DNA from: Mesorhizobium sp. 65-26
GTDB lineage: Bacteria; Pseudomonadota; Alphaproteobacteria; Rhizobiales; Rhizobiaceae
NCBI GenBank assembly: GCA_001899205.1
Contig: MKVL01000023.1
Coordinates: 62,001 to 126,000, forward strand
Length of the DNA: 64,000 nt
Direction: 5' to 3'
Shown: in pieces, positions 1-64,000 of the stretch
How the letters are laid out: each line of letters begins with the position of its first letter
How positions within the stretch are numbered: the first letter of the stretch is position 1
Translations under genes and position numbers: made by a program
Notes under the pieces: generated by a model
What the model saw: the letters and a program-made list of their open reading frames with translations, nothing else
Databases searched by the model: none
Told to the model about the DNA's origin: nothing

Positions 1-120
1 CGCTGCGTTGCACAAATGCGGCTAAACCCGACAGGTTCGAGCGGCATGCCAGATTCCGTTTGAACGCTTGCCGCTCTAATGAGAGGGTCACGAAAGATTC
101 TTGCGCAACGAAAGCCATCC

Positions 121-597
121 ATGTCCCTCAAAGCAGACCTAGACGCCATCGACTGGAAGATCCTGAAAGAGCTCCAGCGGGACGGACGGATGACCAATGT
201 CGAGCTATCGAACCGCGTCGGCATTTCGGCGCCTCCCTGCCTGCGGCGCGTCAGGCGCCTGGAAGAGGCCGGCATCATCCGTGGCTATCGCGCCCTGCTC
301 AATGCGCCGGCGCTCGGTCTCGACGTGGTCGCCTTCTGCCTCGTCGGCCTCCACCACCAGGCCGACGCCGAGCTGAAAACCTTCGCCGAGCGCACGCGCG
401 GCTGGCCGATCGTGCGCGACGCCTGGATGGTATCGGGCGAATCCGACTTCCTGCTGCACTGCGTGGCCAGCGACCTGGGCACGTTCCAGAGCTTCGTCAT
501 CGAGGAGCTGACGTCGGCGCCCAATGTCGACACGGTGCGGACAGCGCTGACCATCCGCCGCGTCAAGGACGAGGGGCTGGTGGCGTTTCCAGCCTGA
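121..597 (+). CDS. Lrp/AsnC family transcriptional regulator
   Basis: The 158-residue protein has the usual length and layout of an Lrp/AsnC regulator. An N-terminal helix-turn-helix lies at about residues 5-60 (IDWKILKELQRDGRMTNVEL, then NRVGISAPPCLRRVRRLE), followed by an alpha-beta RAM effector-binding domain at about 70-150. Such proteins bind DNA as dimers or octamers and sense amino acids. An in-frame ATG lies 42 bases upstream at 79; I prefer 121 because homologues start a few residues before the HTH. The divergent partner, if any, lies off the left edge, so the target is unknown. The first 120 bases of the window contain nothing else I recognise. Confidence 0.93.
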   Translation: MSLKADLDAIDWKILKELQRDGRMTNVELSNRVGISAPPCLRRVRRLEEAGIIRGYRALLNAPALGLDVVAFCLVGLHHQADAELKTFAERTRGWPIVRDAWMVSGESDFLLHCVASDLGTFQSFVIEELTSAPNVDTVRTALTIRRVKDEGLVAFPA

Positions 598-628
598 CCG
601 GCTTCTCCGGCGCCGATCCTGGTGACAG

Positions 629-1270
629 TCAGAGCGCCTCGACCGCTGCCAGCAGCGCCTCGCGGTCCGCCCGGCCACCGAGCGGCATCACCGTGAAGCC
701 CGGCTGGTCGCTCGCCGCGCCATCCACCAGGAAACCGAGAGGCAGGCCCGCCCGGCGCCCTGCCTCCATGTCGGCGGGCTTGTCGCCGACGATGATCGAA
801 CGGGCAAGGTCGATGCCCAGACGCTTCGCAGCTTCCACCAGCATGCCGGGGTTGGGCTTGCGCATCGGATGGTCCGCGATGGCCAGCGGCCCGTCGCCCA
901 CGTCGTGATAGGCACAGGCCAACACCATGTCCACGAACGCGTCGCGCGCGCGCAAAAGGTCGAGCACCCGACCGTTGACGGCGGCGAATTCGGCCCAGCC
1001 GTAGTAGCCCCGGGCGATTCCGGACTGGTTGGTGACGATGACGACGGGCAGGCCCCGCCTGTTGGCGGCGGCTATCGCCGGCACGATATCCTCCAGCAGA
1101 ACCATCTTTTCAGGGTCGTCCGGATAGCCGGTATCGACATTGATGGTGCCATCGCGGTCGAGGAACAGCGCCGGCCGGCCGGCGGCGAAAACGCGGGCGC
1201 CAACACGTTCGACCCAAAGGCCGGGTTCGGCCAGCGGGTATGCCGCGTGCGCCACCCCTGCTTCAGCCAT
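629..1270 (-). CDS. gmhB: D-glycero-D-manno-heptose 1,7-bisphosphate 7-phosphatase
   Basis: This is a HAD-superfamily phosphatase of 213 residues. The nucleophile motif FLDRDGT is at residues 36-42, the VTNQSGIARGYY segment typical of GmhB follows, and GDKPADMEAGRRAG supplies the C-terminal metal-binding acids. It removes the 7-phosphate from heptose bisphosphate, a cytoplasmic step on the way to the ADP-heptose used for LPS inner core. Its start overlaps the end of gmhA by 8 bases, so the two are translationally coupled, and with hldE they form a minus-strand unit that supplies activated heptose. The Cys-rich zinc loop of some GmhB proteins is only partly kept (ACAYHDVGDG). The N-terminus is about 30 residues longer than in E. 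coli. Confidence 0.93.
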   Translation of the reverse strand: MAEAGVAHAAYPLAEPGLWVERVGARVFAAGRPALFLDRDGTINVDTGYPDDPEKMVLLEDIVPAIAAANRRGLPVVIVTNQSGIARGYYGWAEFAAVNGRVLDLLRARDAFVDMVLACAYHDVGDGPLAIADHPMRKPNPGMLVEAAKRLGIDLARSIIVGDKPADMEAGRRAGLPLGFLVDGAASDQPGFTVMPLGGRADREALLAAVEAL

Positions 1271-1835
1271 TGGCGAGGCGCGTTTCGACCACCTCGCACA
1301 GATAGTGGTAGAGGCACAGGTGCCCCTGCTGGATGATCGGCGTCGAGGTCGACGGCACGTTGAGCAGGATGTCGCACAGCGGCTTCAGCTTGCCGCCACT
1401 GTCGCCGGTCATGCCGACCACCGTCATGTCCATCATGCGCGCCTGCTCGGCGGCGGCCAGGATGCTCGGCGAATTGCCGCTGGTCGAGATCGCCAGCAGC
1501 ACGGCGCCGGGGGCGCCATGCGCCTCGACCTGGCGCGAGAACACCGTGTCGAAACCGTAGTCGTTGCCCCAGGCGGTCAGCACCGCCGCGTTCGCCGGCA
1601 GCGCGATGACGTTGTAGGCCTTGCGCTCTTTCAGGAAGCGGCCGACCAGTTCGCCGGCGATGTGGATGGCATCGCTGGCCGAACCGCCATTGCCGCAGAT
1701 CAGCAGCGCCTTGCCGCTGGACAAGGCCGTGACGATCGCCGTCGCCGCCCGCTCCATCTCGCCGGTCAGGTCGCGCTCGACCATCGCCGAGATCGCCGCC
1801 GCCGAGCGGACCAGATAGTCGTTCAGTTCGGACAT
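1263..1835 (-). CDS. gmhA: Sedoheptulose 7-phosphate isomerase
   Basis: The 190-residue protein is a single SIS domain. Residues 48-56 read GNGGSASDA, followed by H58 and E62 in the region that carries the zinc ligands of GmhA. AISTSGNSPSILAA is the sugar-phosphate binding loop and QQGHLCLYHYLCEVVE the C-terminal helix. It converts sedoheptulose 7-phosphate to D-glycero-D-manno-heptose 7-phosphate, the first committed step to ADP-heptose, in the cytoplasm. The open frame runs further upstream, but that extension only repeats hldE sequence in another frame, so the ATG at 1835 is the real start. The gene lies 65 bases after hldE and overlaps gmhB by 8 bases. Confidence 0.94.
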   Translation of the reverse strand: MSELNDYLVRSAAAISAMVERDLTGEMERAATAIVTALSSGKALLICGNGGSASDAIHIAGELVGRFLKERKAYNVIALPANAAVLTAWGNDYGFDTVFSRQVEAHGAPGAVLLAISTSGNSPSILAAAEQARMMDMTVVGMTGDSGGKLKPLCDILLNVPSTSTPIIQQGHLCLYHYLCEVVETRLANG

Positions 1836-1900
1836 CGATGCCTCAATTTCTGTTGCTGCTGGGCCCGGGCCGGACGGCTGCGTCCGACCGGAAACGGGTG

Positions 1901-3409
1901 TCACGAATTGGCCGCGTCCGCCGTTGGCGTCGGCGTGGAGAGCCTTCTGATCGTGCCGGTGGTGCTCTTGCCGGCGACGAGATCGACAAGCACCACGCGT
2001 CCGCCGGCGTTCTGCACCACATCGGCGCCGACAACCGTGTCGATCGTATAGTCGGCGCCCTTGATCAGGATATCGGGCAGTAGTGCCTCGATCAGCGACA
2101 GCGGCGTGTCGTCCTCGAAGACGACGACGGCATCGACCGACGCGAGCGCCGCCAGCACGCAGGCGCGGTCGTGCTGGTCGTTGACCGGGCGCGACGGCCC
2201 CTTCAGCCGGCGCACCGAGGCATCGCTGTTGAGGCCGACGATCAGCCGGTCGCACTGCGCGCGCGCCGCATGCAGCAGGCTGACATGCCCGGCATGCAAT
2301 ATGTCGAAGCAGCCATTGGTGAAGCCGACACTGAGCCCTTCGTTGCGCCACCCTTCCACCAGCCGCGTGGCGCCGCCGACATCCATGATGGCCTGCCCGT
2401 GGGCCGCGGCATGGTGCGAGCGGAACAGCGCGCCGGTCAGTTCCTCGACGGTGAGCCGCGCCGTGCCGCGCTTGCCCACCACGACGCCGCCGGCGGCGTT
2501 GGCGATCAGCGCCGCCGCGACGCGATCGGCGCCCGCCGCGAGCGACAGCGCGAAACTGGCGATCGCCGTGTCGCCGGCGCCCGACACGTCGAACACCTCG
2601 CGCGCCTGGGTGGCGATGTGGCGCGCATCCACCAGATCGATGACGCTCATGCCTTTTTCGCTGCGGGTCGCCACGACGAAGGCAAAGCCATGCGCCACGA
2701 TCAGTTCACGCGCCGCGGCGACGATCTCGTCGTCGGAGAAGACGGCGCGGCCGGCGGCCTCGCCGAGTTCCTTGCGGTTGGGCGTGATGGCGGTGGCGCC
2801 GGCGTAACGCGCGTAGTCACGCCCCTTGGGGTCGACCACCACCGGCTTGCCGGCGTCGCGGCAGATCGCGATCAGTTCGGCGGCGACGCCGTCGAGAAGT
2901 ATGCCCTTGCCGTAATCCGACAGGATGACGATGTCGGCCGACGGGAGTATGGCCCGGAAATGGCCAATCAGCGCCGCCCGCTCGCCGGCGTCGAGCGCTT
3001 TGACCTCCTCTTCGTCGAAGCGCAGCACCTGCTGGTTGAGGGCACTGAAGCGGCTCTTGGACGAGGTCATGCGACCCGGCTGCTGCGCCAGCCCGCGTGT
3101 ATCGACGCCGATCTCACCCAGCATTCGCACCAGGTGACCCGCCGCCGCGTCCTCTCCAATGACGGAGACGGGCACGGCGCGCGCGCCCAGCGAGATGATG
3201 TTGGAGACGACGTTGCCGGCGCCGCCCATGGCAAGCGTTTCGCCACGCCCATGCAGCACCGGTATCGGCGCCTCGGGTGAAATGCGTTCGATGACGCCGT
3301 TGACGAAACGGTCGAGGATGAAATCGCCGACCACCAGAACGGTGACGTCGCCGATGCGTGAAATGACCCGGTGAAGGGCTTCGGAAGAGGACGGGAACTG
3401 TTTGATCAT
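1901..3409 (-). CDS. hldE: Bifunctional heptose 7-phosphate kinase / heptose 1-phosphate adenylyltransferase
   Basis: The 502-residue protein fuses both HldE activities. The PfkB-type kinase covers about residues 20-330, with FDVSGAGDTA (catalytic Asp 280) and the substrate loop GGAGNV at 62-67. The nucleotidyltransferase covers about 355-495, with TNGCFDILHAGH at 364-375 as its HxGH signature. It makes heptose 1,7-bisphosphate and later ADP-heptose. I took the ATG at 3409; the frame runs 37 codons further upstream but that stretch is not HldE-like. It is the first gene of the hldE-gmhA-gmhB unit. Together with hldD on the other strand, every step from sedoheptulose 7-phosphate to ADP-L-glycero-D-manno-heptose is covered here. 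Confidence 0.95.
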   Translation of the reverse strand: MIKQFPSSSEALHRVISRIGDVTVLVVGDFILDRFVNGVIERISPEAPIPVLHGRGETLAMGGAGNVVSNIISLGARAVPVSVIGEDAAAGHLVRMLGEIGVDTRGLAQQPGRMTSSKSRFSALNQQVLRFDEEEVKALDAGERAALIGHFRAILPSADIVILSDYGKGILLDGVAAELIAICRDAGKPVVVDPKGRDYARYAGATAITPNRKELGEAAGRAVFSDDEIVAAARELIVAHGFAFVVATRSEKGMSVIDLVDARHIATQAREVFDVSGAGDTAIASFALSLAAGADRVAAALIANAAGGVVVGKRGTARLTVEELTGALFRSHHAAAHGQAIMDVGGATRLVEGWRNEGLSVGFTNGCFDILHAGHVSLLHAARAQCDRLIVGLNSDASVRRLKGPSRPVNDQHDRACVLAALASVDAVVVFEDDTPLSLIEALLPDILIKGADYTIDTVVGADVVQNAGGRVVLVDLVAGKSTTGTIRRLSTPTPTADAANS

Positions 3410-3547
3410 CTTGTTTGTCACGAGGAAAACCGGTCTCTGTGTCGTGAAAACCCCGCCCATGGACCAGCACAGCCGGCTACCCACCGGCATGCCGATATAC
3501 TGCAATGCGCCTCGGTGCAACGGCGGCCCCTGTTGCGCCGTGCCATG

Positions 3548-4180
3548 TCAGTTCCTTTGCAGCGCCACATGGACGCCGAGCCCGACGAGCAGCGTGCCGC
3601 CGACGCGCCGCATCAGGCGCTGCGCGCGGCTGGAGCGCTTGAGCCGGCCGACGACCAGGCCCGCCAGGAAAACACAGACGATGTCAGCCGAGGAAAACAT
3701 CAGATTGACGATTGTGCCGAGAATGACGAACTGCAGCCAGACCGGCCATGCGGCCGAAACGTCGATGAACTGCGGCAGGAACGCCATGAAGAAGATCGCT
3801 GTCTTGGGATTGAGCACCTCGACGGTGATGCTCTCGAAAAAGGCGAGGCGCGCCGACTTGCGCTCGATCTCCGGCAGCGCGGTTTCGCCCTCGCCCTTGT
3901 TGCGCAGCAGCGAGACGCCGAGCCAGACCAGATAGAGCGCGCCGACGATCTTGACCGCGAGGTAGAGTGGCGGCACCGCGTGGAACAGCACCGACAGGCC
4001 GGCCGCGGCCGCCAGAACATGCACATAGCCGCCCAGATGGATGCCCAGCGCCGCCATAAGGCCCGACCAGCGGCCGCGCGCAATCGTCTGCGCGGCGGCA
4101 TAGAGCATGGCCGGCCCAGGTATGTAGGCGAAGATCGCCGTGGTGGCGAAAAACGCCACGAGCAGTTCGGTCGACGGCAT
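3548..4180 (-). CDS. LysE/RhtB family amino-acid exporter
   Basis: The product has 210 residues and about six membrane helices. The N-terminal [21 protein letters not shown] stretch is the signature of LysE/RhtB translocators, and the loop [20 protein letters not shown]-like segment in mid-protein is also family-typical. These proteins export amino acids or related small molecules from the cytoplasm; the substrate cannot be read from sequence. I chose the ATG at 4180 (MPSTELLV) over the one 11 codons upstream because the hydrophobic N-terminus then starts where it does in homologues. It sits between the two heptose units but has no obvious link to LPS synthesis. Confidence 0.9.
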
Positions 4181-4337
4181 CCCCTTGCTCCTATCGCGAC
4201 TCTGGCGCGACACAAGCGGGAGCTTTACGGCGGCACTGTGGCGTGCGCCCGTCCAGCCCTGCCATGTCGACAGCCGGTTCCTCGTCCCCTATAAGGGCCG
4301 GAATCGGCAGACGAAACAAGGTTCAGGACCTTTCAAG

Positions 4338-5288
4338 ATGATCATCGTCACGGGCGGCGCGGGCATGATCGGCTCCAACATCGTCGCCGCGCTGAATGCC
4401 GAGGGCCATGACGACATACTGGTCGTCGACGACCTGACCGACGGCCACAAGATCGCGAACCTCGCCGATCTTGCCATCGCCGACTATCTCGACAAGGACG
4501 ATTTCCTGTCGCGCATCGAAGCCGGCAATCTCGGCAGGGTCGAGGCTGTCTTCCACCAGGGCGCCTGTTCGACGACCACCGAGTGGAACGGCAAGTTCAT
4601 GATGGATGTGAACTATGCCTATTCCAAGCGCCTGCTGCATGCCTGCCAGGTGCTGCGGGTGCCTTTCCTCTACGCATCCTCGGCTTCGGTCTATGGCGGC
4701 GGCTCGGTCTTCCAGGAGGATCCGCGCTTCGAACGGCCGCTCAACGTCTACGCCTATTCCAAGAAGCTCTTTGACGACTACGTCAGGCGCACCACCTTCG
4801 ACACCGATCACTCGCAGGTCGCCGGCCTTCGCTACTTCAACGTCTATGGGCCGCGCGAGGCCCACAAGGGCGCCATGGCCTCGGTCGCCTTCCACCTCTT
4901 CAACCAGGTCGAACAGGGCCAGAACCCGAAACTGTTCGGCGCCCATGACGGTTTCGGTCCCGGCGAGCAGAGCCGCGATTTCATCCATGTCGGCGATGTC
5001 GCCGACGTCAATCTGTGGCTATGGAAGCGTGGCGCCAGCGGTATCTTCAACTGCGGCACCGGCCACGCGCAGCCGTTCCGGGCGATCGCCGAAACGGTGA
5101 TCGACACGCTCGGCCAGGGCGAGATCGAGTTCATTCCCTTCCCCGATCATCTCAAGGGCAGCTACCAGAGCTTCACACAAGCTGATATGTCCCGCTTGCG
5201 CGCTGCCGGTTACAACGGCCAATTCCGGACCGTGGAAGCCGGGGTCAGAGACTATGTCGAATGGCTGAAAGCCCGACGATCCTCGTGA
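4338..5288 (+). CDS. hldD: ADP-L-glycero-D-manno-heptose 6-epimerase
   Basis: This 316-residue extended short-chain dehydrogenase has the NADP-binding [12 protein letters not shown] at residues 5-16 and the catalytic YAYSK (Tyr138, Lys142), matching the NVYGYSK context of E. coli Hld[12 protein letters not shown] and the C-terminal DYVEWL end are also characteristic. It converts ADP-D-glycero- to ADP-L-glycero-D-manno-heptose, the donor used by the next two genes. I set the start at the ATG at 4338, directly before the nucleotide-binding strand; the longer frame from 4140 has no homologous content. Its last 28 bases overlap waaF, so hldD, waaF and waaC form one plus-strand operon, divergent from the LysE and hldE genes. 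Confidence 0.95.
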
Positions 5289-6268
5289 TCGGCCCCCGCT
5301 GGGTGGGCGACATGGTCATGGCGCAATGCCTGTTCTCGGCGCTGAAGGAGTTGCATCCCTCTGCCGCGATCGACGTGCTGGCGCCGGCCTGGGCGGCGCC
5401 ACTGGTGGCGCGCATGCCCGAGATACGCCAGCAGATCGACTTTCCGCTCAAGCCGGGCGCGCTGGAATTCTCCAGCCGCAGGCGCTTCGGCCGGCTGCTG
5501 CGCGGCCGCTACGACATGGCCTATGTCCTGCCCGGAAGCTGGAAATCGGCGCTCATCCCGTTCTTCGCCGGCATCCCGCGCCGCGTCGGCAATCTGCGGG
5601 AGATGCGCTACGGCCTGCTGACCGACGTCGTGCCCCTCGCCAAATCGATGAAGCGGCGCACGGCGCAGGCCTATTTCGGCCTTGCCGGAGGCGGCACCTT
5701 CCGCGCACCCCGCCTTAGCGTCGACACTGCCGGCCAGGCCGCGCTCCTGTCGCGCCTCGAGCTGGACGCGAAGGGCTTCGTGGCGCTGATGCCTGGCGCC
5801 GAATTCGGCCCCGCCAAGCGCTGGCCGAGCGAGAGCTACGCCGGCCTCGCGCGCGACCTCATGGCCAGGGGCCTGAAGGTGGTGCTGCTCGGCTCACGCA
5901 ACGACAGCCCGGTGACGGCCGAAATCGCGGCCCTTGCCCCCGGCGCGCTCGACCTTGCCGGCAAGACGCGGCTGGAAGACGCCGTCGACCTGATCGGAGC
6001 GGCCAGGCTCGCGGTTTCGAACGACAGCGGGCTGATGCATGTCGCGGCCGCCGTCGGCACGCCGATCGTCGCCATCTACGGCTCGACCTCCCCCGAGAAC
6101 ACGCCGCCGCTCAGCGAGACGCGCGAACTGGTCTGGCTCGACCTCCCCTGCTCCCCCTGCCACCAGAAGATCTGCCCGCTCGGCCATCTCGACTGCCTGA
6201 AGACGCTCGAAGTCGCCAAGGTCGCGGCCGCCGCGGAGCGTCTTCTGGCCATTCCGGCGACGGCATGA
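5261..6268 (+). CDS. waaF: LPS heptosyltransferase II (GT9 family)
   Basis: The 335-residue protein is a GT-B fold glycosyltransferase of family 9. It shows [14 protein letters not shown] near the N-terminus, [13 protein letters not shown] as the donor-domain entry, [16 protein letters not shown] as the nucleotide-heptose loop, and the [12 protein letters not shown] segment typical of WaaF. It transfers the second L,D-heptose to the LPS inner core on the cytoplasmic face of the inner membrane. Near the C-terminus [17 protein letters not shown] has four cysteines, as in many WaaF proteins. The start lies inside hldD (28-base overlap) and waaC begins 7 bases downstream. Telling it from waaC rests on the Cys cluster and the [12 protein letters not shown] loop. 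Confidence 0.92.
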
Positions 6269-6275
6269 CGTCCGC

Positions 6276-7256
6276 ATGAAGGTGCTTGTCGTCAAGACGT
6301 CCTCGATGGGCGACGTCATCCACACCTTCCCATCCATCGAGGATGCCCGGCGCAACCGGCCGGACGTGTCCTTCGACTGGTGCGTTGAGGAAGCGTTCGC
6401 CGGCATCGTCGCGTTGCACCCGGCGATCGGCGCCATCCACACCGTGGCGATCCGGCGCTGGCGCAAGGCGCCCTTCAGCCCGGACACCTGGCGCGAGGCG
6501 GCGACGCTCCGCCGCGCCTTGCGCGAGGCCCGCTACGACCTCGTCATCGACGCGCAGGGGCTGCTGAAGTCGGCGCTCGTGGCCAGACAGGCAGCGGCGC
6601 CAATCGCCGGCCTCGACCGGGCAAGCGCGCGCGAACCCTCCGCCACGCTGTTCTACGACCGCAAATACGCCGTGCCGCGGGGCCTGCATGCCATCGAACG
6701 CACGCGGCGCCTGTTCGGGCTGGCGCTCGGCTACGAGCCCGATCTTTCGACACTCGATTCCGGCATCGTACCGCCGCCCGGCGGGCTCCGTGGCGTCGGC
6801 GGCCCTACCGCCTTCCTGCTGCACGGCACCAGCCGCGAGGACAAGAAATGGCCGGTCGCGGACTGGATCGAAACCGCGCGCCTTCTGGCCGCAAAGGGAA
6901 TGACGCCCGTCACCACCTGGTCCAATGCGGCGGAAAAGGCTGTCGCTGAAGCCATCGCGGCCGGCGAACCGGGAACGATCGTCGTGCCGAAGTCTACGCT
7001 TGCCGAGATCGCCGCCATCATCGGGCGTTCGGCGCTCGTGGTCGGCGCCGACACCGGCCTCACCCATCTGGCCAGCGCTTTCGGCCTGCCGACGGTGGCC
7101 GTGTTCCTGTCGACGGAACCGGGACTCACCGGCCCACGCGGAGCTTATGCGTCGACGTTGCTGGCCGCGCCGGGAGAGCGGCTGAGCCCGGCGACGGTGA
7201 TTGCGGAAGCACAGAAGTTGCTGGAGCTTAGCCGGGCAAACAACGGCCGGAATTGA
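6276..7256 (+). CDS. waaC: LPS heptosyltransferase I (GT9 family)
   Basis: This 326-residue GT9 enzyme starts MKVLVVKTSSMGDVIHTFPS, the signature of WaaC/RfaC. DWCVEEAFAGIVALHP, DAQGLLKSALVA and VGADTGLTHLASAFGLPTVA follow in the expected order. It adds the first L,D-heptose to Kdo2-lipid A. It is the last gene of the hldD-waaF-waaC operon. A 10-bp perfect inverted repeat lies 28 bases after the stop codon and may end the transcript. Confidence 0.93.
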   Translation: MKVLVVKTSSMGDVIHTFPSIEDARRNRPDVSFDWCVEEAFAGIVALHPAIGAIHTVAIRRWRKAPFSPDTWREAATLRRALREARYDLVIDAQGLLKSALVARQAAAPIAGLDRASAREPSATLFYDRKYAVPRGLHAIERTRRLFGLALGYEPDLSTLDSGIVPPPGGLRGVGGPTAFLLHGTSREDKKWPVADWIETARLLAAKGMTPVTTWSNAAEKAVAEAIAAGEPGTIVVPKSTLAEIAAIIGRSALVVGADTGLTHLASAFGLPTVAVFLSTEPGLTGPRGAYASTLLAAPGERLSPATVIAEAQKLLELSRANNGRN

Positions 7257-7283
7257 ACTTTTCAGCCAACGGAATCGATCAGC

Positions 7284-7313
7284 GCCGTTCTCCACGTCAG
7301 CACGGAGAACGGC
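7284..7313 (+). terminator. Inverted repeat after waaC, probable transcript end
   Basis: Arms GCCGTTCTCC (7284-7293) and GGAGAACGGC (7304-7313) are perfectly complementary with a 10-base loop. No T-run follows, so this is either a weak terminator or an RNA 3'-end stabiliser between waaC and the convergent greA. Confidence 0.5.
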
Positions 7314-7385
7314 TTCACCGTCATCATGTTCGGAAAATGGGCGGCGGGACGATGAGGGGTGGTGCTGCCAGCCCCTCGCTCCGCT

Positions 7386-7859
7386 CTAGATGAAATTCAC
7401 CTCGACGATCTCGTAGCCGCGCGCGCCGCCAGGCGCGTTGACTTCGATGGCGTCGCCGACTTCCTTGCCGATGAGAGCGCGCGCGATCGGCGAGGAGATG
7501 GAGATGCGGCCCGACTTGACGTCGGCCTCCTGGTCACCAACGATCTGGTAGGTCTTCTTCTCTTCAGTGTCCTCATCGACCAGAACGACGGTCGCGCCGA
7601 ACTTCACCTTGTCGCCGCTGAGCTTCGACACGTCGATGACTTCGGCGCGCGCGATCAGGTCCTCGAGCTCGTTGACACGGCCCTCGTTCAGGCTCTGCGC
7701 CTCTTTCGCGGCATGGTATTCGGCATTTTCGGAAAGGTCGCCATGCGAACGGGCCTCGGAGATCGCCTCGATGATGCGCGGCCGCTCTTCCTGCTGGCGC
7801 CAGCGCAGCTCCTCCTTCAATGACGCGAACCCCTCGCCTGTCATCGGGACCTTGTTCAT
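7386..7859 (-). CDS. greA: Transcription elongation factor GreA
   Basis: The product is 157 residues, the normal GreA length. The N-terminal coiled coil carries the acidic tip GDLSENAEY with Asp41 and Glu44, the residues that enter the RNA polymerase secondary channel and drive cleavage of backtracked RNA. The C-terminal FKBP-like domain includes [27 protein letters not shown] chose the ATG at 7859 ([10 protein letters not shown]); the frame runs 11 codons further upstream without conserved sequence, and GGAAAGG precedes 7859 at a workable distance. The gene is monocistronic, with a strong hairpin plus T-run in its own leader. Confidence 0.96.
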
Positions 7860-7918
7860 GATGCGAGACCTTTCCTGCCGCCACCCCCGCATTCCGGGGA
7901 AAGCCTTGTCGTTGGGTA

Positions 7919-7963
7919 CAAAAAGAAAACGGTCCGGCAGCCTTGGGCTAACGGAACCGTTTC
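7919..7963 (-). terminator. Terminator-like hairpin in the greA leader
   Basis: Read on the minus strand, arms AAACGGT and ACCGTTT enclose CCG/CGG and AGCC/GGCT pairs around a CAA loop, with one bulge and a small internal loop. The run TTTTCTTTTTG follows directly. This is an intrinsic-terminator layout, placed about 60-100 bases upstream of the greA start codon and downstream of the likely greA promoter, so it would act as an attenuator. The upstream TPR gene already has its own terminator at 8080-8113. Confidence 0.6.
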
Positions 7964-7978
7964 ACCGCAATTTCCCCC

Positions 7979-7984
7979 AATATA
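7979..7984 (-). promoter_or_regulatory. Candidate greA promoter -10 element
   Basis: On the minus strand the sequence TGCTATATT (extended -10, TATATT at 7984-7979) lies just upstream of the leader hairpin. Transcription would begin near 7972, giving a leader of about 110 bases before the greA ATG. No clean -35 box is visible, so this is a tentative call. Confidence 0.4.
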
Positions 7985-8079
7985 GCAATCCCGCTGGGTT
8001 TTTCACGCCCAAAAATCAAATTTGCGAAAATCATCCCCGAGCTTGATCTCGGCCGGGACCTGGCCAGCCAGCGGGTCGG

Positions 8080-8113
8080 AAAAAGGAACGGCCGCGATCG
8101 CTCGCGGCCGTTC
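8080..8113 (-). terminator. Rho-independent terminator of the TPR protein gene
   Basis: Twelve-base perfect arms GAACGGCCGCGA (8086-8097) and TCGCGGCCGTTC (8102-8113) flank a four-base loop. On the minus strand the stem is followed by CTTTTTCC. It lies 20 bases after the stop codon of the gene at 8133. Confidence 0.85.
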
Positions 8114-8132
8114 GCCTGTCTTGCGGAGCTTG

Positions 8133-8684
8133 TCAGCTGCGCATGAAATGATCGATCTGCTCGGCCAGCATACCGTATTCGCGGGAACTCTTGCCGGTAC
8201 GCTTCTCGATTTCCATGAGTTGCTGCTGGGCGCCCTGGAGATCTCCGATCTGCAGATGCGCCTCGCCCAGATACTCGCGCACCAGCGTATAGTTCGGGTC
8301 GATGCGCAACGCCTCCTCGTAATAGCCGAGACCGACGGCGACGCGGCCGGAATGGCGGTGCGAATAGCCAAGGTAGTTGAGGATACGCGGATCCTGCTTG
8401 TTGGCCGCCAGCGTCAGTACGGCGATCGCCTCGTCGTAGCGCCCGGCCATCGCCAGGTCGTGGCCGGCCTGGTAGATGCTGTCGTCGTCGAGCATGCCCT
8501 GCTGGGGCGCCACGCATTTCTGCTTCTTCTTGTCCCAGACCATGCCCTTCTTGCATTGCGTGACGGTCTGGTTGCCGCCACCGCCGCCGCCTGAACTATC
8601 GCCGCCGGCGGCGAAAGCCGGAAGGGCAAGCATGTGCAGCGCGACCAGCGCGCCAGCCGCCTGGATCAGCATTCTCTTATGCAT
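8133..8684 (-). CDS. Exported tetratricopeptide-repeat protein
   Basis: The 183-residue protein starts with a Sec signal peptide (residues 1-25, ending LALPAFA) and a glycine-rich spacer. A short Cys-X13-Cys basic segment CKKGMVWDKKKQKC follows at about 44-57. Residues 65-165 form two to three TPR units (for example YYEEALRIDPNYTLVREYLG). TPR proteins are protein-protein scaffolds; this one should be periplasmic, and no partner is evident. AAGGAGG stands 5 bases before the ATG. The gene is alone, with a strong terminator behind it. Confidence 0.85.
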   Translation of the reverse strand: MHKRMLIQAAGALVALHMLALPAFAAGGDSSGGGGGGNQTVTQCKKGMVWDKKKQKCVAPQQGMLDDDSIYQAGHDLAMAGRYDEAIAVLTLAANKQDPRILNYLGYSHRHSGRVAVGLGYYEEALRIDPNYTLVREYLGEAHLQIGDLQGAQQQLMEIEKRTGKSSREYGMLAEQIDHFMRS

Positions 8685-8858
8685 GGAAGCCTCCTTGAGG
8701 GTGACAATGCGAGTCTAACGCCGCGCGACGCCGGTTTCATCCCGAAAAGCGAATCGCGGATGAAAGCGATCGGCCGGGTACCGTGCCCGCGTGACGTGAC
8801 GAACGGCGCAAATCCGCTATCATCGGCTTCGAGCATAGGCACAAAGCGGAGATGGCCC

Positions 8859-9284
8859 ATGCAGCGACGCCTGGAAAGGGAATGGGAGCTTTCGATCGGC
8901 CCCGATACCGTGCGGCTGTTCATCCTCAAGGCCAAGGCGCTCAGCGCCGCCGTCAACGAAGACTATGCCGACGGCGCTGAACACGAGGTGGAGCTCGATG
9001 GCGACGCGCATGCCAACCACCATCATGATGGCCTTGCCGAGGAAAGCACCGAGAACCTGACCGAGGAGGAATTGCGCGAGCTGATCGCCGACCTCAATGT
9101 CGACGAGGCGGCCGAGCTGGTGGCGCTCGCCTGGATCGGTCGTGGCGACTACGACGCCTCGGAATGGTCGGATGCCCTGGCGGCTGCCCGCGAGCGTGCC
9201 GACCGCCGTACCGCCAAGTATCTGCTCGGCATGCCGCAGCTTGCCGACTGGCTTGAGGAAGGCCTGGAAGCGCTCGGCGCGTGA
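8859..9284 (+). CDS. DUF3775 domain protein
   Basis: The 141-residue protein is highly acidic and matches my memory of the DUF3775 family, found mostly in alphaproteobacteria. It opens EWELSIGPDTVRLFILKAKA, has a histidine stretch NHHHDG in an acidic linker, and a C-terminal helical part with DEAAELVALAWIGRGDYDA and YLLGMPQLADWLEEGL. No enzymatic motif is visible and no function is known to me. The open frame runs upstream to 8634, but the ATG at 8859 is where family similarity begins. The 174-base gap before it holds a hairpin (arms TTTCATCC at 8735-8742 and GGATGAAA at 8758-8765) of unknown role. Confidence 0.8.
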   Translation: MQRRLEREWELSIGPDTVRLFILKAKALSAAVNEDYADGAEHEVELDGDAHANHHHDGLAEESTENLTEEELRELIADLNVDEAAELVALAWIGRGDYDASEWSDALAAARERADRRTAKYLLGMPQLADWLEEGLEALGA

Positions 9285-9350
9285 CGGCGCTGTAACCGAG
9301 TGTGATCGGCCGAGGGGGCAACTTCGGCGTGCCGGCGCCGTTTTCCGGCC

Positions 9351-10466
9351 ATGGCAGCGCTGAGCCTTTTCAGATTGTGCGTTCTGGCGCTGCCTCTGGC
9401 GGCGGCGACCCTGCTCGCTACACCGGCCGACGCCAGGCATCGTCACTGGCACCACGGGGCGTCGCCTCGGGTAGAACAGCCCCCGACGCCACGGGCCGAC
9501 CAGCCGCTGAAATCACGCGGGCACAAATCCCTATCGAAGCCGATCCGACGCAAGGCCCGGCACCCCATGCCGCCGGTCGCCGGAGTGCCTGTGCCGGAGA
9601 AACGTCCCGCCAATGCACCGGCGGCCGAGGAACCGAAGGCCCAGCCTCCCGCGAGCAACGGCGCTTCAGACCGGCCTGTCGAGGAAAAACCTCGCGGAGA
9701 GGAGCAGGCGCAGCCCGAACCGCCAGTCGAAAGCGAGCCGGAGCCACCGGCCGTGGCACCGACGCCGACGCCGAGGCCCGACGACGCCGGACCCCGCACC
9801 ACCGAGCCCGTGGCCCAACCACCGCCAGCGGCTCCGGTACCGCCCGAAAAGCCGGATGATGCCCGCGATGAGAAGAAAATGCTGCCCGATCCACGTTCGG
9901 CCGACCTTCCCGCCGACAAGATGCCTGCGGAGGAAATCGCCTGTCGCGAGCGGCTGAAGGCGCTGGGCGTCGAATTCGAGGAACACAAGCCCGAAAGCGA
10001 CCCCGCGATCGGTTGTGCCATCCCCTACCCCGTCGTTCTGAAAACGCTTGGTGGATCGGTCGCCATCGGACCCGGCACAGAACTCAACTGCGCGATGGCC
10101 GAGGCCGCTGCCCGCTTCATGGTGGATATCGTGCGGCCGGCCGCGAAGAGCGCGTTCGGCGCGGAGCTGAAATCGGTGAGCCAGGCGTCGGCCTTCGTAT
10201 GCCGGCCGCGCCACGGCACGAGGAAGTTGTCCGAGCATGCCTTCGGCAATGCGCTCGACATCGCAAGCTTCACGCTTTCCGACGGCAAAACGGTCGAGGT
10301 CGGCCCGGCGCCGCCGGAAAAGGAAGCGAAATTCCTCGATGAGGTGCGCAAGGCCGCCTGTGGCCCGTTCAAGACCGTTCTGGGGCCGGGCAGCGACGCC
10401 GACCACACGCGCCATTTCCACCTCGACCTCGAGCCGCGCCGTCACGGCGGCACCTTCTGCCAGTGA
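9351..10466 (+). CDS. Extensin-like family exported protein, proline-rich
   Basis: The 371-residue protein has a signal peptide (residues 1-28, ending LLATPADA), a long low-complexity Pro/Ala/Glu-rich region at about 45-195, then an extensin-like C-terminal domain (PF06904 type) at about 197-371. That domain begins at ACRERLKALGVEFEEH-like sequence and includes CRPRHGTRKLSEHAFGNALD and the end HFHLDLEPRRHGGTFCQ. The His/Asp pattern (SEHAFGNALDIA, RHFHLD) resembles metal-binding sites of D-Ala-D-Ala carboxypeptidase-like folds, so a cell-wall role is plausible but unproven. A paralogue follows 106 bases downstream on the same strand. Confidence 0.87.
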   Translation: MAALSLFRLCVLALPLAAATLLATPADARHRHWHHGASPRVEQPPTPRADQPLKSRGHKSLSKPIRRKARHPMPPVAGVPVPEKRPANAPAAEEPKAQPPASNGASDRPVEEKPRGEEQAQPEPPVESEPEPPAVAPTPTPRPDDAGPRTTEPVAQPPPAAPVPPEKPDDARDEKKMLPDPRSADLPADKMPAEEIACRERLKALGVEFEEHKPESDPAIGCAIPYPVVLKTLGGSVAIGPGTELNCAMAEAAARFMVDIVRPAAKSAFGAELKSVSQASAFVCRPRHGTRKLSEHAFGNALDIASFTLSDGKTVEVGPAPPEKEAKFLDEVRKAACGPFKTVLGPGSDADHTRHFHLDLEPRRHGGTFCQ

Positions 10467-10572
10467 CGGGGCGGCGACGGCTCGCCCCATTTCAGCCTCA
10501 GGCGTGAACATCGACGCTGAGTTTTCCTTTACCCTTGATGGTTAAAATCCCGCCTATCGGAAAGGGATTGCG

Positions 10573-11388
10573 ATGGACGGGCTTTTTCGCGCCGCGACAG
10601 GATTTGCGCGACGATCGAAACGGATGCGCGCGGTGGCGGGCGGCGTCGCGGCGATGGCCGTCCTCGCCACGGTCTCGGCCTGCAACACCGGCAGCGTGCT
10701 GAATCTCGAGCCCGCCGTCGATGTCGGCACGCAGACTTCAGCCGTCCCGCAATACAGCGGCATGCAGCGGCTGGTGCCCTCCAATCCCTACATGACCAGC
10801 GCCGCCTATCCGCGCATGGACACTCCGATGTCGCCGGTCGAGCAGATGCCCGCCAGCGAGACCGACTGCCGCAATGAATTGAGGCGGCTCGGCGTGGTCT
10901 ACACCGACATTGCTCCGATCCATGAAGGTCAGTGCGGCATTGACTATCCGGTCAAGGTCTCGGCCATCGGCAGCGTCGAGATGAAGCCGGCCGCGACGCT
11001 GACCTGCAACATGGCCGCCACCTTCGCTGCCTGGACCAAGAACGAACTCGTTCCCTCGGCTCGCTGGCGCTACTTCACCGGCGTGAAAACCATCCATCAG
11101 GGGTCGAGCTATTCCTGCCGCAACATTGCGGGTGAAGGCGTGCTCTCCGAGCATGGCAAGGGCAACGCGCTCGATGTCATGAGCATCGAGCTCAACAATG
11201 GCGACGACATCGACGTGCGCAAGCCTGGCCTGTTCGCCTTCCGCACGCGCGGTTTCCTCAACACCGTGCGCGCCGACGGCTGCCAGTATTTCAACACGGT
11301 GCTCGGCCCGGGCTATAATTACGACCACCGCAACCACTTCCATTTCGACGTCAAGAACCGCAAGAGCGGCTACCGCGCCTGCCGCTGA
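10573..11388 (+). CDS. Extensin-like family lipoprotein
   Basis: The 271-residue protein carries an N-terminal hydrophobic segment ending LATVSACNT, a plausible lipobox with the modified Cys at about residue 37. A short linker is followed by an extensin-like C-terminal domain from about residue 97 (DCRNELRRLGVVYTDIAPI). The motif SEHGKGNALDVMSIELNNG and the C-terminal DHRNHFHFDVKNRKSGYRACR parallel those of the preceding gene. It is probably anchored to a membrane and faces the periplasm. GGAAAGGG precedes the ATG at 10573; a second ATG at codon 18 (MRAVAGG) is an alternative that still keeps the lipobox. Confidence 0.85.
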   Translation: MDGLFRAATGFARRSKRMRAVAGGVAAMAVLATVSACNTGSVLNLEPAVDVGTQTSAVPQYSGMQRLVPSNPYMTSAAYPRMDTPMSPVEQMPASETDCRNELRRLGVVYTDIAPIHEGQCGIDYPVKVSAIGSVEMKPAATLTCNMAATFAAWTKNELVPSARWRYFTGVKTIHQGSSYSCRNIAGEGVLSEHGKGNALDVMSIELNNGDDIDVRKPGLFAFRTRGFLNTVRADGCQYFNTVLGPGYNYDHRNHFHFDVKNRKSGYRACR

Positions 11389-11456
11389 CCACCACGGCCC
11401 GCGCGGTGTATGATGCGTGCCGCATGACATGATGTGGCGGAGCCCGAGCGGCCAGC

Positions 11457-12164
11457 ATGAGCCAACGCAGCCTCCCACGACGCACCATACTGTGGCTGGC
11501 GGCGCTGCTGGCCGCCTATCTCTCGCTGGCCTATGTCGCGGTCCCTGAATTCTGGAGCCTGCGCAACCGGGGCTTCGGCGCGCAGCGCTTCGAGATGGTG
11601 ACGCACACGCCGCAGGGCATTCGCGGCGATCCCATCAATGTCGGCCTTGTCGGCACGGAGAAGGAAATCGTCCACGCTTTCGGCATGGCCGGCTGGGACA
11701 CGGCCGACGCGGTCACCCTGCGCACCGCCATCCGCATCGGCGAGAGCGTGCTTTTCGATCATCCCTATCCGGACGCGCCGGTCAGCCGGCTGCTGTTCGA
11801 CGGCCGCCCGCAGGACCTCGCCTTCGAGCTGCCCGTTGGCGGCAGCGCCGATCGCCGCCACCATGTCCGCTTCTGGCGTACCGGAGCCACTGGCGACGAC
11901 GGCCGGCCCTTGTGGCTGGGCGCGGCGAGCTTCGATCGTGGCGTCGGCCTCAGCCACGATACCGGCGCGGTGACCCATCACATCGGTCCCGACCTCGACG
12001 CCGAGCGCGATTTCCTCATGCGGAGTCTCGGCAAGGCCGGCATGCTGGTCTCGACCCAGGAGATCGCCGGCGTCGGCGCCACGACCGACGGGCGCAATGG
12101 TGGTGGCGATCGCTACGTCACCGACGGCAAGGCCATGGTCGGCGTTATACCGACGCTCCCCTGA
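11457..12164 (+). CDS. LssY C-terminal domain membrane-anchored protein
   Basis: The 235-residue protein has one N-terminal membrane helix (about residues 9-30) and then an LssY_C-type domain. The domain contains GDPINVGLVGTEKEIVHAF, FELPVGGSADRRHHVRFW, LWLGAASFDRGVGLSHDTG and VTHHIGPDLDAERD, which fit that family as I know it. The domain is named after a Legionella type I secretion locus protein; its biochemical role is unknown. Here it stands alone without the usual N-terminal PAP2/DedA-type membrane domains. The first bases overlap nothing and the next gene starts 152 bases later. Confidence 0.75.
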   Translation: MSQRSLPRRTILWLAALLAAYLSLAYVAVPEFWSLRNRGFGAQRFEMVTHTPQGIRGDPINVGLVGTEKEIVHAFGMAGWDTADAVTLRTAIRIGESVLFDHPYPDAPVSRLLFDGRPQDLAFELPVGGSADRRHHVRFWRTGATGDDGRPLWLGAASFDRGVGLSHDTGAVTHHIGPDLDAERDFLMRSLGKAGMLVSTQEIAGVGATTDGRNGGGDRYVTDGKAMVGVIPTLP

Positions 12165-12316
12165 TGCGAATGACCCGCGCAAACTCCATTCCGGCCAAAG
12201 ACAATAGCCGGCTGCGGCAGTAACGCCGTCCCGGGAAGGCAGCGCTTCGCGCGCCCCGGCAAAAATATAGGAGCGACTATTTTCGAAGACCCGCCCGCAA
12301 TGCTATTGACGCCGCC

Positions 12317-13627
12317 ATGCTCTACGTCGAAGTCGCCATCGTGGTCGTGCTCATCTGTGTGAACGGCCTTCTGTCGATGTCAGAACTGGCAATCGTCTCG
12401 GCCCGGCCAGCCAGGCTGAAGGCCATGATCGACCGTGACGTTCCCGGCGCCGGCCGCGCGCTGGCGCTCGGCTCCGATCCCGGCAAATTCCTGTCCTCGG
12501 TGCAGATCGGCATCACGCTGGTCGGTGTCTTGTCGGGTGCCTTCTCCGGCGCCACGCTCGGCGAGAGACTGGCCTCGTTCCTGGCCTCGTCCGGCGTGCG
12601 AGACAGCATCGCCAACCCGCTCGGCGTCGGCATCGTCGTGGCAATCATCACCTATGCCTCGCTGATCGTCGGCGAACTGGTGCCCAAGCAGATCGCGCTT
12701 CGCGATCCCGAGCGCGTCGCCTCGCGCGCGGCCCCGGCCATGACGATCCTCGCCACCATCGCCGCGCCGCTGGTCTTCCTGCTCGACATTTCCGGCCGCG
12801 CCATCCTGTGGCTGCTCGGCCAACGCGGGGAGAGCGAGGAAAAGGTCACCGACGAAGAGATCAAGATGCTGGTCGCGGAAGCCGAGCACCACGGCACCAT
12901 CGAATCCGACGAGCGGCGCATGATCGCCGGCGTCATGCGGCTGGGCGACCGCGCCGTGCGCGCGGTGATGACACCGCGCACCGAGGTCGACTGGCTCAAC
13001 CTGCAATCAGACGACGCCACGATCCGCAAGCTGCTGATGGAAACGCAGCACTCGCGCCTGCCGGCCAGCGAGGGCGGCGTCGACGCCATGATCGGCGTCG
13101 TGCAGACGCGCGACGTGCTTTCGGCCCTGCTCGCCGGACGGACGCTCGAACCGCGCCGCCACGTGCGCGCGGCGCCCATCGTGCACGATCAGGCCGACGC
13201 GCTCGACGTTCTACAGAAGCTCAGGGAATCCGACGTGCCGATGGCGCTGGTGCATGACGAGTACGGTCATTTCGAAGGCATCGTCACGCCGGCCGACATA
13301 TTGGAGGCGATCACCGGCGTCTTTCGCTCCGACTTGGAAGCCGGCGAGGAGGAAAACGCCGTCAAGCGCGAGGATGGGTCCTGGCTGCTGGCCGGCTACA
13401 TGCAGGCCGACGAAATGGCGGAGGTGCTTGGCATCGACCTGCCCGAGAACCGCGACTACGAGACCGTCGCGGGCTATGTGCTGTCGCACCTGCACCACCT
13501 GCCCGCGACCGGCGAATGCGTCGATGCCCAGGGCTGGCGCTTCGAGGTGGTCGACCTCGACGGCCGCCGCATCGACAAGGTCATCGCCACCCGCCTGGCC
13601 GGCGGCCACCGCCAGATGGCAAGGTGA
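12317..13627 (+). CDS. CNNM/CorC-type transporter protein (DUF21-CBS-CorC_HlyC), hemolysin family
   Basis: The 436-residue protein has the three-part layout of the TlyC/CNNM family. An N-terminal DUF21 membrane domain with four helices (about residues 1-185, ending in PLVFLLDISGRAILWLLG) is followed by a CBS pair (about 205-330; VMTPRTEVDWLN, VHDEYGHFEGIVTPADILEAI), then a CorC_HlyC domain (about 345-430; DGSWLLAGYMQADEMAEVLG). Family members act in Mg2+/Co2+ efflux or membrane homeostasis; the name hemolysin is historical. It lies in the inner membrane with CBS domains in the cytoplasm. No co-transcribed partner is visible. Confidence 0.92.
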   Translation: MLYVEVAIVVVLICVNGLLSMSELAIVSARPARLKAMIDRDVPGAGRALALGSDPGKFLSSVQIGITLVGVLSGAFSGATLGERLASFLASSGVRDSIANPLGVGIVVAIITYASLIVGELVPKQIALRDPERVASRAAPAMTILATIAAPLVFLLDISGRAILWLLGQRGESEEKVTDEEIKMLVAEAEHHGTIESDERRMIAGVMRLGDRAVRAVMTPRTEVDWLNLQSDDATIRKLLMETQHSRLPASEGGVDAMIGVVQTRDVLSALLAGRTLEPRRHVRAAPIVHDQADALDVLQKLRESDVPMALVHDEYGHFEGIVTPADILEAITGVFRSDLEAGEEENAVKREDGSWLLAGYMQADEMAEVLGIDLPENRDYETVAGYVLSHLHHLPATGECVDAQGWRFEVVDLDGRRIDKVIATRLAGGHRQMAR

Positions 13628-13668
13628 CGTCGAGGTCGCGACGCGCTTAATGCCTTGTTTGGCGCACC

Positions 13669-14583
13669 CTACACCGCGGCCTCGATCGGCTCGGCCAGCT
13701 TCGGATTCGAGCGCGAGGCGATCAGGCAACTGGCAACGATAAGCCCGGCTCCGGCTAGCGTGGTCCAGGTCACCGCCTCGTCGAAGAAGAGCCAGCCGAG
13801 CCCTATCGCCCAGATGAAGGCGGAATATTCCGTCGGGATCAGATATTGCGCCTCGGCGCGGGCATAGGACCAGCTCATCAGGAACTGGCCGGCGAGCGAC
13901 AGCGCCGTCACCCCGGCCAGCGGGAGCCAGAGGTCACTGGGCAGCGCGACGGCGAGCCATGGCGCGGCGACGCCCAGGATGATCGCGATGCAGAGGTTCT
14001 GGAACAGCATGATCTCCCCCGGCTTGGCCACCAGTGCCTGCTGCCGCGCAAGGATCAGGTTGTAGGCGTAGAACACCGTCGACAGCAGCACCGCCACGGT
14101 GCCGGCAAGCGCATCCTTGGCATAGCTTGCATGGCCGAGCTGCCCCGCCAGGATGATCGCGACGCCGGCGATGCCGGCCAGCGAGGCCCATATCGCCTGG
14201 CGCTGTATGCGCTCGCCCAGAAGCATCGCTGCCAGGAAAAGCGCGAACAGCGGCGCGACGAAGGAGAGCCCGATCGCCTCGGCGAGCGGCAACCGCGCGA
14301 GCCCCCAGAAGAAGGACAGCATGACAATGGCGACGGTGGCCGCGCGCATCGCGTGGAGCCTGAGAGCCGAAGGAGCGGGAAGCGAACGCGGCCCGCTCAG
14401 CCAGGTAGCGCCGGCAACCACCGTGGCAAGCATGCTGCGCCACAGCACCGTGTTGTAGACGCCGACGGCGAGGACCATGATCTTCATCCCGGCGTCCATC
14501 GCCGACAGAAGCAAGATGCCGAGCGCGCATACCAGCACCGGGATCAAGGGAGAAACTGCGCCGGCCGCGCTCGATGACTTCAC
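13669..14583 (-). CDS. EamA/DMT-family transporter
   Basis: The 304-residue protein shows ten hydrophobic helices and two EamA repeats; the first has RSMLATVVAGATW and SFFWGLARLPLAEAIGLSFVAPLFALFLAA, and the second has TALSLAGQFLMSWSYARAEAQYLIPTEY. These inner-membrane carriers export or import small metabolites; the substrate is unknown. I set the start at the GTG at 14583 because TGGGGGAA stands just before it and the hydrophobic region follows at once. The ATG-led frame from 14820 would add 79 residues of proline-rich sequence that looks non-coding. Confidence 0.88.
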   Translation of the reverse strand: MKSSSAAGAVSPLIPVLVCALGILLLSAMDAGMKIMVLAVGVYNTVLWRSMLATVVAGATWLSGPRSLPAPSALRLHAMRAATVAIVMLSFFWGLARLPLAEAIGLSFVAPLFALFLAAMLLGERIQRQAIWASLAGIAGVAIILAGQLGHASYAKDALAGTVAVLLSTVFYAYNLILARQQALVAKPGEIMLFQNLCIAIILGVAAPWLAVALPSDLWLPLAGVTALSLAGQFLMSWSYARAEAQYLIPTEYSAFIWAIGLGWLFFDEAVTWTTLAGAGLIVASCLIASRSNPKLAEPIEAAV

Positions 14584-14701
14584 GGTTCCCCCATGTGACG
14601 GACTGCAGCCGGACATATCAGGGCAAGGCGGCGGGGCCAGATGGCAGCTTGGCCCACATCTCGGTCCAACGCCGCCCGCCTGATCTGTCCGGGCGCCGCC
14701 G

Positions 14702-16117
14702 TCAGCCGACAACCGCCTTGGGTTCAAGGAACGCCTCCAGCCCGAAGGGACCGAACTCCCGCCCGATACCGGAGTGCTTGAAACCGCCGAAGGGAGCTGG
14801 ACCGTCGGCTGGCGTTTCATTCACGACCACCCGGCCCGCCTCGAGATGGCGAGCGACATCGCGGGCATGCTCGAGATCGGAGCCGTGGACATAGGACTGC
14901 AGCCCGTAGTCGGTGTCGTTGGCGATAGTGATCGCCTCAGCCTCGTCTTCGTAGGCGATGACACTCAGCACCGGCCCGAAAATCTCCTCGCGTGCGATCC
15001 GCATGTCGTTGGTGACATCCGTAAAGACAGTCGGGCGCACGAACCAGCCATGATCGAGGTCCCGCGGCCTGCCGGGACCGCCCACGAGCAGGGTGGCGCC
15101 CTCCTCCTGCCCCAGCCTGATGTAGGACTGGACGCGCTCCCATTGCTTCGCGCTGACCATGGGGCCGACGCCGGCCTGCGGATCGCTGGACGGCCCGGCC
15201 CTGAGGTCGGCAACGGCCTCGGCAAGGCGCGCGGTCACCTCCGCCTGCCGCCGCCGCGAAACGAGAAGCCGGGTGCCCGCGATGCAGGCCTGGCCGCTGT
15301 TGCGGAAGGCGGCCGCGACGATGTCCGGGATCGCCCGGTCGAGATCGGCATCGTCGAGCAGGACCTGCGGCCCTTTGCCGCCAAGCTCCAGCGTCACGCG
15401 TTTGAAGGTCTCGGCCGCTGAACGCAGGATAGCGCGCCCGGTCGCGGTCGAGCCGGTGAAGCTGATCTTGGCGATGTCCGGATGAGCGCTCAGCGCGGCG
15501 CCGACCACATGGCCATAGCCGTTGACGACATTCAGCACGCCGCGCGGCAGGCCGGCTTCATGCAATGCCTCCAGCAGCGTCTGCGTCTGGATCGCGCTCA
15601 TCTCGGAAGGCTTGATGACGATGGTGGTGCCCGCCGCGATGGCCGTTGCGAGCTTGGTGCAGATGAAGCCGATGTTGCTGTTCCAGGGCGTGATCGCCGC
15701 GGCGACGCCGACCGGTTCCATGATCACCTCGGCATTGCCCATGCGACGGGTAAACGGATAGTCCGAGACGATCTTCGCCGCCGTATCGAAGACCTGGGCG
15801 GCATGCGGTACGGAAAAGGCGAGGAAGCCCTGCGGCGCGCCGTATTCCGTCGCCATCGCCTCGTGGAGAGCGGCGGATTTCGCGGCAACCGCGTCGCGCA
15901 GCGCGTGCAGCATGGCGATGCGCTCGGCCGGTGTGGTGCCGCGCATGGCGGGGAAGGCGCGCTTGGCCGCGGCGACGGCGGCGCGTACGTCCTCCGCGTC
16001 GCCGAGGCGGACCTCGCCGATCTTCTCCTCGGTCGCCGGGTTGAACAGGTCGAAGCGTTCCGTGCCGTGCGGGGTCGTGAAAGCGCCATCGATGTAGATC
16101 TGGTCGACGTTTTTCAT
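14702..16117 (-). CDS. NAD(P)-dependent aldehyde dehydrogenase
   Basis: The 471-residue protein is a complete ALDH-superfamily enzyme. Asn146 (TPWNSNIG), the cofactor loop IKPSEMSA near 169, the general base Glu244 (LELGGKGPQ) and the nucleophile Cys278 (FRNSGQACIAG) are all present. It oxidises an aldehyde to the acid in the cytoplasm; the substrate cannot be predicted. AGGAG lies 9 bases before the ATG at 16117. It is divergent from the LysR gene at 16214, whose product probably controls it. A much longer open frame continues upstream through the LysR gene but is an opposite-strand artefact of high GC. Confidence 0.93.
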   Translation of the reverse strand: MKNVDQIYIDGAFTTPHGTERFDLFNPATEEKIGEVRLGDAEDVRAAVAAAKRAFPAMRGTTPAERIAMLHALRDAVAAKSAALHEAMATEYGAPQGFLAFSVPHAAQVFDTAAKIVSDYPFTRRMGNAEVIMEPVGVAAAITPWNSNIGFICTKLATAIAAGTTIVIKPSEMSAIQTQTLLEALHEAGLPRGVLNVVNGYGHVVGAALSAHPDIAKISFTGSTATGRAILRSAAETFKRVTLELGGKGPQVLLDDADLDRAIPDIVAAAFRNSGQACIAGTRLLVSRRRQAEVTARLAEAVADLRAGPSSDPQAGVGPMVSAKQWERVQSYIRLGQEEGATLLVGGPGRPRDLDHGWFVRPTVFTDVTNDMRIAREEIFGPVLSVIAYEDEAEAITIANDTDYGLQSYVHGSDLEHARDVARHLEAGRVVVNETPADGPAPFGGFKHSGIGREFGPFGLEAFLEPKAVVG

Positions 16118-16213
16118 CTGCGGTCTCCTGTTGTTGACGACAGGGATATGCAACCGCGCGGCCGTTACGATAAGATCATCAATCACCAACACCCTGATGA
16201 GCAAGATTGCACA

Positions 16214-17116
16214 ATGAAAGCCAGTCTGCCCGAGCTCGAAGCGGCGGCCACGATTGCGCGGCTTGGCGGATTCCGGCCCGCCGCGCGCGTGTTGAATGTG
16301 TCGTCCTCCGCTCTCAGTCACGCCGTGGCGGCGCTGGAGAGCCGGCTGGGCGTTCGGCTCTTCAACCGCACAACGCGCTCGGTGGCGTTGACCGCGGCCG
16401 GCGAGGCCTTCGTGGCTGATATCGCCCCCGCCCTCGCCGCCATCGACGGCGCCGTCGAGCGCGTTCGTGAATCGCAGGCGCAGCCGACCGGAATGCTGCG
16501 GCTCAACACATCGCTCGGAGCGGCGCGGCTGCTGCTGGAGCCGCTGCTGCTCGAATATCTGCGCCGCTATCCAGGCATGTCCCTGGAACTGGTGACCGAG
16601 GGTGCCCTGATCGACATTACCGGGCAAGGGTTCGATGCCGGCTTCCGTCTGGCCGAGGCCGTGCCGCCGGACATGATCGCCATACCGGTCACCCGGCGGG
16701 AGCGGATGGTGGTGGTCGGCGCGCCGGCTTACCTGCGGGATCGCGACATGCCCCGCCATCCGGCCGATCTGACGGCGCATCGCTGCATCCGGGCCAGGAT
16801 GGCGAGCGGCCGCGTCTATCACTGGGAGTTCTCGCGCCAGGACGAGAGCCTGGCGATCGATGTGCCCGGCCAGTTGATCCTGGACGAGAGCGGGCTGATC
16901 CTTCAGGCCGCCCTGGACGGGGCAGGCCTCGCCTATGTGTGGGAGTGGTCGGCCCGCCCGCATCTGGAGGCGGGGCGACTGCTGCGGATGCTGGACGACT
17001 GGACGCCGCCCTATGATGGCATCAGCCTCTACTATCCCGGCCGCCGCCACGTGCCGGCAAAGCTGCGCGCCCTGATCGCCCTGGCGCGCGAACTGCGGCT
17101 GGAGGGCGCCCGCTGA
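16214..17116 (+). CDS. LysR family transcriptional regulator
   Basis: The 300-residue protein has the N-terminal winged HTH of LysR regulators (FRPAARVLNVSSSALSHAVA then LESRLGVRLFNRTTRSVALT, residues about 20-65) and a periplasmic-binding-like effector domain at about 90-295. It most resembles the subgroup often annotated AaeR/DsdC-like with a MLRLNTSLGAARLLL domain entry. The ATG at 16214 follows a 96-base intergenic region shared with the aldehyde dehydrogenase at 16117, the likely target. Confidence 0.92.
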   Translation: MKASLPELEAAATIARLGGFRPAARVLNVSSSALSHAVAALESRLGVRLFNRTTRSVALTAAGEAFVADIAPALAAIDGAVERVRESQAQPTGMLRLNTSLGAARLLLEPLLLEYLRRYPGMSLELVTEGALIDITGQGFDAGFRLAEAVPPDMIAIPVTRRERMVVVGAPAYLRDRDMPRHPADLTAHRCIRARMASGRVYHWEFSRQDESLAIDVPGQLILDESGLILQAALDGAGLAYVWEWSARPHLEAGRLLRMLDDWTPPYDGISLYYPGRRHVPAKLRALIALARELRLEGAR

Positions 17117-17137
17117 CGAGCGGCTCGATACCGCCGC

Positions 17138-17995
17138 TTAGGCCGCCGGGATCTTGTCGGGAGCCATGAAGGCGCGCATCGACGCCAGACCGATCCGCGC
17201 GGCATCGAGCGGCGGCTTTTTCCAGAGGTCCTCGTTAAGCAGTTCCAGCGTCCAGTAGCCATCATAGCCGGTCGACATGATGGCGTCGCGGTAGTCGCCC
17301 ACCGGGATCACGCCATCGCCAGGCAGCACCCGATCGCCGTCGCCAAGATTGCTCTTCGCCATGTCGCGGGCGTCGGTCACATGGACGCCGACGATCTCGC
17401 CCCTGCCCAGGGAAGCCAGTTCCGCCACCGATCCGCCGCCACGGAAATGGTGAAAGAAATCGACGTTGACGCCAACCGCCGGATCGTTCGCCTCGCCGAC
17501 CAGCCGGCGGGTCTCCGCGAGCGTGTCGAGGACGAAGGGGCCGATCGGCTCGCCGAGCGACATGAACTCGACGCCGATGCGCAGGCCATGGTCGGCGGCC
17601 ATGCGGCCAGCTCGCCTGAGATTGCCGACGGCGCCCTTCTGCCAGGCCGGGTCGTCCACCCAGCGGGACGCGTCGGCGCCGATGCCAATGTTGTCGATGC
17701 CCAGAGCCTTGCAGATCTCGAACTCGCGGCGCAGGCCGGCGAGATAGGTCTCGAACTGCGCGCCGCGCGACAGGAGGAGCGCCGGACCGCTTGGTGCGAG
17801 GCCGATGGCTCCCGTCGCCTTGAGGCCGTGGCCGGCGAGCAGGTCGACGAGTTCGCCGATCCCGTGCCGGTCCAGGTATCTCTGCACCTTCGCCACCTGG
17901 ATCTCCGCCGCGTCGAAGCCGGCGGCGGCGAAGGCGGGCAGGTCCTCCTCCAGCGGCGCGGGCAAGGTCGTGATCTCGGACATGCTGATCTTCAT
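17138..17995 (-). CDS. Sugar phosphate isomerase/epimerase (xylose isomerase-like TIM barrel)
   Basis: The 285-residue protein is an AP-endonuclease-2/xylose-isomerase-like TIM barrel. Glu at the end of GLRIGVEFMSLGEPIG, the Asp and His residues in GVNVDFFHHFRGG, the HVTDARDM strand and the C-terminal GYWTLELLNEDLW are the usual metal-site strands. Such enzymes isomerise or epimerise keto-sugars, or dehydrate inosose-type cyclitols. It is the last gene of the ABC-transporter operon that begins near 24.4 kb, 27 bases after the second ATPase gene. A second, unrelated-looking TIM-barrel epimerase starts the same operon. Confidence 0.87.
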   Translation of the reverse strand: MKISMSEITTLPAPLEEDLPAFAAAGFDAAEIQVAKVQRYLDRHGIGELVDLLAGHGLKATGAIGLAPSGPALLLSRGAQFETYLAGLRREFEICKALGIDNIGIGADASRWVDDPAWQKGAVGNLRRAGRMAADHGLRIGVEFMSLGEPIGPFVLDTLAETRRLVGEANDPAVGVNVDFFHHFRGGGSVAELASLGRGEIVGVHVTDARDMAKSNLGDGDRVLPGDGVIPVGDYRDAIMSTGYDGYWTLELLNEDLWKKPPLDAARIGLASMRAFMAPDKIPAA

Positions 17996-18022
17996 GGGAA
18001 CTCCGGTTTCTGGAAAGGCGCT

Positions 18023-18844
18023 TCAGCGCGGGGTGTCGGGAATCTCGCTCGTCCAGCGATCATTCGGATCGGACGAGGGAACGGAGCGCACCAGCATCCC
18101 GGTGTAGGGATGCCGGGGCCGGGTCACCACCTCGAGCGGATCGCCACGCTCGACGATCTCGCCGTTGAGCGCGATCAGCAGCTCATCGCTGATCTGCAGC
18201 GCCGTCGACAGGTCGTGGGTGATGTAGAGGATGCTGACGCCGAGCTGTTCCTTGATCTCGACCAGCTGCCTGAGCACCAGTATGCGCAACGAAGCGTCGA
18301 TCATCGAGACCGGCTCGTCGGCCACCAGGACACGCGGCTTGAGCAGCAGGGCGCGCGCGATCTGGATGCGTTGCAGCTGCCCGCCCGAAAGCTGGTGCGC
18401 ATAGCGGCCGAGCACGCGCTGCGGGTCGAGACGGACGCGGGCGAGCACGCCCTCGACCGCCTGCCGGGCCTCGCTGGAACGCCGATCCATGCCGAGCTGG
18501 CGCAAGGCAAGGTGGAAGGTATGGTCGACGCGATAGAACGGGTTGAACACCTCGAACGGGTTTTGGAAGACAGCCTGGACGGAGCGCCGGAACTGGCGGC
18601 GGTGCCGGTCCGCCATCGTGGCGATGTCCTGCCCCTCGAACAGCACCTGTCCCGAGGTCGGAGCGAGAAAGCCGAGCGCCATCAGCGCCAGCGTCGATTT
18701 CCCGCAACCGCTTTCCCCGGCAAGGGTGATCAGCCTCGGGCTGTCGCCGGGAAAGACGAGCGACATGGATTTCACCGCCGTCACCGACTTTCCGCCGGCG
18801 TTGAAGGTCCGGCCCGCGTCGCGGATTTCCATCAGCGCCGTCAT
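18023..18844 (-). CDS. ABC transporter ATP-binding protein, peptide/Opp type (second ATPase)
   Basis: The 273-residue protein has Walker A GESGCGKST at residues 43-51, the signature LSGGQLQRIQIARALLLKP, Walker B VLVADEP and the switch His in YITHDLSTA. The C-terminal RHPYTGMLVRSVPSSDP is typical of OppF/DppF-like subunits. One departure from the consensus is SMIDASLR where most have SALDVS. It pairs with the ATPase just upstream; their genes overlap by ATGA (18841-18844). It would power the permeases encoded at 19752-21607. Confidence 0.92.
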   Translation of the reverse strand: MTALMEIRDAGRTFNAGGKSVTAVKSMSLVFPGDSPRLITLAGESGCGKSTLALMALGFLAPTSGQVLFEGQDIATMADRHRRQFRRSVQAVFQNPFEVFNPFYRVDHTFHLALRQLGMDRRSSEARQAVEGVLARVRLDPQRVLGRYAHQLSGGQLQRIQIARALLLKPRVLVADEPVSMIDASLRILVLRQLVEIKEQLGVSILYITHDLSTALQISDELLIALNGEIVERGDPLEVVTRPRHPYTGMLVRSVPSSDPNDRWTSEIPDTPR

Positions 18845-19755
18845 TGCCCCTCCTCCGCGTGGCGGGGCGCCACCAGATGGCCCGGCCCGACCTCGATCAA
18901 CGGCTCCGTCTCCGCCTGCCATTGCGCGCGCTCCTGCGGCGTCGGCTCGGCCAGCATGGGGATGCCGTCGCGATGCCGGATCGAAGGCACGGAGGCGATG
19001 AGCAGGCGGGTATAGGGATGGCGCGGCGCCTGGAAGATGGTGTCGACCGGTCCGATCTCGACGAAGCGCCCGGCGAACATGATGCCGACCCGGTCGGCGA
19101 CCTGTGCCTGGAGAGCCAGGTCGTGGCCGATCAGGATGATGGACGCGCCGATGCGGTCCCGAACCGCCGACAGGGTCTGCAGCACGACACGCTGCGAGAC
19201 CACATCGAGCGCGCTGGTCGATTCGTCGGCGATGATCAGCTTCGGCTCGAACAGGATCGCCATGGCGATGCAGACGCGCTGCTTCATGCCGCCACTCAGC
19301 TCGTGCGGGAAACGGTCGAGCACGTCAGGCTTGAGCCGAACGGATTGCAGCAGCGCCGCGATGCGCTCGCGCCACTCGGCATCGAGCCGTGCCCCGAGAT
19401 GGTCGCGCAGCATGTCGGCGAATTGCGCGCCGACGCGCTGCACGGGGTTGAGCACGTTCATCGCGCCTTGCGGCACATAAGCAAGCTCGCGCCACCGCAC
19501 CTGCCGCCACTCGGCCTTCCCGGCGGCACGCAGGTCACGGCCGTCGAGCCGGATCGAGCCCTGCGTGATGACGGCGCTCGCCGGCAGGAAGCCAAGCACG
19601 CCCATGCTGAGCGTGGACTTGCCGCTGCCGGACTCGCCGACCAGCCCGAATATCTCGCGCGTGCCGACGGTGAGGTCGACGCCGGCGACCGCGGCCGGTC
19701 CCTTCGGGCCGGCGTAGCGGATCACGAGATCGGAAACCTGGAGCAAGGGCGTCAT
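18841..19755 (-). CDS. ABC transporter ATP-binding protein, peptide/Opp type (first ATPase)
   Basis: The 304-residue ATPase carries Walker A GESGSGKST at residues 40-48, the signature LSGGMKQRVCIAMAILFEP, Walker B LIIADESTSALDVV and switch His GHDLALQAQVADRVGIMF, followed by the oligopeptide-type C-terminal segment RHPYTRLLIASVPSIRHRDG. It overlaps the permease gene at its start (19752-19755) and the second ATPase gene at its end, both by four bases, so translation of the three is coupled. Walker B has Glu-Ser in place of the more usual Glu-Pro, a common variant. Confidence 0.92.
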   Translation of the reverse strand: MTPLLQVSDLVIRYAGPKGPAAVAGVDLTVGTREIFGLVGESGSGKSTLSMGVLGFLPASAVITQGSIRLDGRDLRAAGKAEWRQVRWRELAYVPQGAMNVLNPVQRVGAQFADMLRDHLGARLDAEWRERIAALLQSVRLKPDVLDRFPHELSGGMKQRVCIAMAILFEPKLIIADESTSALDVVSQRVVLQTLSAVRDRIGASIILIGHDLALQAQVADRVGIMFAGRFVEIGPVDTIFQAPRHPYTRLLIASVPSIRHRDGIPMLAEPTPQERAQWQAETEPLIEVGPGHLVAPRHAEEGQ

Positions 19756-20606
19756 TGGCCGCGCTCCAGCCGGGGGTTGGCGACGCGGTCGAGCACGTGG
19801 CTGACCAGGAACAGGCCGACGAATATGCACACCAGAACGACGATCGGCGGCAGCCACCACCACCACATGCCGCGCCACATGGCGGTATAGTAGACCGCCT
19901 CGTAGATGGTGTTGCCGAGCGTGTAGGACTGACGCGGGCCGAGGCCCAGCACTTCCAGTCCGATCGAGGCGAGGATCGCCGTCGTCATCGCGTTGACGAA
20001 GCTGGCGGCCAGGAACGGTATCAGGTTCGGCATCAGCTCAAGGAACACGATCCTGAGCGTGCCGGCGTCGGAGAGCTTGGCGACGCGCACGAACTCGCGC
20101 TCGCGCAGCGACAGTATCTGCGCGCGGATCACCCGCGTCGGCCCCATCCAGGCGGTAGCGGCCACGATCAGGCCCATCGAGACGATCGAGACAATCGGAA
20201 ACGACGCCGCCACCAGGATCAGGATCGCCAGCGGCGGGATGGTAAGCCCGACATCGACCACGGTGCGCACCACGGAATCGACCCAGCCGCCGAGATAGCC
20301 CGACAAAAGGCCGAGTATGCCGCCGATGAGCAGCGCGGTGCCGCCGCCGATCAGCCCGATGGTCAGCGTCGAGGGCGTCCCCAGCATCAGCGCCGCCAGC
20401 AGGTCGCGCCCCTCGCTCTGCGTGCCGAGCGGATGCAGCGCGCTGGGCGGCAGATTGGGCACATCGCCGAACACATCGGCCATCTCCGGCGTCACCAGGA
20501 ACGGCCCGACGACGATCGGCAGGAGCGGCACGGCAAGCAGCAGCAGGCCGGCGATCAGCGCGGGGCTCCAGCGGAGGCGGCCAGGCATGATGCTTTCCAT
20601 GGCCAT
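19752..20606 (-). CDS. ABC transporter permease, DppC/OppC type
   Basis: The 284-residue inner-membrane permease shows an N-terminal helix, the periplasmic loop with PPSALHPLGTQSEGRDLLAA typical of OppC/DppC proteins, and five further helices. The cytoplasmic ATPase-coupling loop is REFVRVAKLSDAGTLRIVFLE-like. It forms the channel with the product of 20606-21607. The first base of its start codon is the last base of the neighbouring stop region, and the ATGA overlap at 19752 couples it to the first ATPase gene. Confidence 0.91.
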   Translation of the reverse strand: MAMESIMPGRLRWSPALIAGLLLLAVPLLPIVVGPFLVTPEMADVFGDVPNLPPSALHPLGTQSEGRDLLAALMLGTPSTLTIGLIGGGTALLIGGILGLLSGYLGGWVDSVVRTVVDVGLTIPPLAILILVAASFPIVSIVSMGLIVAATAWMGPTRVIRAQILSLREREFVRVAKLSDAGTLRIVFLELMPNLIPFLAASFVNAMTTAILASIGLEVLGLGPRQSYTLGNTIYEAVYYTAMWRGMWWWWLPPIVVLVCIFVGLFLVSHVLDRVANPRLERGQ

Positions 20607-21607
20607 CAGCTTGCCTCACCGAGACGCACGCGTGGATCGAGCAGCGGGTAGATGAGATCGATGATCAGCATCGTCAGCGCGACCGAAATGATGATGAAGA
20701 GGACGACGCCCTGCACGACGAAATAGTCGGCCGTTCGCAGCGCGTTGTAGAGAACCGTGCCGAGCCCGGGATAGTTGAAGATCGTCTCGACCAGCACCTG
20801 TCCCGACACGAGCTGGCCCATGTCGATCGCCAGCGCCGTCACCTGCGGCAGCAGCGCGTTGCGCATGCCGTAGCGAAAGAAGATGGTGCGCTCTCGCAGC
20901 CCCTTCACCCGGGCGTAGGAAAGGTAGTCCTCGCCGACGACAGTGGTCATGGCGCCGCGCATGCTGAGCGCCCAGAAGCCGATCAGCCCCAGCGCCAGCG
21001 ACGCCACGGGCAGTGTCGCGTGGGTCACCACCTCGATCACGGTGGCAAGGTCGAAGCCGCGCGCGCTGCCGACGCTGAACATGCCGCCGGTGGGCAGCAG
21101 CGGCCACATGAACGCGAAAGTGTAGAGGAGCAGCAGCGCCAGCAGGTAGAACGGAATGGCCGAGAAACCCATGAAGACGTAGATCAGGCTGCGGAAGACA
21201 CGCGGCGCCTTCGGCCAGGCCGCCAGCGCGCCGATCAGGTTGCCGACGATGAAGGCGAGCAGGATGGCGCTGGTCAGCAGGCCGAGTGTCCAGGGGATGG
21301 CGCGCAGCACCACGGACGAGACCTTCTCGGGGAAATAGGCGAGCGAATAGCCAAAATCCCCCCGCAGGAGATTGCCCATGTAGCGCAGGTACTGGACGTA
21401 GAGCGGCTGGTCGAGGCCGAAAGCCTCGGTGTAGGTGCGCACGATCTGCGCGCCGCCCTCCACCGACATGCCCCGGCTCGCCATCCGTCCCAGCACCGCG
21501 GCGACCGGATCGAGCGGCGTGGCGTGGATGACGATGAAATTGATCGTGACGGCCGCGAAGATGGTGAGGAGGAAGACACCAATGCGGCGGACGAGGTAGC
21601 GGTGCAT
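20606..21607 (-). CDS. ABC transporter permease, DppB/OppB type
   Basis: The 333-residue protein begins MHRYLVRRIGVFLLTIFAAV, the standard opening of DppB/OppB permeases, followed by six helices. The loop DYLSYARVKGLRERTIFFRYGMRNALLP is the EAA-type ATPase contact, and QVLVETIFNYPGLGTVLYNA is family-typical. It is co-transcribed with the OppC-type permease (touching genes) and starts 61 bases after the substrate-binding protein gene. Confidence 0.91.
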   Translation of the reverse strand: MHRYLVRRIGVFLLTIFAAVTINFIVIHATPLDPVAAVLGRMASRGMSVEGGAQIVRTYTEAFGLDQPLYVQYLRYMGNLLRGDFGYSLAYFPEKVSSVVLRAIPWTLGLLTSAILLAFIVGNLIGALAAWPKAPRVFRSLIYVFMGFSAIPFYLLALLLLYTFAFMWPLLPTGGMFSVGSARGFDLATVIEVVTHATLPVASLALGLIGFWALSMRGAMTTVVGEDYLSYARVKGLRERTIFFRYGMRNALLPQVTALAIDMGQLVSGQVLVETIFNYPGLGTVLYNALRTADYFVVQGVVLFIIISVALTMLIIDLIYPLLDPRVRLGEAS

Positions 21608-21668
21608 CGACCCGTTCCCTGGGGTGGCGGAGCCGGCCGACGCGCGATGCGCCGGCCGGCCTTGCGGA

Positions 21669-23408
21669 TCAGTTCGTTCCGGCGGGCTTGACCGACAGGA
21701 TCAACTGGTTGCCCGTCACCCACCAGTGGCCGGGATGCACGTAGTTGTTCTCGGCGGTCGGCCAGTTCGTCCAGTAGGTGGTGTTGAACGGCGTGAGCAG
21801 GCGCGCCTGCACCAGCGGCACCACCGGCACCTCCTGCGACAGGATCGCCAGCGCCTTGTCGGCGGCCGCCGTGAAGGCGGGGTCCGAGGCCGGCAGCTTG
21901 GCCATCGTGTCGACGGCGGCGTCGTAGTCGTTGCTGGCGAAGCGCGTCGGCGTCGAGCCGGAGGACGCGCTGCCGGTCGGCGCGGATTCGCTGCTGCGGA
22001 ACTGGGCGAAGGAGGCGAAGCCGTCCTGCACGCTGCCGCAGGTGTCGGCGATGTAGGCGGCGGCGGTGCCGTTCGACACGTCGGTGTAGAAGATCGCGCT
22101 TTCCGCCGGCCGGAACGAAGCGTCGAAGCCCGCTTTCCTGAGCTGCGCCACGATGATCGGGCCCATCTTCAGCTTGTCGGTCTCGCCGGAGCGGGCCGTG
22201 ATCTCGAAGCCGGCCTTCTTGCCGGAAGCGTCGGCCCAGAAGCCGTCGCCGCCCCGCGTGAACCCAGCGCCCTGCATCAGGCCCTCGATGGCCTTGGGAT
22301 CTGAATGCAGCTTCTCGAGCGTCGCCTCGTTGCGCTTGAGCATCTCGTTGAGGCTCGAATAGGTCGGGAAGACCGAATAGCTCGGTTCCGACATGCCTTC
22401 GAACGCCACCTTGACCAACTGGTCGCGGTTGATCGCGTCGTTCACCGCCTGCCGCACGGCGACCTTGTCGAGCGGCGCCGCCGAGGTGTTGAAGAACAGA
22501 CTGCGCGGGCAGGCGTCGAGATAGGCGTAGGGCAGGCCCTTCGACCAGCCGATGATGTGTGGGTTGCGCTCGCGGGCAATCTCGAACGTGCTGCGACCCA
22601 TGATCCACATGGCGTCGAGCTGGTTGTTGACGCCCATGGCGGCGCGCGCGTCCTCCGTACCGACGCCGGTCCAGATCACCCGTTCCGGCGCGGGCATGGC
22701 GTGGAAGCCGGTTTCGGCCGCCCACCAGTTGGGCAACCGGTCGAACACCGTCTCCGTCTCGGTCGAGCGCACCAGCCTGTACGGGCCGGTGCCGAGCGGC
22801 AGCCCCTTCTTGAGGTCGAAATTGGTGAAGGTATTGGGGTCGACCCCTTCCCAGATATGCTTGGGCGCGATCAGCAACGTGTTCCAGATGCGCACCCCGA
22901 AATAGTCGAGCAGGAAGCGCGGATTGGCATTCGTGAGCTTGATCACGGCCGTGTCGGCGTCGGGCGTCTCGACCTTGTCGACCCAGCGCTCCATGGCGGC
23001 GGCGTACTGAAGGTTCTTGTTCGCCTTCAGCATGTCGATGGTGAAGGCGATGTCGGCCGAGGTGAACGGCACGCCGTCGCTCCACTTGGCGCCCTTGCGC
23101 ACCTTGATGGTCACGGTCTTGGCGTCATCGGAATAGGTGCCGCTTTCGGCGAGCCAGGGCTCCAGCTTGCCGCTTTCCAGATTGTAGTAGAACAGCGACT
23201 CCTGGGTGGCCTGCCACATGCCCCAGTCGAGATTCTGACCGGAGATGTAGGGGTTCATATTGTCCGGGATGGGGACGCGACCTTCGATGTTTTCGAAGAT
23301 CAGCGTCTTCTCCCGCGGCACTTCCGCTATGGTCTGCGCGCCGGCCCCACCCAGCATCAGCAAGGTGAGGGCCGCCGCCATCGTGGTCGAACTCAAGATA
23401 CGTCTCAT
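21669..23408 (-). CDS. ABC transporter substrate-binding protein, family 5
   Basis: The 579-residue protein has a signal peptide (MRRILSSTTMAAALTLLMLGGAGAQ) and a family-5 peptide/oligosaccharide-binding fold. It shows WSDGVPFTSADIAFTIDML, PLGTGPYRLV and VRQAVNDAINRDQLVKVAF in the usual order. Family 5 proteins bind peptides, nickel chelates or oligosaccharides in the periplasm. The two flanking sugar-epimerase genes favour a carbohydrate ligand here, which is inference. I used the ATG at 23408 because the signal peptide begins there; the frame runs 15 codons further upstream. Confidence 0.9.
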   Translation of the reverse strand: MRRILSSTTMAAALTLLMLGGAGAQTIAEVPREKTLIFENIEGRVPIPDNMNPYISGQNLDWGMWQATQESLFYYNLESGKLEPWLAESGTYSDDAKTVTIKVRKGAKWSDGVPFTSADIAFTIDMLKANKNLQYAAAMERWVDKVETPDADTAVIKLTNANPRFLLDYFGVRIWNTLLIAPKHIWEGVDPNTFTNFDLKKGLPLGTGPYRLVRSTETETVFDRLPNWWAAETGFHAMPAPERVIWTGVGTEDARAAMGVNNQLDAMWIMGRSTFEIARERNPHIIGWSKGLPYAYLDACPRSLFFNTSAAPLDKVAVRQAVNDAINRDQLVKVAFEGMSEPSYSVFPTYSSLNEMLKRNEATLEKLHSDPKAIEGLMQGAGFTRGGDGFWADASGKKAGFEITARSGETDKLKMGPIIVAQLRKAGFDASFRPAESAIFYTDVSNGTAAAYIADTCGSVQDGFASFAQFRSSESAPTGSASSGSTPTRFASNDYDAAVDTMAKLPASDPAFTAAADKALAILSQEVPVVPLVQARLLTPFNTTYWTNWPTAENNYVHPGHWWVTGNQLILSVKPAGTN

Positions 23409-23455
23409 GCTTGTTCCCCTTGTTTTTTGGATTGCATTTTTGGACTGCATCAAGG

Positions 23456-24394
23456 TTAGGCGCGTTTTTCCTTCACGATCAGGTTGCGCAATGTGTTGTA
23501 GCCAAGCCTGAGGCCATTGCGTTCCTCGCTGTACTTGGCGACGATCTCGGCCTCATGCTCGACCTTGCCGACGGCCGCGGCGGCGAAGACGTCGTCCTCG
23601 TGCTCGATGTCGATGTTGCCTTCGTAGCCGACCTCGATCAGGGCGCTGATGAACTTCGGCCAGTCGACCTCGCCCCAGCCCGGCGCCCTCGCCCGCCACC
23701 AGCCGTGGCCGAGACCGAAAGGCTCGCCGAACACCTGGCCGTAGATACCGGTGCGCTTCAGCGCGCGGCGGTTGATCTCCATGTCCTTGGCGTGGACGTG
23801 ATAAATGCGGTCGCCGAAATCATGGATCGCCTGGATGTAGTCGATGCCTTGCCAGACCATGTGCGACGGATCGAGCTCGAGGCCGAGCGCGCGCGACGGC
23901 ACCAGGTGGAACATCTGCTCCCAGATCTCCGGCGAGAAGGCGAGATTGATGCTCTCCATGGTCTTCACGCTCATCATCGGGCAGTTCTCGATGGCGATGC
24001 GCAGGCCACGCTTCTCGGCCTCGTCGCAGAAGCTGGAAAAGACATCCTTGAATTTCGGCATGTTGGCTTCGACCGACTTCGACGGATCGCGCCCGACGAA
24101 GGTCGCTACCGTGTCGATGCCCATGCGCTTGGCGAGATCCAGCACCTTGATGAAGTAGCGCTGCGCCTCCGGCCCTTCCTTGGGATGGAGATAGTTGGGG
24201 TAATAGCCGAGCGCGGAGATCTCGATGTCCTTGGCGGCAAGATCGGCCTGGATGGCGTCGGTCTGGGCGGCCGTCACCTTGTCGGCGTCGAGCGACGATT
24301 GAGGCCAGGCCGAAAGCTCCAGGCTGTCGAAACCGACCTCATGGGCGAATGCGGCGGTCTCCTTCGTATAATTGGCATAGAATCCGAGACGCAT
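23456..24394 (-). CDS. Sugar phosphate isomerase/epimerase (TIM barrel)
   Basis: The 312-residue protein is a xylose-isomerase-like TIM barrel. Visible metal-site strands are RIAIENCPM (Glu), GLELDPSHMVWQGID (Asp, His), YHVHAKDMEIN (His, Asp) and GNIDIEHEDD (Glu). It probably isomerises or epimerises the imported sugar or its oxidised form. AAAGGA lies directly against the first ATG of the frame (24406), so I chose the second ATG at 24394, eleven bases from it. It starts the transporter operon, 27 bases after the Lrp-type regulator gene. Confidence 0.88.
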   Translation of the reverse strand: MRLGFYANYTKETAAFAHEVGFDSLELSAWPQSSLDADKVTAAQTDAIQADLAAKDIEISALGYYPNYLHPKEGPEAQRYFIKVLDLAKRMGIDTVATFVGRDPSKSVEANMPKFKDVFSSFCDEAEKRGLRIAIENCPMMSVKTMESINLAFSPEIWEQMFHLVPSRALGLELDPSHMVWQGIDYIQAIHDFGDRIYHVHAKDMEINRRALKRTGIYGQVFGEPFGLGHGWWRARAPGWGEVDWPKFISALIEVGYEGNIDIEHEDDVFAAAAVGKVEHEAEIVAKYSEERNGLRLGYNTLRNLIVKEKRA

Positions 24395-24421
24395 ACTCAA
24401 TTTCATCCTTTCAGGGTTGAA

Positions 24422-24886
24422 TCACGCTTCACGAAGATCACCGGCCCATCCGTAGTATTTCGAAATACGGACAAACTGGAAAACATCTACTTTCATTGTC
24501 TCGTCGATCGAGGAAAGCTTTTCAGTCGTAAATTTCACTAGATCCTCGTTCGACCTTAGCCACACCTCAAGCATCATTGCGTATTTCCCCGTCGAAAGAC
24601 CGAGGAAATGGACTTCCGGCAGCTTCTTGATCTCGGCTTCGACCGAAAGAATACGGCTGACCGGGATCTGGACGCCGATGATGGCCACCACGCTGTACCC
24701 AAGCTTCAGCGGATCGGCGACCACGCCGACGCGGCGGATGAAGCCTTCCTGCTCGAGGCGCGTGCGGCGCCGCCGCACCGTTGCCTCGGACAGATTGAGC
24801 TCCTCGGCGATCGCCAGATTGGTGATCGAGCCGTCGCGCTGAAGGATTTTCACTATCTGCGTGTCGAGATCATCGAAATCCGTCAT
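24422..24886 (-). CDS. Lrp/AsnC family transcriptional regulator of the transporter operon
   Basis: The 154-residue protein has an N-terminal HTH (LDTQIVKILQRDGSITNLAIA, then LNLSEATVRRRRTRLEQEG) and a RAM domain from about residue 65. GGGAGGAGG precedes the ATG at 24886. It lies just upstream of, and on the same strand as, the epimerase/ABC operon, with a 27-base gap, so it is likely its regulator and may share its transcript. Its last 150 bases are clearly richer in A+T than the neighbouring genes. Palindromes upstream (24933-24963) may be its binding sites. Confidence 0.9.
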   Translation of the reverse strand: MTDFDDLDTQIVKILQRDGSITNLAIAEELNLSEATVRRRRTRLEQEGFIRRVGVVADPLKLGYSVVAIIGVQIPVSRILSVEAEIKKLPEVHFLGLSTGKYAMMLEVWLRSNEDLVKFTTEKLSSIDETMKVDVFQFVRISKYYGWAGDLREA

Positions 24887-24932
24887 ATGGCCTCCTCCCA
24901 TCAACGATCTCAGTCTAATATCAGCTAAAATA

Positions 24933-24963
24933 TGACGTCAATAGGCATATTGAGCTCTATATG
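24933..24963. promoter_or_regulatory. Candidate operator palindromes upstream of the Lrp-type gene
   Basis: TGACGTCA (24933-24940) is a perfect 8-bp palindrome, and CATATTGAGCTCTATATG (24946-24963) is an 18-bp palindrome with one mismatched pair. Both lie 47-77 bases upstream of the regulator's start, in an A+T-rich stretch that should contain its promoter. The rest of the 310-base gap (24887-25196) holds a terminator for the next gene and nothing else I recognise. Confidence 0.45.
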
Positions 24964-25136
24964 CGACGATTGTCGTCACGAGAGCGTGAAATCGCGACGC
25001 GGCGCGCTCGCGGCGCCGGCGGGTTGCTACGATGTCTGGGGACAGGAGAGCCGGCCGAGGCCGGAACGCGGCGGAAAGGAGCCCACGACATGGGTCGTGC
25101 CGCGAAGTCGAGCCGGCCCGTGAATCGCCCTGAAAC

Positions 25137-25163
25137 GAAAAAGGGCGGCGCAAGCGCCGCCCC
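25137..25163 (-). terminator. Rho-independent terminator of the FMN reductase gene
   Basis: Perfect 8-bp arms GGGCGGCG (25143-25150) and CGCCGCCC (25155-25162) enclose a CAAG loop. On the minus strand the stem is followed by TTTTTCG. It lies about 35 bases beyond the stop codon of the gene at 25197. Confidence 0.85.
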
Positions 25164-25196
25164 GTATCCCTGGGAGGATAAACTCTGGGTGGCGGA

Positions 25197-25802
25197 TCAG
25201 GCCGCCTTGATTTCCTCGTTGACGAGATCGGCCTCGCGCGCCGCCTTCAACGCCTTGGCCCACCAGGCGATCTCGTTGACGAGCGCGGTGGCCGACTGGT
25301 TCAGGTGTTCGAAATCCTCGAGCTTCTTCTCGCCCTGGCGCACGGCCAGGAAGTCGCCCCACACGATGTGCACGGCCGACTTGACCGGCGCCATCTGCAG
25401 TTCGACCGCATGCAGCCTGAGCTGCTCGACGGCGCGCGCGCCGCCGACGCCACCGTAGCCGACAAAGCCGGCCGGCTTCTTGTTCCATTCGGTGGCGGCA
25501 TAGTCGATGGCGTTCTTCAGAACCGCCGTCGGGCCGTGATTGTATTCGGCGGCGGTGAAGATGTAGCCGTCGAACGAAGCGACCTTCTTTTGCCAGCGCT
25601 GGGCCACTTCGTTCTGCGACGGCACCCAGGCGGACGAGGCGACCTCATCGAAGAAGGGCAGAGGAAAATCGCGCAGGTCGACGATCTCGACGTCGAGATC
25701 GGCATGCGCCTTGGCGATGTTGGCGATCCATTGGGTCGGCACGTCGGCGAAACGCGCGGCGCGCGTCGAGCCGACGATAATGGCGATCTTGGGTTTGGAC
25801 AT
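25197..25802 (-). CDS. NADPH-dependent FMN reductase / flavodoxin-like quinone reductase
   Basis: The 201-residue protein has a flavodoxin-like fold. IVGSTRAARFADVPTQWI is the FMN phosphate loop, YIFTAAEYNHGPTAVLKNAIDY the second flavin-binding signature and FVGYGGVGGARAVEQLR the third. Such enzymes reduce flavins, quinones, azo compounds or nitro compounds with NAD(P)H in the cytoplasm. It is divergent from the HxlR regulator at 25893 with a clear inverted repeat between, so HxlR repression lifted by an electrophile or redox signal is likely. Confidence 0.9.
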   Translation of the reverse strand: MSKPKIAIIVGSTRAARFADVPTQWIANIAKAHADLDVEIVDLRDFPLPFFDEVASSAWVPSQNEVAQRWQKKVASFDGYIFTAAEYNHGPTAVLKNAIDYAATEWNKKPAGFVGYGGVGGARAVEQLRLHAVELQMAPVKSAVHIVWGDFLAVRQGEKKLEDFEHLNQSATALVNEIAWWAKALKAAREADLVNEEIKAA

Positions 25803-25828
25803 AAGGCTCTCCTTGCAAAGCAAAAGCT

Positions 25829-25845
25829 GGTATCGTTTGGATACC
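25829..25845. promoter_or_regulatory. HxlR operator between FMN reductase and hxlR-type genes
   Basis: GGTATC-GTTTG-GATACC is a perfect inverted repeat with 6-bp arms at 25829-25834 and 25840-25845, lying in the 90-base divergent region. Further GATAC half-sites occur at 25858 and 25896. The layout fits dimer binding by the HxlR-type protein, controlling both genes. Confidence 0.65.
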
Positions 25846-25892
25846 GGCGCTATATGAGATACTGTCAACTTCATTCGCAAGGAGGCACTTTT

Positions 25893-26285
25893 TTGATACC
25901 GAGGCACCCACACCGCACCGAGGACTGCCGCGCCGTGTCGGAGATTCTCCAGCGCGTCGGCGACAAATGGACCGTGCTTGTGGTGGGCAAGCTGGGCGAG
26001 GGTCCGCTGCGCTTCAACGAACTGCGCTCGGCCGTCGGCGGCATCTCGCAGAAGATGCTGACATCGACGCTGCGCGGGCTGGAGCGCGACGGTTTCGTCA
26101 CCCGAACCGTGTTTCCGACCATCCCGCCGCGTGTCGACTACGAGCTGACCGACCTCGGCCACGAGTTGCTGGTTCCCGTCAGCGCGCTCGGCGAATGGGC
26201 GCGCTTGAACACGACGCGCGTGCGCGAGGCGCGGGCGCGGTTCGACGGGCTGCATGACGACAAGGATCTGAGGCGCATGGCCTAA
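25893..26285 (+). CDS. HxlR family transcriptional regulator
   Basis: The product is 130 residues if it starts at the TTG at 25893. Its winged HTH reads ILQRVGDKWTVLVVGKLGEG, RFNELRSAVGGISQKMLTSTLRGLERDGFV, then PPRVDYELTDLGHEL, the core HxlR signature. A single Cys (HRTEDCRAVSEI, near residue 11) sits where redox- or aldehyde-sensing HxlR proteins have theirs. AAGGAGG at 25879-25885 stands 7 bases before the TTG, far better placed than for the in-frame ATG at 25854, which overlaps the operator region. It is divergent from the FMN reductase. Confidence 0.9.
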   Translation: MIPRHPHRTEDCRAVSEILQRVGDKWTVLVVGKLGEGPLRFNELRSAVGGISQKMLTSTLRGLERDGFVTRTVFPTIPPRVDYELTDLGHELLVPVSALGEWARLNTTRVREARARFDGLHDDKDLRRMA

Positions 26286-26345
26286 ACGGCGGAGCCCCGC
26301 GCCCAGGCTGGCATCCACGCCGGAGGCGGACGACGGGATGCGGTT

Positions 26346-28829
26346 TCACGGTTTCTTCTTTTCGTCGTCCTCTGGCTCATCGCCGAACGGCCATTGGTCC
26401 TTCACATAGCGGTCGATCACCTTCTTGAACCATTTTGGCATCTGGGTGATGTAGGGCACCTCGAAATAGTAATTGTCCATGCCGACATCCTTGGCGACCT
26501 GCGCCGCCAGCGCCTCGGCCTTTTTGACCAGGCTCTCCAGAACCACCTTCTTGCCGGTGTAGTCGACGAGGTCGAAGTCGGACGACCGTGTGAGGCCCGC
26601 GACGTCGAGCGAGTTCAGCATCTTCAGCAGGTTCGCCGCGAATGTCCCCTTCTTGTCGGCGCTGACATTGTTGCGCGCCTGTGCGTAGAGGCGCATCAGG
26701 CCGAGATCGTCGAGCGCCGTGCGATGGTCCGGTGCCAGATGCGCCTTCTTGTCGTTGTTCTCCAGCTTGTAGATCAGTAGCTCGATGCGCCGGTGCAGCC
26801 GTTCCAGCGACTTCAGCACCTTGTGCGTGGCGGATGCCGCGCGGATCGCCCCGTCATGCGCGGCCTGGTTGGCCTTGCGCTGCTCGTCGGTCGGGTTCTG
26901 CGGCACGCGCCGGCCGGGCGTCCGTTCCGCGCTCGAAAGGCCCACCCCGGCGCGCAGGTTGAGCGGGTTGCCGCGATAGGTCTGCGCGTTGATGTCGCTG
27001 ATGATGGCCGGGATGTGCTGGGCATAGAACGGATGGGCGGCGACGAACACCTCGTCGCCGCCGAGCATCACCTGGATGCTCTGGTCGAAATCGGGCAGCC
27101 TGCTTGTCTCGAGCGGAGCCGGGCTGAACAGGTCCTGCGCCGCACCGGCGCCGCTGGCTGAAAGCAGCTTCTTGTAGTAGTCGCGGAAGACGGCCACCAC
27201 CGCGTCATAGGTCACCCGCTTGCGCTCGACCGTCAGGTCGCCCGCCATGAAGGTGGCCTGCATCAGCTTGGCATCGCGCAGCTTGTCGTCGACGATGATC
27301 TCATTGGCGATCTCGTAGTGGGTCATCAGCTCGACGCCGAGGTCGCGGATATCCATGGCGACGAAGATCTGGTCCATCCAGTCCGAGGCATAGGCGTAGA
27401 AGGTGAATTCCGACGTCGCGCCGAGCACCGAGCGCTTGATCTTCTGGCTCATGTCGTAGGTGAGGAAGCGGATCAGCCGATCCCAGTCGATGGCCGGCGG
27501 CTTGGTCGAGGGCGGATCCGGCTCGACCAGCGTGGAGAAGATCGAAAGCGCCAGCGCATGGTAGGTGGCGAGCTGGTCGGGGAATTCCTTGGCCAGGAAT
27601 CCGGCGACGAAATCGATCATGTTGAGCGTCACCAGCCACAGTTCGACGAACTCTACCGTGGTCTTGAAGGCGACCTTCATGCCCTTGCCCAACGGCGGCT
27701 CGGTGACCTGCTTCTTGCGGATGTCGCGCACCACGTCCGGATTGGCGTAGGGCTTGCGCCGGTAGATGACGAACACGCTGATCCAGACAGTGTTCACATA
27801 GGTGATGTTGTAGTTGACGTTGAGGTTGGCGTCGCTCTGCTTGCGTACGGTGTCCTTGATCCTGTCGGCCGTCCTGAACACGTCGAGGAAGGTGCCGACG
27901 TCGAAGGCCCGGCCGCGATCGTCCTCGCCGCGCGGCGTCTTGCCGATCGACACCGATTTGGCCACCAGCTTGACCGGCCTCTCGTCGAGATCGTCGCGCT
28001 TTTCGTCCCAGCGGGCGACGGCCGCCGCCTTCAGCGCCTCGGTGATCAGCCGCAGCGTCAGCGCAATTGTGGTCCCCGCCATCAGCGGCTGCTCGGCATA
28101 GCCGTAGAGATAGGGGAAGCGGTAGACGTCCTTCTTGTTGAGCCGCTTGCGCAGGTCGCCAATGGCCTTCTGCCGCTTGTCGTCGTTCTTCTTGCGCGCG
28201 TCCGCCTCGGCCTTGTCGAGGATGGGCAGGAGATAGGCCTTGAGCTTGCGGTCGAAGTCGACGAGGCCGGCGGCGAAATCCTTCGCCGTCTTGCCGAGCG
28301 GCAGCACATAGGCGGTCTTGTAGTCCTGGCCGACCGTGACCCATTTGGGCGCCGGCGTCGAATCCGGTTGCCAGAACACCTCGGTGACTGCCTTCTGCCG
28401 CATGGCGATCCATTCGGAGTTCAGCTCGTAGCCGAGCACGTTGTCGTTGAGGTCCTTGATGCCGGTGTTGTCTTTCGCCTCGCCAGGAAACACCAGGACG
28501 TAGAGGCCGATCGCGCCGCCTATGCCGACCTTCTTCTTGTCGTCCTTGCCGGCGGCGCCCATCGGCCCCTGCCGCAATTGGGATAGCTCCCGGTAGAGCC
28601 CAAGCGAGGGCAACTGCCGGAGCACGGCGTTGCGCAGGTCACGCAACTCCCCCGGCGATGGCGCGACGCCACGGCGCCCCCTTTCCAGCAATTCGCGCAG
28701 CAACTGGCTCTCGGCCCAGATGGGCGCCGTCTGCTGGTTGTCGGCCAGATAGGTCGGCTCCAGCCATGCCTGCGCGAAGGACTGGGCATCGAAGGCAACG
28801 GAATCGTCCTTCTCGGGTTCAAGCGCCAT
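26346..28829 (-). CDS. Large conserved-looking protein of unknown function (827 aa)
   Basis: I do not recognise this family. There is no signal peptide and no clear membrane helix, although 395-435 (FVELWLVTLNMIDFVAGFLA and on) is notably hydrophobic. A charged helical stretch at about 195-235 (KLKAYLLPILDKAEADARKK) may be coiled coil, a second helical block lies at about 670-710 (SLERLHRRIELLIYKLENND), and the C-terminus is acidic then lysine-rich. Tyr, Trp and Phe are frequent, and the codon pattern is that of the flanking genes, so it is a real gene. It starts 18 bases after the 1046-residue gene, so the two form an operon and probably act together. Either a structural particle component or a pore/toxin accessory would fit; I cannot decide. 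Confidence 0.7.
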   Translation of the reverse strand: MALEPEKDDSVAFDAQSFAQAWLEPTYLADNQQTAPIWAESQLLRELLERGRRGVAPSPGELRDLRNAVLRQLPSLGLYRELSQLRQGPMGAAGKDDKKKVGIGGAIGLYVLVFPGEAKDNTGIKDLNDNVLGYELNSEWIAMRQKAVTEVFWQPDSTPAPKWVTVGQDYKTAYVLPLGKTAKDFAAGLVDFDRKLKAYLLPILDKAEADARKKNDDKRQKAIGDLRKRLNKKDVYRFPYLYGYAEQPLMAGTTIALTLRLITEALKAAAVARWDEKRDDLDERPVKLVAKSVSIGKTPRGEDDRGRAFDVGTFLDVFRTADRIKDTVRKQSDANLNVNYNITYVNTVWISVFVIYRRKPYANPDVVRDIRKKQVTEPPLGKGMKVAFKTTVEFVELWLVTLNMIDFVAGFLAKEFPDQLATYHALALSIFSTLVEPDPPSTKPPAIDWDRLIRFLTYDMSQKIKRSVLGATSEFTFYAYASDWMDQIFVAMDIRDLGVELMTHYEIANEIIVDDKLRDAKLMQATFMAGDLTVERKRVTYDAVVAVFRDYYKKLLSASGAGAAQDLFSPAPLETSRLPDFDQSIQVMLGGDEVFVAAHPFYAQHIPAIISDINAQTYRGNPLNLRAGVGLSSAERTPGRRVPQNPTDEQRKANQAAHDGAIRAASATHKVLKSLERLHRRIELLIYKLENNDKKAHLAPDHRTALDDLGLMRLYAQARNNVSADKKGTFAANLLKMLNSLDVAGLTRSSDFDLVDYTGKKVVLESLVKKAEALAAQVAKDVGMDNYYFEVPYITQMPKWFKKVIDRYVKDQWPFGDEPEDDEKKKP

Positions 28830-28847
28830 GGCAGGTCATGCCCGGCC

Positions 28848-31800
28848 TCAGTTGATCACCAGGGAGTTGTCGAGCTTCACCAGATCGGTGGGAAGCCTGA
28901 CCTCCCAGGGCTGGCCGACGAGCACGCCGCCCAGCGCATAGCCCTGCCCTTGCGCCGACTGGCCGTCATACGGCGCGGAAAGCGTGATGGTCTGGGCGTC
29001 CGCCACCGACTGGATGACATAGGTCGCGCCACCGACGATCAGCCGCCGGCCAACGTCGTCCTGGCTGAAGGCCGTGCCGGTGCCGCTCACCGCTGCGGAG
29101 CCGTGGGTGAGGTTGATCGTGCCCTGCCCATCCGTGTTGTTGTCGCCCTGCTGGCTCTTCAACTCGTCGATGATCGAAAGCTGCGTATCGTCGGGGCCGT
29201 AGTCGTCGGCATTGACCAGTACACCGTCCGTGCCGGGCAGCTCGCCGCTCGCCAGGTAGCTCAGGATCGCCTCCTCGAAGCCGCGCCGCACCGGCACCTT
29301 AACCCGCGCCGCGCCCGCCTGCAGGAACTGGGTGAACAGCGGATCGATGTCCCTGAGCTGCGCGACGGTCGCCCAGTCGTCCTTCTTGCCCCAGAAATAG
29401 GGGTAGAAGAGATAGACCATGTTGTTCCACTCGAAGCTCTGTTCGAACACCGCGATGTAAGCGCCCTCGGCCTTTGCCTCCGCGAAGTCGATCTCCGGAT
29501 AGCCATAGGGCGCGACGTTGCGCGCCACCGCGTCGAAGAGATCGAAGCGCTGGCCTGTGAGCAGCGAGATGCAGCCTTTCTTCAGCTCGATCTGCTCCGT
29601 GGCGCGATTGATGTCCGGGTTGGTGCCGGTAACGCCGCTGTCGGAAGCCCTGAGCTTGGCCTCGGCCACCGCCTGATCGTAGGCGCTCTTCTGGTCGTTG
29701 TAGGCGTTCATGATCGACGAGAAGGTCTTGAGCTGCCAGTCCTGGAACTTCTCCGTCGACAGGCTGCAGAACACCGTGACCAGGACTTCGTAATTGTGGA
29801 AGCCGATCGAATTCACCGTCACGGTCAGCGTCGGCGTCGGCAGCAGATGCAGCGTCCAGATGGCATGGTCGTCATTGGGCTCGATATATTCGCCCTGCTG
29901 TTCCTGAAGCTGGAAGAAGATGCGGTGCACGCCCGCCTGGGTCTCGCCATAGATGTTCACATAGGCGCTCTGGCAGAGATAGCCGTCGGCGATGGTGATG
30001 TCGAACATGTCCGAGCTCAGCAGCCGGTCGCCGACCGTCGGCATCTGGTCCGGGGCCTTCTTTGAACCGGAAGCGATCACCACGCTGGGCGGCGGCGGAT
30101 TGACGTCCTGCGCGCCGTATTTGCTTGCCCAGTAGAGATAGTTGTCGCGCGTGATGTCGGAAGCCTGCAGCGGCTGGAACGTCTGGCCGCCGACGCAGTA
30201 GCCGGGCGCGTCGGGGTTGGTCTGGGTTATGTCGTCGACCGGCCGGTTGCTCATGGCGTAGCGCAGGAAGGCCGCCGGTTCCGGCACGATGAACTCCAGC
30301 ATCAGCCGCTTGCCGTAGTTCACCACCTGGGCCTGGTAGATCTTGTCCAAATAGCGGTAGACGCCGACGATGTCGGCGGTGCCAACCTTGTTGTCGAAGG
30401 CATGCTCGTTGACCTCCTCGACAACATGGATCGTGGTCACGGTCCGGCTGGTCAGCGTGCGCGTCTGGATGCGCTCCACGGCCTTGGTCGCCACTTCGCG
30501 CGCATAGTTGGACGACGCGGTGTTGGACTGCTGCGTGGAGGTGCTGCTGGAGCTGTTGTAATTGGCGGTCGCATCCACCGAGGGACCGTAGGAGGCATGG
30601 ATGGTGAGGCCCGCGTCTTTGCTGGCGGTCTGGCTGATCACCGTCTGCGACTCCGTCTGCAGTTCGAAGCGCTCGCTGGTCGAGAGATCCTGCTCCTTGT
30701 CGGTGGTCGTCTCGGTCTCGGTCGTGTCGGTCTGCTGCGTGCTGTCGCTCGTCTTGAAGCGGCGCGAGCGCACTTCGCTCTTCAGCACGTTCTCGACATG
30801 AGCGATTTCGCCCAATTGGTAGCGCAGCAGCGCCTGCTCGACGACGAGCAGGTCGGCGATGCCCAGCACCCGGGCGTCGCCCTTGCCGCTCGGCACGGTA
30901 GGCTCGCTGTCCGGAGGCGTCTGGTCGAGCGTCGGCGCGCAAGGGCCCGGCGTGCGCGGCACGATCGGCAGCGGATCGATGATCACGCCATACCCGCCGG
31001 CCAGCGCATCGCTCGGCACGAAATTGGAGCCGATCTTGACCATCTGGCGGGCCGCGCCGGTGTCGGCATAGAGCCGCGAGGCGATGCCGGCCGCGCTCTT
31101 TTCCAGAAGGGTGACGGATTTGGCGACGTCGACGCCGGTCGCGCCGATGCCGAGGTTGGCGAGCGTCGTGCGCGTCGAAGCGCTGAGCGCGCCCGCTGCG
31201 GTGTCCGAAAGCACGAAGCCGGACGGGTTCGGCGCCGACAGGGCAACAGCCTTGCGGCCCGCGGGCTTGGCCGCCGGCTGCGCGCCCGCGCGTTCGAACG
31301 CACCGAGCAATTCCTCGCGCGCATCGCGACGCGCTGCGAGATCGGCGGCGAGCTGCGCCATCTGCTTGTTGCGCGCATCCGACGCCGCCTTGGCCGCGTC
31401 GGCCTGGGCCTGGCGCGCGGCTTTCAAATCATCGCTGGTCGACGGCAGCGGAAAGATGCCGGCCGGCAGCACCATCGGCGCGCCGAGAAACGCCGCGCGG
31501 GTCACGGCCTGGCCGCTGGCGAGGCGCCGGATCAGCCACAGCGTGCGCGCCAGCCGCGCCAGAAGCATGCGCGAACGCGGCGCGACGTCGCTGTCTATGG
31601 TCGCCGCCACGAGGCTGTCACAGGAACGCTGGCAGAGCGCCGCGAACGCATCGCCCGCCGCGTAACCGGCTGCATCCTGGCCGAGCCTGCTCTTGATCGC
31701 CGCGGCCGCGGCGTCGGCGAAGCCGGCATCGCCAAGCTGCGGCAAGGCACGCACCAGCGCCAGCATTGCCGGGTCGAGCCGGCCCGGCATGCCCAGGAAA

Positions 31801-31988
31801 TCCGCGGTGCCGACATAGCCGACAGCGAGCTTCTCCAGCGCGGCGCGCGAGCCGCTCGGCCGGGCATTGCGCAGGCTGGCGATCAGCTTGCCCTTGGACT
31901 GTCCGAGATCGACGGTGTCGTCGCCGGCGCTGTCCGAGGCGGGGCGGGGCGGACGAATGGTGACAAAGCGGAACACTTCGGTCGACAT
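28848..31988 (-). CDS. Giant protein of unknown function with Ser/Thr-rich beta region (1046 aa)
   Basis: I cannot name this family. Residues 1-185 are mostly helical; 185-235 is an Ala/Arg/Gln-rich probable coiled coil. Residues 414-520 are extremely rich in Ser, Thr and Gln with alternating polar pattern (for example SQTASKDAGLTIHASYGPS), continuing into VYRYLDKIYQAQVVNYGKRL at 543-562. A second helical hairpin is at 755-785. Residues 954-1021 look like a compact beta module (GTINLTHGSAAVSGTGTAF, ITLSAPYDGQSAQGQGYALG) similar to repeats seen in phage tail fibres, inserted before the end LPTDLVKLDNSLVIN. There is no signal peptide. GGAGGAGG precedes the ATG at 31988. It is the first gene of a two-gene operon with the 827-residue protein. 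Confidence 0.72.
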   Translation of the reverse strand: MSTEVFRFVTIRPPRPASDSAGDDTVDLGQSKGKLIASLRNARPSGSRAALEKLAVGYVGTADFLGMPGRLDPAMLALVRALPQLGDAGFADAAAAAIKSRLGQDAAGYAAGDAFAALCQRSCDSLVAATIDSDVAPRSRMLLARLARTLWLIRRLASGQAVTRAAFLGAPMVLPAGIFPLPSTSDDLKAARQAQADAAKAASDARNKQMAQLAADLAARRDAREELLGAFERAGAQPAAKPAGRKAVALSAPNPSGFVLSDTAAGALSASTRTTLANLGIGATGVDVAKSVTLLEKSAAGIASRLYADTGAARQMVKIGSNFVPSDALAGGYGVIIDPLPIVPRTPGPCAPTLDQTPPDSEPTVPSGKGDARVLGIADLLVVEQALLRYQLGEIAHVENVLKSEVRSRRFKTSDSTQQTDTTETETTTDKEQDLSTSERFELQTESQTVISQTASKDAGLTIHASYGPSVDATANYNSSSSTSTQQSNTASSNYAREVATKAVERIQTRTLTSRTVTTIHVVEEVNEHAFDNKVGTADIVGVYRYLDKIYQAQVVNYGKRLMLEFIVPEPAAFLRYAMSNRPVDDITQTNPDAPGYCVGGQTFQPLQASDITRDNYLYWASKYGAQDVNPPPPSVVIASGSKKAPDQMPTVGDRLLSSDMFDITIADGYLCQSAYVNIYGETQAGVHRIFFQLQEQQGEYIEPNDDHAIWTLHLLPTPTLTVTVNSIGFHNYEVLVTVFCSLSTEKFQDWQLKTFSSIMNAYNDQKSAYDQAVAEAKLRASDSGVTGTNPDINRATEQIELKKGCISLLTGQRFDLFDAVARNVAPYGYPEIDFAEAKAEGAYIAVFEQSFEWNNMVYLFYPYFWGKKDDWATVAQLRDIDPLFTQFLQAGAARVKVPVRRGFEEAILSYLASGELPGTDGVLVNADDYGPDDTQLSIIDELKSQQGDNNTDGQGTINLTHGSAAVSGTGTAFSQDDVGRRLIVGGATYVIQSVADAQTITLSAPYDGQSAQGQGYALGGVLVGQPWEVRLPTDLVKLDNSLVIN

Positions 31989-32130
31989 GCTGCCTCCTCC
32001 AGGTGGGCCGCCGCCGCGACCCCCTTCAAAAATCCCCACCCCTGGTCCCCTGCGAAATTCCGGCGGCTTCGACGCCGCCTGCTAACTCTTCGATCCGCGC
32101 GTGCCTCCAGCAGGTCGCGCCGATCGTCCT

Positions 32131-32331
32131 TCAGCGGCCCAATGACTGCTGCACCAGACCGCCATCCCAGACCCGCATCCGGCCGTCGGCGCGGCCAGCG
32201 CGTGACGCGATCAGGCAAGCCTGACGGCCGCGCCGTCTTTTCTCATTTCGGTGCAGGCCGCAGCCGTTCAGCAGGCAGGGCAAAACCGCCAGGGCGCATG
32301 TCAGCGCGCCATTCTGCAATCGTTGACGCAT
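32131..32331 (-). CDS. Small putative lipoprotein (66 aa)
   Basis: The 66-residue product starts with a lipoprotein signal: a basic start MRQRLQNG, a hydrophobic core and the lipobox LLNGC with Cys near residue 24. A strongly basic segment (HRNEKRRRGRQ) follows, then a short tail GRMRVWDGG. AAGGA lies 6 bases before the ATG at 32331. It is probably attached to a membrane. No function is known to me. The gene lies between the thioesterase and the 1046-aa gene, both on the same strand; the rest of this 480-base interval (31989-32470) shows no other gene. Confidence 0.5.
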   Translation of the reverse strand: MRQRLQNGALTCALAVLPCLLNGCGLHRNEKRRRGRQACLIASRAGRADGRMRVWDGGLVQQSLGR

Positions 32332-32470
32332 CGTCTTTCCTTCCCGCCGCCGCGGAAGAGCAAATGCGAATGTAAGGACAGAAAAACACGCGAAAGCCAT
32401 GCCCGCATCTCCCGCGCGGGGGATGCGGCGAACGGACGAAGCGTTGCGCCGGATTCTTGAAGGCCGTGGA

Positions 32471-32866
32471 CTAGCTCTCGGCCGGAACGGGCTTCGGCTT
32501 GCCCTCGCCGTCCAGCGCCACCATCACGAAGTCGGCGTGTGTCACCTTCTCCATCAGGTCGGTGAGATAGCGCTGCGCCCACGCTTCGACCTTGAGCGTC
32601 ATCGAGGTGCGGCCGACGCGCTCGACATGGGTGTAGATGCACAGCGTGTCGCCGATCTTCATCGGCTTGGCGAAGGACATCTCCTTCACTGCCGCCGTCA
32701 CGACGCGGCCCCGGGCGCGTTCGGCGGCGCGGATGCCGCAGGCAAGGTCCATCTGCGCCATCACCCAGCCGCCGAAGATATCGCCGGCCGCGTTGGCGTC
32801 GGAAGGCATGGCGAGCGTGCGCAGCGTAAGGTCGCCGAGCGGTTTTCCGTCCGCGTAGTGCACCAT
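32471..32866 (-). CDS. Acyl-CoA thioesterase (hotdog fold, YciA type)
   Basis: The 131-residue protein is a single hotdog domain. TLAMPSDANAAGDIFGGWVMAQMDLACG contains the conserved Asn-X-X-Gly-Asp-Ile-Phe-Gly-Gly and the catalytic-region Asp on the central helix. VKEMSFAKPMKIGDTLCIY and the strand with THADFVMVALDGEGKPKPV complete the YciA/BACH pattern. It hydrolyses acyl-CoA esters in the cytoplasm. I chose the ATG at 32866 (MVHYADGKP); twenty upstream codons are not conserved in style. Confidence 0.9.
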   Translation of the reverse strand: MVHYADGKPLGDLTLRTLAMPSDANAAGDIFGGWVMAQMDLACGIRAAERARGRVVTAAVKEMSFAKPMKIGDTLCIYTHVERVGRTSMTLKVEAWAQRYLTDLMEKVTHADFVMVALDGEGKPKPVPAES

Positions 32867-33037
32867 GAAGACAACTCCTCGCCAATCTGGTGAGATTGCC
32901 CTAGCGGTCGCATGACAAATGGTCAACGCAGAGCGAATGCCGCCCTGCTATCGTTGCGGGACAGCGGTTAATTGGACACGGCTCGCGTTGACCGCGACAC
33001 GGACGCCTAACAATGGAGTCTACGAAGGAAAATGCGC

Positions 33038-33643
33038 ATGCAGGAGGAATGGGCAAGCGAAGAAGACGCTCGCGCGTACCGGGAAATCCGATCGTTGATC
33101 GATAAGTGGAGAAATCTCGGTCATGAAACATATCCGGATGGAACCGAGTGGATTGGCCATACACCGCATCGTGCGCCTGCCGCGTATTTACATCAGCTAT
33201 ATGCGCCACTAGGGGCTTCTGGAATTGAACAGTTGGAGTCCGAAGTTTCGTGTCGAATTCCAGAGGGTTTCCGTTGCTTTCTCAAGCTTCACAACGGGAT
33301 AGGACTGTTTGCGGGTTTGATAAATATTTATGGGCTACGAACCAACTGGTCACGCACGAAGTTGGTGGAGGCAGCTCAGCAACCATTTTCCATATTGGTG
33401 CCGAACGTTCAGAGACGACCAATCAATGCGCCGGATGACTTGCTCTTTGTTGGCTCCCTCGGGGAAAACAGGAATTTAATTGCCATGAACCCTGTGGGGA
33501 CGGTCTTTCGCTGGAAGAGCGGCGATCCTGTGTCCAACTCCACCAAATCCTACTCAAGCGTTTTCACTTTCCTCCTGGAAGAAGCCGACAGGGTTGTGGC
33601 CCTTTTCGACGGCGACGGGCGCCGGCGCGATTCTTACAATTAG
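33038..33643 (+). CDS. SMI1/KNR4 family protein, orphan immunity-like
   Basis: The 201-residue protein fits the SMI1/KNR4 (SUKH) superfamily: GIEQLESEVSCRIPEGFRCFLKLHNGIGLFAG is its typical helix-strand entry, with INIYGLR following, and DDLLFVGSLGENRNLIAMNPVG is the later conserved strand pair. Bacterial members mostly serve as immunity proteins for polymorphic nuclease or deaminase toxins. No toxin gene is next to it, so it is an orphan. Base composition is clearly lower in GC than all neighbours, a sign of recent acquisition. AAGGA at 33025-33029 is 8 bases before the ATG at 33038, better spaced than for the ATG at 33032. Confidence 0.8.
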   Translation: MQEEWASEEDARAYREIRSLIDKWRNLGHETYPDGTEWIGHTPHRAPAAYLHQLYAPLGASGIEQLESEVSCRIPEGFRCFLKLHNGIGLFAGLINIYGLRTNWSRTKLVEAAQQPFSILVPNVQRRPINAPDDLLFVGSLGENRNLIAMNPVGTVFRWKSGDPVSNSTKSYSSVFTFLLEEADRVVALFDGDGRRRDSYN

Positions 33644-33797
33644 GCCTCAAAAAACCGACTCAAGTGGGAGCCACCAACTGAGATCCGACCGAGCGGCACA
33701 GTCGCTTTTTTCACAACCGATGCCGGAAGGTCCGGCGACGCCGCGATCCCGCTACAGCTAGGCTGCCGCCCGAATTCCGGAGCCGGCCAGAACCCTT

Positions 33798-35414
33798 ATG
33801 CAGACCTATGACTTCATCATCGTTGGCTCCGGCTCGGCAGGATCGGTGCTCGCCGAACGACTGTCGGCCTCCGGGCGCTTTTCCGTGCTGGTGCTGGAGG
33901 CCGGCGGCACCGATCGCCGCTTCTACGTCCAGATGCCGCTGGGCTACGGCAAGACCTTCTTCGACCCGGCCGTCAACTGGAACTACAAGGCCGAATCCGA
34001 CCCCGGCCTTGCCGGCAATGTCGACCATTGGCCGCGCGGCAAACTGCTCGGCGGCTCGAGCTCGATCAACGCCATGGTCTGGATCAGGGGTGCGCGCGAG
34101 GATTTCGACGCCTGGGCGGCCGCCGGCAATCCCGGCTGGAGCTATGCCGACCTGCTGCCCGCCTTCAAGGCGCTGGAGGACAACGAGGCGGGCGCCGACG
34201 AATGGCGCGGCGTCGGCGGACCGCTGCACGTCAGCGACTGCACCGACAAGGTCCATCCGCTAACCAGGCGTTACATCGCCGCCTGCGAGCAGGCGGGCCT
34301 GCCGTTCAACCGCGACTTCAACGGCGCCGCGCAGGAAGGCGCCGGAACCTACCAGATCACCACCAGGAACGGCCGACGCATGTCGGCGGCGCGCGCCTTC
34401 CTGCGCCCGGCCATGAAGCGCGCCAACGTGCGCGTCGAGACGGAGGCGATGGCGACCCGCATCCTGTTCGAGGGCAGCCGCGCCGTCGGCATCGAGTACC
34501 AGCAGAAAGGCCAGAGCCGGACCGCACGCGCCGGCCGCGAAATCATCCTGGCCGGCGGCTCGATCAACTCGCCGCAGCTTCTCCAGCTTTCCGGCGTCGG
34601 CCCGGCCGCCCTGCTCGGCGACCTCGGCATCCCGCTCGTCCACGCCAACGAAAATGTCGGCGCCCACCTCCAGGACCATGTCGGCATCAACTACACCTTC
34701 AAGGGCCGGCTGCCGACGCTCAACCAGATCCTGCGACCCTGGTGGGGAAAGCTGCTGGTCGGCATGCAATACATCCTGCTGCGTTCCGGCCCGCTGTCGA
34801 TGTCGATGAACCATGGCGGCGGTTTCTTCCGCACCGACCCGTCCTTCACCCGGCCGAACATGCAGCTCTATTTCCAGGCCTTCTCCACCGTCATTCCGAA
34901 GAGCGGCGAGCGCCCCATTCTAACCCCCGACCCCTGGCCGGGCTTTTCGATCGGGCTTTCCAACTGCCGCCCGTCGAGCCGGGGCGAGATCATGATCCGC
35001 TCGAGGAATCCACAGGACTACCCCCGCATCACGCCCAACGCCTATTCCACCAACGCCGATGTCGACGAGATGCTGGCGGCGGTGAAGTTCGTGCGCAAGA
35101 TCGCCTCCATGCCGGCCATGGCCGAGATCATCGAGGAAGAGGTTTTGCCTGGTCCTTCAGTCACTTCCGACGCCGATCTGATTCACGATTTCAGGAAGCG
35201 CTCGGGCACCGTCTATCACCCGGTCTCGACCTGCCGCATGGGGCCGGACGCCGGCCGCTCGGTCGTCGACCCGCGGCTGAAGGTACACGGGCTGAGCGGC
35301 CTGCGTGTCATCGACGCGTCGATCTTTCCCGACAACATCACGGGCAACACCAACGCCGCCTCGATCCTCACCGGATGGAAGGGCGCCGAACTGGTACTGG
35401 AGGACCACACATGA
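33798..35414 (+). CDS. GMC family FAD-dependent oxidoreductase (choline dehydrogenase-like)
   Basis: The 538-residue protein has the FAD-binding dinucleotide fold at its N-terminus (YDFIIVGSGSAGSVLAERLS), the first GMC signature near GKLLGGSSSINAMVWIRG, the second near GGSINSPQLLQLSGVGP, and the C-terminal catalytic pair His (VYHPVSTCRMG) and Asn (ITGNTNAASIL). GMC enzymes oxidise primary or secondary alcohols, including polyols and choline. Here it overlaps the next gene by ATGA (35411-35414), so it is coupled to a sugar-acid dehydratase and a beta-hydroxyacid dehydrogenase. A polyol or sugar-acid substrate is therefore more likely than choline. Confidence 0.92.
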   Translation: MQTYDFIIVGSGSAGSVLAERLSASGRFSVLVLEAGGTDRRFYVQMPLGYGKTFFDPAVNWNYKAESDPGLAGNVDHWPRGKLLGGSSSINAMVWIRGAREDFDAWAAAGNPGWSYADLLPAFKALEDNEAGADEWRGVGGPLHVSDCTDKVHPLTRRYIAACEQAGLPFNRDFNGAAQEGAGTYQITTRNGRRMSAARAFLRPAMKRANVRVETEAMATRILFEGSRAVGIEYQQKGQSRTARAGREIILAGGSINSPQLLQLSGVGPAALLGDLGIPLVHANENVGAHLQDHVGINYTFKGRLPTLNQILRPWWGKLLVGMQYILLRSGPLSMSMNHGGGFFRTDPSFTRPNMQLYFQAFSTVIPKSGERPILTPDPWPGFSIGLSNCRPSSRGEIMIRSRNPQDYPRITPNAYSTNADVDEMLAAVKFVRKIASMPAMAEIIEEEVLPGPSVTSDADLIHDFRKRSGTVYHPVSTCRMGPDAGRSVVDPRLKVHGLSGLRVIDASIFPDNITGNTNAASILTGWKGAELVLEDHT

Positions 35415-36622
35415 AAATCACCGACGTCAAGACCTGGGTTGTCGGCAATCCGCCACCCGGCATCGGCGGCAAGTACTTCATCTTCGTCAAGCTCACCACC
35501 GATGGCGGCGTGGTGGGTTATGGCGAGGCCTACAATGCCACCTTCTCCGCCCACGTCACGGCCAAGCTGGTCGAGGACATGGCCGAACGCTACCTGATCG
35601 GTCACGACCCGCACGACATCGAGAACTTCTTTCGCCGCGCCTACTCCTCCGGCTTCACCCAGCGCCCCGACGTCACCGGCATGGGCTGCTTCTCGGCGCT
35701 TGAAATGGCCTGCTGGGACATCGTCGGCAAGGAGGCCAACAAGCCCGTCTACAAGTTGCTGGGCGGCCAGGTGCACGAGACGCTGCGCTCCTACACCTAC
35801 CTCTACCCGCATACCGGCAGCGTCCATTCCGAAGACGCGCGCGGCCAGAACGTCTACAACGATCCCGACATGGCGGCCGCCTGCGCGCTGGAATATGTCG
35901 AGCAGGGCTTCAACGCCGTGAAGCTCGACCCGGCCGGCCCCTACACCGCCTATGACGGCCATCAGCCGCGTCTCATCGACATCGACCTGTCGGCCCGCAT
36001 GATCAAGGCGATCCGCGAGGCAGTCGGCACCCGCGCCGATATCCTGTTCGGCACGCATGGCCAGTTCACCGCCTCCGGCGCGCTGCGCATGGCCCGCGCC
36101 ATCGAGCCCTACGATCCGCTGTGGTTCGAGGAGCCGGTGCCGCCCGACATGCCCGAGGTGATGGCGCAGGTTGCCCGCGCCACCTCCATCCCCGTCGCCA
36201 CCGGCGAGCGGCTCACCACCAAGTTCGAGTTCGCCCGCGTCATCGAGAACCGCGCAGCGACCATCCTGCAGCCGGATCTCGGCCGCTCCGGCGGCATCCT
36301 CGAAACCAAGAAGATCGCAGCGATGGCCGAGGCCTACCACATCCAGGTGGCGCCGCACTGCTATTGCGGGCCGATCGTCGGTGCCGCCAACATCCAGCTC
36401 GCGGCCACGCTGCCCAACTTCCTTATCCTGGAATCGCTGAAGCAGTGGGATGGCTTCCACGCCACGCTGCTCAAGAAGAAGATCGAATGGCAGGACGGCA
36501 ATGTCATTCCCTCGAAGGAACCCGGCCTCGGCGTCGAGCTCAACGAAGCGGTCTGCGACGCCCATCCCTACAGCGGCAAGGACCTGCATCTGCAGATGAT
36601 GCAGACGCCGCTGATGCCATGA
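35411..36622 (+). CDS. Mandelate racemase/muconate lactonizing enzyme family dehydratase
   Basis: The 403-residue protein is an enolase-superfamily member. A capping domain occupies about residues 1-115. In the barrel, VKLDPAGPY carries the Lys of the second strand, DILFGTHGQFTASG the third-strand metal Asp region with a His at the KxD/His position, FEEPVPP the metal Glu, ATGERL the next Glu, and VAPHCYCGPIVGAANIQLA the C-terminal His. The set points to an acid-sugar dehydratase rather than a racemase, but the exact sugar acid cannot be read. ATGA overlaps join it to the genes on both sides. Confidence 0.9.
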   Translation: MKITDVKTWVVGNPPPGIGGKYFIFVKLTTDGGVVGYGEAYNATFSAHVTAKLVEDMAERYLIGHDPHDIENFFRRAYSSGFTQRPDVTGMGCFSALEMACWDIVGKEANKPVYKLLGGQVHETLRSYTYLYPHTGSVHSEDARGQNVYNDPDMAAACALEYVEQGFNAVKLDPAGPYTAYDGHQPRLIDIDLSARMIKAIREAVGTRADILFGTHGQFTASGALRMARAIEPYDPLWFEEPVPPDMPEVMAQVARATSIPVATGERLTTKFEFARVIENRAATILQPDLGRSGGILETKKIAAMAEAYHIQVAPHCYCGPIVGAANIQLAATLPNFLILESLKQWDGFHATLLKKKIEWQDGNVIPSKEPGLGVELNEAVCDAHPYSGKDLHLQMMQTPLMP

Positions 36623-37542
36623 GCCATCGCCTGGCCTACGCCTTCATCGGTCTCGGCCATCTTGGCGGCAACCTTGCCGCCAGCCTGGTCCGCGACGGCT
36701 TTGCCGTCACCGTCTTCGACCGCGATCCGGCGGCGGTCGAGCGCCTCGTGGCGCTCGGCGCCACGGCGACGAGAAGCCCGGCAGAGGCCGCCGCCCGCGC
36801 CGGCAACGCCATCACCTGCCTGCCCTCGCCCAAGGTCAGCGAGGCCGTGCTGGCGGGGCCCGACGGACTGCTCCAGGGCCTGCCACCAGGCGGCGCCTGG
36901 ATCGAGATGTCGACCAATGGCCGCAACGAGATCGTGCGGCTGGCGGCACTTGCCGCGGAAAAGGGCATCGAGACGCTGGAATGCCCCGTCACCGGCGGCG
37001 TGCATCTGGCGGCGGCGGGCAGGATCACCGCGCTGGTCGGCGGCGATGCCGCCCTCTACGAGCGGCACAGGCCGGCAATCGAGGCGATGTGCGCGAAGTC
37101 GTTCCTGATGGGACCGATCGGCTCGGCGGCGGTCATCAAGGTGATCACCAACATGCTCGCCTTCATCCACCTCGTCGCCGCAGGCGAAGCGCTGATGCTG
37201 GCCAAGCAGGGCGGCCTCGACCTCGCCCAGGCCTACCACGCCATCGTCGCTTCCTCCGGCAACAGCTTCGTTCACGAGACTGAAAGCCAGCTCGTCCTCA
37301 ACGGCTCCTACGACATCGGTTTCACCATGGACCTGGCGCTGAAGGATCTCGGCTTCGCCCTCGCCATGGGCAGGGATTTCGGCGCGCCGCTCGATCTCGC
37401 GACGCGGGTCAACGCCATCTTCGAGCAAGGCAAGGCGGCCTATGGCGGCGACGCCTGGTCGACCCAGATCGTCAAACTGCTGGAGGATGCGGTCGGCACG
37501 GAGCTCCGCGCGCCCGGATTCCCGGCCCGTCTGGAACTTTAA
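36619..37542 (+). CDS. NAD(P)-dependent beta-hydroxyacid dehydrogenase (3-hydroxyisobutyrate dehydrogenase family)
   Basis: The 307-residue protein begins with the Rossmann motif AFIGLGHLGGNLAASLVRDG and has the substrate signature CPVTGGVHLAAAGRITALVGG and the catalytic Lys in AAVIKVITNMLAFIHLVAAGEAL. Family members oxidise 3-hydroxyisobutyrate, tartronate semialdehyde, or related hydroxyacids. As the last gene of the three-gene coupled operon it probably reduces or oxidises the breakdown product of the sugar acid, for instance a tartronate-semialdehyde-like step; this is inference. The gene ends 91 bases before a convergent gene. Confidence 0.91.
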   Translation: MSHRLAYAFIGLGHLGGNLAASLVRDGFAVTVFDRDPAAVERLVALGATATRSPAEAAARAGNAITCLPSPKVSEAVLAGPDGLLQGLPPGGAWIEMSTNGRNEIVRLAALAAEKGIETLECPVTGGVHLAAAGRITALVGGDAALYERHRPAIEAMCAKSFLMGPIGSAAVIKVITNMLAFIHLVAAGEALMLAKQGGLDLAQAYHAIVASSGNSFVHETESQLVLNGSYDIGFTMDLALKDLGFALAMGRDFGAPLDLATRVNAIFEQGKAAYGGDAWSTQIVKLLEDAVGTELRAPGFPARLEL

Positions 37543-37574
37543 GACAAGAGAAAAAAGCAAGCGATTTCATCGGC

Positions 37575-37617
37575 TTGATTCATTAGCTGGAATCAACGTC
37601 GAAACAACTTGAATCAA
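37575..37617. repeat. TTGATTC/GAATCAA inverted repeat with three GANTC sites
   Basis: TTGATTC (37575-37581) and GAATCAA (37590-37596) form 7-bp arms with an 8-base spacer, and TTGAATCAA follows at 37609-37617. Each holds a GANTC site, the CcrM methylation target in alphaproteobacteria. It lies between the convergent genes ending at 37542 and 37634 and may end transcription from either side, though no T-run is present. Confidence 0.55.
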
Positions 37618-37633
37618 ATCCTCAGCCGGCAAC

Positions 37634-38572
37634 TCAATATCTCAGCGCGAGCGCCCCCGGCAGCATCTCGAAGGTCGCCGGGATACGCCCCGGCGACTCC
37701 CCGTCTATGTCGACCAGCGCGCCGTTCTTGTCCTTGTCGCCGAGCGGCTCGACCACAACCTTGCGGCCGCGCAGGATCGTGATGGCGGGGTGGTTGCGGT
37801 GCCGCCCGCCATAGAGCAGCCGGATATCCCGGATCAGTCCGAGCTTGCCGGCCGCGCGCAGGATGACGATGTCGAACTGGCCGTCGGCCAGTTCCGCGTC
37901 GGGCGCAATCATCATGCCGCCGCCGAAGAACCGTCCGTTGGCCACCGCCACCAGCGCCATCTTCGCCTCGATCGGCGCGCCGTCGTCGACGCTGATCGAG
38001 ACCTCCTGGAACCTGTAGCGGATGAACTCGGCGACGGTGCGCCAGAAGAACAGCGCCTTGGCCGACACCCGGCCCTTGCGCTTGTCGGCGTTGACGGCGC
38101 GGTCAGTGGCGCCGGAAAGTCCGAGGCTGGCGATGTTGATGAAGTGCCGCGAGGCCAGCGCGCCATGGTCGTCCACATAGGAGATGCGGCCGGCATCGAT
38201 CGCCCTCGCCTTGCCTTCGGCGATGTGCCGGAGCGTCGCGTCGATCCCGCGCGGCAGCTTCAGCCCGCGCGCGAAGTCGATGCCCGTGCCGCAGGGAAGC
38301 AGCGCCAGTTCGGTCTTGCGGCCGGTCTCGGCGAACGCCTGCAGAAGCCCATCGGCGACCTCGCTCGTGGTGCCGTCGCCGCCGGCGGCGATCACCAGTT
38401 CGCAGCCATTGACGGCGAGGTCGATCGCCAACCGCTCGGCATCGCCGCTTGCCTGCGTCTCGCGCAGGTCGACGTCGCCGAAGTGCTTCTTCAGCGATGC
38501 CGCGACCTCCGGCCAGTGGCGCTTCAGCCTGCCGCCGCCGGCAACCGGATTGAGAACCACCCCCACCTTCAA
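37634..38572 (-). CDS. Diacylglycerol kinase family lipid kinase (YegS-like)
   Basis: The 312-residue protein has the DAGK catalytic domain: VVLNPVAGGGRLKRHWPEV at the N-terminus, the nucleotide loop VIAAGGDGTTSEVADGL, LLPCGTGIDFARGL, and FFGGGMMIAPDAELADGQFDIVIL in the second domain. It phosphorylates a membrane lipid such as diacylglycerol or a sphingoid-type lipid; the true substrate is unknown. The start codon is TTG at 38572, supported by GGGGAGG six bases before it; no ATG lies nearby in frame. It is convergent with the beta-hydroxyacid dehydrogenase and has no operon partner. Confidence 0.9.
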   Translation of the reverse strand: MKVGVVLNPVAGGGRLKRHWPEVAASLKKHFGDVDLRETQASGDAERLAIDLAVNGCELVIAAGGDGTTSEVADGLLQAFAETGRKTELALLPCGTGIDFARGLKLPRGIDATLRHIAEGKARAIDAGRISYVDDHGALASRHFINIASLGLSGATDRAVNADKRKGRVSAKALFFWRTVAEFIRYRFQEVSISVDDGAPIEAKMALVAVANGRFFGGGMMIAPDAELADGQFDIVILRAAGKLGLIRDIRLLYGGRHRNHPAITILRGRKVVVEPLGDKDKNGALVDIDGESPGRIPATFEMLPGALALRY

Positions 38573-38590
38573 TGCCCGCCTCCCCGCCGA

Positions 38591-38626
38591 GGCATGATGC
38601 CGAAAACCGTGAAGCGTTCCCGGACC
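38591..38626. repeat. Dispersed intergenic repeat, copy A
   Basis: This 36-base element begins GGCATGATGCCGAAAACCGT and ends CCCGGACC. It matches copy B at 44241-44277 at about 31 of 37 aligned positions, with one insertion. It lies just upstream of the lipid kinase start. Elements of this look recur between genes in Mesorhizobium genomes as I recall them, which needs a database check. Confidence 0.55.
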
Positions 38627-39346
38627 TGCCCTCTCCTGATGGTGCCGGGTTGCCCCGGTCGTTTGCCGGCATTCAAGCCCGCTCCCGCTGGCGGGGCAAG
38701 ATCACGCGTCGAAACGCCAGAGGAAAAACGGGGCAGGCTGTTTAGAGCAGGCACGCGGGAAATTCCCGGCTTGAGCGCGGCCGTCCCCGATAATCCCGCT
38801 ATCCACAGCGGACCTGCCGTGGCGTCATACCCTTAACCGGCGTACGTTGAACCCATCTCAGGCGGCTACCGATCGCCAGCCGAAAGGCAAAGCGAAAAGG
38901 CGGATTTCCTGAGGCCCGCACGGCCCTTAACGCCAGCAGGCTTGCCTGTTCGAGGAGGGGACCGAGACCTGCGGGGCCGCGGAAAGCGTGCGAACGCCGA
39001 CGGCGGACCGATGCTGCCATGGAGGCGGTGAAACCTTCGATGGCACGCTGGGCGAAGCCCGCAAGGGTGGAGATCGGCGTGGTCTGGAACGGACGTCGCT
39101 CTGGCGACGACTGGCAGGACCGTCAAAATCAAGGCTGGCATGGCGCGACGATCTTTACGGGCGTTGCCGCTGGAACCGGGCCCTGGTCTGACAGGGAGGC
39201 GCTGGGAGAAATCCCGGCGCCGACTGTCTTTCGGCCATGCCGCCGCCCGTCACCGCCGGCTTGCCCCGCCGCTTGTTCCAAGCCGTCTTCCCCAGGGCAG
39301 CGACGGCCTCGAGCAACAGGCTGTATCCCGCGACAAAATCGGCTAA
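38627..39346. other. Non-coding stretch without a convincing gene
   Basis: About 700 bases separate the lipid kinase start from the next plus-strand gene. Short open frames exist on both strands (for example 39019-39363 plus and 38866-39141 minus), but none has a ribosome-binding site, a recognisable domain or a stable codon pattern. It may be the remains of a decayed gene. I see no tRNA. Confidence 0.5.
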
Positions 39347-39366
39347 CCTTCACGACACCGTGAAGG
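39347..39366 (+). promoter_or_regulatory. Hairpin overlapping the ribosome-binding site of the next gene
   Basis: CCTTCACG (39347-39354), loop ACAC, CGTGAAGG (39359-39366) form a perfect 8-bp stem. The GAAGGGGGA ribosome-binding region starts inside the right arm, 11 bases before the ATG at 39377. Folding would mask part of the Shine-Dalgarno sequence, so translation may respond to temperature or a binding factor. Confidence 0.5.
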
Positions 39367-39376
39367 GGGATACTTC

Positions 39377-39811
39377 ATGACGCTGATCCAGAAGCTTGCC
39401 GTCGCCTACGCCTTCCTGTTCTTCGCCGTCGTCGCGGTCGGCTACGTGCCGACCTTCAACGACGCCAACGGCAATCTGTTTGGCCTGTTCTCGCTGCAAT
39501 GGTACGACGACCTGCTGCATGCCTTCTCGGGCCTGTGGGCGCTCGCGGCGGCCTTCATCTCGCATCGCCAGTCGGTGTTCTATTTCAAGCTGTTCGGCTC
39601 GGTCTACCTGTTCGACGGCGTGCTCGGCCTGGTCACCGGTTCCGGCTGCCTCGACGCCGGCATCTTCATCAACGGCTTCCGCTCCTTCAACGATATCGAG
39701 TTCCCGGCCCGCTTCTTCGCCAACCTGCCGCATATCGTCATCGGCGGCTTCGCCGTCTATGTCGGCTTCTGGCTGGCGAAGCGCGTGCAAGACCGCTTCG
39801 CCACGGCCTGA
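39377..39811 (+). CDS. Polytopic membrane protein of unknown function (144 aa)
   Basis: The 144-residue protein has about four hydrophobic helices (residues 7-24, 40-62, 72-92 and 118-137). Aromatic and polar residues mark the loops: LQWYDDLLHAFSGLWAL and FNDIEFPARFFANLPHIVIG. The paired Asp-Asp-X-X-His in the second helix might bind metal, which is speculation. It belongs to a small conserved inner-membrane type that I cannot name. The next gene follows 6 bases later, so the two are co-transcribed. A hairpin covers part of its ribosome-binding site. Confidence 0.75.
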   Translation: MTLIQKLAVAYAFLFFAVVAVGYVPTFNDANGNLFGLFSLQWYDDLLHAFSGLWALAAAFISHRQSVFYFKLFGSVYLFDGVLGLVTGSGCLDAGIFINGFRSFNDIEFPARFFANLPHIVIGGFAVYVGFWLAKRVQDRFATA

Positions 39812-39817
39812 CCCGCG

Positions 39818-40948
39818 ATGATGGTGCTCCGCCTGCTGAAGCGTATCGTCAAGGCGATCCTGTGGCTGGTCGTCATCGTCGTGCTGATCCCGGTCCTCGG
39901 CCTTGCCTACGGCTTCCTGACCACGCCATCCCTCGACAGGAGCCCTCTGCCCGGCGTCGCTGACGGCGCGCCGCCGCCGGCCCTCGCCACGCAGCTCCGC
40001 GCCACCATCCCCGGCTACCAGCGGCCGGAGGAATCGACCTTCCTCACCTATCCGGAATGGGCGATCGTCTACGCCGCGCGCGAATACGCCGGCTTCGTCG
40101 ACAAGGACCAGCCGAGCGGCTTCCCCTACTTCGCCTATATCGGCCGCTTCTGGCAGGACTACGCCACGGTCATCCGCGCCAGTTCCGGTCACGATTTCAA
40201 CTTCGCCAACCACCAGATGCTGGTCGTCATCGGCACCAGCCACACGATCGAGCATGCCCTGCAGTGGGCCTATGAGAACACGGTCGGGCGCATCACCGAG
40301 GCGATGGCGGGACGACGCACAGCGGCCGACATCTACCAGGCCAGGGTGGCTGCCGACTACGCCGCCTTCCTTGACCAGGTGCCATGGTACCAGTTCCCCT
40401 ATGCCGACAAGCGCCAGGGACTTTTTGCCGTGCGGCCGGCGCCGGGTGACAGCGCCGTACGCACCAGCGAGCGCAAGCTTGCCTTCGGCTTCGCGGACAC
40501 GATCAAGCAGGGCTATGCCGACCTTATCAAGTCGGCGCTCGCCGCCACGTCGGACCCCGCCGCGCTCGACATCCATGTCTGGGCCAAAGGGCCAGTCGGC
40601 GAAGCGACGCGCGGCGAACCGGACACGCTCCTCGAGCGCGACCTCGGCGCCGATGGCGCGGTCTTCGTCACCAGGCGCTACCAGGTCTTCACCGAGATGA
40701 TCCCGCGCCTGATCGACAAGGGCGTCTCCTTCGTCGAGATCGGCGGCAACAACGAGATCATGGTGACGGTGCTGTCGACCGACTCGATCGCGGTTCCCGA
40801 GGGGATGCGGATCCTGTTCAGCTATCCACTGCCGGCCGACCCGTCGACCCGTCGCACGGGCATGGTTGTGGCGGTGCGCAAGCTGCATCGGGTGCTGCCG
40901 GCGATGATGGAGGCCGGCGCCAGGCTGGAGCATGTCTACGATTACTGA
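39818..40948 (+). CDS. Membrane-anchored protein of unknown function (376 aa)
   Basis: The 376-residue protein has one N-terminal membrane helix (about residues 10-34, AILWLVVIVVLIPVLGLAYG) and a long soluble domain, probably periplasmic. Visible blocks are EESTFLTYPEWAIVYAAREYAGFV, FPYFAYIGRFWQDYATVIRA, LVVIGTSHTIEHALQWAYENTVG with two His and a Glu, and YQVFTEMIPRLIDKGVSFVEIGGNNEIMV. I know no family for it. It starts 6 bases after the small membrane protein, so the pair likely works together. Length and steady codon use support a real gene. Confidence 0.78.
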   Translation: MMVLRLLKRIVKAILWLVVIVVLIPVLGLAYGFLTTPSLDRSPLPGVADGAPPPALATQLRATIPGYQRPEESTFLTYPEWAIVYAAREYAGFVDKDQPSGFPYFAYIGRFWQDYATVIRASSGHDFNFANHQMLVVIGTSHTIEHALQWAYENTVGRITEAMAGRRTAADIYQARVAADYAAFLDQVPWYQFPYADKRQGLFAVRPAPGDSAVRTSERKLAFGFADTIKQGYADLIKSALAATSDPAALDIHVWAKGPVGEATRGEPDTLLERDLGADGAVFVTRRYQVFTEMIPRLIDKGVSFVEIGGNNEIMVTVLSTDSIAVPEGMRILFSYPLPADPSTRRTGMVVAVRKLHRVLPAMMEAGARLEHVYDY

Positions 40949-41077
40949 TGCTTTTCGGTCACAGTGCCGGACCGTGCAACCTTGGGAAACACGCCGTCAC
41001 GCACATTTCACAATCGTGGCCAAATCCCGCCTTGTTCGCCGACAATTGGTGGAAGGAACCAATCGAGGGACAAGACC

Positions 41078-41599
41078 GTGATCAAGACCGCCCTTGTCGC
41101 CATGACCATCGTCGGCTGCGACTGCGACGCGAAGCTCTGCGAGTACATCGGCGAAACGCCGGCCAAATGGGCAACGATCGCCGACTGCGAAGCGGCGATG
41201 AAGAGCCAGATCCTGCACGAGCGCAACTTCAACTACCCGCTGGTCTCGGGGATCTGCCGCACCAAGGGCTCAGCGTCTTCGGCCGAACTTGCCGCCAAGG
41301 CGTCCCGGCCGGACCTCACGCCCGCCAGCCGGGTGGTCGAGCCGGAGAACCCGTTGCCGCCGGAGCTCAGCCATCGCCCGAGCACGCCCGTCGGCAATCC
41401 GGCAACCGCGATGGATACCGCCGCGGCGCGGCCGGTAGCCTATGAAGCCGTCGTCGATGGCGGCACCGGCGTGCTGTACCGCACCAGGACCGGCTATGCC
41501 GTGGTCAAGACCGACCTCGGCCGAGCCGCCTCCGCTACGGTCGACATGGCGAAGCGGTCAGCCAACTGGCTCTCGGGCCTCGTGCCAACCGGGCTCTGA
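41078..41599 (+). CDS. Hypothetical protein with Cys-rich N-terminal domain (173 aa)
   Basis: The 173-residue product starts at a GTG (41078) after GAGGGA. An N-terminal segment of about 65 residues has six cysteines (IVGCDCDAKLCEYIG, IADCEAAM, GICRTKG), suggesting disulphides or metal binding. A Pro/Ser-rich linker (about 75-115) and an amphipathic C-terminal part (AYEAVVDGGTGVLYRTRTGY) follow. The first ten residues are hydrophobic (MIKTALVAMTIVG), so export is possible though a clear cleavage site is not seen. No family is recognised. Confidence 0.6.
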   Translation: MIKTALVAMTIVGCDCDAKLCEYIGETPAKWATIADCEAAMKSQILHERNFNYPLVSGICRTKGSASSAELAAKASRPDLTPASRVVEPENPLPPELSHRPSTPVGNPATAMDTAAARPVAYEAVVDGGTGVLYRTRTGYAVVKTDLGRAASATVDMAKRSANWLSGLVPTGL

Positions 41600-41720
41600 A
41601 GCAAGGCGAGCGGCGGTTTTCCGCCTGGAGGTCCCAGCGGGAAGCCGCTGCCATTGGCAGGCGTTCGCCGCTGAAGAGGCAAGCGGCTCCCGAGACCAGC
41701 CCCCGCGAACGCCAGACGGC

Positions 41721-42344
41721 TCACAGCTTGATCTTCAGGCTTTCCCAGAACTTGTCGATCAGGGGCTTTTCTGTTTCGACATTCTCGCCGTCAACGCGGG
41801 TGATGAACAGCAGCCCCCGATCGGGAAGGCCGAAGCCGACGATCTCATAATCGGCGCTTTCCGTGCGGGTCTTCACCGTGGCGCGGATGCCGGTCAGCTC
41901 CTTGCCGTCGGCGAGCTTGCGCGTAGCCTTTTGCTGCGTCAGTTCCGCGCCGGCCTGCACTGATTCCTTGGTCATCTGCTGCAGCATGAGCTGATCCAGC
42001 GAGACCGGATTCATCTTGCCGTATTCCTGCACCACCACGATCGTGCCGAGCGCCGATGCCATCAGATACTGCATTATGCCGGAGCCGAGATCGGTCTTGG
42101 TGACGGATATGCCGCTCGGATGCACGAAGGAGAAGGCTTCGCCCGAGAAGGTGGCGAACGCGTTACGGTCGAGCCGCACCTTGGCCTGCTTCCCACCAGG
42201 CAAGGTGACGTCGAGGCTCTCGCCGGGATCGATGTCGACGGCCACCCCATCGATGCTGAGCTTGAAGGCTTTCATGTCCTCGGCTCCGGCAGGCAGGGCG
42301 GCAAGCGTCATCGCGGCCAAGGCGGCCATCGCTTTAAGATTCAT
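41721..42344 (-). CDS. Exported protein of unknown function (207 aa)
   Basis: The 207-residue protein has a clear signal peptide (MNLKAMAALAAMTLAALPAGAE, residues 1-21). The mature part is a mixed alpha/beta domain with VDIDPGESLDVTLPGGKQAKVRL, a helical centre (LDQLMLQQMTKESVQAGAEL) and the C-terminal DRGLLFITRVDGENVETEKPL strand-helix. It should be periplasmic. No family is recognised. The gene lies 20 bases downstream of the FAD oxidase gene on the same strand, so the two are probably co-transcribed. Confidence 0.75.
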   Translation of the reverse strand: MNLKAMAALAAMTLAALPAGAEDMKAFKLSIDGVAVDIDPGESLDVTLPGGKQAKVRLDRNAFATFSGEAFSFVHPSGISVTKTDLGSGIMQYLMASALGTIVVVQEYGKMNPVSLDQLMLQQMTKESVQAGAELTQQKATRKLADGKELTGIRATVKTRTESADYEIVGFGLPDRGLLFITRVDGENVETEKPLIDKFWESLKIKL

Positions 42345-42364
42345 AGTCCTCGTCTTTCTCGTCC

Positions 42365-43987
42365 TTACGCGATTCCGCCCAGGGCCTTGATCGCACGATA
42401 GAAGGTCGAGGAAAACAGCTCCGCCGGATCGTATCGCAGCTTGGCGGCCAGGAAGGCCGGCAGGTCCGGATAGGACGCGCGCAGCTCGGCGGCGGTGTAG
42501 TGAAGCTGGTAGGGCAGGAAGAAACGGCCGCCATGTCGGATCGTGGCGTCGATCAGCGCCCGTGTCAGCGTGCGCATGCTTGCGTTGCCCTGCTCGTCGG
42601 CGGGCTGGTTGATGTAGAGCACCAGCGCGAAGGCGGGCTCCGGCGCGTAGGTCAGTGCGATGTCTTCCTTGTGCACCACCCGCACCGAAGCATTGAGTAC
42701 CGGCAGGCTCTGGTTGCGCAGGATCGCGCGCGCCTCGGCGATGAACGGCCCGTATGCCGCGCGCGGAATGAAATACTCGTGCAGTATGTCGGTCTCGCCG
42801 GCGAGGTCGTTGAACAGATAAGGCACGGAATCGTGCATCGGGTTGTTGCGCGTGACCAGGCAGGCCTCGCCCTCACCCATCGCCGCCGTCCGCGCCACGG
42901 TGCAGCTTTCGAATTTCGGCTCCAGCGTGCGCTCCGTGAACCACTTCAGTTCCTGGAACAGGCTGCCCCTCTTGGCGAGGTTCATCACCAGCCGCTTCAA
43001 ACCGACGCTGCCGGGCTCGCCGATGGCGGGCTGGTCGGCCGGCGGCGCGTCGGCCACCTTGTCGTAGCGATAGACGATCATGTCCTCGAGGAAATTGCCC
43101 GGCGCCGTCGACAGGTGGCCGTAGAACAGGCCGATCTGCCTGTTCGGCTCCAGCACCTCGGTGAAGAATTTCGGGAAATCGTCGGAACGGATGATCTCGC
43201 GCGACGTGCGATAAACGGCGTTGTCGACGATATCGAGCGTTGCTTCGAGCACGACGCCGAACAAGCCGTAACCGCCGACGACATGACGGAAAAGGTCACC
43301 GTTCTCGCTCGATGAGCAGGTAGTCACCGAGCCATCGGCAAGCATGACCCGCATCGAGCGGATCGAGCCGGCGACCGAGCCCGCCTGGTGATCCATGCCA
43401 TGCGCGTTGACAGACAGCGAGCCGCCGACGGAGAAGATATCGGTCGACTGCATCGCCTTCACCGCGAAGCGCGGATGCAAGATGTTCTGGATGTCGTGCC
43501 AGCAGGCGCCCGGCTGTACCGTCATCGTCCTGGCCGCCGCGTCGACCGACACACGGTTGAACTTCCTGAGATCGAGCACCAGCGCGTTGTCGTCGAAGGC
43601 ATGCCCGCCCATCGAGTGCCGCACCGCCGCCAGCGACACCTTCAGCCCGTTGGCGCGGGCAAAGGCGAGCGCGTTGGTGACATGGCTTTCCTCGCTGACC
43701 TCGACGACGCCATAGACCGGCGTGCGCGACAGGCCGCTGGCATCGTTGAGGTCGCCGCCCTTGGCAAGCCACGGCAGCGAAGTGTCGAAGGATGGCGGAT
43801 TGGCCAACGGCTTGAGCGGCAGCGCGATGCCATCCACATCGGCGATGCGCCCTGCATCCTTTGGAGCGGAAGGGCCGCGCGCCAGCCGCGCCAGGGTCGT
43901 TCCGCCCCACAGCGCGGCGCCGCCGACCACCGTGGCGCCCAGCAGGAGACGCCGCGACGGGCGAAACCGGCTTTTCTGTTCGACCAT
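42365..43987 (-). CDS. Exported FAD-binding oxidoreductase (VAO/PCMH type)
   Basis: The 540-residue protein has an N-terminal twin-arginine-like signal (RFRPSRRLLLGATVVGGAAL), so it may be exported folded with its FAD. The FAD_binding_4 domain shows GVVEVSEESHVTNALAFAR, VRHSMGGHAF (pyrophosphate loop) and SVNAHGMDHQAGSVAGSIRSM. A substrate domain follows. Related enzymes oxidise sugars, aldonolactones, cytokinins or alditols with O2 or a dye. No covalent-FAD histidine is certain; His in the VRHSMGG loop is a candidate. I used the ATG at 43987; a GTG six bases upstream is in frame. The exported protein at 41721 follows in the same unit. Confidence 0.87.
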   Translation of the reverse strand: MVEQKSRFRPSRRLLLGATVVGGAALWGGTTLARLARGPSAPKDAGRIADVDGIALPLKPLANPPSFDTSLPWLAKGGDLNDASGLSRTPVYGVVEVSEESHVTNALAFARANGLKVSLAAVRHSMGGHAFDDNALVLDLRKFNRVSVDAAARTMTVQPGACWHDIQNILHPRFAVKAMQSTDIFSVGGSLSVNAHGMDHQAGSVAGSIRSMRVMLADGSVTTCSSSENGDLFRHVVGGYGLFGVVLEATLDIVDNAVYRTSREIIRSDDFPKFFTEVLEPNRQIGLFYGHLSTAPGNFLEDMIVYRYDKVADAPPADQPAIGEPGSVGLKRLVMNLAKRGSLFQELKWFTERTLEPKFESCTVARTAAMGEGEACLVTRNNPMHDSVPYLFNDLAGETDILHEYFIPRAAYGPFIAEARAILRNQSLPVLNASVRVVHKEDIALTYAPEPAFALVLYINQPADEQGNASMRTLTRALIDATIRHGGRFFLPYQLHYTAAELRASYPDLPAFLAAKLRYDPAELFSSTFYRAIKALGGIA

Positions 43988-44240
43988 GCCCACCCCGCTT
44001 TGCCCAAGCGATAGCGCGGGTGCCGGACAAAGACCATAGCGGCGGGAAATTCAGGCTCAGGACACGGAGAGCTTGCCCTCATCGAGGGCGTCCCGACAAG
44101 GCCTTGCCATGTCGGGACGGGCGACGATTCACCTCTATCCTTCAGACCGCGGCAGCAGCGAGGCGGCGAAGGCAACCGCATCCGGCGATGGCAGCGCCGG
44201 CATCACGCATCGGGGAAGGATATCGGCGGATCGCCGCCAG

Positions 44241-44277
44241 GGCATGGTGCCGAAAAGCGTAAGGCTGTTCTCGGACC
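44241..44277. repeat. Dispersed intergenic repeat, copy B
   Basis: This copy starts GGCATGGTGCCGAAAAGCGT and ends TCGGACC, matching copy A at 38591-38626. It is followed after about 30 bases by the long palindrome at 44309-44345, so the two may form one composite element. Both sit in the 361-base gap (43988-44348) between the FAD oxidase and DUF1344 genes; the rest of that gap shows no gene. Confidence 0.55.
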
Positions 44278-44308
44278 ACATCATGATCTCATCAGTTTGA
44301 TTTGGAGC

Positions 44309-44345
44309 CGGATGATCTCAGGTCGGACAGACCTGAAATCATCCG
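44309..44345. repeat. Long intergenic palindrome after the DUF1344 gene
   Basis: Arms CGGATGATCTCAGGTC and GACCTGAAATCATCCG (16 bp, one mismatch) enclose the loop GGACA. It starts 4 bases after the stop codon of the minus-strand gene at 44349 and could serve as its terminator, although no T-run follows. A related half-element lies at about 58716-58742, after uvrB. Confidence 0.65.
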
Positions 44346-44348
44346 ACG

Positions 44349-44591
44349 CTAGGATGACTTCTTGATCGATGTGACCAGGCCGGTCTTCTCGTCCACGGTC
44401 ACCGCCACCTTGGCGCCGATCTTCAACTGGTTGATCGCTGCTTTTGGCGGGAGTTGGTAGATCTTGCCGTCGTCGAGCGTGATCGACTTCGTCGCCGGGT
44501 CGACGGCCTGGATGGTGCCCTGAACGGTCGCGGCGTAGGCGCTGCCGAGCATGGCGAGCAGAGCGGCGGTGGTTGCAAGGGTCTTGTTCAT
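44349..44591 (-). CDS. DUF1344 small exported protein (80 aa)
   Basis: The 80-residue protein has a signal peptide (MNKTLATTAALLAMLGSAYA) and one small beta domain: VQGTIQAVDPATKSITLDDGKIYQLP then AKVAVTVDEKTGLVTSIKKS. This matches the DUF1344 family of short periplasmic proteins common in rhizobia, function unknown to me. It should be periplasmic. The ATG at 44591 is chosen because the signal peptide begins there. In the 360 bases upstream (44592-44951) I see only TTCCG-N8-CGGAA (44730-44747), a possible operator. Confidence 0.82.
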   Translation of the reverse strand: MNKTLATTAALLAMLGSAYAATVQGTIQAVDPATKSITLDDGKIYQLPPKAAINQLKIGAKVAVTVDEKTGLVTSIKKSS

Positions 44592-44951
44592 CGGTAGCAC
44601 TCCGTGCTGTTTCGGTTTTCCGGAACCGCCGCATGGAAACGGCGGTCTCGAACGCCCCGAAACTGACCTCGGCAGGCCCGTCCGGCAAATCACGTTGGAT
44701 GACTTTCACAAATGGAATCAGCGGCTTAATTCCGACATATTGCGGAAATGAGGGAACCTTCGGCCGCCATCACGCCGTCGCTTCGCGGCGAAGTTTCCGC
44801 CATGAAAAGAGTCGCTTATCCGACCGTGGCGAGCGGCCACGATCATCACGGACATGCCGCAATCCGCGTCCCGCGGCATCACGAACAAAACCCTTCGAGC
44901 TACAGCGCGAACACGTTTTGTTTCACGGCACAGAGCCGACGCCGGCTTCCG
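44592..44951. other. Gene-free stretch upstream of DUF1344
   Basis: The minus-strand promoter of the DUF1344 gene should lie here. The only ordered element I see is the inverted repeat TTCCG-ACATATTG-CGGAA at 44730-44747, in an A+T-rich patch. No credible open frame occurs; the CapA gene ends at 44952. Confidence 0.5.
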
Positions 44952-45998
44952 TCACGCCCTCTCGGGGAAGATCGCGGCCAGCCGGTCCTCGACCCTGCGG
45001 CGCTGCGCGCCCGCCAGCCCGTCCACCGCCACCAGCCGCTCATGGTCGCCGGCGCGCAACCGCATGAACGGGTGCAGCCGATAGGAAGCGATCCTGCCGC
45101 GCGTGCCGGGATCCGTGCTGACATCGGCAACGAGTATGCCGCCGATGCGCCCCGGCCAGGGCTGGCGGGCAAACGCGGTGCCGAGGAAATCGCCAAGCCC
45201 ATAGGCCACGAGCGTGTCGCCGATCCGTTCGACGGGCTGCAGGACATGGGCATGATGCCCCGCGAGCAGACCGAAGCCGGCACCAGCCAGCCGGCGCGCC
45301 AGCGCCCGCGTCCCGGCGCGCGGGAAATGCCGGAACTCCCAGTCCCAGTGCGGTATGGCGCAAGCAAGGTCGAGCCCGGAAAGCGCATTGGCCGGCCAGC
45401 GCTCCGGTTCGCTCTCCATCGAGATGCGAGCGGTGAAATCCGCCGCCTCGGCATTGCGCCACAGGGTGAAGGCGGCAAGGCCGACGCTCAGCGGCCCGAC
45501 GTTGACACGCTCCACCGGTCCCTCGGCCACCGTGCCGATCGAGCGGATGCCCAGCCGCCGCAACGCTGCCCGGGTCTCGTCGAAACCGGCGATGCTCTGG
45601 TCGAGCACATGGTTGTTGGCAAGCGACAGCACCAGCCTGTCGCGATCGATGCCGAGCGCGGCCAGCGTGTCCGCCAGGAAGCGTTCGGTCATGGCATGAT
45701 GGGTGCCGAGCCATGTCCCCAGCCGTGCGCTCGGTCTCTCCACGATGGGGCTTTCGCAATTGCCCACCACGAGGTCGGCCGAGCCCAGCAGCGTCATGAT
45801 GGCGGCATCGCATTGTGGTGCCCGGCGATTGGCGATCGCCGAGATGTCGCCGACGAAGGCAAGCCGCACCGTGCGTGCCGGCAGCGACGCCATCAGACTG
45901 CCGGCCGACGGAGCGAAACCGTCGCCGTCGCCGCCGAGCGACGGTTTCAGAAAGCGCGGCAACCAGGACAGCTTGTATGAAAGCGGATAGTTCGACAC
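44952..45998 (-). CDS. CapA family metallophosphatase-like protein
   Basis: The product (348 residues from the GTG at 45998) matches the PGA_cap/CapA domain, a calcineurin-like metallophosphatase fold. It shows RLAFVGDISA with the metal Asp, VGNCESPIV with Asn and Glu, LSLANNHVLDQSIAGFDET with the Asn-Asn-His, and LLAGHHAHVLQPVERIGDTLVAYGLGDFLG near the C-terminus. CapA is tied to poly-gamma-glutamate capsule synthesis, but most bacterial relatives are uncharacterised and no cap genes are near. The start is uncertain: GTG at 46037 or ATG at 45893 (MASLPART) are alternatives. Confidence 0.83.
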   Translation of the reverse strand: MSNYPLSYKLSWLPRFLKPSLGGDGDGFAPSAGSLMASLPARTVRLAFVGDISAIANRRAPQCDAAIMTLLGSADLVVGNCESPIVERPSARLGTWLGTHHAMTERFLADTLAALGIDRDRLVLSLANNHVLDQSIAGFDETRAALRRLGIRSIGTVAEGPVERVNVGPLSVGLAAFTLWRNAEAADFTARISMESEPERWPANALSGLDLACAIPHWDWEFRHFPRAGTRALARRLAGAGFGLLAGHHAHVLQPVERIGDTLVAYGLGDFLGTAFARQPWPGRIGGILVADVSTDPGTRGRIASYRLHPFMRLRAGDHERLVAVDGLAGAQRRRVEDRLAAIFPERA

Positions 45999-46097
45999 GC
46001 GACCGCCAACGGCCTTTCCGGTTGGTTGTGGACGCACCGAATTGCGTGCTTCGCCGCCTCGATGTCAATTCATGTCGGCACCCTGCCGCAAGAACGC

Positions 46098-47297
46098 TCA
46101 GAAGATCGCCCCCTGGTAGAGCACGGTCTCGGCCTCCAGAGGGGCAAAGCGCCGCGCCAGCGTGCGAAAGGCGCTGTGCACCCCATCGCGGTCGATGTTG
46201 CAGCTCCGCAGGTGCCGTACCGCCAGCGTCGGATCGAAAGCGGTGCGCCCGTGCATGACACGCTGGTTGTCGAAGACCAGAGCCTCGCCCGGCTGCAACT
46301 GGTGCTGGAATTGGTTCGCCGGGTCGCAGATCAGCCGGGTCATCTCGGCCAGCGCCTCTATCAGCCCGTCGATCCGGTCGATCGGCGCCGCCTGTGGCGC
46401 CAGGCAGCGGTCGTTGAAGCGAATGCCGGTCACTTCGCCCGTGGCGTCGAGGCTGATGACATGCGCCTCGGCGCTGAAGAACACCTCGCCGGCATGTTCG
46501 CGATGGAAGGTCACGCCATGGCGCGTCAGCACATCGAAAAGATCGGGCGTGGCTGCCCGCATCGTCTCGGCGACATGGAATCCGTCGACCATCAGCGAGG
46601 TGCCGCCGGCGCCCGCGCCGGAGCGTATGGCGTGGAAGAAGATGAAGCCCGGCGGCGAATAGCGGAAAGGTTCGTCCGTATGCGGGATCTGCGCGCGCGC
46701 CGTCTCGCCGGCGACACGCGCGTCCGGCCTGGAGATCAGGTCGAAAACCTTGCCATAGCTTGTTTCGCGGATCGGCCCGTAGCGGCCGGCGATCCGCGCG
46801 GTTGCCTCCGCCTCGGCTGGAACCCCGGTCAGCATGGCGATGCCATGGTCGCGCAGGGCGCGCAGCGAACCGAACAACGCCGCGTCGTCCTCGACCACCG
46901 CCTCGAAGGGGAAGCGGCCGAGACGCTCCGCCAGATCGCTGTTCCAGCGTTTCGGCGCAAAGCGCGGCGCGGCGCCAGAGGCATGCGCGGCAAGAAAGCC
47001 CGAGCCATGCCGGGAGACATGGCCATCCCCCCAGGTCAACGTAAGCTCATTCTTCCCAGCGTCGGCCGAGACCATGGCGACATCGGCCGGTACGTCCGCT
47101 GGTGTCAGCCACCTCTTTCCCGAAGCCGTATCGCCGCAGGTCTCGCATTCGCAGGCCAGTCGCAGCCAGCGGGTGGAAAACCGCGCCTGTCTTCCGGCGA
47201 TGGCGATCGCGACGCGGTCGCCGTCGATCTGGATGGCTTCGATGGCCGGTGAGATCGCGGCCGAAGGTGCGGACGCATGGCGTGGCGTGTCGAGCAT
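46098..47297 (-). CDS. Gamma-butyrobetaine hydroxylase-like 2-oxoglutarate dioxygenase
   Basis: The 399-residue protein has the two-domain layout of gamma-butyrobetaine and trimethyllysine hydroxylases. The N-terminal zinc domain carries CECETCGD and a later His in WGDGHVSRHG. The C-terminal TauD/TfdA domain has the iron facial triad IPHTDEPF (His, Asp) and the distal His in RVMHGRTAF, with 2-oxoglutarate-binding Arg near RHLRSCNIDRD. It would hydroxylate a carnitine precursor or a related quaternary ammonium acid; the exact substrate is open. GGGAAAGG precedes the ATG at 47297. It is divergent from a LysR regulator, the probable controller. Confidence 0.87.
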   Translation of the reverse strand: MLDTPRHASAPSAAISPAIEAIQIDGDRVAIAIAGRQARFSTRWLRLACECETCGDTASGKRWLTPADVPADVAMVSADAGKNELTLTWGDGHVSRHGSGFLAAHASGAAPRFAPKRWNSDLAERLGRFPFEAVVEDDAALFGSLRALRDHGIAMLTGVPAEAEATARIAGRYGPIRETSYGKVFDLISRPDARVAGETARAQIPHTDEPFRYSPPGFIFFHAIRSGAGAGGTSLMVDGFHVAETMRAATPDLFDVLTRHGVTFHREHAGEVFFSAEAHVISLDATGEVTGIRFNDRCLAPQAAPIDRIDGLIEALAEMTRLICDPANQFQHQLQPGEALVFDNQRVMHGRTAFDPTLAVRHLRSCNIDRDGVHSAFRTLARRFAPLEAETVLYQGAIF

Positions 47298-47383
47298 GAT
47301 GGGGGCCTTTCCCGGAGATGAATTCATCTCAAAGGCTAGGCCGCACCACCTCCGTGATTCAAATGAGTTCCTTTCGCAATATT

Positions 47384-47398
47384 TTGAGCTAGGCTCAA
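47384..47398. promoter_or_regulatory. Candidate LysR operator
   Basis: TTGAGC-TAG-GCTCAA is a perfect inverted repeat with 6-bp arms and the T-N-A symmetry of LysR boxes. It ends three bases before the LysR start codon, in the divergent gap with the dioxygenase, so it may serve autoregulation or control of both genes. Confidence 0.55.
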
Positions 47399-47401
47399 TC
47401 C

Positions 47402-48331
47402 ATGGCCAACCTTCGCGACCTTCCCCTGTCGGCGTTGCGCGCGCTCGCGGCGGCCGCGCGCGCCGGCAGCCTTACCCGCGCCGCCGAGGAGCTTGGCGTC
47501 ACGCCGGGCGCCGTGGGCCACCAGATCCGGCAATTGGAGGAGCGGCTGGGCGTCCGACTGGTGCGGCGCCAGGGCAACGGCATCGTGCTGACCCGCGCCG
47601 CGGAGGCGGCGCTGCCGGACATCGATCGCGGCTTCGACGCCCTGGCCTCCGGCATGCGCAGATTGCGCTTCGAGCGGCGGGCCGAGACCTTCACCATCTC
47701 GGCCGACCCTTCCTTCGCCTCGCTCTGGCTGGCGCCGCGCCTCAGTGGCATGCGCGCCGCGCTCGGTCGGCTCGACGTGCGCATCGTCGCATCGGGCCCA
47801 TTGGACGCCTTACGCGAGGACGGCGTCGATCTCGCCATCAGCTACCGCAAGGGCGCGCCGCAGGACCTGGCGGCGATCGATCTGTTCACGGAGCGTGTCA
47901 TCCCCGTCTGCGCGCCGTCCCTGCTTGCCGGCATGGCCGACGCCGACCAGCCGACTGTATTGGCGCGCCTGCCGCTGCTGCATATCGACCCCACCATGGG
48001 CGACGATGTCTATCCGGCGTGGCGGGACTGGTTCGCTGCCGCCGGGCTTGCGCGCAAGGATCTCGACCATGGCCCGCGCTTCGGCCTGACCGTGGTCGCC
48101 GCCCAGGCGGCCATAGCCGGCATGGGCGCGCTGCTGGCCAGCGAACTGGTGCTGCGCCGCCATATCGATCCCGGACAATTGGCCGAGATCGCACGCGCGG
48201 TCCCCGCGCTGACGATCAGCCGCCGGCTGGTATGGCCGCAGGACGGCCCCAAGGCGAAACGGGCGGCCGGCGTGGCGGCGGCGCTCGCGGCCGCGGCCGG
48301 CTCCAGCATAGACGGCGCCTTGCCGGGATGA
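47402..48331 (+). CDS. LysR family transcriptional regulator (GcvA-like)
   Basis: The 309-residue protein opens LRDLPLSALRALAAAARAGS with an HTH (LTRAAEELGVTPGAVGHQI, LEERLGVRLVRRQGNGIVLT), the GcvA-like subgroup pattern. The effector domain includes FTISADPSFASLWLAPRL. Its gene is divergent from the butyrobetaine-hydroxylase-like gene with 104 bases between, which holds a perfect inverted repeat. It likely activates that gene in response to a substrate such as a betaine. Confidence 0.92.
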   Translation: MANLRDLPLSALRALAAAARAGSLTRAAEELGVTPGAVGHQIRQLEERLGVRLVRRQGNGIVLTRAAEAALPDIDRGFDALASGMRRLRFERRAETFTISADPSFASLWLAPRLSGMRAALGRLDVRIVASGPLDALREDGVDLAISYRKGAPQDLAAIDLFTERVIPVCAPSLLAGMADADQPTVLARLPLLHIDPTMGDDVYPAWRDWFAAAGLARKDLDHGPRFGLTVVAAQAAIAGMGALLASELVLRRHIDPGQLAEIARAVPALTISRRLVWPQDGPKAKRAAGVAAALAAAAGSSIDGALPG

Positions 48332-48345
48332 ACCCTTGGCCACGA

Positions 48346-48624
48346 TCAGGCAAACCGCCGCCGGAGCCGCAGCAACCCCGCCAGGACTAGGGTAATCAGC
48401 GCGTTCGATATCACCCCGACGGCTGCGGTCGTCCAAGCGATGTCGCCCGACTGGCCGAGGATCAGAAACGGATATCCGGCCGCGATGGCAACGATGGCCG
48501 CGACAAGGCCAAGCCAGCCCAGGTCCGGCCGCGTGGCCAGACGGCTGACGAAGTAAGCGACCCCGACGAACAGGATCCGGAGCGGGTCCAACAGCTGGGC
48601 GATCACGATCGCGATCAGGAGCAT
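48346..48624 (-). CDS. Small membrane protein of unknown function (92 aa)
   Basis: The 92-residue product is almost wholly hydrophobic with three helices (residues about 3-25, 36-56 and 64-84) and a basic C-terminus RLRRRFA. It should be an inner-membrane protein. No family is recognised and the ribosome-binding site is weak. It is convergent with the LysR gene and 79 bases upstream of the hydrolase gene end. It may be a small integral protein rather than a chance frame because the helix pattern is regular. Confidence 0.55.
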   Translation of the reverse strand: MLLIAIVIAQLLDPLRILFVGVAYFVSRLATRPDLGWLGLVAAIVAIAAGYPFLILGQSGDIAWTTAAVGVISNALITLVLAGLLRLRRRFA

Positions 48625-48703
48625 GGCAAGGCACTTTCAAGGCTGAATCGCCAGGGACGGCGTGGAGAGCGGCGACGGCGATACTTATTTCGCCGGAATC
48701 GCC

Positions 48704-49639
48704 CTAGCGGGCAAATCCCTTCACCCTTGCCAGCAGCCACTGCAGCGGACTGTCGACGAAGGCTCGTGTGACGAAGCTGTCATGCGCGGCGCGCGAGGCG
48801 ATGAAGGCGATCGTGCCCGCCTCAAGGCGTCGCGGCGGGTCCGAACCCGCCTTGACGCCGCTGGCGGCCAGCAAACTCACGATCCGCGCGTTGCCGGAGG
48901 CCGACGAGTCCCCATAGGTGCTGACGAAGAAGCGCCGGCGGTGCGCCGCGATCGAGCTTGCGAACAGCTCGGCCTCGTCGAAGACGGCATCGAGCAGGAT
49001 GATGCCGAGCAGACGTCCGGCGGCGTCGCCATTGCGCAGCACTGCCGCGGTCGGGTTGTAGCCGCCGCTATAGGCCGCGATGATGATCGGCATCGCCTCG
49101 AACGTGGCGGGGCTCGCGCCGGCAAGTCTGGCCAATCCTTGCGCAGCCTCGGCCATGAACTTCGCGAAGAAACCCGGCGTCCAGAAATTGCCGGCACTGG
49201 AATCCTGCGCGTCGCGGGCGAATTGCGGCGCCACCAGCACCGCGTTGAGGCCGGAGCCCTCGACCTGCGCGACCACGCGCTGCCGCTGCATCACGTCGCG
49301 TTCCAGCGTGGCGCCATTGCCGTGGAAGAACACCACGATGACCGCCGGCCGGGCCGGATCGAATCCCTTGGGGATGGCCAGCAATACGCTCCGGTCGGAA
49401 TAGGTCTCGTCCTCCCAGTAGATGCCGCCGCGCGGCGAGGTGTGGCCAAGCCTTCCCCTGGCGGTGACGTCGAGAAACGGCGCCGATCCGTCGGGCAGCC
49501 GGCCGCGATAGGGAAAAGGCGAGGCCTTGAACGGAACGATGGCGGAAACGGCCTTGCGCAAGCGAGCCCCCAGGCTTGAGGCCGGAAACGCGGCGCTGGC
49601 CAGCAGGCCGGCAACGATGGCGCGGCGATCGACCCTCAT
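48704..49639 (-). CDS. Exported alpha/beta-hydrolase-like protein
   Basis: The 311-residue protein has an N-terminal Arg-containing signal (MRVDRRAIVAGLLASAAFPA) with a Tat-like look. The body shows a hydrolase-like beta strand and turn, AVIVVFFHGNGATLERDV (oxyanion-type HGN), the possible nucleophile region IIIAAYSGGYNPTAAVL, LGIILLDAVFDEAELF with an acid, and a late His in SRAAHDSFVTRAF. The nucleophile motif YSGGY is a variant of G-X-S-X-G. Substrate unknown; periplasmic action is likely. It is the last gene of the operon with the membrane protein (ATGA overlap at 49636-49639) and the PCMT-like gene. Confidence 0.75.
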   Translation of the reverse strand: MRVDRRAIVAGLLASAAFPASSLGARLRKAVSAIVPFKASPFPYRGRLPDGSAPFLDVTARGRLGHTSPRGGIYWEDETYSDRSVLLAIPKGFDPARPAVIVVFFHGNGATLERDVMQRQRVVAQVEGSGLNAVLVAPQFARDAQDSSAGNFWTPGFFAKFMAEAAQGLARLAGASPATFEAMPIIIAAYSGGYNPTAAVLRNGDAAGRLLGIILLDAVFDEAELFASSIAAHRRRFFVSTYGDSSASGNARIVSLLAASGVKAGSDPPRRLEAGTIAFIASRAAHDSFVTRAFVDSPLQWLLARVKGFAR

Positions 49640-52323
49640 GCCACGGCCAGCCGCGCCGGCGCCCGTGTCGGCAACAGCACCGCGAAGAAGGCCGGAATGG
49701 CCACGACATAGGCGATCGCCGCCCATTGTAGCACGGCGCTGAGGCCGAAGCTGGTGGCGACGATCGGCACGGCGGCCGATCCGATGACCGAGAAGCAGCC
49801 GTTGATGCCCCAGGCCCAGACGAACAGATGCTCCTTGCCGAGCCGCGCCAGCCAGGTCATGGCGGTGGCCATCGGCATGCCCATCAGGAAGGCCGGCGGC
49901 GATACCAGGAGGAAGCAGAACAGCAGGCGGGCCCCGTAGGGATAGGCGCCGATCCATTCCAGCACCGGCGACAGATAGAGCCCGTAAAGCAGGAGCAGCG
50001 CGCCGACCGCCGCCAGCACGATCGGCAGAAGCGTGCGGGCGCGGTCGAAGATCCGCTCCGCGAACAGGCTGCCGAGGCCGGAAAACACCAGCATCGACGA
50101 GATCAGAACCGAGGCCGAGACGGTCGGATTGGCGAGCGCCAGGGTGAAGCGGCTGATCAACCCGACCTCGACCATGATGTAGCCGAGGCCGAGGCAAGCG
50201 AAATAGAGGATGGTGCCGAGCTTGCCGCGCGAGCGCGAGAAAACGATGCGCCAGCCGAAAACCATCGGCAGAAGAACCAGCGAGGCCGCGGTAACGCAGG
50301 CGATGCCGAGCGTCGCCCAGATCAGCAGGTAGCCCCAATCGTCCTGGAACAGGTCCAGCCGGTCGAGCGTCGCCGGCAGGTCGGCGGTCTTCACATAGGC
50401 CGCGAAATAGGGCTGGTCGTTGCTCAGCGGCCGCATGTCGAAGACATAGTCGGCGGCGAGCTTTCCCCACGCGCCGGTCAGCAGCGCGTGCCAGGCCATG
50501 CGCTGCAAGGCGGTCGCCGGCAGCACTTCCGGCGCCGCTTGCGTGGCGGAACAGACGTCCAGCGTCGGATCGGCCGGTGCGGTCGGGTCGCAGTCCCCGG
50601 TGGCCGGCGGCGTCGCCGCGGCGGGATCGGCGGCCGGCTGGGTCAGCGTCGCGTCCTGGCCGTCGCCGAAGATCGATGCGCGGTAATCGTCCAGGATCTT
50701 CTGGTCGCCTGAACCGTCATGCGGCATGCCGGGATAGTAGATCTCTTCCCACGACATCGACTTCGTGTAGTCGCGCAGCGTCTTGATCTCGGCCTCTGAG
50801 AAGCCGCCGCGCTTGAACAGCACCGTCGTCGTCGACAGGTAGCTCGACGCGGCGAAGATGTCGTTCGGCGCGCCCGCCGGATCGAACGTCCTCGCCGCCT
50901 CGGCGATGGTCGAATAGAGCTTGAGGATCGACTTCGGCGGCTCTTCCTTGTTCCAGAGCGTCACTGAAAGCACACCGCCATCGGCCAGCGCGTGCATGTA
51001 ACTCAGCATCGCCTCGCGCGTGTAGGCGTATTTCTCCGAGATGGCGAAGCCACCCGGATTGGAGAGCCCGACGCTGTCGGCAAGGCTGAGGTCGATGACG
51101 TCGTAGCGTTCCTCGGTGTTGGCGAGGTAGAGCCGGCCGTCATAGTCGATGACACGCAGGCGCGGGTCGGCAAGGATGTCGCCGGTGACGTCCCTAAGCG
51201 TCGGATCGCGAAAGGCCTTCAGTACCATCGGGTTGCCTTCGGCGACGGTGACGGAGGCGGAGCCGGCATTGAGCGCCGCCTGCGTGGAGATGCCGCCGCC
51301 GAACTGCACCACGAAGGTCTTCGGGCTGGTCTTGACGACATAGGGATAGTGCATCGGCAGGTAACGGAAATAGACCTGCTCGGCCGGCGCCAGGTCGCGC
51401 ATGATGCCTTCCGGCCCGTCGCCGTCGCGATACATGCCGACATAGGTGTTGGCGGGGATCTCCGGCAGGCCGAAAGCGGCGTTGTCGCTGAGGCCGGGGG
51501 CGAAGTGCATGTAGGAGCTGGCATAGACCTGCAGGTCGCCGAACGGCGAAATGCTGCGGTATATACGTTTGCCGTCCGGGAAATTGCGGGCGTAGGCGAC
51601 GCCCTTGTATTGCGAGACCGCGATGTCGGGCACGCCTGTCAGGCCGGGCAGCAGCAGATAGCCCGCGACGGACGCCACCGCGACGAGGGCAGCGGCGACC
51701 GCGCCGCGCGTCGCGCCGAAGGCCAGGAACCACAGCACCGCGCCCAGCCCCCACAGCAGCAGCGGCACCACGACGATGGTTTCGGGCGAGAACAGGTACA
51801 TCGCCCCCAGCACGACGAGGCCGGCCAGGCCGGATCCGGTCAGGTCGGCGAAATAGACGCGGGCGAAGGCCGTGCGGCTCTTCAGGAAGACGATACCCAG
51901 GAAGAACGCACCGGCCAGGAAAGGCAGCAGGTAGAGCAGGAAATTGGCGAGCAGCCGCCATTTCTGTCCGGGATCGGAGACCAGGAAGATGGCGTTGAAC
52001 GGCACCGTCTGCGCGACCAGATTGCAGCCGACGGCCAGCGGGCCGATCAAGAGCAGCGCCGTCGCGGCCGCGCCCTGCCAGTGGCGATCGAACCAGGCCT
52101 TACCGGCGAAGATGACGACGCTGGACAGCGAGAAGCCGAGCATGGCGAGGCTCACCACCAGCGAGCCGAAATGCGACCAGCTGCCGACGGCGAACACCCG
52201 CATGACCGCGATCTGCAGCGCGATGATGGCGCCGGCCACCAGCCCGATCGCCAGGTAATGGGCGCCGCGCGGCGCTTCGAGGGAGATGATGTCGGGGCCG
52301 GTGATCGGCGCGGCTGCGCTCAT
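49636..52323 (-). CDS. Polytopic membrane protein with spermidine-synthase-like domain (895 aa)
   Basis: The 895-residue protein has about seven N-terminal membrane helices (residues 24-225), a soluble domain (about 270-560) and about seven C-terminal helices (about 665-885). The soluble domain resembles the spermidine synthase fold: VVQFGGGISTQAALNAG is the glycine-rich loop, VAEGNP the acid, and DPRLRVIDYDGRLYLANTEE with YDVIDLSLADS the later strands. A low-complexity Pro/Ala insert with two Cys (GDCDPTAPADPTLDVCSATQ) follows at about 590-610. Similar fused membrane proteins exist widely but their products are unknown. I used the ATG at 52323, with GAGGGA before it. It lies 9 bases after the PCMT-like gene. 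Confidence 0.8.
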   Translation of the reverse strand: MSAAAPITGPDIISLEAPRGAHYLAIGLVAGAIIALQIAVMRVFAVGSWSHFGSLVVSLAMLGFSLSSVVIFAGKAWFDRHWQGAAATALLLIGPLAVGCNLVAQTVPFNAIFLVSDPGQKWRLLANFLLYLLPFLAGAFFLGIVFLKSRTAFARVYFADLTGSGLAGLVVLGAMYLFSPETIVVVPLLLWGLGAVLWFLAFGATRGAVAAALVAVASVAGYLLLPGLTGVPDIAVSQYKGVAYARNFPDGKRIYRSISPFGDLQVYASSYMHFAPGLSDNAAFGLPEIPANTYVGMYRDGDGPEGIMRDLAPAEQVYFRYLPMHYPYVVKTSPKTFVVQFGGGISTQAALNAGSASVTVAEGNPMVLKAFRDPTLRDVTGDILADPRLRVIDYDGRLYLANTEERYDVIDLSLADSVGLSNPGGFAISEKYAYTREAMLSYMHALADGGVLSVTLWNKEEPPKSILKLYSTIAEAARTFDPAGAPNDIFAASSYLSTTTVLFKRGGFSEAEIKTLRDYTKSMSWEEIYYPGMPHDGSGDQKILDDYRASIFGDGQDATLTQPAADPAAATPPATGDCDPTAPADPTLDVCSATQAAPEVLPATALQRMAWHALLTGAWGKLAADYVFDMRPLSNDQPYFAAYVKTADLPATLDRLDLFQDDWGYLLIWATLGIACVTAASLVLLPMVFGWRIVFSRSRGKLGTILYFACLGLGYIMVEVGLISRFTLALANPTVSASVLISSMLVFSGLGSLFAERIFDRARTLLPIVLAAVGALLLLYGLYLSPVLEWIGAYPYGARLLFCFLLVSPPAFLMGMPMATAMTWLARLGKEHLFVWAWGINGCFSVIGSAAVPIVATSFGLSAVLQWAAIAYVVAIPAFFAVLLPTRAPARLAVA

Positions 52324-52332
52324 CAAAGTCCC

Positions 52333-53217
52333 TCAGCCGTTGTGCGTGCCGACGATCTGGCTGCCTTCCAGCTTGGTGAACGGCACGAACGGCACCACCT
52401 TGCCGTTGTAGATGTCCGAGCGAACGATGTTGAAGCTGCCGTCGGATTGCTGCTGCTTGATCACCTTGAGCACGTGCTGGGCGCCGGGCGGCCCGACCGG
52501 AATGACCATGATGCCGTTCGGCTTGAGCTGCTGCAGCAGCGATGGCGGAATGTGGTCGATGCCGCAGGTGACGATAATCTTGTCGAATGCGCCGACGCCG
52601 TCCCAGCCGTAATAGCCATCGGCGCTCTTGCTGGCGATGGCGCCAATGCTGGAATAGCCGCGTGCGACCAGGCCGTCATAGATGCCGCGCGTGCGGGTCG
52701 CCAGCGGATCGATGATCTCGATCGTGTGCACCTTGTCGGTGAGATTGGAGAGATAGGCCGACTGGTAGCCAGAGCCGGTGCCGACCTCGAGCACGGAATC
52801 GCCGAACTGCACGTCGATCGCGGTCGTCATGCGGCCGACCAGATGCGGGCCGGAGATGGTCACGCCATAGCCGATGTCGAGAAAGGCATGGTCATAGGCG
52901 CGGGCCATGTTCTGCGGCAGCACGAACTCCTCGCGCGGCGTGAACAGGAAGGCGCGCTTGTTGCGGTCGTCGAGAACGTCCTTGTTGGCGACCATGACCT
53001 GGAAACGTTCGAAGCGCTGGGCGAGATATTGCGGATCCTCGCCGCGATTGGTCACCATCCACTCGATGAACGCCTTCTTGTCGCCCATCGGCACTTCGGC
53101 GTTGCGGTCGTAGGGCACCGGCAGGTTCGCGCTGGCGGCATTCACCCGTCGCGCCTTCGGCAGGATCGAAAAGGCGGCCGCCCCCGCAGACAGCGTCAGA
53201 AAGTCGCGACGCTTCAT
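52333..53217 (-). CDS. Exported protein-L-isoaspartate O-methyltransferase-like protein
   Basis: The 294-residue protein opens with a twin-arginine signal (MKRRDFLTLSAGAAAFSILP), unusual for this family. The body has the PCMT pattern: GYGVTISGPHLVGRMTTAI, then the SAM-binding VLEVGTGSGYQSAYLS, HTIEIIDPLATRTR and DKIIVTCGIDHIPPSLLQQL with late LKPNGIMVIPVGPP. PCMT normally repairs isoaspartyl residues in the cytoplasm with SAM, which is not known to reach the periplasm. The Tat signal may therefore reflect a different role or location. The ATG at 53217 is preferred to the TTG three bases upstream. It heads the three-gene operon. Confidence 0.83.
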   Translation of the reverse strand: MKRRDFLTLSAGAAAFSILPKARRVNAASANLPVPYDRNAEVPMGDKKAFIEWMVTNRGEDPQYLAQRFERFQVMVANKDVLDDRNKRAFLFTPREEFVLPQNMARAYDHAFLDIGYGVTISGPHLVGRMTTAIDVQFGDSVLEVGTGSGYQSAYLSNLTDKVHTIEIIDPLATRTRGIYDGLVARGYSSIGAIASKSADGYYGWDGVGAFDKIIVTCGIDHIPPSLLQQLKPNGIMVIPVGPPGAQHVLKVIKQQQSDGSFNIVRSDIYNGKVVPFVPFTKLEGSQIVGTHNG

Positions 53218-53323
53218 CAAACGCCTCCGAAAAGTGACCTAGGCCACCGCTGACATTACCTGCCTCGATCCGATGCACCGCCTCCAAAAACGAGTCAATG
53301 GTCCGGCGCGGGCCGGAGCGTGG

Positions 53324-53361
53324 CCCCGGAAATCGTGGCAAATATGCAACGATTTCCGGGG
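53324..53361. repeat. Long intergenic hairpin
   Basis: Arms CCCCGGAAATCGTGGCA and TGCAACGATTTCCGGGG (17 bp with one mismatch) flank an AATA loop. It lies about 110 bases upstream of the PCMT-like start and 375 bases before the DUF2778 gene, in a 518-base gene-free interval (53218-53735). A weaker, imperfect inverted repeat (TGGAACCGC and GCGGGATTCCA) follows at about 53373-53399. No T-run is present, so an operator or structured leader is more likely than a terminator. Confidence 0.6.
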
Positions 53362-53583
53362 CAACCCAAGCCATGGAACCGCGGAAAAGCGGGATTCCAC
53401 GGTCCAAACGAGAAAAAACACGGAGGCGCATGCCGGACCCCATGATTCTGCGCGCCCTTGCTTGACTTCACCGGCAAAAGCGGGCAGCAAACCCGATCTG
53501 GACGGGCTAGGACATCACTTCACGGATGTGGACGGGCCTTGTTTTTGGCATCGGATCCACACCCAAGGTTGGTTTGGGAGGGA

Positions 53584-53595
53584 TTGGTTAACCAA
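53584..53595. promoter_or_regulatory. Palindrome TTGGTTAACCAA upstream of the DUF2778 gene
   Basis: This is a perfect 12-bp palindrome about 140 bases before the start codon at 53736, in an A+T-rich patch suited to a promoter. A regulator dimer site is the natural reading; the regulator is unknown. Confidence 0.45.
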
Positions 53596-53684
53596 CTTTG
53601 TCCATATTTTGAAGCAATCGGCAACCAAGGACAGGCGCGGCAAACGCGTCGGGGACCACCAGGGATCATTCACGCAATGGTCGT

Positions 53685-53703
53685 CGCGGCTCTCGGAGCC
53701 GCG
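53685..53703 (+). promoter_or_regulatory. Leader hairpin before the DUF2778 gene
   Basis: CGCGGCTC (53685-53692), loop TCG, GAGCCGCG (53696-53703) form a perfect 8-bp stem, 32 bases before the start codon. If transcribed it would be a stable 5'-UTR structure. Confidence 0.45.
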
Positions 53704-53735
53704 GGCGGGAAGCCGATTGGAGCAAGATTGGTTGC

Positions 53736-55349
53736 ATGGCGTCGTTGAGTAGAAACACAAGTGGGGACGAGCGTCGGGACGATCCGCCCGGCGCGAACTC
53801 GCGCAAGGGCGCGCCCGGTCGCGCCCGGATCATGCGCTGGGTCGCGGTACCCGGCGTCGGAGCCGCGCTCGGCCTTTGGCTGGTCGGCACCATGGCGGGC
53901 CTGAGTTCCGTCGGCGCTTCGCTGTCCTCTTCTTCCGGAGGCCTGCCGCAGACCCTTTCCATGAACGGATCGATAGCCCTCGTCGATCCGCTGAAGCAGC
54001 ACCTGCTGAGTTCCTCGGCACCGTTTGCCAGCGGCAACAGCCATGGCGGCATGCTCGCCATGCGCGACCACGCGGTCCAGTGCGGGCTCGGCTGCTTCAC
54101 CCCCGTGACCGCGCACGACAAGGCGGCCCGCCTGGTGGCACTGAAAGCCGCGGCTCCGGTTGCCGCGAAACCCACCGCGCGTGAACGTTTTGAAAGCATC
54201 GAAGCCTCGCTGTCGCCGGCCCGCATCGCCGCGGCCCTCGCCGTCCAGCCCGGCACGGACGGCGCGCGTCCCGTGATTTCCGCCGTCCAGCCCGGAACGG
54301 TCGCCGTGGCCTCGCTGGCGCCGGCGGGCACGCTGGTCGCAAGCCTCTCGGATCAGCCTTCGACGCCGTCGGCGGAACGCTTTGCCCGCACCGGGGAAAG
54401 CTCGCCGGTCGTCCAGACGGCTCCGCAGCCGATGCGCTTCGGCAACGCCGGCGCCGACCCGACCTCGCCAAGCGCCGCCGAACTGGCGCTCGCGCTGGTC
54501 AGGTCCATGCCTGTCGACGACCAGGCCTTCTCCGATCCGCTGCCGATCAACGAATCCTCGGTCGACGTCGCCGTTGCGCCCGCCCAGGCCGAAGTGCAGA
54601 AGCCGGGCGATGCCGCCGCGATGCCCGATGCGTTGACCAACGACGTTCCGCTGCCGACATGGCGTCCCAAGACGGACAACGCCGCGCCGGCGAGGGCCGA
54701 ACAGGCGCCGGAGCCGAAGATCGAACAGGCAAGGCCGACGCGGCAGGCGCGTCCGGTCGAGCAGAGCCGGCCCGTGCAGACGGCCAAGCCGGCGCAGCCC
54801 ACGGCCCCGCGCGGCAGGTCCGGAGAAGGCGGAGAGATGCTCGCCTACGCCAAGCCGGACATGCCTTCGGGCGGCCTCGGCCAAGCCTTCAGGAACCTGT
54901 TCAGCACGCCGCGCCCCGGGGGCGCCGGCAATGGCGTCGCCGTCTACGACATCAGCGCCAAGACGGTCTACATGCCGGACGGCCAGCGCCTCGAGGCGCA
55001 TTCCGGGCTTGGCGCATTCGTCGATCAGCCGCGCTATGTCGACCAGAAGGATCGCGGGCCGACGCCGCCCAACACATACAAGCTTTCGCTGCGTGAATCG
55101 CGTTTCCATGGCGTCGAGGCGCTGCGCCTGACGCCTGTGAACGGCGGCAACAAATATGGCCGCAACGGCCTGCTGGCGCATACTTACATGCTGCGCGGCG
55201 GCCGTGCCGAGTCGAATGGCTGCGTCGTCTTCAGGGACTATTCCCGCTTCCTCGCCGCCTTCAAGCGGGGCAAGATCACGCATCTCGTGGTCGTGCCGCG
55301 CCTGTCCGGTTCGCCGGCGCGCGTGGCTTCGAATGCCAGCGGTGCCTGA
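53736..55349 (+). CDS. DUF2778 (Tlde1-like) membrane-anchored protein, possible L,D-transpeptidase fold
   Basis: The 537-residue protein has a basic N-terminus, one membrane helix (about 33-55), a long Ala/Pro/Ser-rich spacer (about 60-400) and a C-terminal DUF2778 domain (about 400-530). The domain shows GNGVAVYDISAKTVYMPDG, PPNTYKLSLRESRFHGVEALRLTPV, and the catalytic-type block HTYMLRGGRAESNGCVVF, with the His and Ser-X-Gly-Cys typical of L,D-transpeptidase-like folds. DUF2778 is the domain of the Tlde1 type VI effectors that attack peptidoglycan tetrapeptides. Here the anchor and spacer point to a housekeeping cell-wall role in the periplasm. Upstream lie three ordered palindromes. Confidence 0.82.
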   Translation: MASLSRNTSGDERRDDPPGANSRKGAPGRARIMRWVAVPGVGAALGLWLVGTMAGLSSVGASLSSSSGGLPQTLSMNGSIALVDPLKQHLLSSSAPFASGNSHGGMLAMRDHAVQCGLGCFTPVTAHDKAARLVALKAAAPVAAKPTARERFESIEASLSPARIAAALAVQPGTDGARPVISAVQPGTVAVASLAPAGTLVASLSDQPSTPSAERFARTGESSPVVQTAPQPMRFGNAGADPTSPSAAELALALVRSMPVDDQAFSDPLPINESSVDVAVAPAQAEVQKPGDAAAMPDALTNDVPLPTWRPKTDNAAPARAEQAPEPKIEQARPTRQARPVEQSRPVQTAKPAQPTAPRGRSGEGGEMLAYAKPDMPSGGLGQAFRNLFSTPRPGGAGNGVAVYDISAKTVYMPDGQRLEAHSGLGAFVDQPRYVDQKDRGPTPPNTYKLSLRESRFHGVEALRLTPVNGGNKYGRNGLLAHTYMLRGGRAESNGCVVFRDYSRFLAAFKRGKITHLVVVPRLSGSPARVASNASGA

Positions 55350-55354
55350 ATATC

Positions 55355-55380
55355 CGACGCCAGGAGATTGCCTGGCGTTG
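55355..55380 (+). terminator. Hairpin after the DUF2778 gene
   Basis: ACGCCAGG (55357-55364), loop AGATTG, CCTGGCGT (55371-55378) pair perfectly, extendable by two pairs. It starts 8 bases after the stop codon. There is no T-run. A second small hairpin, CTGACAG-CCTT-CTGTCAG, lies at 55452-55469 before uvrB. Confidence 0.55.
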
Positions 55381-55542
55381 CATGGTCGGTCCCGGATCAC
55401 TCCGCCTAGGACAACTGGTCTTCGTTTCCATCGCCCCGAGACTGACAACTCCTGACAGCCTTCTGTCAGCAGCCGCAACCCGCGCGGCTGTCGTCGCCAG
55501 GACACTCTTTCCATTTCGCCCGAGTCCTCCCATATTCGGGAC

Positions 55543-58500
55543 ATGGCCAAAAACCCCGATACGAAGACGCCGCGGACGGCGAACGAAGCACGCGCCGCGC
55601 AGCCCAAGCGGCGCAGCCCGCTGACCGACTTCCTCGATGCTTCCGAGCCCCTGCACAAGGGCGGCTTCGCCGAAGCGCCGCAGGCGGAGCTTTCCGGCAC
55701 GCCGCTCTCCGGCTCCATCGCCGACTGGGCCGAGCAGATCGAACGCGAGGCGGAGATCGCCGCCCGGCCGGCTCCGGCGCGCAACAAGGACGGCGGTGAC
55801 AAGGCATCCAAACCGGCCAGCAAGAAGGTCCCCGAGCGCTCTTCGTCGCCGACACGCACCGCGCGCGGCACCTCGATGGGCGGCGCCGCCACTGCCCGCG
55901 AACGCGCGGCGGCGGGTCTCAATCCGGTGGCCGGCCTCGATGTCTCGCTGGAAGAAGCCGAGACGATGACGTCGAGCGGCGTCACCGCCACGGTCGCAGC
56001 CCTCTCCGCGCTGATCGAATCCGGCAATCCGCTGCACAAGGACGGCGTTCTGTGGACGCCGCACCGCCCTGCCCGCCCGGAAAAATCAGAAGGCGGCATC
56101 GCCATCAAGATGGTGTCGGACTTCGAACCGGCCGGCGACCAGCCAACGGCGATCAAGGACCTTGTCGAGGGTGTCGACAACAACGACCGCACGCAGGTGC
56201 TGCTGGGCGTCACGGGCTCCGGCAAAACCTTCACCATGGCCAAGGTGATCGAGGAGACGCAGCGCCCGGCCCTGATCCTCGCCCCGAACAAGACGCTGGC
56301 GGCCCAGCTCTATGCCGAGTTCAAGAAGTTCTTCCCCGACAATGCGGTGGAGTACTTCGTCTCCTATTACGACTACTACCAGCCGGAAGCCTACGTCCCG
56401 CGCACCGACACCTTCATCGAAAAGGAATCCTCGATCAACGAGCAGATCGACCGCATGCGCCACTCGGCGACGCGCTCGCTGCTGGAGCGCGACGACGTCA
56501 TCATCGTCGCCTCTGTGTCCTGCATCTACGGTATCGGCTCGGTCGAGACCTACACCGCGATGACCTTCCAGATGCAGATCGGCGACCGGCTCGACCAGCG
56601 CGCCCTGCTCGCCGATCTCGTCGCCCAGCAATACAAGCGCCAGGACATCAATTTCGTGCGTGGCTCCTTCCGCGTGCGCGGCGACACGATCGAGATCTTC
56701 CCCGCCCACCTTGAGGATCGCGCCTGGCGCATTTCGATGTTCGGCGACGAGATCGAGTCGATCACCGAGTTCGATCCGCTGACCGGCCAGAAGACCGGCG
56801 AGTTGAAGAGCGTCAAGATCTACGCCAACTCGCACTACGTTACGCCGCGGCCAACTTTGAATCAGGCCATCAAGTCGATCAAGGAAGAGCTCAAGCATCG
56901 GTTGCAAGAGCTTGAAAAGGCCGGCCGCCTTCTGGAGGCGCAGCGCCTGGAACAGCGCACCCGCTTCGATCTGGAAATGCTGGAGGCAACCGGCTCCTGC
57001 GCCGGCATCGAGAATTATTCGCGTTATCTCACCGGCCGCCAGCCGGGCGATCCGCCGCCGACATTGTTCGAGTATATACCGGACAACGCCTTGGTCTTCA
57101 TCGACGAAAGCCACGTCACGGTGCCGCAGATCGGCGGCATGTATCGCGGCGACTTCCGCCGCAAGGCAACCTTGGCCGAGTACGGCTTCCGCCTGCCCTC
57201 CTGCATGGACAACCGGCCGCTGCGTTTCGAGGAATGGGACGCCATGCGACCGTTGTCGGTCGCCGTTTCGGCGACGCCCGGCGGCTGGGAAATGGAACAG
57301 TCCGGCGGCGTCTTCGCCGAGCAGGTCATTCGTCCGACCGGCCTGATCGATCCACCCGTCGAGGTGCGCCCCGCCAAGAGCCAGGTCGACGACGTCGTCG
57401 GCGAGATACGCGACACGACGAAGGCAGGCTACCGCACGCTGGTCACGGTGCTGACCAAGCGCATGGCCGAGGACCTGACCGAGTATCTGCACGAGAACGG
57501 CATCCGCGTGCGCTACATGCATTCCGACATCGACACTCTGGAGCGCATCGAGATCCTGCGCGACCTGCGTCTCGGCGCCTTCGACGTGCTGGTCGGCATC
57601 AACCTGCTACGCGAGGGCCTCGACATTCCGGAATGCGGCTTCGTCGCCATCCTCGACGCTGACAAGGAAGGCTTCCTGCGTTCCGAAACCTCGCTGATCC
57701 AGACGATCGGCCGCGCCGCCCGCAACGTCGACGGCAAGGTCATCCTCTACGCCGACCAGATCACCGGCTCGATGGAACGGGCGATGGCCGAGACCAACCG
57801 TCGCCGCGAGAAGCAGATGGAGTGGAACGCGGCCAACGGCATCACGCCGGAATCCGTCAAGTCGCGCATCGCCGACATCCTCGACTCGGTCTACGAGAAG
57901 GACCACGTGCGCGCCGACATCTCGCAGTTCACCGATGACGCCGGCGCCATGGTAGGCAACAACCTCAAGGCCCATCTCGACGCGCTGGACAAGCAGATGC
58001 GCGACGCCGCCGCCAATCTCGACTTCGAGAAGGCCGCGCGCGTCCGCGACGAAATCAAACGGCTGCGCGAGATGGAACTTTCCATTTCCGACGATCCGCT
58101 GGCGCGTGAGGTGGAAGGCCAGAGCCCCGCCTCGGGCCGCGAAAAAGGCAAGCACAACAAGGGCCTGGCCAAACATCGTACAGCCGAGGAGCAGGAGCGT
58201 TTCCGCAAGCTCGACGAAGCGCGCGCCGCCGAGGAGGCGGCGAAGGCTGCCCGGCCGAACCTCTTCCGCAAGCCGCATCTCGATGAGATGGGCGCCGAGG
58301 GCGCCGTGCCGGTGAAGAAGTCGCTGTTCGCCAAGCCATCGATCGACGACATGGGCCCTGGCACCGACATGACGACGCCGGCCGGCGCCGTGTCGCGCTC
58401 GCTGTTCAAGAAGCAGTCCGCGCACGAGGCGCACGGTTCCGACTTCGGTATTCCCGGCGAGCAGACCAAACCCCTGTTCCGCAAGAATTCGCTGGACGAG

Positions 58501-58713
58501 ATGACCGTGCGGCGAACCGAAAAACCGGTCGAGGGCGAGAAGCCGGTCAAGCCGCAGTCGATGTCGGGAGCCGGCGAGACCGACCGGGGCGCGAAGGAAC
58601 GCGACGACAAGCCCATCGTCCGTCAGCGCGCCGGCATCGGCTCCTACGAAGACCCGGCCGACGAACGCCGCCAGAAGCGACGTCCGGGCAAGACCGGAAG
58701 GCCTGGAAAATAG
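55543..58713 (+). CDS. uvrB: Excinuclease ABC subunit B with long N- and C-terminal extensions
   Basis: The 1056-residue protein is far longer than E. coli UvrB (673). A Pro/Ala-rich extension fills 1-187; the UvrB core starts at about 190 with [15 protein letters not shown], Walker A GVTGSGKT at 222-229, the [12 protein letters not shown] beta-hairpin region, and helicase motifs through [14 protein letters not shown] (UvrC-binding) motif lies near 808-846 ([20 protein letters not shown]). The tail 850-1056 is charged and holds four related 12-mers (see findings). UvrB checks damage with UvrA and loads UvrC in nucleotide excision repair. Rhizobial UvrBs are often extended, but the tail repeats are striking. 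No GAAC-N7-GTTC LexA box is visible upstream. Confidence 0.96.
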
Positions 58714-58915
58714 GATTATGATTTCAAGTCGGCCCGGCCTGACCCCGAATCCGGCTCCAGACCGAAGAAAAAGCGCATAGTTTGTCCGAGACCATGTCGC
58801 GGTCCACCCACGATCTGAAGCCGGTGGGTTTGAGCACTCGACCCGTGTTGTGCGGTTGAGGATCTCGGACTCGCCTGGCTGAACGGGCATCGCCGCCAAC
58901 ACCTCTCACGCGATC

Positions 58916-58990
58916 AACTGCTTCGCTCTCGGTCGCTCGCGTGGCGGCTTCGGCACCAAGCTTCACAGGATTGCTGTTTCCACGATTGTC
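58916..58990 (+). pseudogene. Remnant of an IS5-type transposase
   Basis: Translating this stretch in frame gives GRSRGGFGTKLH followed by a short VDGQ, the pattern of the DDE transposase motif GRSRGG-X-TK-I/L-H of IS5/IS1182-like elements. The frame is short and nothing upstream continues it, and the M55 gene stop lies at 58996. It is probably a decayed insertion sequence in the 282-base gap 58714-58995. The same gap begins with a half copy (GGATTATGATTTCAAGTC) of the palindrome at 44309-44345. Confidence 0.5.
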
Positions 58991-58995
58991 GACGG

Positions 58996-59796
58996 TCAGA
59001 CCAAAATGAATCTGAGCGCCCGCTGAATATCGAAGAAATCAGACGCAGCGATTGCCACGGCACGAGGACCGTGCGAGCGCGCTCCCGGATACCACGAGGC
59101 CCGGTAGGCGTCTGATGGGTTGCAGAACTCGATGACCGCCTCGTAGCTCTCCGCTGCTTGCGGCATGAATTCGGAGAGATCGCGCGATAGCGCCGCCTTG
59201 ACGCCTTGTCGGATCAGAGCGCGCGCCTGCGACGGCGCGAGCGAATTGGCGGCCCGCCCGGCCCCAGCCAGGGTCTCTACAGTCGCAATACCCGGGACCA
59301 TTGCGCGAGCGTCGGCGCAGATGCCCGTGTCGCCCGCCAGGAATGCCGACGGCACGCCGTAACCAGCCGCGCAGCGCGCGTTCATCGTAAACTCGGACGC
59401 GACTTCGCCGTTGAGCAGCAGCCGCGAGATACGGGTCGTCGTCGTGTGGGCGAGAGGATTTGTCTCCGCTCCCGCCTTGGAATGGTAACCGATATAGAGT
59501 GCGGCGGCGAAACCGGTGTCGAGGCCGAACATCATGCCGTCGGGATGGCCCGACCAGCCGCGGATGATACGGACATAGTCTGGCAGCAGATCGACGATCA
59601 GGTTGCGGCCGCTGTCATGCGCGTCCTTGACGACGACTTCCTCGGCGCCGGCGGCGCGCGCGCCTTCGCAGGCGGCAACCACCTCCGCCGTCATCAAGGC
59701 CCGGAACTCACGGTAATCGGCATGGCTGCGATCGGCCTCGTCCCAATGGGCGATGCCGGCCGTACCTTCGATGTCGGCACTGAGGAACACCTTCAT
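58996..59796 (-). CDS. M55 family D-aminopeptidase (DppA type)
   Basis: The 266-residue protein matches the DppA fold: the metal ligands Asp8 and Glu10 are in SADIEGTAGI, His60 in VVKDAHDSGRN, His105 in YIGYHSKAG, with a second His at LAHTTT near 117 as catalytic candidate and Glu in ASEFTMNARC near 135. DppA releases D-Ala from D-amino-acid-led peptides. It is the last gene of the six-gene unit, joined to the P1-type peptidase gene by an ATGA overlap (59793-59796). AAGGAG lies upstream of the ATG at 59796. Cytoplasmic action on imported D-peptides is likely. Confidence 0.9.
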   Translation of the reverse strand: MKVFLSADIEGTAGIAHWDEADRSHADYREFRALMTAEVVAACEGARAAGAEEVVVKDAHDSGRNLIVDLLPDYVRIIRGWSGHPDGMMFGLDTGFAAALYIGYHSKAGAETNPLAHTTTTRISRLLLNGEVASEFTMNARCAAGYGVPSAFLAGDTGICADARAMVPGIATVETLAGAGRAANSLAPSQARALIRQGVKAALSRDLSEFMPQAAESYEAVIEFCNPSDAYRASWYPGARSHGPRAVAIAASDFFDIQRALRFILV

Positions 59797-60827
59797 GGCA
59801 ATGGGTTCTCCTTCAGCCATTGGGAAAGCGCCGGAAACGTCCGGCCCGCGCGACCAGCCATCGCAGGCGCGACACACAGCGCGTTGAGCACCGCCTCTTG
59901 CGTCGCCTCGGCGGCAGCACGGAACGGCATGTCGATGCGATCTTCGGCAAGCTGCCGTACAGGCTGGAAGGCGGCTGCCGGCTCATGCGCCACCGGATCT
60001 GCCGTCGTGAAGCACAGCGCGATATCGCCGCTGCCGTTGCCCCAGAACGCACCCAGGCGAGCCAGCCCGGCGCCAGCCCGGCGCGCCACTCGGCGAAGCT
60101 GGCGGTCGCCGAGCGGCAGGTCGGTGGCGAGAATGACAACGACCGAGCCCTTTTCCGCTTCTGCGATATCGAGTGGATTCGGACGCCGGCCGTCCGGTAG
60201 CACGAGGTCGCCGACGCGCCCGAAATTAGCCAGCACAAGGGCGCCAAGCATGTAATCGTGCTTGTCGATCCGCATCAGGCGCGAAGCCGAGCCGATACCG
60301 GCCTTGAAGCCGAAGGCGGTCATGCCGGTTCCCGCGCCTGTCGCCCCCAGAGGTACCTCGCCGCCCTTGGCATCGGCAAGTGCCGCCTCGGCGTCGGCCG
60401 TTGTCACGGCCATGGCCTGAATATCGTTGACCGCGCCGTCATTGCATTCGAAGACCAGCGGATTGACCGTGGAGGTCCTGCGTCCGATCTCCGGATTGGC
60501 TGCTATCGCCCGGCGAACCAGTGCTTGCGCGCAAGCCGCCACGGAGAACGTGTTGGTCATGAGGACCGGCGTCTCGACCGTTCCCAGTTCGGCGACCTGC
60601 ATGAGGCCTACGGATTTTCCAAAGCCGTTGATCACTTCGACGCCCGCGCGAACCTTTTGGCGGAAAAGGTCGCCTTGATGCGGCAGAATGGCGGTGACCC
60701 CGGTGGCCAGGCCGTCGCCATGCAGCGTGTGATGGCCAACGGTGACCCCATCGACATCGGTGATAGCATTGAACGGCCCTGGCGGCAGGAGGCCAGAACC
60801 CAGACCGAGATCGCGAGCTGACGGCAT
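59793..60827 (-). CDS. P1 (S58, DmpA-type) peptidase
   Basis: The product is 344 residues from the ATG at 60827, where AAAGG precedes it at good spacing; an ATG at 60842 is 5 codons upstream. The family motif GNGSGDIALCFTT holds the autocleavage Gly-Ser, as in DmpA, which splits the precursor so that Ser becomes the N-terminal nucleophile. VFECNDGAVND and GATGAGTGMTAFGFKAG are further signatures. DmpA has L-aminopeptidase/D-esterase-amidase activity, so it can release N-terminal residues of either configuration. Its neighbours suggest it works on peptides with D-residues. Confidence 0.9.
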   Translation of the reverse strand: MPSARDLGLGSGLLPPGPFNAITDVDGVTVGHHTLHGDGLATGVTAILPHQGDLFRQKVRAGVEVINGFGKSVGLMQVAELGTVETPVLMTNTFSVAACAQALVRRAIAANPEIGRRTSTVNPLVFECNDGAVNDIQAMAVTTADAEAALADAKGGEVPLGATGAGTGMTAFGFKAGIGSASRLMRIDKHDYMLGALVLANFGRVGDLVLPDGRRPNPLDIAEAEKGSVVVILATDLPLGDRQLRRVARRAGAGLARLGAFWGNGSGDIALCFTTADPVAHEPAAAFQPVRQLAEDRIDMPFRAAAEATQEAVLNALCVAPAMAGRAGRTFPALSQWLKENPLP

Positions 60828-60852
60828 TCGGGAGCCTTTCATCGTCTCTGGG

Positions 60853-61596
60853 TCAGAGGCGTCCCGCCTTCTTCAGGCTGCGCAGGAACGCCTGCGTGCG
60901 TTCGCCCCTGGGGTTGCCGAAGATCTCCGCGGGAGGCCCCTGTTCATAGACCGTTCCGGACTGGAGGAAACAGATCCTGTCGGCAACCTCGCGGGCGAAG
61001 CCCATTTCGTGCGTGGCCAGCATCATTGTCATTCCGCGAGCCGCGAGGTCGCGCACGATGTCGAGCACTTCCGCCACAAGCTCAGGGTCTAGGGCTGAGG
61101 TGATTTCATCCAGCAGAAGCAACATGGGGTCCATCATCAGCGCGCGCACGATGGCTACGCGCTGCTGCTGGCCGCCAGAGAGCCGGTCCGGATAGTCCCC
61201 GGCCTTATGGGCCAGGCCGATGCGCTCGAGGAAGGCCATCGCCTTGTCCCGCGCTTCGCGCCGGCCCATGCCGATCACCTTCAACGGCGCAAGCGTGGTG
61301 TTCTCAAGCACCGTCATATGGGGGAAGAGATTGTACCCCTGGAAGACGATGCCAATGTCGCGCCGCAGCCGGTCGAGATCCACTCCGGGTCCCGTGATGC
61401 GGTCGCCATGGATACGGATTTCGCCGAGCGAAATCTCCTCCAGTCTGTTGATGCAGCGCAGCAGCGTGGACTTGCCGCAGCCGGACGGTCCGATCAGGCA
61501 GATCACTTCATGCTCGTCGACGGACAGCGACAGGTTGGAGATGACTTCCAGCGGGCCGTAGCGCTTGGTCACGCCGTTGATTTCAAGCAGCGCCAT
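60853..61596 (-). CDS. Polar amino-acid ABC transporter ATP-binding protein
   Basis: The 247-residue ATPase has Walker [10 protein letters not shown] near residue 37, the signature [19 protein letters not shown], Walker [17 protein letters not shown] and switch His [10 protein letters not shown]. This matches the GlnQ/HisP family for polar amino acids. It couples to the permease gene 3 bases upstream and serves the binding protein at 62723. Two further metabolic genes follow in the same operon. Confidence 0.93.
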
Positions 61597-61599
61597 ACC

Positions 61600-62718
61600 T
61601 CAGCCTCCCGCCCGGATCCGGCGCCGGTCGCGCTCGATCAGCCGGTCGACGAAGCGTGCCTGAGGAATGGTGATGACGATGAACAGGATCGCCACCGTCG
61701 TCACAGCCGACAGGTTGAAGTTGTTCGCCGCGATGATCTTGGACTGGTTGAAGGCGTCGATGGTGCCGATGATGGCCACGAGCGCCGTATCCTTCTGCAG
61801 GCTGATGCAGTTGTTCATCAGCGGCGGAATGATGTTGCGCACGGCAAGCGGCACGACCACGTAGCGCATCGCCCGGAAATGGCTGAGCCCGAGCGAGCGG
61901 GCGGCGGCGACCTGGCTGTGATGCACGCCCTCTATTCCGGCGCGGTAGACCTCCGAGGTGTACGCGCCATAGGTCAAAGTGAGCGCGATAATCGCATAGG
62001 CCGTCGAGGACAGATGCGATAGCACCGGCAGGTTGGTCAGCGGCAGGCCGAAGCCGATCAGGTAGATGGTGATGATGGCCGGCAGGCCGCGAAAGAGATC
62101 GCCATAGGCGATTGCAAGGAGACGCAGGGGCCGCCCGGCTTCGCCCGGAAGCGTGCGGGTGACCGCGACCACCAGCGACCAGATCAGGATAAGCACCGCC
62201 GAGACCGCGAAGATGGCGATGTTGGTGCCGAAGGCCCACAGCACCTTGCCGGTGGATTGGCGGATCAGCGCAAGGTCGAAGAAGGTGCGGCTCACGGCGG
62301 CATCGTTGACAACCATGAACCATGCGCAGGCGGTCACTATCAGGAGTGCTCCGCACCATGAGATTGCCTGCCATGCCGCCATTGAGGCATCCGCGCCGAG
62401 CGCGCGGGCGGCGTAGACGTCGCCGCTGCGGGCGGAGGCGAGCGACTTCAGGAAGGCCCGCGCCGCCATGACCAGTAGGGCCGCCGCGGCCAACGCCGCG
62501 ACGGCTCCCGGCACCACCGCGGCGGCTACAGGGATGCCCTGAGAGACCGCGAAGGTGCCGATATGCTGCGCGGAGACCGCAACGACGATGAAGGTCAGCG
62601 CGGCCACGGCGAGGGTCAGCGCTGCGCGGCCGCGATGCGTGCGCGTGACGGCCCGGGCGCGCCATTTGGCGGCGCGCCCGGCCTCATTCGATACCGCGAG
62701 GTGACCGGGTCCTTCCAT
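61600..62718 (-). CDS. Amino-acid ABC transporter permease with extended N-terminus
   Basis: The 372-residue protein is longer than the usual 220-240 of HisM/GlnP permeases. Residues about 30-150 add three hydrophobic helices (ALTLAVAALTFIVVAVSAQ; VVPGAVAALAAAALLVMAAR; WCGALLIVTACAWFMVV) before the conserved part. That part has GDLFRGLPAIITIYLIGFGL, YTSEVYRAGIEGVHHSQVAAARSLGLS (EAA loop) and NIIPPLMNNCISLQKDTAL. Such longer forms may include fused extra helices. It forms the channel for the binding protein at 62723, whose gene starts 4 bases upstream. Confidence 0.9.
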   Translation of the reverse strand: MEGPGHLAVSNEAGRAAKWRARAVTRTHRGRAALTLAVAALTFIVVAVSAQHIGTFAVSQGIPVAAAVVPGAVAALAAAALLVMAARAFLKSLASARSGDVYAARALGADASMAAWQAISWCGALLIVTACAWFMVVNDAAVSRTFFDLALIRQSTGKVLWAFGTNIAIFAVSAVLILIWSLVVAVTRTLPGEAGRPLRLLAIAYGDLFRGLPAIITIYLIGFGLPLTNLPVLSHLSSTAYAIIALTLTYGAYTSEVYRAGIEGVHHSQVAAARSLGLSHFRAMRYVVVPLAVRNIIPPLMNNCISLQKDTALVAIIGTIDAFNQSKIIAANNFNLSAVTTVAILFIVITIPQARFVDRLIERDRRRIRAGG

Positions 62719-62722
62719 CGGG

Positions 62723-63568
62723 TCAGTATTTCCAGACCGGAACGTCGGCCGGCGTTTTGCCGCCCCAGGCGGGTGCCAGATACTGGGCCTCGAGTTCCTT
62801 CAGCGTGCCCTCTTCCTTCATGTCGGCGATGATCTTGTCGATCACCGGTTTCGCCGACGATCCCTTGGGATAGATTCCCGCAGTCTCGCCTCCGGTCTGA
62901 TATTGCCCGATCACCGCGAGCTTGCCGTTCGAGGCCGCGACCTGTCCGAGGACAACCGACAGATCGGTCATAACCACGTCGACATTGCCCGCCGCGACGG
63001 CGGTGAACATGGCGCCGGTGTCGTCGAAGACCGACAGGTTCTTCGCCTGCAGCGTGTCCTGCGCCCAGGACACCATGGTCGTGCCGGCCTGGGTGCCGAA
63101 CTTGGCATCGCGCACATTTTCTGCCGTCACGTTCGACCCGGCCTTGGCCGCCAGGCCATAGGAACCGAAAGCATAGGGGGTCGAGAAGTCGACCACCTTC
63201 TTGCGCGGCTCGGTCACCGAGATCAGCGCCAGCGCGACGTCGAAATCCTTGTTCTGGCCCGCGACGATGGAATCGAACGAGGCATTCTTAAGCACGACTT
63301 TCTCGAGCCCGAGACGATGGGCGATGTTGACCGCCATGCAGAACTCGCGTCCGCTCGTGATCGTCTCCGGCGTGTCGCCGTTGAATTCGCCGACCGCGGG
63401 CAGGTTGATGATGACGGTGAACTGGCCGGGAACAGCCGGAGTGATGTGTTCCGTGCCCTGCTTGCCGTAGAGCTTGCATTCGCCGTAACCCTCGGCAGCG
63501 TTCGCCGTGCCCGCCATGGCCATCAGCGAGCCCAAGGCAAGGCCGATCAGTTTCCTGTTGAATTTCAT
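62723..63568 (-). CDS. Amino-acid ABC transporter substrate-binding protein
   Basis: The 281-residue protein has a signal peptide (MKFNRKLIGLALGSLMAMAGTANA) and an SBP_bac_3-type fold: SFDSIVAGQNKDFDVALALISVTEPRKKVVDFSTPY is the core signature, with VRDAKFGTQAGTTMVSW and GNVDVVMTDLSVVLG. Family members bind polar amino acids in the periplasm. AGGAG lies well placed before the ATG at 63568. The operon partners favour a D-amino acid or small peptide as ligand, which is inference. Confidence 0.92.
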   Translation of the reverse strand: MKFNRKLIGLALGSLMAMAGTANAAEGYGECKLYGKQGTEHITPAVPGQFTVIINLPAVGEFNGDTPETITSGREFCMAVNIAHRLGLEKVVLKNASFDSIVAGQNKDFDVALALISVTEPRKKVVDFSTPYAFGSYGLAAKAGSNVTAENVRDAKFGTQAGTTMVSWAQDTLQAKNLSVFDDTGAMFTAVAAGNVDVVMTDLSVVLGQVAASNGKLAVIGQYQTGGETAGIYPKGSSAKPVIDKIIADMKEEGTLKELEAQYLAPAWGGKTPADVPVWKY

Positions 63569-63601
63569 GTTGTTCTCCTCTTGGTGGTCTTCCGGTTATG
63601 G

Positions 63602-64000
63602 TTATGGATGGACCGGTTCGGCCCCGAGCGCGGCCTCGATGTAGTAGGATTGGAGGCGACGGGTCATCGGGCCGGGCCGGCCGTCTCCGATCTCGGCATC
63701 GCCGATCTTCACCACTGGCGTCACGAAGGAGGAGGCGCTGGTGGCGAAGGCTTCCGCCGCTGTTTGCGCTTCGTCCGGCGAGAAGGCTCGCTCATCGAAG
63801 CGCAGGCCATGATCGTCGCAAAGCCGCAGCACCGCTTTTCGGGTGCAACCGGGCAGGGTTGACCGCGAGTTCGGTCGTGTGACGACGCGGCCGTCGGCGG
63901 TGATGATGAAAGCTGTCGAAGAAGAGCCTTCGGTTACCAGGCCGTCCTCCACCATCCAGACATCGTCGAACCCGGCGGTCCGAGCCTGGCGCTTCGCCAG
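63602..64000 (-). CDS. D-amino acid aminotransferase-like (class IV PLP enzyme), partial
   Basis: This is the C-terminal 132 residues of a class IV aminotransferase; the N-terminal half, with the PLP lysine, lies beyond the window edge. Visible blocks are AGFDDVWMVEDGLVTEGSSS, matching the D-alanine aminotransferase group, and SRSTLPGCTRKAVLRLCDD. Class IV members are either D-amino acid or branched-chain transaminases. The D-Ala type fits the neighbouring D-peptidases. It heads the minus-strand operon with 33 bases to the substrate-binding protein gene. Confidence 0.8.
   Translation of the reverse strand: MAKRQARTAGFDDVWMVEDGLVTEGSSSTAFIITADGRVVTRPNSRSTLPGCTRKAVLRLCDDHGLRFDERAFSPDEAQTAAEAFATSASSFVTPVVKIGDAEIGDGRPGPMTRRLQSYYIEAALGAEPVHP

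Follow-up and report, generated by a model that had tools for sequence, protein, structure and literature searches.

The window analyzed here, 64,000 nucleotides of Mesorhizobium sp. 65-26 (contig MKVL01000023.1, positions 62,001 to 126,000), contains a gene pair with these features: a constant component (P0001) is paired with a variable partner (P0002), payloads are exchanged between carriers, the pair is inserted at a conserved site, and the N-termini are leaderless by a crude rule. P0001 belongs to a family of hundreds of bacterial and archaeal members that is unmatched in the copies of Pfam and NCBIfam used and that occurs alongside many kinds of effector. This variety of partners suggests an unrecognized two-gene weapon with a constant carrier and an interchangeable payload. 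We consider it likely that a constant partner is combined with a swappable antagonistic effector, and lean, with less assurance, toward a two-gene effector cassette in which the payload is delivered as proposed below. P0001 would be the constant, probably pore-forming component; P0002 is best read as a rare, swappable effector, a predicted role. The open-access literature yielded no paper whose title or abstract describes the P0001/P0002 pair.

A gene pair inserted at a conserved junction

The first-pass annotation had placed two genes 18 bases apart on one strand, and the intergenic gap was indeed 18 nt, with both genes on the minus strand and an ATG start codon for P0001 (Table 1). P0001 and P0002 are real genes rather than chance open reading frames (ORFs), because both are conserved as proteins elsewhere. 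The description of the pair as a settled chromosomal system was not supported: the pair is an insertion of approximately 6 kb at a junction that is conserved across the genus and where the flanking genes lie approximately 0.5 kb apart in congeners, and of 146 same-genus genomes only 2 encode the P0001 core. Four loci from the same genus align with the window up to 26221-26246; the alignment picks up again at 32473-32477 in every one of them, and already at 32269 in L134. The GC3 values of P0001 and P0002 (0.88 and 0.89) were inside the range of five neighbors (0.69 to 0.90).

Table 1. Features of the gene pair and of its two products (window coordinates)
Feature	Position	Strand	Basis
Inserted segment with both genes, ends approximate	26250..32260	.	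Alignment to four same-genus loci
P0002, variable partner, proposed effector, 827 aa	26346..28829	-	One relative found (L016)
GGDE motif of P0002, residues 590-593	27051..27062	-	Kept in both P0002-type proteins
P0001, constant component, 1046 aa	28848..31988	-	Unnamed family; alignment of 63 members has 18 invariant columns
C-terminal motif PWxxxxPTxL, within residues 1026-1040	28869..28913	-	W1028, T1034, L1036 63/63; P1033 62/63
Phage-tail-fiber-like beta module, residues 955-1019	28932..29126	-	PHROGs E 5.8e-7 to 0.018
Conserved core, residues 365-950	29139..30896	-	15 of 18 invariant columns (alignment)
Ser/Thr/Gln-rich region, residues 414-520	30429..30749	-	48% S+T+Q
Amphipathic beta-hairpin, residues 455-481, turn YGP	30546..30626	-	Alternating hydrophobic/polar columns, 63 sequences
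N-terminal module, residues 1-364, begins with F[RK][FL]xxxR	30897..31988	-	F6 59/63, R12 62/63
Ribosome-binding site of P0001, GGAGGAGG	31993..32000	-	Sequence

Within the insertion, neither a third gene nor an adjacent immunity gene was recognized. The conserved HxlR/FMN reductase genes come next after P0002, with nothing, and hence no orphan toxin cassette, in between, and the two stretches compared at the insertion shared no exact terminal repeat of 10 bases or more. The eight neighboring genes scanned included no phage or secretion gene, in agreement with the first-pass annotation, and the whole genome of the window (G000) gave no match to sheath (PF04984) or VipA (PF05591). A SUKH gene lies 1 kb from the pair and is also present in G058, where the pair is absent.

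At least 461 relatives of P0001 were encoded among 591 candidate stretches scanned. The family spans many bacterial phyla and archaea but is sparse. The 80 loci analyzed are the best-scoring of these relatives, and the set is therefore biased to close relatives. P0001 matched none of 50,697 phage records; in viral contigs, the scan with the single protein gave 0 matches and the profile scan gave 3.

Architecture of P0001 and P0002

Neither protein matched any family in Pfam, NCBIfam, or PADLOC, and PHROGs matched only a 65-residue module of P0001, which bears out the earlier view that both are without a known family. Pfam found nothing for P0001 and scattered weak matches in 50 relatives, the best (E 0.00098) in a single member, and PDB sequence searches with P0001 and with a 63-row profile returned no relevant match. 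Matches of that profile to coronavirus nsp8 (E 0.0078 or worse) are helical, fall in the variable N-terminal part, and were taken as chance. For a relative in G091, the idea that its C-terminal extension binds peptidoglycan was likewise dropped, with no Pfam or PDB match.

The N-terminal module is encoded by its own gene in L051, L053, L069, L073, and L085. The Ser/Thr/Gln-dense region noted previously was recovered: of all 107-residue windows of P0001, the richest is shifted from it by a single residue. Across the family this region averages 32% S+T+Q against 16% elsewhere in the protein, an enrichment shown by 62 of the 63 aligned members. Residues 455 to 481 within it have the strongest beta-periodicity of all non-gappy windows. 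The first-pass annotation also named coiled-coil segments; alpha-periodic stretches are present. The pore step is proposed from the periodicity of this conserved amphipathic hairpin (residues 455 to 481), the YGP turn of which is not hydrophobic; a pore or translocation role for P0001 is plausible, if somewhat short of likely. The best 19-residue hydropathy mean of P0001 is 1.46, which indicates no long hydrophobic stretch.

A fiber-like module near the end of P0001 had been proposed, and PHROGs tail-fiber models do match there (best named E 1.3e-6). This 65-residue module resembles phage tail fibers (PHROGs 1980, 2712, and 28473), whereas the remainder of P0001 has no phage-family match beyond one at chance level (residues 865 to 882, E 0.2). 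The module, present in 9 of 63 family members, suggests binding outside the cell. A self-assembling particle or shell with the partner enzyme as packed cargo would likewise be expected to combine a large constant protein, short conserved N- and C-terminal motifs, and a variable enzyme. However, P0001 matched no capsid, shell, or sheath family, and its N- and C-terminal halves can be separate genes, and we regard such a particle as improbable. The first-pass annotation had envisaged an undescribed machine, naming a particle, a pore former, or a toxin pair; an undescribed system of two large proteins still stands, and of the three guesses, the toxin pair fits best.

The single relative of P0002 found, an 801-aa protein of Allorhizocola (L016) with 44% identity, is similar along its length and also adjoins a P0001 relative. 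Apart from the genomes that encode the two proteins, neither the 146 same-genus genomes nor 300 from the L016 family contained another, and none turned up in the plasmids and viral contigs searched. Co-occurrence of the pair, named as a check in the first-pass annotation, was borne out in that both P0002-type proteins adjoin a P0001-type gene, but most P0001-type genes adjoin unrelated partners. No toxic or enzyme domain was recognized in P0002, and PDB searches with the protein and with a two-row profile gave no result. Its GGDE motif is a lead to a possible palm/GGDEF-like fold. When residues 465 to 660 were aligned by hhalign with 22 GGDEF domains from the window's genome, 13 columns were covered (P 0.007, probability 5%), and with the whole of P0002 the best GGDEF alignment fell elsewhere, not at GGDE. 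In the test of P0002 for a GGDEF domain, Pfam listed no match at E up to 10, and the GGDE region had chance-level matches only in the PDB.

Recurrent exchange of the partner gene

As the next gene we scored an ORF of at least 150 aa on the carrier's strand whose start can lie no more than 60 nt downstream of the carrier. Of 87 loci, 68 have such an ORF; like-for-like controls gave 157 of 382 behind other long ORFs and, at random positions of these same loci, 625 of 1620. Because this background is near 40%, some downstream genes are ordinary neighbors (e.g., PPK2 in L059). Both the background and the few loci of that kind would suit the view that the partner is any gene that happens to adjoin a mobile unknown gene. 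We hold this to be very improbable, given the higher frequency after carriers than after other long ORFs and the reappearance of the same partner families on distant branches, some of them also upstream. The downstream (68/87) and upstream (17/80) sides were each scored by a different rule, and the like-for-like control gives a weaker contrast than this comparison. Upstream recurrences included Het-C in L042, 22 nt from the carrier, and a family of approximately 360 aa that lies 26 to 52 nt away in L030 and L059 and 425 nt away in L010. PPK2 in L059 is 294 nt, and the amine oxidase of L015 283 nt, from the carrier.

The partner gene is hypervariable, with 82 usable partners falling into 31 clusters. 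This set leaves out L026 and L086 (fragmentary carriers), L010 (a 100-residue cut), and L011 (wrong frame); L017, L023, and L025 have no candidate partner. Pfam and NCBIfam counts refer to the 86 candidates before those removals, with L081 and L011 in the wrong frame. Pfam matched patatin (12), Trypco1 (5), the pre-toxin domain PT-TG (5), M23 (4), LodA (2), PLD (2), and PhoD (2), with single matches to amidase, PAD, amine oxidase, PPK2, and Het-C, and approximately half of the candidates had no Pfam match. Arginine-deiminase and SPOR-amidase proteins are among the partners, and Het-C was also found in carrier-adjoining genes of L051 and L042. The type IV secretion system (T4SS) effector model VpdC of NCBIfam matched 11 of the 86, and models of intracellular defense effectors matched 7 (CBASS lipase), 6 (DS2_1), and 2 (DrmC).

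Among carrier pairs, which share ancestry and are therefore not independent, partners were unrelated in 36 of 36 at 50 to 60% core identity, 41 of 57 at 60 to 80%, and 0 of 10 at 80% or more. On a carrier tree of 62 rows, the 28 partner kinds required 36 changes; since this is 9 above the minimum, partner kinds recur on the tree. Partner exchange is recurrent. The possibility that the N-terminal module of the carrier specifies the partner was not supported, since its identity does not track the partner (0.342 with the same and 0.346 with different partners, 60 to 80% band), and comparison of partner termini by eye revealed no shared docking motif.

Some partner families (patatin, PLD, and Trypco1) are also used in immunity and conflict systems, and Trypco1 has been reported alongside trypsin-like peptidases in the available text of PMC7159879. 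Together with the sparse, mobile distribution, this would fit an intracellular conflict or anti-phage device in which P0001 is an infection sensor or a scaffold for the partner, and the partner kills the producer. M23 and SPOR-amidase partners, however, target the cell wall, LodA with a flavoprotein would make H2O2, toxin cassettes are present at L144 and L009, and PADLOC, with which P0001 and P0002 were scanned, matches neither. Such a device is therefore rather unlikely.

The absence of a signal peptide, claimed earlier, was upheld by hydropathy for P0001 and P0002. By the crude rule, a signal-like N-terminus was scored for 2 of the 85 carriers and for 5 of the 83 partners, compared with 148 of 826 neighboring ORFs. 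Carrier L031 has a LodA partner and a flavoprotein, and in that partner LodA domains cover residues 10 to 520 of the 592, a single gap apart, so that a docking domain would have hardly any space. These features would also be compatible with P0001 as a helper of export that forms a pore or carrier in the producer envelope, frees leaderless enzymes such as LodA-like oxidases, hydrolases, and P0002, and has no role at a target cell. P0001 has neither a signal nor a long hydrophobic stretch, however, and the fiber-like module points outside the cell; we consider this alternative unlikely, though it deserves some weight.

Proposed delivery and comparison with known systems

In the delivery that we propose instead, P0001 and P0002 would be made from one operon and released, by lysis or other export, without a classical secretion signal. 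P0001 would bind another cell, in this subgroup with the fiber-like module, and would oligomerize, with the hairpins inserting as a beta-barrel; P0002 would then act on, or enter, the bound cell. More tentatively, P0001 might be the founder of a previously unnamed family of bacterial and archaeal delivery proteins that bring unrelated effectors lacking a leader to the surface or interior of other cells without a secretion machine, a minimal platform of a single protein with the payload gene swapped in the manner of a cartridge, and P0002 a new effector class, possibly nucleotide-cyclase-like. If the carrier does deliver, this would account for the passage of leaderless LodA-type oxidases, patatins, and wall hydrolases out of or into cells, and genomes could be mined for new effectors by looking directly downstream of carrier genes.

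In binary AB toxins, the pore (B) and the enzyme (A) are separate proteins. The pair is similar in being a two-gene operon with a constant large protein and a varying second protein, and the Ser/Thr-rich amphipathic hairpin of the large protein would be consistent with a membrane hairpin. In contrast to those toxins, Pfam assigns it neither a binary-toxin domain nor a known pore-forming family, it has no signal peptide, and the partners of the carriers span unrelated folds. Extracellular contractile injection systems (eCIS) and type VI secretion systems (T6SS) carry patatin, PLD, and peptidoglycan hydrolases as cargo effectors, kinds similar to the partners described here, but neither sheath nor VipA was matched in the window's genome, and both were missing from 20 of the 48 carrier-bearing genomes examined.

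A LodA-like oxidase followed by a flavoprotein is the layout of lod operons (PMC4417212) and recurs at L031, where a P0001-type gene precedes them, a gene that the available portion of that source does not mention for lod operons. GoxA is described with a twin-arginine signal in PMC3948610, whereas the partners in L031 and L037 have no signal-like N-terminus. In polymorphic toxins, orphan cassettes share a junction segment with the toxin and then diverge, as set out in the available text of Zhang et al. 2012 (PMC3482391). The constant part here is instead a separate protein of an unnamed family, and the window has neither cassettes nor, inside the insertion, a recognized immunity gene. The partner of a carrier on a Chryseobacterium plasmid is a polymorphic toxin with orphan tips. 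Variable tips and orphan cassettes, as in those toxins (PMC3482391), occur likewise at L144 and L009: the orphan cassettes, which follow the partner in L009 and the second gene after the carrier in L144, have a common junction segment with 59 to 89% identity before they diverge.

An inserted gene pair and its surroundings

The genes encoding P0001, the constant component or carrier, and P0002, its downstream partner, form a real, rare, mobile two-gene cassette. The first-pass annotation had described a two-gene unit of very large proteins, and this was borne out, with both genes on the minus strand, a gap of 18 nt between them and a strong ribosome-binding site preceding P0001. Neither protein gave a match of weight in Pfam, NCBIfam or PADLOC. 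Tail-fibre models of PHROGs matched P0001 residues 955-1019, a fibre-like module, and the remaining PHROGs matches were at chance level only.

Features of the insertion and its vicinity
Feature	Position	Strand	Remarks
P0001 gene	28848-31988	minus	1046 aa
P0002 gene	26346-28829	minus	827 aa
Inserted segment	~26250-32260		P0001 + P0002; alignment to 4 relatives
Small ORF	32132-32330	minus	lipoprotein-like start; just upstream of insertion
SUKH-1 (SMI1/KNR4) protein	33032-33643	plus	E 1.4e-8; ~1 kb from P0001

The pair is an insertion. Each flank was present in 143 of 144 same-genus genomes, the window's own included. Flank spacing was read for the 30 relatives listed after the window's own genome and G058, a genome of the same genus; in 29 of these the flanks lay 101-552 nt apart on a single contig, in the thirtieth (G122) they were on different contigs, and in the window's genome they are ~6 kb apart. 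No terminal repeats were found at the insertion. The P0001 core (residues 365-950) occurred in 2 of 146 same-genus genomes (the window's own and G091); another two matches were to the fibre-like module alone, and the family profile matched 4 of 299 genomes sampled across the phylum, own included.

The eight neighbours scanned comprised metabolic and regulatory genes (a solute-binding protein, a TIM-barrel protein, an Lrp regulator, an FMN reductase, an HxlR regulator, a thioesterase and a GMC oxidoreductase) and one SUKH protein. SUKH proteins are known immunity proteins. The SUKH gene was also present in G058, where the pair is absent, and ORFs near the other carriers examined yielded no relative. 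Part of the small ORF region is retained in one relative (73 nt, 78%).

The P0001 family and partner exchange

P0001 is the founding member of a broad, unnamed family whose partners are interchangeable and often resemble toxins. With one genome taken per species, its profile matched at least 591 stretches, of which at least 461 encode relatives, and the best 80 of these were retained as loci. They include two archaea and bacteria of the Bacteroidota, Pseudomonadota, Actinomycetota, Chloroflexota, Bacillota, Planctomycetota, Verrucomicrobiota, Acidobacteriota, Cyanobacteriota and Myxococcota. Relatives were also detected by tblastn on 14 plasmid records, from Sinorhizobium, Ensifer, Streptomyces, Tsukamurella, Nonomuraea, Cupriavidus, Chryseobacterium, a cyanobacterium and the archaeon Natronorubrum. 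An alignment of 63 members had 18 invariant columns, 15 of them within residues 365-950, and conserved termini (N-terminal F[RK][FL]xxxR, C-terminal PWxxxxPTxL). P0001 consists of two modules, because in five loci (L051, L053, L069, L073 and L085) the carrier is split at ~residue 365 into two adjacent genes. In Natronorubrum (L008, 10303-13913), the annotated carrier stops early and the next short ORF holds a stretch weakly matching the C-terminal motif, so this gene may be frame-shifted or mis-assembled.

A same-strand ORF of at least 80 aa begins within 350 nt downstream of the carrier in 86 of 89 loci. Under a stricter rule (at least 150 aa, start within 60 nt), such ORFs followed 68 of 87 carriers. 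The figures were 157 of 382 for other long ORFs and, at random positions in the same loci, 625 of 1620, so the carriers' excess is roughly twofold and the background is high. After removal of wrong frames and fragments, 82 partners fell into 31 clusters (14 singletons). Partners were shared by all 10 carrier pairs with at least 80% core identity, were unrelated in 41 of 57 pairs at 60-80%, and were shared by none of 36 pairs at 50-60%. The carriers of Pseudanabaena and Vibrio have 74% core identity yet different partners, from a pre-toxin and a patatin cluster, respectively. A FastTree phylogeny of the core, with 62 rows and 28 partner kinds, required 36 partner changes, against a minimum of 27. 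Three partner kinds occur among the four members of the window's own clade: P0002-type in Allorhizocola, an amine oxidase lying 283 nt away in Nitrosovibrio, and a PhoD-like protein in Chitinophaga.

Identity of the partners

Among the Pfam matches listed for 86 candidate partners (25 of 28 families) were patatin (12), Trypco1 (5), PT-TG (5), M23 (4), LodA (2), PLD (2) and PhoD (2), with one example each of amidase, SPOR, PAD, amine oxidase, PPK2 and Het-C. For the same 86, NCBIfam gave matches to the T4SS effector VpdC model (11), CBASS lipase (7) and DS2_1 antiphage (6). About half of the partners, P0002 among them, matched none of the listed families. All five PT-TG partners keep a FEAKAGK stretch, a putative nuclease motif by its appearance. 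The five split carriers are each followed by a short protein of a five-member cluster, taken for the five Trypco1 matches; in L051 and L053 a 749-residue protein comes next, matching Het-C in L051. In L031 (12083-15023), the carrier precedes a LodA-like oxidase and then a flavoprotein, the order of the lod operon. One unclassified partner family travels with a second unclassified gene of ~500 residues (L028, L029, L032, L038 and L092), joined in L092 by a patatin. Another unnamed family, represented by L058 (12197-13279) and 10 related partners, mostly of ~360 residues, conserves ELSxFSHGWxGGPIL and recurs downstream of carriers, with relatives upstream of the carrier in L030, L059 and L010.

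No stretch of P0002 is strongly hydrophobic (the highest 19-residue mean is 1.68). One relative was found, 44% identical and likewise adjoining a P0001-type gene. Both keep VMLGGDEVFVAAHP, which recalls GGDEF and palm domains. In profile comparison with GGDEF, the alignment of this region spanned 13 columns (P 0.007, probability 5%); for the whole protein, the best alignment lay elsewhere. The likeness is therefore a lead and does not place P0002 in a family.

Two loci carry orphan cassettes. They come after the partner in the Chryseobacterium plasmid L009 (14245-18527) and after the second gene downstream of the carrier in L144 (11661-17775); the cassettes repeat a junction segment of that gene (89% identity in L009; 59 and 71% in L144) and then diverge. 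Each of the two loci holds a polymorphic toxin gene with orphan tips, arranged as in the template published for such toxins (PMC3482391). The repeated small genes between the L144 cassettes may be immunity genes. L143 and L144 may have a phage or mobile-element setting, since both come from IMG/VR contigs.

Possible mode of action

In its way of working the cassette probably resembles polymorphic or binary toxin systems, yet it does not qualify as a member of the named families. The gene is constant, its neighbour is swappable, and the proteins are leaderless by a crude hydropathy rule, under which signal-like starts were seen in 2 of 85 carriers, 5 of 83 partners and 148 of 826 neighbouring ORFs. 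Searches of the window's genome for a sheath or VipA gave no match. Of the 48 carrier genomes examined (5 sampled genomes were the source of some, 43 of the 80 loci that of the others), 20 had neither; a sheath was matched in 19 and VipA in 12.

P0001 would act outside the cell, where it may make a beta-pore, as suggested by alternating hydrophobic columns in its Ser/Thr/Gln-rich region. At residues 455-467 and 471-481, every second column was hydrophobic in 0.49-0.98 of the 63 sequences; in the columns between these the fraction was at most 0.16, except at column 480 (0.46). Of all non-gappy windows, the one at residues 455-481 showed the strongest beta-periodicity.
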